Shown here: positions 1-26,295 of the stretch, in pieces
Layout of the letters: every line of letters starts with the position of its first letter
How positions within the stretch are numbered: position 1 is the stretch's first letter
IMG/VR virus record: IMGVR_UViG_3300031578_007492
Span: 1 to 26,295 of that record
Strand: one strand, 5' to 3'
Length of the DNA stretch: 26,295 nt
From: a virus
The notes under the pieces: generated by a model
What the model saw: only the letters and a program-made list of their open reading frames with translations
What the model was told of the DNA's origin: nothing
Database searches by the model: none
Program-made: the position numbers and the translations under genes

Positions 1-102
1 TTACCAGAAAGCCTTAGAAATTTGAGCACTTGTGGTGTGCTGAAAAAAAAGGTAACTAGTGTTGACAAAAGCAGAGCTATCGGGTATATTCAAATCCGTT
101 AA
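1..102 (+). CDS. possible 3' end of an upstream gene
   Basis: Frame 1 is open from the window edge to a TAA at 100-102, giving about 33 codons with no recognisable motif; the other two + frames close within about 30 bases. If it is real, the promoter at 62-90 lies inside the end of this gene. So short an open stretch could easily be chance, so this is only a note that the edge may cut a gene. Confidence 0.2.
   Translation, partial: LPESLRNLSTCGVLKKKVTSVDKSRAIGYIQIR
62..90 (+). promoter_or_regulatory. sigma-70-type promoter
   Basis: TTGACA at 62-67, a 17-bp spacer, then TATATT at 85-90: a perfect -35 and a one-mismatch -10 at ideal spacing. The predicted start near 97 gives a leader of about 47 nt carrying a GGAG ribosome site at 130-133 before the ATG at 144. 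With the terminator at 670-700 it defines a one-gene transcription unit. Confidence 0.8.
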
Positions 103-143
103 GTCGCAAGACGAAAATAAAGCTAACCAGGAGAGTACAGAAC

Positions 144-647
144 ATGGCTAATCAAACCCCAGAACCCAAGAAGCGTGGACGTAAGCCGGGTACCAAGAGC
201 CCCCGCAACATCTTTTGCCTTTGTGTAGGCGTAGTTGATGCGGAGCTTCAGGTTGAGGAAGTTCACGTTGATGGCGACAAGAACAGTGATGACGAACTAT
301 TGGTTGCCCAGGCAACTGAGAAGTTCGAGGAGAAGCATGGCGAGGAACCGGAATTTGTGAGGGGTCCGTATTTCCAGCGCAAGGGTCAGCAGACCTATCA
401 GCGCAAGCGTGACTCGGTTAAGATTCCGGTGGACGAGATTGTGTTCACCCGCGACAAGGGCGTGGCTGAATACAATGGTTGGGAGGTTGGTGTTCGTTAC
501 ATCGAGAATCATCCCGATGCAGCTTACATTATCTTCAAGCGTCAGCTGGAAGATGACGACAAGAAGAAGGCTAAGCCCCCAGCGAAGACCGTCAACATCA
601 AGGCGCTCAAGAACGTGCGCTCGGTGGACGAGGAGGCTTCTGCCTAA
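144..647 (+). CDS. basic AT-hook-like hypothetical protein (167 aa)
   Basis: No family was recognised. The N-terminus (residues 9-18) holds KKRGRKPGTK, close to an AT-hook or other minor-groove-binding basic motif. The middle is acidic then mixed, and the C-terminus has a lysine run (DDDKKKAKPPAK). A GGAG ribosome site lies about 10 nt before the ATG. The gene has its own near-consensus promoter and a strong terminator. Its codons end in G or C clearly more often than its neighbours', a pattern often seen in highly expressed phage genes. Inference: an abundant DNA-associated or virion protein. An early host-takeover protein would also fit. The codon bias, basic motif and isolated unit are seen; the role is a guess. 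Confidence 0.75.
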   Translation: MANQTPEPKKRGRKPGTKSPRNIFCLCVGVVDAELQVEEVHVDGDKNSDDELLVAQATEKFEEKHGEEPEFVRGPYFQRKGQQTYQRKRDSVKIPVDEIVFTRDKGVAEYNGWEVGVRYIENHPDAAYIIFKRQLEDDDKKKAKPPAKTVNIKALKNVRSVDEEASA

Positions 648-669
648 TCGTTTAGAACGAAAAGCGAAG

Positions 670-700
670 AACCCAGCTCTCAAAAAGAGCTGGGTTTTTT
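670..700 (+). terminator. intrinsic (Rho-independent) terminator
   Basis: A perfect 11-bp stem pairs AACCCAGCTCT (670-680) with AGAGCTGGGTT (686-696) around a five-base loop CAAAA, and runs into six T residues (695-700). It lies 23 nt after the stop at 647 and cleanly ends the first transcription unit. Confidence 0.93.
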
Positions 701-721
701 GTATTTAAAACCCTTCCTGTA

Positions 722-777
722 GTCGAGGATGCCTATTCGACGACCTTGATATATAAATATTTTCACATAGCAAGGTC
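722..777 (+). promoter_or_regulatory. structured leader hairpins over the dksA-like ribosome site
   Basis: GACCTTG (742-748) is a perfect inverted repeat of CAAGGTC (771-777), which directly abuts the ATG at 778 and contains the likely Shine-Dalgarno AAGG (772-775). The 22-nt loop is nearly all A/T. Just upstream, GTCGA (722-726) pairs with TCGAC (737-741), and inner GG/CC may add two pairs. In mRNA the 7-bp stem would hide the ribosome site; as DNA it could instead be a dyad operator. No good promoter was found here. Confidence 0.5.
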
Positions 778-1125
778 ATGAAGAATAAAACAAAAGAATA
801 TAAGAAGTACTTCGTAGATAAACGTACGAAACTGCTGAATCAATTAAACATGGACAATTCTTTGGACACCGAAGGGGATGATGTGGATTTGATACAGGGA
901 AAAATTTTAAGTTCCATCACAGAGAAGTTATCTATGCTAGAAATGGCTACTTTACGTAAAATTGATGCTGCTTTACTTAAAATCGAGCAGGGAAACTTCG
1001 GTGTGTGTGAAGAGTGTGGCGAGCAGATACCAGAAAAAAGATTAAAAGCACATCCCGAGGCAGATACCTGTATTGCTTGCGCAGAACACTTGGAAAAAAT
1101 TGAAAGACAGTACGCAACCTCTTGA
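778..1125 (+). CDS. DksA/TraR-family zinc-finger transcription regulator
   Basis: The C-terminal third carries the DksA/TraR C4 zinc finger: Cys77 and Cys80 (VCEECGE) with Cys98 and Cys101 (TCIAC), about 17 residues between the pairs. The preceding segment (KIDAALLKIEQGNFGVC) matches the family's conserved region. Residues 1-60 are helical, as in the DksA coiled coil. At 115 aa it is shorter than E. coli DksA (151) and longer than TraR (about 73). The family binds the RNA polymerase secondary channel and alters initiation, with or without ppGpp, so the phage copy probably redirects host transcription. It follows a strong terminator and precedes clpP by 67 bp. Its ribosome site lies in a 7-bp inverted repeat. 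Confidence 0.9.
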   Translation: MKNKTKEYKKYFVDKRTKLLNQLNMDNSLDTEGDDVDLIQGKILSSITEKLSMLEMATLRKIDAALLKIEQGNFGVCEECGEQIPEKRLKAHPEADTCIACAEHLEKIERQYATS

Positions 1126-1192
1126 ATTTAAAGAGGAAATCAAATTCTCTTTATGCTAATTACAGCATAAATAATCATTAGGTAGGTAAGGT

Positions 1193-1876
1193 ATGAGCAA
1201 AAGTCACCAGTTTATCCATCCCATGATTTATGAAAGAACCAGGGATGGAGAAATGTTGTATGACATTTATTCCCGTCTGATTAAGGAGCGGATCGTTTTC
1301 TTAGCGGATGTTGTAGATGTCGAAGTAGCAACCACCACCGCGGCCACGTTTTTGTTTTTGGAAAGTCAAAGTAAAACTAAACCGATTTCTCTTTATATAA
1401 ACTCGCCGGGCGGAACTCTTCACGATGGGCTGTTTACCATTTACGATGCTATTAATTATGTGGAATGTCCTATCAGAACGGTGTGTCTTGGGGAAGCAGC
1501 CTCTGCAGCTGCAACCATATTAGCAGCTGGCTCTCCAGGATTAAGATTAGCTACCCCTAATAGTTTAATCATGATCCACCAAATGCAAATATCCGAAATG
1601 TCTGGTTCCGGAACGGATATGATTAACGAAGCTGAGCGCATTAAAGAATGGAATGAAAGGTTATATGAAACCCTAGCTCGGCACTGTGGTCATACCGTCG
1701 AAGAAATAAGTAAAGTTTGTAAGGATGATACTTATTTCACCGCTGTCCAGGCAAAAGAGTTCGGGCTGATTGACGAAATCATACCACCAAAAAAGAAGAT
1801 ACCAGAATTAATAACCAAAGCCAAAGCCCAAGCCCAAGCCCAAGCTTCAAAAGCAAGAAGAAGGAAGGCTCCATAA
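1193..1876 (+). CDS. clpP: ClpP-family serine protease
   Basis: A self-compartmentalising peptidase family that degrades unfolded or tagged proteins delivered by a Clp ATPase. The family signature is complete: YINSPGG near residue 70 (oxyanion loop), Ser104 in GEAASAAA, His129 in MIHQMQ, and Asp179 in KDDTYFTA followed by AKEFGLID, together giving the triad. At 227 aa it is a little longer than bacterial ClpP because of a basic, Ala/Gln-rich tail encoded partly by five hexanucleotide repeats (KAKAQAQAQA, residues 209-218). Start: the ATG follows TAGGTAAGGT. No ClpX or ClpA gene is visible, so it may use a host unfoldase or serve as a prohead-type protease. A 7-bp hairpin (TTATGCT/AGCATAA, 1151-1170) lies in its leader. 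Confidence 0.93.
   Translation: MSKSHQFIHPMIYERTRDGEMLYDIYSRLIKERIVFLADVVDVEVATTTAATFLFLESQSKTKPISLYINSPGGTLHDGLFTIYDAINYVECPIRTVCLGEAASAAATILAAGSPGLRLATPNSLIMIHQMQISEMSGSGTDMINEAERIKEWNERLYETLARHCGHTVEEISKVCKDDTYFTAVQAKEFGLIDEIIPPKKKIPELITKAKAQAQAQASKARRRKAP
1817..1846 (+). repeat. hexanucleotide tandem repeat in the clpP tail
   Basis: Five successive hexamers (AAAGCC twice, CAAGCC twice, CAAGCT once) encode Lys-Ala and Gln-Ala dipeptides just after the protease fold. Such in-frame repeats can expand or contract by slippage and so change tail length. Confidence 0.8.
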
Positions 1877-1887
1877 CGGATGCCTGA

Positions 1888-2331
1888 ATGTATAATATAC
1901 TTATTGACTTAAAATCTAGATTAAAACTTTATATTTCAAGACTGCGGTGTAGTATATGTTATGCTCCATATTCACCCCGATGTCCAATATATTTATGCGA
2001 GTCGGGTTCTGAGTTTGAACAAAATAAAATTAAATTTTCCATTCAGCGTAGACCGACGGCAAGCAACCCGTTGGCATTAATGCCGCGTTTTCCTATGCCA
2101 TTCAATTTTAAATCTGGGACACATTTTTATACTAAATCATTTGAAGCAGTAAGGTTGATTGCTTATCCTGATAAGGAACGCGACACTCGCAGCGTATTGT
2201 ACATGGAAATTTGTTGTTCAAAATGTAGCTACTTCAAAGAATTAGAAATTGATTTAGATGATTTCTTACCAAAACGGTATTCTCGCGCAAACGTTACAAG
2301 ATCGTTGGAATTTCCAGATGAAGAGGAATAG
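1888..2331 (+). CDS. hypothetical protein with two Cys pairs (147 aa)
   Basis: No family was recognised. Residues about 21-37 hold CSIC followed by two further Cys (SPRCPIYLC), and a second CSKC lies near residue 110, so a zinc-binding role is possible. The C-terminus is acidic (DEEE). It begins 9 bp after clpP's stop, with no clear Shine-Dalgarno, and overlaps the next gene by 14 nt. The neighbour also carries CxxC pairs and is similar in size, so the two may share a distant fold; I could not align them convincingly. Confidence 0.6.
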   Translation: MYNILIDLKSRLKLYISRLRCSICYAPYSPRCPIYLCESGSEFEQNKIKFSIQRRPTASNPLALMPRFPMPFNFKSGTHFYTKSFEAVRLIAYPDKERDTRSVLYMEICCSKCSYFKELEIDLDDFLPKRYSRANVTRSLEFPDEEE

Positions 2332-2749
2332 AGATTTTTTAGGAAACCCTGCAAAGGTTTCTGATAAAGAGGTTAATCTTTTAAGGAATAGGGTTAGGTG
2401 TAGCCTTTGTGGTAAAAGATATTTTCGTATGGAGGTCACATATGCTACCGGCAACGTGACGGATTTTGTTTTACATTATAATTATAATTATTCTTTTCCT
2501 GAGGTGGAACCCCATTCGCGTCGTTGTATATATAGAAGTAGTTTGGTAGCAGATCCAGTTTCGTATCGTAAAATGATGCAAAGAAGGCGCTTCACAATAG
2601 AAGCTGGATCTCTTAGTTTGTATTCGCCATATGATAGAATGCCAGTAAGATTAGTGTGCAAGTGTGGAGGCTGGCGCTGTTTAGATGTAAAATTTAGATT
2701 AAAGCCTGTCCGATGGATTAGTAATGAGAAACCTTTTTGGGGTGTATAA
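2318..2749 (+). CDS. hypothetical CxxC protein (143 aa)
   Basis: The start is set at the ATG at 2318 rather than 2258, giving a short 14-nt overlap with the upstream gene instead of 74 nt. CSLC near residue 29 and CKCGGWRC near residue 115 could form one split zinc ribbon. The middle is rich in Tyr and Arg. The stop (2747-2749) is followed by the next gene within 20 nt. No function can be assigned. Confidence 0.6.
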   Translation: MKRNRDFLGNPAKVSDKEVNLLRNRVRCSLCGKRYFRMEVTYATGNVTDFVLHYNYNYSFPEVEPHSRRCIYRSSLVADPVSYRKMMQRRRFTIEAGSLSLYSPYDRMPVRLVCKCGGWRCLDVKFRLKPVRWISNEKPFWGV

Positions 2750-2766
2750 TATTGCCGCATACCAGT

Positions 2767-4269
2767 ATGGCGGAACGGCTGGAAATCATTGCTAGAAAAC
2801 GGTCTGAAGATTCCTCTCAAGAGAATATCAGAGAACGCAAAGCTCAGTGGAATAAGGAAGTAAAAACCCTTATTGCACAGCTAATTGCTTTTAAACGTGG
2901 AATTAATGGGCGGGGAGATCCACGCGCAGGTTTGCCAGCTAGTAACATTAAGTACCCTTTTCCTAACGAAATAGGACGTTACCTAGAGGAGATGGCAACT
3001 AGGTATCAGAAAGTTATTGATGAGGCTCGCCGGATAATTGATTCTCAAAAGGAGTATAGTAATACACGTCGCAAGGGTAAGAAAGATATGCCTATGCCAA
3101 TTGCCGCCAGTTCTACGAATATGTTAGAGAAATTTGGTTCGTGGTGGGGCAGCAGGGCATGGACATGGATTACACAATATCCTATAATGGGAGGACAAGA
3201 TGCCGATCGAGACAGGATTGCGTTATTAAACACTACCACATCATTGATTGACTATTTAGATGAGTTTGAAGTAAACTTATCTAGTAGTGATTCGGATTCA
3301 ATTCCGGCGGCAGCATATAAACTATTAGCGATGCACAGCGTGTTTGATGATCGGTTTATAAAAATATTTAATCGCATGATGAAACGTCACAACGCTGTAC
3401 TAAGCGAAGCGGCAACTGAAGGAAAATTGCCCCCGCTTCCAACCGCAGCACCAGCGGAGCCTACTCCGGCTCCACCTGTTCCTGATAATCCAGAAGAAGC
3501 GCTAAGGTTACTTAGGGATATTTTATTAATAGATATTCATCACGTTACTAAGTTGCTAGATATTACTAAGCAAATGAAAAAGATAACGCCGGATGAATAT
3601 AAAATGTTATTTGATGATTACAAACTTATCAATAAGATTGGCGGGCAGGCGTTTGGAATGTTGACCGTAGCATTGAAGACGGAAGGATCTGAGGAGTCTA
3701 TTGCAACTGCTATGAATTTATATCGTGATGTTCTAGTGCGTTACAATAAAGTTTTAAATGCATTTAAGAGGTGTTTAAATGTTGAGGGGAACAGATTCAA
3801 AACGTTATTAGAACAATCAGAAGAGATGTATAAAAAAGAATTAACAGCTTTGTATGGACCAGACATAGAAAAGTTGGCTCAGAAATCTTTACAACGCTGG
3901 TGGCGTCGCACTCGTTTGGGATTACTTCCAGATGAAAAAGATAGAATGAAACGCGATGTGGTTTTGAAAACTCAAGAAATAACCCGGCTGCTCGATCACA
4001 CGCAGAATTTATTAGAAGATCGTCACACAACTGCAGCTCAGATGGTACAGTATGTAGCCGATGTATCTGAAGCACTGTCTTCTGTATTTGAAATGACGCG
4101 CGCTCTAGTTGAACATCATAATGCCACCGAGGCTGAGATTAAGTTAAAGAATAAAAAACGAAACGTAAACAAAATAGAGCGTGAAAACATAATTAAACTT
4201 GAAAGATATAAGAAATACTACGCTGAATTATCAAAAGTATTACGTAGCACTGAGGTTTCGGCAGGCTGA
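2767..4269 (+). CDS. large helical hypothetical protein (about 500 aa)
   Basis: No family was recognised. The protein is highly charged and almost entirely predicted helix. A Pro/Ala-rich linker around residue 225 (LPTAAPAEPTPAPPVP) separates two helical halves, and there is a long basic coiled-coil-like end. A Trp-rich stretch (WWGSRAWTWITQYP) near residue 125 may contact membrane or protein. This layout fits a virion, scaffolding or cytoskeleton-binding protein, but that is inference. Start choice is uncertain: ATG 2767 is used here, while TTG 2752 and TTG 2737 are in frame, and TTG 2752 has GGGGTG seven bases upstream. It shares TGATG with the DUF192 gene. Confidence 0.75.
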   Translation: MAERLEIIARKRSEDSSQENIRERKAQWNKEVKTLIAQLIAFKRGINGRGDPRAGLPASNIKYPFPNEIGRYLEEMATRYQKVIDEARRIIDSQKEYSNTRRKGKKDMPMPIAASSTNMLEKFGSWWGSRAWTWITQYPIMGGQDADRDRIALLNTTTSLIDYLDEFEVNLSSSDSDSIPAAAYKLLAMHSVFDDRFIKIFNRMMKRHNAVLSEAATEGKLPPLPTAAPAEPTPAPPVPDNPEEALRLLRDILLIDIHHVTKLLDITKQMKKITPDEYKMLFDDYKLINKIGGQAFGMLTVALKTEGSEESIATAMNLYRDVLVRYNKVLNAFKRCLNVEGNRFKTLLEQSEEMYKKELTALYGPDIEKLAQKSLQRWWRRTRLGLLPDEKDRMKRDVVLKTQEITRLLDHTQNLLEDRHTTAAQMVQYVADVSEALSSVFEMTRALVEHHNATEAEIKLKNKKRNVNKIERENIIKLERYKKYYAELSKVLRSTEVSAG

Positions 4270-4664
4270 TGGATATAATTATCTTAGGTGACCAAAAGTT
4301 AGAAACTTTAGTAGCAATCACTGAGGAAGAACAAATACGTGGATTAATGTACAAAGTTTGGCCACCACCCGTGATGTCTTTTCCATTTAAACGAGCCAAA
4401 GTAAGAAAGTTTTGGATGCGTAATACTATTTCACCACTAGATATTGTGTTTTGTAGAGACAATAAAGTAATTTCTATAGTCGATGGAGTCCCACTATCTT
4501 TAAATAGAGTAGGACCAGATGAGCCCAGCGATTTAGTTATAGAGTTACCGAAAGGTACGGCTAAAAAGATAAGTATTACTTCAGGAAGTGCTGTTGATTT
4601 AATTTTCTCTACCGATACGCTTGCTAAAAAATACTCCAAATTACTTTTGGAAAGTAAATATTAA
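4269..4664 (+). CDS. DUF192-family protein
   Basis: Recognised from the family pattern: EEQIRGLM (residues 20-27), a MSFPF segment, then KFWMRNTISPLDIVF (about 48-62) and an IELPKGTAKK element near 100 followed by SGSAVD. DUF192 proteins are small beta-rich proteins of unknown biochemical role; many bacterial members are exported, but this one lacks a signal peptide and would stay in the cytoplasm. Its ATG overlaps the upstream stop (TGATG), so translation is probably coupled. The opposite-strand open frame over the same bases is a shadow: the DUF192 motifs read only on +. Confidence 0.85.
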   Translation: MDIIILGDQKLETLVAITEEEQIRGLMYKVWPPPVMSFPFKRAKVRKFWMRNTISPLDIVFCRDNKVISIVDGVPLSLNRVGPDEPSDLVIELPKGTAKKISITSGSAVDLIFSTDTLAKKYSKLLLESKY

Positions 4665-4670
4665 ACCAGC

Positions 4671-4699
4671 TTGACAACCTGTTGATCTTACGTTACTAT
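4671..4699 (+). promoter_or_regulatory. sigma-70-type promoter, leaderless arrangement
   Basis: TTGACA at 4671-4676, a 17-bp spacer and TACTAT at 4694-4699. The ATG at 4706 begins exactly 6 nt after the -10 box, where transcription normally starts, so the mRNA should begin at or within a base of the start codon. No Shine-Dalgarno could be transcribed. It lies in the 41-nt gap after the DUF192 gene. Confidence 0.75.
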
Positions 4700-4705
4700 T
4701 CGGTC

Positions 4706-5083
4706 ATGGCTACACTCATGAAGTGTTTTGGAGCACTAGTTGCGTCAGGGAATGGCAATCGATGTGAAAGTTTACGTAGTTTACTTAGATCAAATCTATT
4801 AATTGTTGATAAGCACACGGGACAATCTAAAGTTTGGTTACATAAATTTGGTAGAAAAGATTATCCCAACTTTCATAAAATATTGCGCATGGAGCTGGCT
4901 GAGGAATTAGATCCTTTATATAGAGATGTGCCGCCAATTCTTTTGGAAAGAAAATTAAATCATGGTACTGCGTTAACAAACGATACTTCTTGGGAAAAAG
5001 AAATGGAACGCTGGCATTTTTCAGATATTTTAGAGAGTTCTATGAAAAAAGGAAAGTGGAACGGAACTGTCGGCACATCTTGA
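4706..5083 (+). CDS. hypothetical protein (125 aa), probably leaderless mRNA
   Basis: No family was recognised. The sequence is mixed alpha/beta and basic, with no Cys pairs and no membrane segment. The start is taken at ATG 4706 (MATLMK) because the -10 element ends 6 nt upstream; the longer frame beginning at 4682 would start inside the promoter. The gene ends at 5083, where its last codons overlap the -35 box of the next promoter (5080-5085). It is thus bracketed by two promoters of the same design, suggesting the two genes are expressed under the same conditions. Confidence 0.65.
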   Translation: MATLMKCFGALVASGNGNRCESLRSLLRSNLLIVDKHTGQSKVWLHKFGRKDYPNFHKILRMELAEELDPLYRDVPPILLERKLNHGTALTNDTSWEKEMERWHFSDILESSMKKGKWNGTVGTS

Positions 5084-5108
5084 CAAAACCACGCGGTTCA
5101 GTTATAAT
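5080..5108 (+). promoter_or_regulatory. perfect consensus sigma-70 promoter, leaderless arrangement
   Basis: TTGACA (5080-5085), 17 bp, TATAAT (5103-5108): both hexamers and the spacing are consensus. The only in-frame ATG near the start of the FtsK-like gene is at 5115, again exactly 6 nt after the -10 box, predicting a leaderless transcript. The -35 box overlaps the stop codon of the preceding gene. Confidence 0.85.
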
Positions 5109-5114
5109 GATGCC

Positions 5115-6140
5115 ATGAACGAGATTAATAATTTGAACGAAGTTCTGGCGGGATTTAAAATCAAAGCAACTTGCGAAAAAGTTAATCGTCGTAGACATTT
5201 GGCGATGTATGATGTTCGTTTGGAGCCAGGGTGTAGAATCCGACAGCTTGAGATTTACTCTCGTGAAATTGCGCTGGCACTGAAAAGCAAGAGCAACCCG
5301 GTAGTGCAATCGATTCCAGAAGAGGGTATTGTACGAATTACGGTTGCAGAGCGTGGGTCGGAGGTGTTATCTTTCAGGGAGCTGGCAGAGGAGGCGCAGC
5401 AACCGGAAGGGGTATTGCCGTTGTTGTTGGGAGAGTTGGACACGGGCGAGTTGCTGTGGACGAGGATGGAAAAGAACCCGCACATGATTGTGGCGGGCGA
5501 AACTGGTTCCGGTAAATCTACCTTGTTGCACACCATAATCGCAAACGTTATTGATCGTTCCGATGTGTGGTTGTATCTTGTTGATCCAAAACACGGACTG
5601 GAATTTGGTGATTATGAAACAAAAGCGTATGGCGTTGCCTACGATTATGACGCAGCGCTCCGCATGCTTGATGAGATTAGGCTTAACATGGAATTGCGAA
5701 GTCGCTTTTTAAATAGCATAGGACAGCGTAGCATTGAGGATAATCCAAGTGTACTTCCTAAGATGCTAGTTATTATTGACGAGATTGCATCGCTTATGTT
5801 GTGGGATTCGAATAAGAAGAATCCTAATCGCGGTCAGTTTGAAATGAAGTTAATTGAAATTGCACAGAAGTCACGAGCCGCTGGAATATATATAGTAATA
5901 GCAACTCAGCGTCCTTCTGTTGATGTTGTAACGGGTTTAATTAAAGCAAACTTTCCAGCCAGAATAGCTTGTCGTGTAAGTTCTGCGGTAGATTCTAAAG
6001 TTGTTTTGGATCAAACCGGAGCAGAAGCTTTGTTGGGCAGAGGAGATGCTATTATTAGTAGCCCGGAGTTTGGGTTTGCGAAATTTCAGGTAGCATTCAC
6101 TACTCCTAAAGAAAATATTAAAGGCAGCATAGCTGCGTAA
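5115..6140 (+). CDS. FtsK/SpoIIIE-family DNA translocase ATPase
   Basis: A RecA-like motor of the FtsK/HerA clade that pumps double-stranded DNA. Walker A is GETGSGKS (residues 128-135), Walker B is MLVIIDEIA with Asp222-Glu223, and the FtsK-type motif IVIATQRPSVDVVTGLIKAN follows, then ARIACRVSS and DQTGAEALLGRGD, all typical of the family. At 341 aa it lacks the membrane domain and has no obvious gamma winged-helix domain, so it is a soluble minimal motor with about 110 unassigned N-terminal residues. Possible roles are segregation, concatemer handling or packaging help; plasmid TcpA/TraD-like transfer ATPases are relatives. It has a perfect promoter immediately upstream. Confidence 0.92.
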   Translation: MNEINNLNEVLAGFKIKATCEKVNRRRHLAMYDVRLEPGCRIRQLEIYSREIALALKSKSNPVVQSIPEEGIVRITVAERGSEVLSFRELAEEAQQPEGVLPLLLGELDTGELLWTRMEKNPHMIVAGETGSGKSTLLHTIIANVIDRSDVWLYLVDPKHGLEFGDYETKAYGVAYDYDAALRMLDEIRLNMELRSRFLNSIGQRSIEDNPSVLPKMLVIIDEIASLMLWDSNKKNPNRGQFEMKLIEIAQKSRAAGIYIVIATQRPSVDVVTGLIKANFPARIACRVSSAVDSKVVLDQTGAEALLGRGDAIISSPEFGFAKFQVAFTTPKENIKGSIAA

Positions 6141-6185
6141 TAAAGTACCTTATCGTCGAGAGCGCAGTGTGGTCTACCTGTTTTT

Positions 6186-6208
6186 AGGTTAAGGTTTATT
6201 TTTAACCT
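6186..6208 (+). other. inverted repeat in the 90-nt gap after the FtsK-like gene
   Basis: AGGTTAA (6186-6192) pairs with TTAACCT (6202-6208) around a 9-nt loop. An overlapping weaker hairpin, ACCT (6176-6179) with AGGT, competes for the same bases. No T-run follows, so it is not a standard terminator. It may be a dyad operator or leader element for the next gene. Confidence 0.35.
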
Positions 6209-6230
6209 GGAAAAAAATGTAGAGAAGTTA

Positions 6231-7751
6231 ATGCAAGAAACCTCCAGCGTAGTTGAGCAAATAAACGGAATTGCGCAATTTTTAGCAGAAGAAGATTTAG
6301 ACGAGTGGGTTATCCCACAATTGCTTGGTTTTTATTCAAGCAAAATTAATACGCTGGCAGTTAAGGCGTATGGACAGTCTGCTTCTGCAAATAGCGAAGG
6401 TCCGTCTATTGCACAATTAGCCTTTAGAGAAAGGTCTAAATCTGAACTGCGTTCAGCGGTCTATACTTTTGTTTTCAAATCAGAACATTGGCGAAGCGGT
6501 AGGGATATAAATACTTATTTGTTAACGTGTTTGAATCGTTTGGCGGATAGAATTCGTTGGGACGCAAACAGTGTGCGAAAAACTAACACCCCAGTATGTC
6601 CAGCTGCCAAATTTTTGAACAGGAAAGAGTTTTTAAATCAAGAGGGGCGGCTTTTACGTTCGCAATTCTGTACCGAAGAGTTAGAGCGTGCCAAAGAAGA
6701 GATAGAAATCTTAAAGGTTAAAAAGGATAAAATCCCGCTCGAACATCAAATGTTAATGAAACTGGAGGCGCGCAGTCGATTGTTTCGTGCTTTCTCTTTA
6801 CACTCTCGCCGGGGGTATCGTTGTCCTGAATGTAACAAATTTCTTCCCGAGTCTATAAACGGACCTTACGGCATCTCTTGTCCGTATGAAGATTGTATAT
6901 TTAGCGGCACTCTGCCTATGCTCGAACGTATGGCACACCCCGTTGGATTAACTCAGAGAAACGATTTAAGTTTACAGACTCCAATTTCTGATGCAGATCG
7001 TGATAGTAAACAGATTCAGGACACGTTTGTTTCTGAAGTTATTGATGCGGATGTGCAGATGGAAGTTAGCGAAAATTTTCAACAGGAATACAGTGTATTA
7101 TCAAAGGTCATTGACGAACAGGTGGAAGCTATTAAGCGCACCAATGCTGCCGGAACCATGATTCAAAAGCTTCGCATGTATGAGGCTTATGGAAATATGT
7201 TAAACAAATATCCTGAAGATATGGTTTCCTATCTAGTTCATCGCAAACAGAATGCGGATTTTCCAATCCAGTCTCGTATCTTCCAAGAATATGTAATGCT
7301 AATGCAGGACACGTTGCCATTCGAAATTAAAAGAGGTGACGATGTTTATGATGTATTATCATTAACCGATCCAAATATTTCTCTATTTTTAGGCGTCAGT
7401 GAATTCGATGCAACCGTACGTAGCGACTACACTATTCCCAACTGTACTACCGAAAGTTATATTGGCGGGAGGAAGTTTAAAGATTACGGACCGTGTTTCA
7501 TAGGTATGATAATTGATGTGGTTAATCGTGATACGGGAGAGTCCCTGAAGGATTATGTTAATGAGTACAGCTTCGTTCAAATAAAGGTTCAGACTTGTGT
7601 AAAGGTGGGAACTCCTGTTAAGGTTACGCATTATAGGATGCCGTCCCATTATGAGATGGGATCCCTTGTGTACCTTCAACGTACCCGCCGGAGGATAGTA
7701 GACAGGATTTACTACAAAATTCACAAGAAAAAGCGCATTTCTGGAACGTAA
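6231..7751 (+). CDS. zinc-motif hypothetical protein (506 aa)
   Basis: No family can be named. A four-Cys motif at Cys198, Cys201, Cys217 and Cys222 (CPECNK ... CPYEDC) looks like a zinc ribbon. Ahead of it, residues about 65-105 contain WRSGRDINTYLLTCLNRLADRI, faintly like a sigma-factor region-2 or small helical DNA/RNA-binding segment. The C-terminal half is mixed alpha/beta and ends in a strongly basic tail. Start: the ATG follows GAGAAG. A phage transcription factor is one possibility, but a virion or replication accessory role cannot be excluded. It ends 45 bp before a hairpin-controlled HNH gene. Confidence 0.75.
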   Translation: MQETSSVVEQINGIAQFLAEEDLDEWVIPQLLGFYSSKINTLAVKAYGQSASANSEGPSIAQLAFRERSKSELRSAVYTFVFKSEHWRSGRDINTYLLTCLNRLADRIRWDANSVRKTNTPVCPAAKFLNRKEFLNQEGRLLRSQFCTEELERAKEEIEILKVKKDKIPLEHQMLMKLEARSRLFRAFSLHSRRGYRCPECNKFLPESINGPYGISCPYEDCIFSGTLPMLERMAHPVGLTQRNDLSLQTPISDADRDSKQIQDTFVSEVIDADVQMEVSENFQQEYSVLSKVIDEQVEAIKRTNAAGTMIQKLRMYEAYGNMLNKYPEDMVSYLVHRKQNADFPIQSRIFQEYVMLMQDTLPFEIKRGDDVYDVLSLTDPNISLFLGVSEFDATVRSDYTIPNCTTESYIGGRKFKDYGPCFIGMIIDVVNRDTGESLKDYVNEYSFVQIKVQTCVKVGTPVKVTHYRMPSHYEMGSLVYLQRTRRRIVDRIYYKIHKKKRISGT

Positions 7752-7759
7752 GTTTAGTA

Positions 7760-7796
7760 TATGAATTACCTGCCATAAGGGTGGAGGTAATTCATA
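7760..7796 (+). promoter_or_regulatory. 12-bp hairpin sequestering the HNH gene's ribosome site
   Basis: TATGAATTACCT (7760-7771) is perfectly complementary to AGGTAATTCATA (7785-7796), with a 13-nt loop. The Shine-Dalgarno GGAGG (7783-7787) lies partly in the loop edge and partly in the stem, and the stem ends at the base before the ATG at 7797. Any transcript entering from the upstream gene would fold and block translation. Homing endonuclease genes of T4-type phages are known to be silenced this way; its use here is inferred. Confidence 0.75.
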
Positions 7797-8564
7797 ATGA
7801 GTAGGCAAAAACCATATACTAACTATTTAGGTAAAAGATTTGGAAAATTAACAATACTGGAATTTGTTCCTGGATCTTATAAGAAAGGAGAGAAAAGCAT
7901 TCGTACCAAAGCAAAATGTGAATGTGTATGTGGATTTGTGAAATATATTGATTGGGGACATTTAAAAGGTGGCGCTATAAATTCTTGTGGTTGTTTGAGA
8001 GATCCTTCGGTGCATGTTGGACAAAAATTTGGGGGATTTATAGTATTAGAGATTATTCCACACCATTATAACAAGCAGGGAAGAAGAATACTAACTAAGG
8101 TCAAGTGTGAATGTAAGTGTGGTACAGTGAAAATAGTAAATCTTAATAATTTACAGGCAGAAAATACAATTTCTTGTGGGTGCATCGGGAGAGAAAATAT
8201 CAAAAAAGCCGCAACTAAACATGGACTATCATCCAACCCATTGTATACTCTTTGGGGACAGATAAACAAAAGGTGCTATAACACAAACATGTGTGGGTAT
8301 GAAAACTATGGCGGCAGAGGAATTACAAACTATTGGAAAGATGACGTTGTTGGGTTTGTAAAATATATTTTACAAGAATTGGGACCTAAACCAAGTAAAA
8401 AACTTACTCTAGACCGGACAAACAACGATGGAAACTATGAGCCTGGTAATTTGCGGTGGGCCACATATAAACAGCAAGCAAACAATAAAACACATGCATT
8501 TCAACGTAGAATTGAATCGTTAGAACGCAGGATAAAGTTTCTTGAAAATGCTGATAGCAAATAA
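7797..8564 (+). CDS. HNH homing-endonuclease-like protein with duplicated Cys domain
   Basis: Two tandem N-terminal copies (residues about 10-65 and 72-130) share the plan FGKL/FGGF, then a basic run, CECxCG and a closing SCGC, giving Cys-rich zinc-like modules common in phage HNH proteins. The C-terminal half has the family core YENYGGRGI (about 165-173), a Trp-Lys-Asp segment, LTLDRTNNDGNYEPGNLRWA and a QANNK end. These free-standing endonucleases cut near their own insertion point and spread by repair copying. Start: ATG 7797 with GGAGG inside a 12-bp hairpin. The low-GC content and lone position between unrelated genes fit an inserted mobile gene. Cleavage activity is unproven. Confidence 0.85.
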   Translation: MSRQKPYTNYLGKRFGKLTILEFVPGSYKKGEKSIRTKAKCECVCGFVKYIDWGHLKGGAINSCGCLRDPSVHVGQKFGGFIVLEIIPHHYNKQGRRILTKVKCECKCGTVKIVNLNNLQAENTISCGCIGRENIKKAATKHGLSSNPLYTLWGQINKRCYNTNMCGYENYGGRGITNYWKDDVVGFVKYILQELGPKPSKKLTLDRTNNDGNYEPGNLRWATYKQQANNKTHAFQRRIESLERRIKFLENADSK

Positions 8565-8583
8565 AATAATAAAACTTCAACCA

Positions 8584-8661
8584 ATGCTGCTGCCCGAAGG
8601 TCTTATATTTTACTGGGATTTTACATACGGAAAGAAGCGGAAGGTGTTAATCTGTGCTTAG
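8584..8661 (+). CDS. candidate mini-ORF 1 ending VLICA (25 aa)
   Basis: ATG 8584 to TAG 8661; an in-frame ATG at 8548 would add 12 residues and overlap the end of the HNH gene. The peptide is aromatic in the middle (LIFYWDFTY) and ends GKKRKVLICA. No Shine-Dalgarno is evident. It closely resembles mini-ORF 4 at the C-terminus (SKKRRVLICA). Confidence 0.3.
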   Translation: MLLPEGLIFYWDFTYGKKRKVLICA

Positions 8662-8746
8662 ATGGAGAATACTTAAACTTAGACAAGTTGGATGTGGGAT
8701 AAGTTATCCGATAAGTCTGAGACGAACGGTATTAATCTGTGCTTAG
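8654..8746 (+). CDS. candidate mini-ORF 2 ending VLICA (30 aa)
   Basis: The only start is GTG 8654, which lies inside repeat copy 1 and overlaps the stop of mini-ORF 1 by 8 nt. The peptide is basic (MLRWRILKLRQ at the N-terminus) and ends SLRRTVLICA. The same repeat would thus carry one ORF's end and the next one's start. Confidence 0.25.
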   Translation: MLRWRILKLRQVGCGISYPISLRRTVLICA

Positions 8747-8840
8747 AATTATCAGCTTGCGAGTCCGTTTTCATTGGCTCCCAACCCCAGCTCACAAAGC
8801 TCACTGGCAAAGAGTTAGATCGGTATTAATCTGTGCCTAG
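8739..8840 (+). CDS. candidate mini-ORF 3 ending VLICA (33 aa)
   Basis: GTG 8739 lies in repeat copy 2, overlapping mini-ORF 2's stop by 8 nt. The N-terminus MLRIISLRVRF resembles that of mini-ORF 2 in its alternating hydrophobic and Arg pattern, and the C-terminus is QRVRSVLICA. No ribosome site other than coupling is visible. Confidence 0.25.
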   Translation: MLRIISLRVRFHWLPTPAHKAHWQRVRSVLICA

Positions 8841-8866
8841 CATTTATAAAGGTTTTGATTTATCTC

Positions 8867-8935
8867 ATGGCGATTCTTTTTGTGGTTAAAAATCGTGGAC
8901 CTTCCAAAAAACGAAGAGTCTTGATCTGTGCTTAA
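8867..8935 (+). CDS. candidate mini-ORF 4 ending VLICA (22 aa)
   Basis: ATG 8867 to TAA 8935. The N-terminus is hydrophobic (MAILFVV), then basic, ending SKKRRVLICA. The stop is TAA rather than TAG and Leu is TTG rather than TTA, so the conserved peptide is kept while the DNA has drifted. Its last codons overlap the -35 box of the rnhB promoter. Confidence 0.3.
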   Translation: MAILFVVKNRGPSKKRRVLICA

Positions 8936-8949
8936 CATTGTGGTATAAT
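8921..8949 (+). promoter_or_regulatory. sigma-70-type promoter, leaderless arrangement (rnhB)
   Basis: TTGATC (8921-8926), 17-bp spacer, TATAAT (8944-8949); the ATG at 8956 begins 6 nt after the -10 box. The -35 hexamer is part of repeat copy 4, so a protein bound to the repeat would affect this promoter. This is the third case of the same geometry in the window. Confidence 0.75.
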
Positions 8950-8955
8950 TGTAGA

Positions 8956-9567
8956 ATGATTGGTGAAGTAGACCGCCGGTTCTGGAACCGGGAGAAAATG
9001 GTAGTCGGCTTTGATGAAGCTGGTCGGGGACCGATTGCTGGCGATATGTTTTTCTCCCTAGTCGAGTTATATCCTTTGAAAGATTTCCCATTCGAATTAA
9101 AAGATTCCAAGAAATATTCAGACAAAAAACGGTTTAAAATCGAAGAGGATATAAGAAACCTTGGACTAATTAAAAAATCTTTCGTAGGAACTGTACCTGT
9201 AACTGACATAAATGCTGGCAGCAACCTCAATTCTCTCTTACACAATGCGGTGTTTAATGGGCTTATGTGTATGTTGAATGGAATAAATATGCACAACGTT
9301 ATGTTGTTGGTGGATGGTAATCAGCAGATTAGAAATATGAACTATTCTTTACAGTTTGTACAACCCAAGCTGGATGAAAACAGCTGGTCATGTGCAGTTG
9401 CTTCTATATTGGCAAAGAATTCTCAGGTACGAGTTATGCATGATTTAGATAAAAAATATCCTGAGTATGGTTTTACTTCTCACAAAGGATATGGAACCAA
9501 GAAGCATTACGAAGCAATTAGGAAATATGGAACGTGCGAAGTCCACAGAGTAGGTTGGATAAAATGA
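8956..9567 (+). CDS. rnhB: ribonuclease HII
   Basis: Cuts the RNA strand of RNA-DNA hybrids and removes ribonucleotides from DNA. The signature DEAGRGPIAG begins at Asp20-Glu21; Asp120 in LLVDGNQ and probably Asp140 complete the metal site. The C-terminal block VASILAKNSQVR, YPEYGFTSHKGYGT and EVHRVGW matches the family closely. At 203 aa it is normal size. Start: ATG 8956 is favoured because a perfect TATAAT ends 6 nt upstream; ATG 8998 with GGGAG only 3 nt away is possible but leaves almost no N-terminus before the active site. It shares ATGA with the next gene. A role in primer or R-loop removal during phage replication is likely. Confidence 0.93.
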   Translation: MIGEVDRRFWNREKMVVGFDEAGRGPIAGDMFFSLVELYPLKDFPFELKDSKKYSDKKRFKIEEDIRNLGLIKKSFVGTVPVTDINAGSNLNSLLHNAVFNGLMCMLNGINMHNVMLLVDGNQQIRNMNYSLQFVQPKLDENSWSCAVASILAKNSQVRVMHDLDKKYPEYGFTSHKGYGTKKHYEAIRKYGTCEVHRVGWIK

Positions 9568-10385
9568 GAATCTTTTTAGTGCGCCACGGGGAGTCACAGG
9601 GCAATGTAGATAAATCTCTCCATAAAATTATCCCGGACCACGAGATTGCTTTAACCACCGGTGGTATGGAGCAAGCGCAAGTTGCTGGCAGGGTTCTGAA
9701 AAAATATTTCAAAGAAAACCCTACAACGACAATGGATTTTGGTACGGGTTTGTTAGATGGATTACTCACCAGTATGGGAAAGCAAAAGGGATTAAATAAT
9801 GCTGCTCTTGCTCAGGTTAAAGATTTAATTCAGAAGCAAGCCTCTTCTGGAAACGTCGCGAAAGCTAGGCTGTGGCATTCACCGTATCGTCGCACCCGTG
9901 AGACAGCTCGTATCGTTACCGGCGTAGCCAACGAGGTAATCTCAGATGTGCGTGAACATATTTTGCTTTGCGAACAGCAGTTTGGATTATTTGACGGACT
10001 GACTAGAGAAGAATCGTTCTCGAAGTTTCCCGATGAATATGATAGCTTCCAACACGCCAAGAAATTTAATGGTAAGTTTTACGCTCGTTTTCCAATGGGC
10101 GAGTCTCCGTTCGACGCAGCCTGTCGTGTTCATCAGGCGTTTGGTACTTTCAAACGAGACGAAGAAGATAAAAATGTTAATGACATAATTATAATTTGTC
10201 ACGGAGCAATCTCCAAACTGTTCACCATGATGTGGCTTCATAAAAGTCCTGAATGGTTTGAAGCCGAAGAGACGTGTGGCAATTGTGGCATTCGTTTAAT
10301 CGAAGACCACAAGGATAAAGGATATATTTTTGGCGGACATTCTCGTGGCAAAGAGTGGAAGTACAATGGAAACAAATATGATTGA
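9564..10385 (+). CDS. histidine-phosphatase (phosphoglycerate-mutase-like) protein
   Basis: Branch-1 histidine phosphatase fold. The N-terminus MRIFLVRHGESQGN places the phospho-accepting His at residue 8 next to Arg7. SPYRRTRETA (about residues 110-119) supplies the second Arg, and IIICHGAI near 213 the second catalytic His. At 273 aa it is longer than small members, with an insert between the first two motifs. The start is ATG 9564, overlapping the RNase HII stop; the 10-codon-longer frame is less likely because the RHG motif normally lies at the extreme N-terminus. The substrate is unknown: members act on phosphosugars, nucleotides or phosphoproteins. Overlap suggests co-translation with RNase HII. 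Confidence 0.9.
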   Translation: MRIFLVRHGESQGNVDKSLHKIIPDHEIALTTGGMEQAQVAGRVLKKYFKENPTTTMDFGTGLLDGLLTSMGKQKGLNNAALAQVKDLIQKQASSGNVAKARLWHSPYRRTRETARIVTGVANEVISDVREHILLCEQQFGLFDGLTREESFSKFPDEYDSFQHAKKFNGKFYARFPMGESPFDAACRVHQAFGTFKRDEEDKNVNDIIIICHGAISKLFTMMWLHKSPEWFEAEETCGNCGIRLIEDHKDKGYIFGGHSRGKEWKYNGNKYD

Positions 10386-10578
10386 GCGTGTTGCTATAGC
10401 TATATGGCAAGCCAATCACGAAGAAAACGAAGCGGGGGATCCCGAATACGAGTTTAGAATATGGAAGCTTGAAGATCCCAACTGTTCTAGTTCCTGCGAG
10501 GTGCCGGAGTGGGAACGTGATGACTACCGAACGATGGCAAAGGCGGCAATAGTAGCCATGCTTGGAATAAATGACTAA
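10366..10578 (+). CDS. small conserved phage-type hypothetical protein (70 aa)
   Basis: The protein has the pattern IERVAIAIWQAN ... WERDDYRTMAKAAIVAML, which I recognise as a common small phage protein type of unknown role: an N-terminal helix, a variable acidic centre, and a closing helix with Tyr-Arg. It overlaps the phosphatase end. ATG 10366 has GGAAG 4 nt upstream; ATG 10378 is in frame and begins exactly at the family-like MIERV, so either start is possible. Its end overlaps the next gene by 8 nt. Confidence 0.7.
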   Translation: METNMIERVAIAIWQANHEENEAGDPEYEFRIWKLEDPNCSSSCEVPEWERDDYRTMAKAAIVAMLGIND

Positions 10579-11002
10579 AGTCTGTTGGCAAGAGTGGTTA
10601 GTATGTTTGTTGCCTGCCTTTATTGCTCGGTGGTTAATGTGGGGTTGGCTTCAATGGGTTCCTAGACCAGCATCATGGAACCCTTGGTTATTTGGGCGCA
10701 TGATGGGACGGAGACCACACAAAATGCAATGCGAAGCATTTCTAGTTGCCACTATCGACACCACTAAAATTCCCTATGAGGTAGTTGGTGCCGACATTTA
10801 TTCTGAAAGCGCTTTAAGTCTTACTCTTATTAGCAAAGGTTATTGTAATGTAGATGTATTTTCTGTGATTGGTGATAATTATGCCGACGCGAAGAAGAAA
10901 CTAATAGATAACATAGTTCACGATAGTTATTTCAAATGGGTTGTCGATGTTCTACCAGAAACTACTCAAAGAGAAATAGCAATTAAAGATATAATTGAAT
11001 GA
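10571..11002 (+). CDS. hypothetical protein with hydrophobic Trp-rich N-terminus, paralogue of 11038 gene
   Basis: Residues 5-30 are hydrophobic and Trp-rich (WLVCLLPAFIARWLMWGWLQW), possibly a membrane anchor or signal-like segment. The C-terminal 50 residues include NYADAKKKLIDN, YFKWVVDVL and end in EIAIKDIIE. These align with YKDAKKKMLN, HFSWTIKL and VVEEIIT of the gene at 11038, so the two probably arose by duplication with different N-termini. No known domain was recognised. It starts 8 nt inside the previous gene. Confidence 0.7.
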   Translation: MTKVCWQEWLVCLLPAFIARWLMWGWLQWVPRPASWNPWLFGRMMGRRPHKMQCEAFLVATIDTTKIPYEVVGADIYSESALSLTLISKGYCNVDVFSVIGDNYADAKKKLIDNIVHDSYFKWVVDVLPETTQREIAIKDIIE

Positions 11003-11037
11003 TATTGTGGCAGGGAGATTAGCGTTAGGAGAATGAT

Positions 11038-11403
11038 ATGCCGTTACCACCGGGCTCACGAAGCGGAAGATTGAATAATATTTTACCAGTGATGATTCAC
11101 CCGTATACAGTTGTAGATTGCGACCGCAAATCGGTATATTTATTGGGAACAGTAGATATATCTCAGAACCCTCCCCAGATTGTCAGAACTTTTGTTGGAA
11201 TAAAACCTGCTCATGAGTTAAAATTTAGTGGCAAATTTAGATTTTTTCAGATAATGCAAATGACCGGATACAGTTACAAAGATGCTAAAAAGAAAATGTT
11301 AAATGTTTTGTCGGACAATGAACACTTTTCTTGGACCATAAAGCTATCAAAAAATATCCAACACGATATTAATGCGTTAGTTGTTGAAGAGATTATTACT
11401 TGA
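11038..11403 (+). CDS. hypothetical protein, paralogue of the 10571 gene (121 aa)
   Basis: It has a good ribosome site (AGGAGA, 6-7 nt before the ATG). The C-terminal part carries the same DAKKK-containing helix, aromatic strand and I/V-rich end as the preceding gene, but the N-terminus lacks the hydrophobic stretch and is Pro/Gly-rich. A segment VVDCDRKSVYLLGTVD looks like a beta hairpin. Its stop codon (11401-11403) lies within a TTGACA hexamer (11400-11405) that has no well-spaced -10 partner. Function unknown. Confidence 0.7.
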   Translation: MPLPPGSRSGRLNNILPVMIHPYTVVDCDRKSVYLLGTVDISQNPPQIVRTFVGIKPAHELKFSGKFRFFQIMQMTGYSYKDAKKKMLNVLSDNEHFSWTIKLSKNIQHDINALVVEEIIT

Positions 11404-11434
11404 CAAATGTTTTCCACAGTATAAAGGGTTTGAT

Positions 11435-13714
11435 ATGAATTTTGAACTTGGTCCCCGTACAATTTTCCTAACTCTTGCCGGTTCAAGAGCTTATGGATTT
11501 GCGTCTCCAGATAGTGATTATGATTATCGTGGTGTGGCAGTGCCCCCGTTGGACACCTACATCGGAATTAAAGATAAATTCGAGCAGGCATCTGATGACA
11601 AAACTAAGCATGTTTGGACTCATTATAAAGGCATTGTTGAGCCTGAAGCAGACATGCAAGTGTACGAGGTTACAAAGTTTGTACGCCTCGCCGCCTCCTG
11701 TAACCCATCTATCATTGAAATCCTTTTTACTGATCCTAAAACTCAGTTGGTAAAACATCCGATTATGGATCGACTGTTAGATAACAAGCACCTATTTCTA
11801 TCGAAGCAAGCAAAGCCACGTTTCTGCGGTTATGCTTTGAGTCAGCTTAAACGAATTCAACGGCACAAAAGATGGTTGGACCAACCTCCAGAGAAGTGTC
11901 CGGAACGGAAAGACTTCAAACTTTCTGATAAGAAATTAATTCCTTTAGATCAACTAGGTGCTGCTGACGCTCTTATACAGCGCGAGTTGGACTCTTTTAT
12001 GGTGGAGCAAACCGACCTACCAGAGCATACCAAGATTGAATTTAAAGCTGAAATGCATAAAATTATGCGTGCCACTTGGCTGGCAATCAATGGCTCGACT
12101 CCGTATCCGGTAAATGAATTTGATGACGAAGCTGAGTGGAATTCTACCGAGCAATCATTGCGCGACATGGTTGCTAAATATGAGGGGTTTAGTGAAAATT
12201 TCCTTGAAATTCTGGGCAAAGAAAAGAAATATCGTAGAGCCAAACAAGAGTGGGATCAGTACCAGGGTTGGTTGAAGAACCGCAACCCTGATCGTGCCGA
12301 ACTGGAAAAGAAGTTCGGATACGATTGCTACTCAGATGATACTGAGTTTTTAACTGAACTGGGTTGGAAAAAGTTTGAAGATGTTTCAGATGAAGATAGA
12401 CTTGCCACTGTAAATATGTCTGATATTAGTGTGGAATATCAGCGTCCAATTGATAAATTTGCCGGAACAATTGATAGTGGTAACCTATATAATTTGCATG
12501 GAAATCATTTAGATTCTTTAGTAACGTCCAACCATCGCATGCTTTATCGTAAAATTGAGCGACGCAGCGAAAAAAAATACGATTTAAAATTAGAGGTAGC
12601 AGCTACGTTACCTGATACTTTTGAGGTTCTTAGAGCACCTTCACCTAAAAAAACAACCTATTCAAATACTGAGGCATTCGCTAGCCTTCCAGTTCCTCCG
12701 CGTGTGTATTTGAGGATTATGGGGTGGTATTTATCTGATGGTACAATGGCGTTTAAGCCGGGGCAGATACCAAAATGGGACAGTGAAGAGTTTACTTCTC
12801 GTGGACCAAAAGAAATTCGCGTGTCTCAGAAAAAAGGTGGACGTTTATGTTGGCACATAACGAGGTTTCAAAACAAATGGGGAAATAAAGTTAATAGTTC
12901 GTTGTATGAATATACAAATCCTCCCAACGGATTTCGTAAGAAAGCGATCCAAGAGAAGATTCTGTCCATCAGAAATAAAACTATAGTATGGCGCATGGTG
13001 AATGATTGTGGTTTTAAGAAGGGTAAAAGAATACCAAGGTGGGCATTTACTCTTTCCAAAAGGTTGATGGACATATTGTTGGAAGCTTTACATCGCGGTG
13101 ACGGTACGGACAGACCGGATGGAGGTCAGATTTACTACAGTTCATTAAAAGGTTTGGCTGACGATGTGCAAGAACTAGCCCTAATGTGTGGTTATGAAAC
13201 CTCCCTATATGGACCTTATAATGGGATATATCAAGTACACATCAACAAAACACGGGAGCAGTTTAAAAAATGTATTAGATCGCATAATGTTAAAAAAGTT
13301 CCGGTGGACTCTAACTATCGTGTCGTGTGTTTTACAGTTCCCAACGGCACTTTAATAACTCGTAGAAACGGGCATATTGGAATTCACGGTAATTCAAAGC
13401 ACGCCTGCCATTTGGTAAGGCTTATCAGAATGGCTCGTGAGATTTTAGAATCGGGCGAGGTAAATGTGTACCGTCCAGACGCTGAGGAATTAAGAGACAT
13501 TCGTGCAGGTGCGTGGACGTATGAACAAATTGTTGAATTTGCCGAAAAAGAAGACGTTACGCTTGTTGAGGTGGCGAAGAACTCAAAATTACCAAAAGTA
13601 CCTGATATAAATATGATACATGAGTTAGTTCATGGAATTGTAGTGGATTTTAATGAAGAATTTAATGAAGAATTTAAAACAAAAAATAGCCCCAGCTTTA
13701 AATCAAAACAATAA
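11435..13714 (+). CDS. RlaP-type nucleotidyltransferase interrupted by an intein
   Basis: The extein is a polymerase-beta-like nucleotidyltransferase of the RlaP family (associated elsewhere with RNA repair). The core is LAGSRAYGFASPDSDYDYRG, with Gly16-Ser17 and metal-binding Asp28 and Asp30. The later conserved YD / KHACHLVRLIRMAREIL motif is split: Tyr296-Asp297 precede an intein at residues 298-653 and Ser654-Lys-His follows. The full product is 759 aa and the spliced one would be 403. Start: ATG 11435, six bases after AAAGGG; the longer frame from 11381 would overlap the upstream gene. Its end overlaps the next gene by 62 nt. The substrate in this phage is unknown. Confidence 0.88.
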   Translation: MNFELGPRTIFLTLAGSRAYGFASPDSDYDYRGVAVPPLDTYIGIKDKFEQASDDKTKHVWTHYKGIVEPEADMQVYEVTKFVRLAASCNPSIIEILFTDPKTQLVKHPIMDRLLDNKHLFLSKQAKPRFCGYALSQLKRIQRHKRWLDQPPEKCPERKDFKLSDKKLIPLDQLGAADALIQRELDSFMVEQTDLPEHTKIEFKAEMHKIMRATWLAINGSTPYPVNEFDDEAEWNSTEQSLRDMVAKYEGFSENFLEILGKEKKYRRAKQEWDQYQGWLKNRNPDRAELEKKFGYDCYSDDTEFLTELGWKKFEDVSDEDRLATVNMSDISVEYQRPIDKFAGTIDSGNLYNLHGNHLDSLVTSNHRMLYRKIERRSEKKYDLKLEVAATLPDTFEVLRAPSPKKTTYSNTEAFASLPVPPRVYLRIMGWYLSDGTMAFKPGQIPKWDSEEFTSRGPKEIRVSQKKGGRLCWHITRFQNKWGNKVNSSLYEYTNPPNGFRKKAIQEKILSIRNKTIVWRMVNDCGFKKGKRIPRWAFTLSKRLMDILLEALHRGDGTDRPDGGQIYYSSLKGLADDVQELALMCGYETSLYGPYNGIYQVHINKTREQFKKCIRSHNVKKVPVDSNYRVVCFTVPNGTLITRRNGHIGIHGNSKHACHLVRLIRMAREILESGEVNVYRPDAEELRDIRAGAWTYEQIVEFAEKEDVTLVEVAKNSKLPKVPDINMIHELVHGIVVDFNEEFNEEFKTKNSPSFKSKQ
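12326..13393 (+). mobile_element. intein with LAGLIDADG homing endonuclease domain (356 aa)
   Basis: The splice block starts at Cys298 with SDDTEFLTELGWKKFEDV (block A); block B is VTSNH with His367. Two LAGLIDADG-type motifs follow: RIMGWYLSDGT (residues 427-437) and DILLEALHRGDGT (546-558), whose Asp residues (435, 556) would bind metal. The C-terminal block is GHIGIHGN ending at Asn653, followed by Ser654 as the +1 nucleophile. The penultimate residue is Gly, with His one place earlier, instead of the usual His-Asn. The endonuclease looks intact, so this is probably an active or recently active element. Boundaries are inferred from the intein motifs and the rejoined host motif. Confidence 0.88.
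13649..13672 (+). repeat. 12-nt tandem repeat spanning a gene overlap
   Basis: TTTAATGAAGAA occurs twice in a row. In the upstream gene it encodes a repeated NEEF motif; in the downstream frame it gives two start codons (13653 and 13665) and a repeated MKNL. The duplication therefore changes both proteins at once. Confidence 0.85.
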
Positions 13715-15062
13715 GCAGTTGCAACAAAGTAATAAAGCATTACAGCAGGTATTTAATCAAATAAATAGCCTCGCCAATCAACTTCCGGCATCGGCTCAAG
13801 TTGTTAATAAAGCTAAAAAACCACCACCCCCTACGTCAGCAGCTATTCATAACGCAGTAGCTCAGCCTGCAAGTAATTTACCAGCGCCACCAAAGCCTTT
13901 TCATACTCGTCCGGGTAAGTCTAGGAGTATCAAAACTATTGAAGCTTCGCAAAGCGTTCCTACAGGTACTTCGGTTGCGACTGCAAAATATAAAGCGTTT
14001 TTAAATCGGGCTCTCAGCAGTTCTAATAAAAAAGATGAAGTTTCTACTGATGTTTTGCGAGAAAGATTAGGACTCCCCCCAGAAGAAAAAGAAGAAGTTA
14101 AGAATTTATATTTGATGGACAACCTTACAGATGCCGAGAAGTATATGCTTCTGCGGAATATGAAGGAGAAATTATCTGTTTATTTTGATGGGCTAAATCC
14201 AACTCGTAAATATAGTAATGATTCAACTTATATTAAAACCGGCGTGCCGGATAATGTTTGTTATCATACCGCTACGGCGTATCAATATATTCCTGAACCT
14301 AACTTTGATATTGAGGTGGGTCAGATTACAGAGCGTAAAGTAATAGACGCTTGTTTATTAATAACAGAATACCCAAGGCTCACCAATACCTCGGCGGAAA
14401 ATGATTCTAATGCTGCTGAGGTTATTTCTAAAATTGATAAAGATAGATATGACGTCACAGGTGTATTAAAAAAGGTCGGCTCAAAAATTCTTAAAGAACT
14501 GTATAATAATTCCGGCGATATAGAGAAAGTAGAGGTTATGGAAGCTTTAGAACATTACAAAGAGCAGGGTAAGATTATTTCCGTACTTGAGGAATCTCAA
14601 AAGGCATATGCGGATATATTTAAATTGTCAGATAAATATTCGATTAGAATTGGAGACGGTGAAAGATTCGTAGCTTCAGATAATGTGAAGATTACATTCC
14701 GTGATCCGTCTGAGAATCCGGCGTGGGCTATTTGGTTTATGGATGCAGTGCCGTTAAATAACGTTCCTGACCGAACCTCCATGCTGTTTATGCCCAAAGA
14801 TCAGTGGGCAAAACAATATCCAGAACCGTTAGAAAACCACCCCATTGTTTGTCACGCTTCATTATGGCAGCTGCCTGAGAACCAGACGGGTGTATTATTG
14901 CACACAGCTTGGCATAATTTAGCAGTAGCTTATAGGTGGCAAATAGATAAACCCCTAGATGTTGCTAGGATAATGTTTAAAGCTGTGTCACACCCGGCTC
15001 ATATTGCCCGAAACTTTGGTTACGCACCACAAATTAGGGAGCCAGGAGAAGGTTGGTTCTAG
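13653..15062 (+). CDS. hypothetical protein with Gln/Asn-rich N-terminus (469 aa)
   Basis: Residues 1-50 are Lys/Gln/Asn-rich and coiled-coil-like (LQQSNKALQQVFNQINSL). A Pro/Ala-rich linker (about 55-95) follows, then a globular region of roughly 340 residues without a recognised motif. In it, YLMDNLTDAEKYMLLRNMKEKL forms a clear helix pair, and the C-terminal region is rich in Trp and His (HASLWQLPENQ, LLHTAWHNLAVAYRW). The start at ATG 13653 overlaps the nucleotidyltransferase end by 62 nt; ATG 13665, created by a 12-nt direct repeat, is an alternative. A virion-associated role is possible but unsupported. Confidence 0.75.
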   Translation: MKNLMKNLKQKIAPALNQNNKQLQQSNKALQQVFNQINSLANQLPASAQVVNKAKKPPPPTSAAIHNAVAQPASNLPAPPKPFHTRPGKSRSIKTIEASQSVPTGTSVATAKYKAFLNRALSSSNKKDEVSTDVLRERLGLPPEEKEEVKNLYLMDNLTDAEKYMLLRNMKEKLSVYFDGLNPTRKYSNDSTYIKTGVPDNVCYHTATAYQYIPEPNFDIEVGQITERKVIDACLLITEYPRLTNTSAENDSNAAEVISKIDKDRYDVTGVLKKVGSKILKELYNNSGDIEKVEVMEALEHYKEQGKIISVLEESQKAYADIFKLSDKYSIRIGDGERFVASDNVKITFRDPSENPAWAIWFMDAVPLNNVPDRTSMLFMPKDQWAKQYPEPLENHPIVCHASLWQLPENQTGVLLHTAWHNLAVAYRWQIDKPLDVARIMFKAVSHPAHIARNFGYAPQIREPGEGWF

Positions 15063-15076
15063 ACAGAGGATCTATA

Positions 15077-15373
15077 ATGACAACGGAAGAATCGGTAGAA
15101 TTACCGGTATATGGCACACAGTTCAATTTCTTTACCGGTTATCCCGTTGGGTATGGGATAGTTGGTAAAGTAGAAATTAACCAATTAATTGTTGTTGATG
15201 AAGGTCACCAAATTTTTCGTACCAAGAATGGTACGATTATTGGACGTAAGAATATCCGTAGCTGGCTGGGCAAGTTGTTTTTGAAACCTAAGTATCGTTA
15301 TGTTCGTTTAATGATAAATGAATTAAATATTGACCAGAGGGCTTTGGCTAAATGTGTGGATAAGGTGTTGTAG
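15077..15373 (+). CDS. hypothetical protein (98 aa)
   Basis: No family was recognised. The start is ATG 15077, with GAGG in AGAGGATCT upstream; the frame begins at 15053 but that would overlap the previous gene's stop. The sequence is beta-rich (YGTQFNFFTG, YGIVGKVEINQLIVVDEG) with a basic second half (KPKYRYVRLMI). Its last base is the first base of the next gene's GTG, so translation is probably coupled to the phosphatase. Confidence 0.65.
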   Translation: MTTEESVELPVYGTQFNFFTGYPVGYGIVGKVEINQLIVVDEGHQIFRTKNGTIIGRKNIRSWLGKLFLKPKYRYVRLMINELNIDQRALAKCVDKVL

Positions 15374-16209
15374 TGAGTCGATGGCGACCTACAAACGCAT
15401 GCACGTACGTAATTCCTGACATTCATGGGAAGTACGATTGCTTACGAGCCATCTGCAAGCGCATCCTTCCTCTGCGTGATTCGGATAAGATTATATTTCT
15501 TGGCGATTATATAGATCGTGGACCGGATTCTGCCAAGGTGGTGGAATATGTTATAACTTTAGTTAAGAAATTTGGCGACAGGGTTATACCTTTAATTGGT
15601 AATCATGAATGGTTAATGCTGGCGGCTATTGGAGAAATTGCTCACAATTGGGAGAAAGATTTACCTTCTCCTTTTGCCGTTTGGATGCAAGAAGGTGGTA
15701 GGAAAACTGTCGAGTCCTATGCCAAAACTACCAGTATAGATCTCAGCGATACGCTCTCTCTACCTCCAGAGAGAGTAAGCGATTTAATATCAAAACATCA
15801 TATTGATTTTTTAAAGAATGAAACATATTTGTATTATGAGACCAACGATTGTATTTTTGTTCATGGAGGGTGTGATCCAACGCAACCGTTAGATCCATCG
15901 TGGATGGAAACTTTTATTTGGGATCGTTCTCTTTTTCAGATGGCTAAAAGTTTTGTATCTGCCGGCAAAGAAATTCCCTGGGACAAGACGGTTATTTGTG
16001 GACATAGCTCTAACGGTCCTTGGGTTAATGAAAAATTAATGATGTTAGACTGTTCTGCTTCCAAAAAACTAATGGTGCTGGAGCTTAGCTCAATGGAGGC
16101 TTTTACAGTGAGCCCTGGAAATGTTAGGCTGGAACGTTTGGATTTAAAAGAAGGTCAGAACCAAGTTAAAACAAAAATTCGCAAGTCTACATTTCGACGT
16201 GTGCAATGA
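15373..16209 (+). CDS. PP1/lambda-type metallophosphatase
   Basis: Calcineurin-like Ser/Thr phosphatase fold with the full metal-site signature: DIHG (Asp16, His18), GDYIDRG (residues 44-50), GNHEW (Asn77, His78), then FVHGG and ICGHSS with the later metal-binding His residues. The order and spacing resemble the lambda phage protein phosphatase and bacterial PrpA/ApaH-type enzymes. The 278-residue length fits ApaH-like or phage PPases with a short C-terminal tail, which here is Lys/Arg-rich. The start is GTG 15373, as no ATG precedes the DIHG motif. It may dephosphorylate host proteins or Ap4A-type nucleotides; the sequence alone does not decide. Confidence 0.9.
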   Translation: MSRWRPTNACTYVIPDIHGKYDCLRAICKRILPLRDSDKIIFLGDYIDRGPDSAKVVEYVITLVKKFGDRVIPLIGNHEWLMLAAIGEIAHNWEKDLPSPFAVWMQEGGRKTVESYAKTTSIDLSDTLSLPPERVSDLISKHHIDFLKNETYLYYETNDCIFVHGGCDPTQPLDPSWMETFIWDRSLFQMAKSFVSAGKEIPWDKTVICGHSSNGPWVNEKLMMLDCSASKKLMVLELSSMEAFTVSPGNVRLERLDLKEGQNQVKTKIRKSTFRRVQ

Positions 16210-16502
16210 AAAAGTTATTAAAATTGAAAAAGTTATTAAAATTAAATGCCGACGGGATACGAAAGTGGAGTCCGGAATTGGCAGACAATTTATTATCGCA
16301 TAATTTTGTAAAGAAGACGGAACAATTTTTTAATAATAATGATTTTACTATTGACGTAGAATGCAATAGGTGTGGAGAAGAGGTAGCTTTAGGTACTGAT
16401 AATAATAACAATACAGAATTTAAAACAGAAAGAGATGTAACATACGCTTGGGGAGAGCTACTCAGTTGTAAAGAAACTATTGTTAAAGAAATATTGGAAT
16501 AG
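16206..16502 (+). CDS. small hypothetical protein with CxxC (98 aa)
   Basis: The ATG overlaps the phosphatase stop (ATGA). The N-terminus MKKLLKLKKLLKL is an exact duplication of a KKLLKL unit, produced by an 18-nt tandem repeat (16209-16226 and 16227-16244), and would form a cationic amphipathic helix. A lone CNRCGEE pair lies near residue 54 and an Asn run near 66. It ends 2 nt before the topoisomerase gene. No function recognised. Confidence 0.6.
   Translation: MKKLLKLKKLLKLNADGIRKWSPELADNLLSHNFVKKTEQFFNNNDFTIDVECNRCGEEVALGTDNNNNTEFKTERDVTYAWGELLSCKETIVKEILE
16209..16244 (+). repeat. 18-nt tandem duplication
   Basis: AAAAAGTTATTAAAATTG is followed by an identical unit except for a final A. 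It doubles the KKLLKL peptide unit at the N-terminus of the 98-residue protein and looks like a recent slippage event. Confidence 0.85.
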
Positions 16503-16504
16503 TT

Positions 16505-18694
16505 ATGGCAAAAGATACACTTGTAATTGTAGAATCTCCTAATAAAATTAAAAAGATATCCAGTTATCTTGGTAAAGGATTTGTAGTCCGTGCCAGTGTT
16601 GGTCACATTATTGATCTAGTAACTGGGAACAAACAGTTTCCATTAGGAGTTGATTTAGAACACGATTATAAACCCAAGTATAGAATTTTACCAGACAAGA
16701 AGGACGTTGTACAGTCATTAATTGATGCTGCCACTGGAGCTAAAAATATATATTTAGCTACAGATATGGATCGTGAGGGTGAAGCAATTGCTTGGCATTT
16801 AAAAGATTGCTTGGAGTCTACCGGCAAGCCAATCAAACGTGTATTATTCAATGCAATAACCAAAGCCGCAATCAACAAAGCTGTTAGCAACCCCGGGGAA
16901 TTAAATGAAGATTTATTTGATTCCCAACAGGCTCGCAGAGTGTTGGATAGAATTGTGGGCTTCATGGCAAGCGAACAGCTGCGCCACTTTTTTGGACCAC
17001 ATCTATCTGCGGGACGCGTCCAGTCAGTTGCGGTACGTATTATTGTGGACCGTGAGCGTGAGATAGAAAACTTTGTACCAGAAGAGTATTGGAATATCCA
17101 CACCAGCTTAGCCAAGCCTGCAAATTTATCGGACAGTTTTGTAGCTAAGTATGGGAAAAAAGTAACCGATGAGAAAGTTGCAAAAAAGATTAAAGCAGAT
17201 CTTGACAAAGATTCTTATGTGATTAAGGAGGTGATTTCGAAAGAGAAGAATCGCAATCCATTACCACCCTTAACTACTCCTAGTTTACAGAAGGCAGTGG
17301 GCGGCAGGTATGGCTTTTCAGTTTCAAAAACTATGCGAGCTGCTCAGTCGTTGTATGAATCTGGGCTTGTCACATATATTCGTACCGACTCTAGAAGAAT
17401 AGAACCTGAAGCTCTCAAAGAGGTTAGAGATTATTTAACCAAAAAGAAGTACAAAGTCCCCACTAAACCTAATATTTATGGTAGCAAAGGGTCTGCTCAA
17501 GACGCGCACGAGTGTATACGACCGACTGATATTTTACAGGAACCCACGAAGGTTTTCCTTAGCGATGAACATCAAAAGGTGTACCGTGTCATTTGGGAAA
17601 GATTTGTTGCCTCTCAAATGGAACCAGCCATATATGACACTATGAGTGTTACGGTAGAATCATCAAGTGCTCATTTATTAAAAGCAAATGGGCGCACGTT
17701 AAAGTACGATGGTTGGCTTGCCATTGCAACTGATCATAAAAATCTTGGCAAAGATGATGTGCAACTACCTCCATTAGCAACTAAGGATAAAGTTGTTTTA
17801 GTACCACCCAAGGTAAAAGCGGAACAGAAGTTTACTCAACCACCGCCAAGATTCACCGAAGTTAGTTTGGTGGACGAGTTAGAGAAGAAAGGTATCGGAC
17901 GCCCCTCCACCTATGGTTCTATCATTGATAAAATTCGCGGGCGTAATTACGTAGATATTATTAAAAAATCATATCATGCTACCGATTTAGGAAAAAAGGT
18001 AGTAGATTCTTTAACTAAACATTTCAAATTTATGGATTATCAATATACCGCATCAATGGAGACCAGGCTGGACAAGATAGCCGATGGGAAATTAGGATAT
18101 GTTGAAATGTTGGATGAGTTTTTTATTCCATTTCAGAAGGAGTGTAAGCAGGCGGAGGCTCACGAATCTCCAGACTACGGCATTAAATGTCCTGCTTGTG
18201 AAGAAAAAACTATATTAAAACATGGTAGGTTTGGATTTTATTTAGCATGTATAAACCGTCCAGAATGTAAGGGAACTTTAAGTGTAGATGTAGTTGATGG
18301 TAAACCTGTTGTTAAAAAACCGTTTGAAAAGAAATTAGTAAAAGGTATTAAGTGTCCTAAATGTAATGGAGGTATGTGCCGTCGAGACGGACAGTTCGGA
18401 CCTTTTTATTCTTGTGAAAACTTTCCCAAATGTAAAGGGTCGGCAAAGATACCGTTTGGAAAGAAGTGTTCTGATTGTGGTGAAGAGCTGTTCATGACGA
18501 TATTTTATCGTAGCGGTGAAGGACAGAAAAAATTAGCATGCATGGGATATCCGAATTGCAAACATGTCGAGGATTTACCCGAGGATGCCATCAATGATTG
18601 GGTAGATCCAGTAAAGATTAGACCACCGAAGCGTAAGAAAGCAACTAAAAAAATTCTCAGCGCTTCAAGAAAGAAAAAGAAAAAAACTAAATGA
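16505..18694 (+). CDS. topA: DNA topoisomerase I (type IA)
   Basis: Relaxes negatively supercoiled DNA by passing a strand through a transient single-strand break. The Toprim domain opens with LVIVESPNK and has ATDMDREGEAIAWHL near residue 80. AGRVQSVA and the active-site block LVTYIRTDS with Tyr291 and Arg293 follow, then GIGRPSTYG. The C-terminus holds three zinc-ribbon modules beginning at Cys562, Cys617 and Cys655, and a poly-Lys/Arg end. At 729 aa it is compact but apparently complete. It overlaps the AAA gene by ATGA. Type IA enzymes are less common in phages than type II; this one could unlink replication intermediates or R-loops, which also fits the RNase HII gene in the window. Confidence 0.95.
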   Translation: MAKDTLVIVESPNKIKKISSYLGKGFVVRASVGHIIDLVTGNKQFPLGVDLEHDYKPKYRILPDKKDVVQSLIDAATGAKNIYLATDMDREGEAIAWHLKDCLESTGKPIKRVLFNAITKAAINKAVSNPGELNEDLFDSQQARRVLDRIVGFMASEQLRHFFGPHLSAGRVQSVAVRIIVDREREIENFVPEEYWNIHTSLAKPANLSDSFVAKYGKKVTDEKVAKKIKADLDKDSYVIKEVISKEKNRNPLPPLTTPSLQKAVGGRYGFSVSKTMRAAQSLYESGLVTYIRTDSRRIEPEALKEVRDYLTKKKYKVPTKPNIYGSKGSAQDAHECIRPTDILQEPTKVFLSDEHQKVYRVIWERFVASQMEPAIYDTMSVTVESSSAHLLKANGRTLKYDGWLAIATDHKNLGKDDVQLPPLATKDKVVLVPPKVKAEQKFTQPPPRFTEVSLVDELEKKGIGRPSTYGSIIDKIRGRNYVDIIKKSYHATDLGKKVVDSLTKHFKFMDYQYTASMETRLDKIADGKLGYVEMLDEFFIPFQKECKQAEAHESPDYGIKCPACEEKTILKHGRFGFYLACINRPECKGTLSVDVVDGKPVVKKPFEKKLVKGIKCPKCNGGMCRRDGQFGPFYSCENFPKCKGSAKIPFGKKCSDCGEELFMTIFYRSGEGQKKLACMGYPNCKHVEDLPEDAINDWVDPVKIRPPKRKKATKKILSASRKKKKKTK

Positions 18695-20037
18695 CAACTT
18701 TTAAAGCTGATTTTTATAGCGACTTAACTGAAGAAGAAGTAGAGAAACAGGAACATCTCAGTGAAGATCGTCTTAAAATATTTCAGCCAAAATATAAATG
18801 GGATCGGAAACTTACCGCTGGAGAACGTCCCCGCGAAGATTTAGTTGACTTAATGCATTGGGTTAAAAATACCTTTGCTAAAGATCTCAGGATTAAAGAT
18901 ACTGAATTATTAGGATGTTACATCCATAATAAGATCGTTATCGATGGCAGCTTCATGGAATTTTGTGAGCAACATAATGTACAAATAAGCTGTTTATATC
19001 GGGATTCTATTGCTTCATGGAAGAGTGATCATGATTTCGAGCACTTCATGGCTCAAGGTGTTTTTAAGATTAAGTATGGTCCGCTGACCTTTTTGCATGC
19101 TGCTTTGTTTCACAAAGGGAACCAAAACGAAGATGAGGTGTCATTTTTCGTAGTAGTTCCTCAGAAACATTTTCAGCGTTATGTAGATTTTAGGAATAAA
19201 TTTGATAAGTGGCTCACAGAACGTGACCGAGATCATTTAGAGATTCATGTTGTGGGAGGTGATGGGTATCCTTATACTCGTGAATTAAAGTGGGAAGATT
19301 TATTTCTTCCTAGTGATTTAAAAAAGGATATCCGCAATTCAGTCGAAGGTTTTCTTTCTGCTAAAAAGATATATGAAACTGCCAAAGTTCCTTGGAAGAG
19401 GGGTATATTATTGTGGGGAAATGTAGGATGCGGGAAAACTACCGCCATTCGTACTATCATTTCTAATTACGATTTTAAACCAGTAACAGTACACACCAGC
19501 ACGCAAACCACCGACGACACTATTACAGAGGCATTTGATTACGCACAGGAGCAGGAGCCTGGTCTTTTATATATTGAAGATTTAGATACACTATTGGGTT
19601 CTACTGTCAGTTTGTCTCATTTTTTAAACTTGATGGACGGTGTCCATTCTAATAACGGCATTTTAGTAATTGCTACCGCAAATGATTTGAGCAAGTTAAA
19701 AGAATCTATTACTGATCGTCCATCCAGGTTTGATAGGAAATGGGAAATCCCTTTGCCGAACGAGGAGATGTCGATTAAATATCTCAAGCGTTGGTTTGGT
19801 AATACTATTCGTCGCCGGGATTATGCTGAAATAGCTAAGGAAGGTGTTAGTCATAACTTTTCCTACGCTTATTTGAAGGAGCTTTATTTAACTTCGGTTT
19901 TCAATTCTATCCACGCTGGTAGGAACAAACCTACATTAACTGACATTAAAAAAGCTAAAGATCAACTGTTAGCTGACAAGGAGAAGGCTAAAGATGGTTT
20001 TGTGTCTGCACATCATGAACATATAGGTCTCGAATAA
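18691..20037 (+). CDS. AAA+ ATPase, BCS1-like
   Basis: The C-terminal half is an AAA+ module: Walker A GNVGCGKT (residues 243-250), Walker B LLYIEDLD (292-299), sensor-1 IATAND (327-332), and an arginine-finger region ITDRPSRFDRKWEIPLP, typical of the BCS1/classical AAA group. The N-terminal 200 residues are not recognised and include an aromatic, beta-rich part. There is no membrane helix, unlike mitochondrial BCS1. The family remodels or translocates proteins. In the same overlapping chain as topoisomerase I and bS21, it may be a phage chaperone or replication remodeler. The stop shares a base with the bS21 start. Confidence 0.88.
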   Translation: MTTFKADFYSDLTEEEVEKQEHLSEDRLKIFQPKYKWDRKLTAGERPREDLVDLMHWVKNTFAKDLRIKDTELLGCYIHNKIVIDGSFMEFCEQHNVQISCLYRDSIASWKSDHDFEHFMAQGVFKIKYGPLTFLHAALFHKGNQNEDEVSFFVVVPQKHFQRYVDFRNKFDKWLTERDRDHLEIHVVGGDGYPYTRELKWEDLFLPSDLKKDIRNSVEGFLSAKKIYETAKVPWKRGILLWGNVGCGKTTAIRTIISNYDFKPVTVHTSTQTTDDTITEAFDYAQEQEPGLLYIEDLDTLLGSTVSLSHFLNLMDGVHSNNGILVIATANDLSKLKESITDRPSRFDRKWEIPLPNEEMSIKYLKRWFGNTIRRRDYAEIAKEGVSHNFSYAYLKELYLTSVFNSIHAGRNKPTLTDIKKAKDQLLADKEKAKDGFVSAHHEHIGLE

Positions 20038-20405
20038 TGTATAATAAAGATAAAAAATATGGTAGAAAACACAATTTATATGGAATTCAGGCTCAAGTTT
20101 CTCCAACCCAGGTTAGAATACGTGGGGAGTCCAGAGAAGAATTTGAATCTGCTTTTCGGGCATTTAAATCATTAGTGCAAAAAGAAAAAATAATCTCGCT
20201 ATATAAAGAAAAGCAATCTTATGAAAAACCCTCCGACAAAAAACGTCGCAAACGCAAGGAATCCTGTGAGCGTCGTTTAGCATTTGCCGCTAAGCAACGC
20301 TTGATGGCTTCGGGGGAGTGGGACAAGAGAATGCGTAAAAAGCAAGAACAAAAGAATGATAGACAGCAACAGAGGCGGCAGCAGCAGAATGAGGACAAAA
20401 CATGA
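20037..20405 (+). CDS. ribosomal protein bS21 homologue
   Basis: Residues 34-76 match bS21: EEFESAFRAFKSLVQKEKII, then SYEKPSDKKRRKRKES and Arg-rich helix, as in the cellular pattern F-ALRRFKR ... YEKPS-RKRK. Cellular bS21 is about 70 aa; this protein has about 33 extra N-terminal residues and a Lys/Gln/Arg-rich C-terminal tail (122 aa in all). bS21 sits near the anti-Shine-Dalgarno end of 16S rRNA and is loosely bound, so a phage copy could swap in and favour phage mRNAs. Phage bS21 genes are known from large and pelagic phages. Start: TAATG overlap with the ATPase gene. Confidence 0.82.
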   Translation: MYNKDKKYGRKHNLYGIQAQVSPTQVRIRGESREEFESAFRAFKSLVQKEKIISLYKEKQSYEKPSDKKRRKRKESCERRLAFAAKQRLMASGEWDKRMRKKQEQKNDRQQQRRQQQNEDKT

Positions 20406-20914
20406 GTGACGATGTATTATTTAAAAACCCTTACAGAGGTAGGAGAGTTGCCCATCCGGAACCTTATCAACCCGAACATGAACGCTTGGGTGCGCAGCCA
20501 GTTGAGTATCCAATGGATAAAGCTGAGGCGCACTCATTTGTAGAAAAGAATACTAAACATGAAATTCCTAAGCAAACCATTGTTCAGAGCGGCAACAATG
20601 AAGATATTATGTGGACAAAAGCGCTAGAAGAGCCAGAAACTCCTCGACCTCCAACCGTTGTACCTCAAACCGGACAGGAGATTGAGGATGATATAGGGCT
20701 TGATAAAGAGGAGGAAGGCTTTGGTTTGGACTCGCTTCAACCCGGCAACTGTGTTTTATTATACAATGATAATGTTATCTGTGCTGGCACAATAGAAATA
20801 ATTAAAGAAACATTGGCAGACCTCTTGGCTGATGCGGAAAATGACGTGGAGGTTGATAACTTTATTGTATTGAAAAGATTAAAAGTTAACGTGGGGATTT
20901 TTATCGATGAGTAG
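20402..20914 (+). CDS. acidic hypothetical protein (170 aa)
   Basis: The N-terminal two-thirds are polar, Pro- and Glu-rich, and probably disordered (EPETPRPPTVVPQ, EIEDDIGLDKEEEG). The last 60 residues form a small globular part (CVLLYNDNVICAGTIEII, VDNFIVLKRLKVNVGIFIDE). The ATG overlaps the bS21 stop, with GAGGA upstream. No family was recognised. Coupled translation suggests that it is made with the bS21 homologue. Confidence 0.65.
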   Translation: MSDDVLFKNPYRGRRVAHPEPYQPEHERLGAQPVEYPMDKAEAHSFVEKNTKHEIPKQTIVQSGNNEDIMWTKALEEPETPRPPTVVPQTGQEIEDDIGLDKEEEGFGLDSLQPGNCVLLYNDNVICAGTIEIIKETLADLLADAENDVEVDNFIVLKRLKVNVGIFIDE

Positions 20915-21614
20915 AAAAGCATCTGAAGTTTTGCTCTCTCTAGAGCAACGTGTTAATCAGCAAGAACATTATTTTAAAAATATGGATATGCTGCTTAAGA
21001 AACTGGTTAATCAAGTTAGTGCGTTAGAGAAAGCTTTAACACAACCGATAACCGAAGAAGAAAAACAATATTACGCACAGACTCCTGGTGGTTTGCAGCA
21101 TCAACAGATACCTGCGGGAATGAAGTCACCTCAACCTCAACCTCAACCTCAGCAAACTCCTCAACGAATACCAGGATTAAAACCTTCTGTAATATCGGCA
21201 CCGGATGGTACCTTAAACAATGTAAGGGAAGAGGAAGAGGTTAATTTCGAACCATATCAGCCAGACGAAGGTTTGCAAGTCGAAAAGGCTCCGCAAGGAA
21301 AGCGGCGTGATGTTAGATACACTAACGATCCGGTTCAGCAAAAGAGGATTCCTGTTCAACAGAAAATAGTATATGAAGCAGATAATAGGAATGTTTGTCT
21401 AGCCAGTGTGGAGATTTTTGATTCACAGAATAAGCTGGTTGGATCATCTAAAACAAATAATACTGGCAAATGGACACAAATGCTTATTCCAGGAAAATAC
21501 GCTGTTAGTATTTCAAAAAAAGGAACTGCCACCAAACAGCCGGTAGAGTGTTCTTATTTCATCGAAGTTCCTAATTCTAATGAAACTTCTGTTCAAGATA
21601 CGGTAAAGGTATAA
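20907..21614 (+). CDS. coiled-coil protein with C-terminal carboxypeptidase-regulatory-like domain
   Basis: Residues 1-50 are a heptad-like helix (LLSLEQRVNQQ, MLLKKLVNQVSALEKAL). A Gln/Pro-rich linker follows, encoded in part by four CCTCAA/G hexamers (21129-21152). The C-terminal 75 residues have the beta-sandwich pattern ASVEIFDSQNKLVGSSKTNN, TGKWTQMLIPGKYAVSIS, seen in carboxypeptidase-regulatory or prealbumin-like domains that hold surface proteins together. This layout suits a virion decoration or trimerising fibre-associated protein. The domain is inferred by eye and no signal peptide is present. Confidence 0.65.
   Translation: MSRKASEVLLSLEQRVNQQEHYFKNMDMLLKKLVNQVSALEKALTQPITEEEKQYYAQTPGGLQHQQIPAGMKSPQPQPQPQQTPQRIPGLKPSVISAPDGTLNNVREEEEVNFEPYQPDEGLQVEKAPQGKRRDVRYTNDPVQQKRIPVQQKIVYEADNRNVCLASVEIFDSQNKLVGSSKTNNTGKWTQMLIPGKYAVSISKKGTATKQPVECSYFIEVPNSNETSVQDTVKV
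21129..21152 (+). repeat. hexanucleotide tandem repeat encoding Pro-Gln
   Basis: Three CCTCAA units and one CCTCAG give a (PQ)4 run in the linker of the coiled-coil/beta-domain protein. As with the clpP tail, copy number could vary by slippage. Confidence 0.85.
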
Positions 21615-21618
21615 TCCA

Positions 21619-22014
21619 GTGAAAATATATATGGCTTCCTATTTGCAACCCGAAAACCATGGTCCTGGTCGTAAAATTGCTATATCAAGCACTAAACCTG
21701 CTGATTTTAAAGTGGTTGGAGCCTGGTCGTTTGGTATTCCTGATGAAGAGTTGTTAACGGAATATCGAGCTAAACAATTGGAAGATCAAGCAGCGGCGCG
21801 AGAGTTATTTGTAAATGGGTATAAGCGCCAATTAGATAATGTTTTCGACAGCATACGTATAGATGCCGATAAAGAAGGTAAGAAACCTAGAGATATGTTG
21901 CCATTTGAAAATGGGGACACTCTTCTTTGTTGGGAGCGGGAAGGCTTTACCAATTATAGGAGTATTTTGGCAAGTTATTTAGAGAGCCTCGGTGTAGATA
22001 TTATACTCAAATGA
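21619..22014 (+). CDS. DUF488-like protein
   Basis: It starts MKIYMASYLQPENHG with a following KIAISSTKP and has the C-terminal segment GDTLLCWEREGFTNYRSILASYLESLGVDII. The latter resembles DUF488 (VTLLCWE ... CHR ... L-x-x-G), but the usual Cys-His-Arg is replaced by Thr-Asn-Tyr-Arg, so any activity tied to those residues may be lost. The start is GTG 21619, with no strong ribosome site; ATG 21631 is in frame. It overlaps the next gene by ATGA. Function in the family is unknown. Confidence 0.55.
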   Translation: MKIYMASYLQPENHGPGRKIAISSTKPADFKVVGAWSFGIPDEELLTEYRAKQLEDQAAARELFVNGYKRQLDNVFDSIRIDADKEGKKPRDMLPFENGDTLLCWEREGFTNYRSILASYLESLGVDIILK

Positions 22015-22466
22015 CCAAAGATATTCCCAAAAAAAAACGCAAAAATCCTTGGCACAAACGAAGAGTTAATAAACGATATCGCGAATTGTGCGATAAAATT
22101 GAGCATGATCCAGACGTTGCAGATAAGTTTTACGCTACTCAGAAGATAGTTGGAGAGCTGAGGCAAAGCACTGAAACTGTAATTAAGTTGCGTGAAGGGT
22201 ATGAGAAAATCATGACTCGGCATGTGCAGGGAGATCCTTTTCAAGGATTGCCTATCGAGAATTTAGAAGATTTGTATCAAATGGAACACGATGGTTATGT
22301 AAGCAAGCCGTCATTTAATGATTTAGTTAAAGCCAACGGTCTCAAAAAACAAGGACAGGATATTATCGAGCAGAAATTTTCGCTTAAAACTGATGCAAAG
22401 GTGTCTCAAATCGATCTTGTATTGGCACAGATTGATGTGATTTTAAAAGAAAGCGACGAAGATTAA
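22011..22466 (+). CDS. basic-N-terminal hypothetical protein (151 aa)
   Basis: Residues 1-25 are strongly basic (KKKRKNPWHKRRVNKRYREL), suggesting nucleic-acid contact. The rest is helical and mixed charge (IVGELRQSTETVIKLREGYEKIM) with an acidic end (ESDED). It overlaps the DUF488-like gene by 4 nt and lies 2 nt before the methyltransferase. No family was recognised; a DNA- or RNA-binding partner of the next gene is one guess. Confidence 0.6.
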   Translation: MTKDIPKKKRKNPWHKRRVNKRYRELCDKIEHDPDVADKFYATQKIVGELRQSTETVIKLREGYEKIMTRHVQGDPFQGLPIENLEDLYQMEHDGYVSKPSFNDLVKANGLKKQGQDIIEQKFSLKTDAKVSQIDLVLAQIDVILKESDED

Positions 22467-22468
22467 TA

Positions 22469-23170
22469 ATGAAATATGATTTAATAGTAGCCGATCCTCC
22501 ATTTCAGTTTCAGGATTCGTTAAAGATGAGTGACGTTAAGCGTAGCTCATCTTCACAATACAAAGTTCTTAAAACTAAAGATATTATTAATCTAGATGTA
22601 AAATCTATTGCTGCGGACAATTCTGTATTAGCTTTGTGGGTTCCGTCCGCAATGTTATCTGATGGACTTGAAACTATGAATGCTTGGGGATTTCAGCAGA
22701 AGCAGACTTGGATTTGGGTCAAGACTAAGGTTGACCCGCTGTACCCGTTAGTGAAAAGATTTCGTAAAGGTCTCTATAATTATCAGCGTCTATCTTTTAA
22801 AACCACTATTAATATAGTTAAAGAAATTGTGGAAGACTTCGATTTAAATAGTATTTTAAATTTCAACTTGGGAAGAACATTTAGGCAAACGCACGAGTTA
22901 TGTTTGATTGGAACGCGAGGTAAGGTTAGCAAACTGCTTAAAAACAAATCTCAACGTTCAGTTTTTGTTGGTCCTGCCCTCCCAATTCATTCCGAAAAGC
23001 CGGAAGAGCTACAAGATCGTTTGGAAAAGATGTACCCGGGTGTTAAATCTTTGGAAATGTTTTCTCGCCGGCTGCGTCCTGGTTGGACTTGCGTAGGGTT
23101 AGAACTTCCTGGACCTAACAAGGGCGAAGATATAAGAGATTCTATAAAAAGATTACAGAAAAAGAAGTGA
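22469..23170 (+). CDS. MT-A70-family adenine methyltransferase
   Basis: Transfers a methyl group from S-adenosylmethionine to N6 of adenine in DNA or RNA. DPPF (residues 9-12, motif IV) follows KYDLIVA at the N-terminus. Later come LALWVPSAMLSDGLETMNAWGF, TWIWVKT, GRTFRQTHELCLIGTRGK and HSEKPEELQDRLEKMYPG, an order typical of bacterial/phage MT-A70 enzymes. A middle insert (about residues 90-130, KRFRKGLYNYQRLSFKTT) is unusual. At 233 aa it is a normal size. It is followed by an HNH gene with overlapping GTGA, so methylation might protect phage DNA from host or its own nucleases. Confidence 0.88.
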   Translation: MKYDLIVADPPFQFQDSLKMSDVKRSSSSQYKVLKTKDIINLDVKSIAADNSVLALWVPSAMLSDGLETMNAWGFQQKQTWIWVKTKVDPLYPLVKRFRKGLYNYQRLSFKTTINIVKEIVEDFDLNSILNFNLGRTFRQTHELCLIGTRGKVSKLLKNKSQRSVFVGPALPIHSEKPEELQDRLEKMYPGVKSLEMFSRRLRPGWTCVGLELPGPNKGEDIRDSIKRLQKKK

Positions 23171-23670
23171 AAACTCTTTTATTAAACTCCACTTATCAAC
23201 CTATATCCTTCGTCACGCCAGAGAAAGCTATTAAGCTTTTTGTAAAGGATAAGGTAGAGGTGTGCGCTGAGTGGGATGAAATAATTCGCTGGGGTTGCGG
23301 TTCAATGAAGTTACCAGCGGTAATTCGTTTGAAGTATTATGTTCGATGGATACCGCGTCGCATGCGTTATAACAGTATTGGTGTGTTTAGGCGTGACCGG
23401 TTTACCTGTCAGTTTTGTAGTAAATCTTTTAAAACTTCAAAATTAACCATTGATCACGTAATTCCGCGTGCTCGTGGTGGTAAGTCTACTTGGGTAAATT
23501 GCGTCACCTCTTGTTTTAATTGTAATAATAGAAAAGGTAATCGTACTCCGGAAGAGGCACGGATGCGTTTATTAAAAACGCCAAAGGTGCCTAATGTTAA
23601 TTTAGCCAACGAGGTAATAGGAATACATCCACAGCATCCACAGTGGGATTATTTTCTTGGTATTAACTAA
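23167..23670 (+). CDS. HNH endonuclease
   Basis: Free-standing HNH nuclease. The core is CQFC (Cys81, Cys84), TIDHVIPRARGGK with His97, WVNCVTSC with Asn111, and CFNCNNRKGNRT with Cys116, Cys119 and Asn120, so both the zinc and catalytic sites look complete. The N-terminal half (LLNSTYQPISF, AIKLFVKDKVEV) is the extension found in many bacterial and phage HNH proteins. Start: GTG 23167 overlapping the methyltransferase stop (GTGA). It is followed by a probable terminator. It may be a homing enzyme, or the cutting partner of the adjacent MT-A70 methyltransferase. Confidence 0.9.
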   Translation: MKTLLLNSTYQPISFVTPEKAIKLFVKDKVEVCAEWDEIIRWGCGSMKLPAVIRLKYYVRWIPRRMRYNSIGVFRRDRFTCQFCSKSFKTSKLTIDHVIPRARGGKSTWVNCVTSCFNCNNRKGNRTPEEARMRLLKTPKVPNVNLANEVIGIHPQHPQWDYFLGIN

Positions 23671-23675
23671 TCGAG

Positions 23676-23696
23676 AGCCGCCAGCGTGGTGGTTTT
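23676..23696 (+). terminator. probable intrinsic terminator
   Basis: A compact hairpin pairs AGCCGCCA (23676-23683) with TGGTGGTT (23687-23694), with two G-U pairs and a GCG loop, followed by TTTTCT. It lies 5 nt after the HNH stop and would separate the methyltransferase/HNH pair from the next gene. It is weaker than the terminator at 670. Confidence 0.5.
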
Positions 23697-23719
23697 CTAT
23701 ATTTGTATTGGAGAATTTT

Positions 23720-24484
23720 ATGGGTGAAATGATTATTTTTGGAAGTCAAGAGTGTGTAATTGATATTCGCAAATATGAGAAAAAGGTTTGGGACTTTGCA
23801 GATCAAATTTGTTCCGACCAAGATTACATGAATTACATGCAACACCAGCGCCGAGCGGACCGCTGGAAAGTTAAACAAAACATAATTGATAGCAAACTGC
23901 CAGAGTGTGCTGTTAATGAGTTTTTAATTAGTCATGGGTGTCCGGACTTACCTACTAATCCAGATTTTAAAGTATATGGTAAGAAAGAAAAGAGTTGGGA
24001 TCCAGATCTGAAGTATAACTTCAGCGCACCATGGAACTTGACTTACTCTTTGGATCGTAGTATTGTTGGCACTGGCACACAATTAGACGTGGCAGTCAAG
24101 AGTTGTACAAAAGAAACGGCTGACAAGTATGGAGCATCGTTTGTGTTTAACATTGGTACCGATTCTAAACCCAACACAATAGAGGGAGCAGTGTCTGGTA
24201 AGAAACATAGCGGATGTGACGATCTATTCATTAGTGGCAAAGATAGTGATGTTATAGCATTCGTCTTGTTTGACCGGGTAAAAATGGAGTGTGAGCTGCG
24301 TGGCTTTGCTAGCTGGGTGTCATTGAAAAATGATTATAAAAACGCTTTTGGGACTATGCGTTTGCCCAAATTTAGAACTATAAAAACAGCAGTTTACGAT
24401 ACTTATTTACAAGATGTACGCAAAAAATCGTGTGAGTACAGTAAAATGAATTCGTTTTTTGCCAGTTGTGGAGTTCAGGTTTGA
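23720..24484 (+). CDS. hypothetical protein, possibly PD-(D/E)XK-like (254 aa)
   Basis: The start is ATG 23720 with GGAG 6-7 nt upstream; the frame from 23657 would run through the terminator. A region PECAVNEFL (Glu62), SWDPDLKY (Asp96) and LDVAVKSC (Lys127), followed by a FVFNIG strand, is laid out like the E ... D ... xVK plan of some divergent PD-(D/E)XK nucleases. The canonical second acidic residue is Ala125, so catalysis is doubtful. Its place next to an adenine methyltransferase and an HNH nuclease makes a DNA-modification link attractive, but this is inference. Otherwise unrecognised. Confidence 0.65.
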   Translation: MGEMIIFGSQECVIDIRKYEKKVWDFADQICSDQDYMNYMQHQRRADRWKVKQNIIDSKLPECAVNEFLISHGCPDLPTNPDFKVYGKKEKSWDPDLKYNFSAPWNLTYSLDRSIVGTGTQLDVAVKSCTKETADKYGASFVFNIGTDSKPNTIEGAVSGKKHSGCDDLFISGKDSDVIAFVLFDRVKMECELRGFASWVSLKNDYKNAFGTMRLPKFRTIKTAVYDTYLQDVRKKSCEYSKMNSFFASCGVQV

Positions 24485-24873
24485 ATAATATAATCAATTT
24501 AATTCTTGGTGATTGGTCGCATGATGGTCATGGACGAGCTTCTATCACTACTATACGTAGTAATCTCACTAAACCTGAGATGGACGAGGCTTATATTGTA
24601 GGGACTAAAAAAGTTGGATTCTCTTTTATAGAGGAAGTGGGTGTAGATTTTGATGATTATAGTGGGTGCTCTATAGATCAGGAACAGACTGACATGTTAG
24701 AAGAGGCGGGAGTAGATACCTCTTGTATAGATTATTCTGATCATCGAATATATGAAGAAGGTTTTGTTGATATTTATTTAGATATCGTTAAATTAGGCGA
24801 CGATACGTTCGAATGGGAGCGCGTTAGTCATGAAGAAAATCATATCCGAATAGGAGGGTACGGAATTTTTTAA
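24481..24873 (+). CDS. hypothetical phage protein, TTG start (130 aa)
   Basis: There is no ATG before residue 38. TTG 24481 overlaps the previous stop and has GGAG (24470-24473) seven bases upstream, so it is chosen over TTG 24466. The N-terminus ILGDWSHDGHG is a short motif I associate with small phage hypothetical proteins of unknown role. The rest is very acidic (DFDDYSGC, DQEQTDMLEEAGVD, EEGFVDIYLDIVKLGDDTFEWE). It shares TAATG with the next gene. A nucleic-acid mimic is conceivable from the charge, but nothing else supports it. Confidence 0.65.
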   Translation: MNNIINLILGDWSHDGHGRASITTIRSNLTKPEMDEAYIVGTKKVGFSFIEEVGVDFDDYSGCSIDQEQTDMLEEAGVDTSCIDYSDHRIYEEGFVDIYLDIVKLGDDTFEWERVSHEENHIRIGGYGIF

Positions 24874-25058
24874 TGACTCCTTGGATTATAATTTATATAG
24901 TAGTATTTGTTGTACTGCTTATTTTAGGCGCCATGTGTGCTGGTGTCACTGAAAACCCATTAAGTAGAGTATTTATTAATGCTGCACTTTGGCCAATCGG
25001 CGCAGTCTTTTTAATTATATTGGTGCTCATTACAATATTAGGAGCGCTATTGGGCTAA
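24873..25058 (+). CDS. small two-helix membrane protein (61 aa)
   Basis: Two hydrophobic segments, residues about 4-24 (WIIIYIVVFVVLLILGAM) and 40-60 (WPIGAVFLIILVLITILGAL), are joined by a short polar turn with ENPLSR. Size and plan resemble small phage membrane proteins such as class II holin-like or superinfection-exclusion proteins, but no lysis gene is adjacent and there is no charged C-terminal tail. It overlaps the upstream stop (TAATG). Confidence 0.7.
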   Translation: MTPWIIIYIVVFVVLLILGAMCAGVTENPLSRVFINAALWPIGAVFLIILVLITILGALLG

Positions 25059-25083
25059 GAATTCACCGTGACTAATCTCATAT

Positions 25084-26025
25084 ATGTATATGTGGGATAA
25101 GATAGATAGGCTAGCTTCTTTATTTGAAAAGGCTGCTAAGGCTCAGTCGATTTATTTATATCACGGTACTGCTGAGAATGTTTTACCCAGCATTTTTAGT
25201 CAAGGTCTTATCCCCGATCCAAAAGAAAGAGCGTGGGCAGAAGATTCTGACGCTAGCATATACATGCCATCGCGCCAATCATTGCAAAGCATATATTTGA
25301 CTGGCAATTTGCTTACCGCTTTGGGAGCTGGCAATCGTAGAGGTAGTCTAGCCCGAATTTTGGTAATAGTATCTGTACAGCCTCAATCATTGGTAGCTGA
25401 TGAAGATGCTTTATTGAGATTGAGAAATCCTCTTCCTTCTCATTTTTCTGACTTTTTAATTGGAGCTGCATATATTCAAGCTATCAGCAATCCGGACGAA
25501 CGTACTAGAGAAATCAAAAAGGATTATATTGAAAATAATATAAATCATATTATTACAAGTTTAAAAAGTAAACCTCATCCTAACGTTATTAAACGAGTTA
25601 GGCAGCTTTTAAGTGATGGTTTTATAATAGCAGCAGCCCGGCAGGCGGCTTACGTTAGTGATTGGGATAGAGTTGCTGCTTATGATTTTGGTTTTGGCAA
25701 AGTTCCTCAACCTATTCGTGCCCAGGCAGAACAAGATTTTAAACAGTATCAGGATCAAATGACGCGCACTTTACATATACTAGCGCGTCCCGGGGAAGTA
25801 TCGGATTTATTCAACTTCACTGCTCGTTCTAATGAACCCATAAGATTTAAGGGATCTAATAGAATAGTTGCTATCTTTAAAGAAATACCTAAACCAGATA
25901 GCATTCATAAGATGTTACAACTGGTCTATCCCACCTCTGTTAGTCAAATACCAGGTGAAGCTATAAATAAACTCCGTAGCGACTGGAACAAAAGTATATC
26001 TGAAGACTTTCGAATTAAAGAGTAA
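25084..26025 (+). CDS. putative ADP-ribosyltransferase-fold protein (313 aa)
   Basis: After a helical N-terminus (IDRLASLFEKAAKAQ) comes IYLYHGTAENVLPSIFSQGLIP (His27, Thr29), then SIYLTGNLLTALGAG about 45 residues later. This pairing of an H-x-T strand, a GL-P turn and a Tyr-containing strand is the plan of the PARP/ART and RNA 2'-phosphotransferase superfamily, which use NAD. The third key residue could not be placed, so the call is tentative. The remaining 200 residues are not recognised. Start: ATG 25084 or 25090, both lacking a good ribosome site. Such proteins in phages may modify host proteins or be packaged. Confidence 0.7.
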   Translation: MYMWDKIDRLASLFEKAAKAQSIYLYHGTAENVLPSIFSQGLIPDPKERAWAEDSDASIYMPSRQSLQSIYLTGNLLTALGAGNRRGSLARILVIVSVQPQSLVADEDALLRLRNPLPSHFSDFLIGAAYIQAISNPDERTREIKKDYIENNINHIITSLKSKPHPNVIKRVRQLLSDGFIIAAARQAAYVSDWDRVAAYDFGFGKVPQPIRAQAEQDFKQYQDQMTRTLHILARPGEVSDLFNFTARSNEPIRFKGSNRIVAIFKEIPKPDSIHKMLQLVYPTSVSQIPGEAINKLRSDWNKSISEDFRIKE

Positions 26026-26295
26026 TTAACAGCTCTACCTTGTTTCTTACCGTATTTATTGTGTACTTAAGTTTTATTTCTTTAATTGTTGCCCAACTAT
26101 ATAACTTACGTATCTCTGCGCAATCGTCGTAGGATAATACCCATCGGTGTTTTGTTTTGCGCAAATAATCAGCAAGCCTTTCATGGTCCTCAATGCTGAA
26201 TCCATGCTGATACATCTCATTGCCCTTGATGAAATATGGAGGATCTAGGTACATAAATGCTGGGCAGTTGTCGTCCATAATTAATTCTTTAAAGT
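26015..26295 (-). CDS. DNA adenine methylase, Dam/D12 class (3' part, cut by window edge)
   Basis: Methylates N6 of adenine in duplex DNA. The visible part has the catalytic motif IV YLDPPYFIKGNEMYQHGF followed by HERLADYLRKTKHRWVLSYDD and the closing YTINTVRNKVELLI, the usual C-terminal end of D12-class enzymes. The frame stays open to the window edge (FKELI precedes MDDN), so the ATG at 26278 is internal and the SAM-binding N-terminus lies outside. It is the only - strand gene and converges on the ART-like gene, overlapping it by 11 nt. It is the second adenine methylase in 4 kb. Confidence 0.9.
   Translation of the reverse strand, partial: FKELIMDDNCPAFMYLDPPYFIKGNEMYQHGFSIEDHERLADYLRKTKHRWVLSYDDCAEIRKLYSWATIKEIKLKYTINTVRNKVELLITL

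Follow-up and report, generated by a model that had tools for sequence, protein, structure and literature searches.

A phage array of short reading frames with a common C-terminal tag and partial capsid-protein homology

Introduction

Does the repeat array at positions 8548–8935 of this phage genome fragment act as DNA or RNA, or does it encode a family of small proteins, and what might such proteins do? The window (the whole stretch of viral DNA analysed here, 26,295 nt) had been described in preliminary form as possibly carrying micropeptides with a shared C-terminal tag, and a regulatory DNA or RNA element was named as the alternative. Here we describe the array, its counterparts in other phages and its relation to the major capsid protein (MCP). 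The MCP of the window phage itself lies outside this 26-kb record.

Results

Four tagged micro-ORFs in the window

The four repeat copies lie on the + strand about 90 nt apart, as had been stated (start to start 85, 94 and 95), and each encodes VLICA followed by a stop codon: tag 1 at 8644–8661 (GTG TTA ATC TGT GCT TAG), tag 2 at 8729–8746 (GTA TTA ATC TGT GCT TAG), tag 3 at 8823–8840 (GTA TTA ATC TGT GCC TAG) and tag 4 at 8918–8935 (GTC TTG ATC TGT GCT TAA). Within three mismatches the window holds no further match to the repeat, and shuffled sequences gave a mean of 0.53 matches, none reaching four. The spacers show no resemblance to each other, in keeping with the earlier report of unrelated DNA between the copies. 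All four variable columns of the consensus GTN TTR ATC TGT GCY TAR are indeed third codon positions, and the basic residues noted before each VLICA (GKKRK, SLRRT, QRVRS and SKKRR) are present.

Each tag closes a short reading frame on the + strand. W1 (8548–8661) encodes 37 residues, MLIANKIIKLQPMLLPEGLIFYWDFTYGKKRKVLICA, before the stop; W2 (8654–8746, 30 aa, ending RRTVLICA) and W3 (8739–8840, 33 aa, ending RVRSVLICA) begin with GTG codons within tags 1 and 2, respectively, which bears out the reported starts inside the previous repeat and places them at 8654 and 8739; W4 (8867–8935, 22 aa, ending KKRRVLICA) begins with ATG. The sizes of 22–33 residues given in the preliminary description hold for W2–W4, with a small correction for W1, which has 37 residues from the ATG at 8548 or 25 from an internal ATG.

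Tagged units in a large relative

The relative G001, a 458,729-bp phage contig that was scanned in full, shares with the window RNase HII (66% identity), the 506-aa gene (79%) and a nucleotidyltransferase (81%). It contains 15 ORFs ending in [RKN][RTKS][VTI]xICA-stop, three of them on the + strand (166900, 206393 and 206526) and the others on the − strand, at 419237, in a cluster of six (438342–439707) and in a cluster of five (454999–457016). The units are ORFs of 16–100 residues, many of which restart inside the preceding tag; their spacing is 85–95 nt in the window and from 47 to more than 500 nt in the G001 clusters.

The ortholog of W1 is the G001 unit at 166811–166900, hereafter G166, which matches it in position, as both follow the 506-aa gene, and aligns with it at the protein level (QPM.LP.GLIF). 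The two differ at 8, 7 and 19 first, second and third codon positions, respectively, with dS saturated. G001 has one unit at the locus where the window has four, and the 3′ flank of G166 resembles that of window copy 4 (TTGATT..TATGAT..ATG), which fits a gain or loss of units between tags. In the window, an HNH endonuclease gene (7797–8564) follows the 506-aa gene and precedes the array; G001 has no HNH gene at this locus, and G166 begins at the end of its 505-aa gene. The RlaP-like nucleotidyltransferase in the window (11381–13714) is 777 aa long, versus 392 aa in L016, owing to an in-frame insertion that G001 lacks and that resembles an intein, beginning CYSDDTEFL and finishing GIHGN before S.

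Among phages related by terminase, ORFs ending in ICA occurred at chance level only, the terminase-based scan of genome contigs yielded no relative, and exact-motif matches in other viral contigs were single chance matches with no arrays. A phage tmRNA bearing a similar tag was considered and rejected, as neither the window nor G001 contains a tmRNA. At L063 11588–11662 (about 451.6 kb in G001), ARAGORN reported a tRNA that may be an ochre suppressor, its anticodon being TTA.

A second, larger C-terminal tag, of the kind I[KR][DE]II[EKT]-stop, ends about 96 of 823 ORFs in G001, with differing N-terminal parts. It occurs at G001 loci L041–L063 (for example 36–48 kb) and in the window at 10571–11002, 11038–11403 and 16206–16502; IIE is the top ORF end in the phage G020 (98 cases).

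The tag is conserved as protein

The argument of the preliminary description that shared codon phase among the variable columns would arise about once in 27 times is weak alone, and gains from the 15 further copies in G001, all in frame and all retaining ICA-stop. None of these copies is frameshifted, and none carries a non-synonymous substitution within I-C-A-stop. When the 19 tags of the window and G001 were pooled, the pairwise codon differences in I-C-A-stop comprised 401 synonymous and 0 non-synonymous changes, with ATC, ATT and ATA used for Ile, TGT and TGC for Cys, all four Ala codons and all three stops. With a PSSM that allows substitutions, the tags scored at least 18.9 and the rest of the 21,109 ORF ends in G001 at most 10.2, with no near-miss variants; because of this gap, the invariance of I-C-A-stop is not purely an artefact of the search. 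The frames upstream of the tags are open for 31–101 codons, as compared to a mean of 15 at other stops, and the combined P of about 6.5e-10 may be inflated by overlap with other genes. These codon patterns support translation of the units as predicted proteins, and the in-frame copies in G001, with their synonymous variation, uphold the proposed family with a common C-terminal tag.

If the array were a promoter, binding site or RNA helix that merely resembles coding sequence, the conserved codons would not be expected to vary synonymously or to use all three stops. Neither consensus RNA structure nor covariation was found among the tags, and an Rfam search gave no family match. A sigma-70-like promoter does lie at 8921–8949 on the + strand (TTGATC-17-TATAAT, with TG before the −10), its −35 overlapping tag 4, and it probably drives RNase HII (ATG at 8956) with almost no leader. 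However, among the four tags a −10 stands at the right distance at copy 4 only, so that this promoter fails to explain the repeat. The further copies, in G001 and in G020 (see below), already contradict the alternative of a regulatory element, which fails as judged from these sequences and keeps next to no probability.

Capsid protein segments in the tagged units

The likeness of W1 to gp23, the T4-type MCP, was put forward as a prediction before testing. With a profile built from five T4-type MCPs (LR756511 left out) and searched against six-frame ORF sets, W1 was the best of all window ORFs (E = 5.9e-8; next 0.71) and G166 the best of all G001 ORFs (0.0011; next 8.3). The T4-type segment comprises residues 2–31 of W1, which matches residues 106–134 of T4 gp23. 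By tblastn, W1 matched 331 phage records (best E 2e-4), the annotated top rows being mostly MCPs, and G166 matched 295, with annotated hits again mostly MCPs. The one PHROG family matched by W1 was phrog_138, major head protein (0.028), which G166 matched as well (0.6), while PDB searches with W1 and G166 gave no matches. Another G001 unit, 439707, is a probable T4-type segment (E about 0.004–0.02 against six sequences); searches of the remaining tagged N-terminal parts against PHROGs, Pfam and by tblastn returned nothing convincing.

The shell of G001 is of another type. Its MCP is a 359-aa ORF (PHROG 2522 at 1.1e-78; PDB 6wkk at 8e-94) with 52% identity to gp27 of Bacillus phage G, and the T4-type pieces are therefore foreign to G001. 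When the tag-stripped parts were compared with all G001 ORFs by phmmer, unit 439096 matched this MCP at 1.4e-12. Against an own-type profile of about 79 related MCPs, 439096 scored 9e-14 (MCP 147–179, 22 of 33 residues identical) and 438913 scored 0.027 (MCP 175–203), and these two tagged units were the only non-MCP ORFs of G001 below E = 1. A unit carrying segment 147–179 is missing from most relatives with a G001-type MCP. The fragments have diverged from their own MCP, with 22/33, 13/29 and 15/33 identities.

Altogether, MCP homology is detectable in about one-third of the tagged units, and in the window in W1 only; no homologs of the N-terminal parts of W2, W3 and W4 were found. The matched segments span 12–57 residues, short of a complete HK97-fold shell-building domain, and such short matches carry modest E-values. 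Split MCP reading frames were observed in two relatives, G017 (L275) and G016 (219.8–221.9 kb); those in G017 are flanked by LAGLIDADG-like ORFs, suggesting introns in the capsid gene.

Sister tags and capsid fragments in other lineages

In G020 (435,004 bp; MCP 83% identical), 11 micro-ORFs share an ending that is sister to this tag, F[LIMF][VIL]CA-stop, and that likewise varies synonymously. The tags are thus lineage-specific, R-[RT]-[VTI]-x-I-C-A in the window and G001 and F-[LI]-V-C-A in G020. Five of the G020 units stand head to tail within 0.7 kb with overlapping starts, for example GTATGTGCATAA. Units 145940, 145797 and 145684 correspond to MCP 75–102, 149–179 and 186–202 and are collinear with it; with the own-type profile, 145797 was the top non-MCP match in G020 (3e-5) and 145940 the third (0.26). 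Orthology connects 145797 with 439096 of G001 (E about 1e-9), 142081 with 419237 of G001 (3e-4) and 155738 with a protein of the phage G033 (1e-7). Unit 154034 resembles W1, and tblastn with 154034 found no MCPs. G020 also has an untagged 124-aa ORF (392949–393323) with an MCP segment around residues 90–119 (E = 0.034).

In G033 (268 kb), three adjoining proteins of 64, 60 and 214 aa carry MCP segments at 0.0028, 9e-6 and 2e-29. They share an N-terminal motif like MKxPLVIxxxGKL in place of a C-terminal tag, and their segments are not arranged in MCP order. In the cultured Tunturiibacter phage Tunturi_5, gp172 (L211 2309–2602) is an untagged small protein with an MCP segment, RRVTVPTFEIASMPMISIADIKRRRFEV; its start resembles a twin-arginine signal, and the MCP segment follows it.

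Discussion

Judging by these comparisons, the units very probably are translated, tagged and partly capsid-derived microproteins. As the best explanation overall, to which we give a probability of roughly 45%, the array consists of four tagged microproteins of a capsid-mimic family that interferes with capsids. The interference itself is suggested by homology, and we hold it somewhat below even odds. The capsid segment would serve as bait, binding capsid protein from co-infecting phages and possibly, at high dose, the phage's own, and would thereby poison or delay the assembly of shells. The tail, which all units share, could be a handle for one partner, such as a protease (the preliminary description pointed to ClpP), an unfoldase or an anchoring protein. 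That T4-type pieces occur in a lineage whose full-length relative has another capsid favours action on the capsids of other phages over self-protection. On the other hand, about two-thirds of the tagged units, including W2, W3 and W4, have no detectable capsid homology, own-type segments could damage the phage's own assembly, and the MCP order kept in the G020 and G001 units also fits a broken extra MCP gene. More broadly, it is conceivable, at a little under an even chance, that huge phages carry capsid-epitope libraries, in which a tag repeat alternates with own or foreign MCP segments that block competitors or sensors; that the tag differs by lineage and may be C-terminal or N-terminal belongs to the same tentative proposal.

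The fragments might instead be decoys that are made ahead of the real capsid and occupy host sensors of newly made capsid protein, such as Lit or CapRel, and leave them untriggered. Immune triggering by capsid protein is known: a 29-residue region of gp23, Gol, which is its most conserved region, defines this function and suffices to act with Lit (PMC3014915), and CapRel is triggered through direct capsid binding (PMC9712102). Since Gol alone acts with Lit and capsid triggers CapRel, the proposal deserves consideration, the more so as W1 spans gp23 106–134 and the arrays are located among non-structural genes. We nevertheless consider it doubtful, because a Gol-like peptide is expected to activate Lit rather than block it, a sensor reads one surface while the segments span many parts of the MCP, and T4-type segments would give no protection to a phage with a phage-G-type shell. 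The T4-type segments make no sense, either, if the units are accessory factors that bind the nascent own MCP as chaperones or timers, with a tail mimicking the MCP C-terminus. The likeness of the tails serves as a lead only: the MCP family ends in G[RN]KS[VT][VI]IGA-stop (for example GRKSVVIGA), which resembles the tag but has Gly at the Cys position; by PSSM, the MCP ranks second among all non-tag ORF ends of G001; and the tags fall in the top 3% of G001 ORF ends by likeness to the MCP tail (median rank 166 of 16,375). As all this reflects one shared motif, it counts as one observation; the likeness is less marked in G020, with a median rank of 817 among 15,381 ORF ends, and the own-type unit is absent from most relatives that have this MCP, which makes a role in the phage's own shell improbable.

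Decay of a duplicate MCP gene, whose fragments stay open by chance, would account for the collinear order in G020 and G001 and for the divergence of the fragments from their own MCP. It is quite improbable in view of the exclusively synonymous changes in I-C-A-stop across 19 copies, the third-position bias between W1 and G166 and the conservation of the 145797–439096 pair across two phages; moreover, the G033 segments are out of MCP order and T4-type pieces occur. We regard it as very improbable that the units are leader peptides whose tail, in the exit tunnel at the stop, sets translation of the next ORF by ribosome arrest or re-initiation. The next start often overlaps the tag (as GTG, ATG or ATGA), and arrest peptides can carry short C-terminal motifs (PMC10987492); but some next starts show no overlap, the downstream genes are unrelated, promoter-like sequence follows copy 4 and G166, and neither the capsid homology nor the long N-terminal parts are explained. 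Capsid interference stays our preferred reading.

If they are made, the microproteins would be a new kind of phage gene, encoding short tagged capsid pieces, some from another lineage than the one that supplies the phage's own shell, and would point to a previously undescribed interference with the shell proteins themselves or the way they are detected. Given that capsid protein is both the competitors' building block and an immunity trigger, the arrays offer ready-made peptides for tests of interference and capsid sensing. Genes below 50 codons, which annotation usually passes over, can thus hold strong, testable signals. We found no description of VLICA or capsid-fragment microproteins in the literature searched, mainly papers available without subscription.

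Among known systems, Gol of T4 gp23, which acts in Lit exclusion, is a precedent for a short capsid segment that is active by itself. W1 and G166 are homologous to a gp23 stretch, the correspondence with Gol being putative; Gol, however, is part of full-length gp23, whereas W1 is a stand-alone tagged microprotein and the capsid of its relative is of a different type. CapRel-type defence likewise makes capsid protein an intracellular molecular signal, but CapRel is a host sensor, while here the phage encodes the capsid fragments. In architecture the array recalls CRISPR, in that repeats alternate with unique segments drawn from phage genes, some of these segments seemingly foreign; in contrast to the near-identical, evenly spaced DNA repeats of CRISPR, these repeats are conserved as protein and not identical as DNA, and unlike spacers the segments are reading frames that are very probably translated. 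The tags resemble ssrA/ClpX degrons in their short hydrophobic C-terminal tail, preceding basic residues and terminal Ala, yet ssrA ends in LAA, whereas every one of the 30 tags finishes with CA, in most cases as ICA or VCA, and has an invariant Cys. Finally, Fv1 and enJSRV Gag are capsid-derived restriction factors that block viruses. They share their capsid origin with the present units, but they are host genes with near-complete domains rather than phage-borne tagged fragments.
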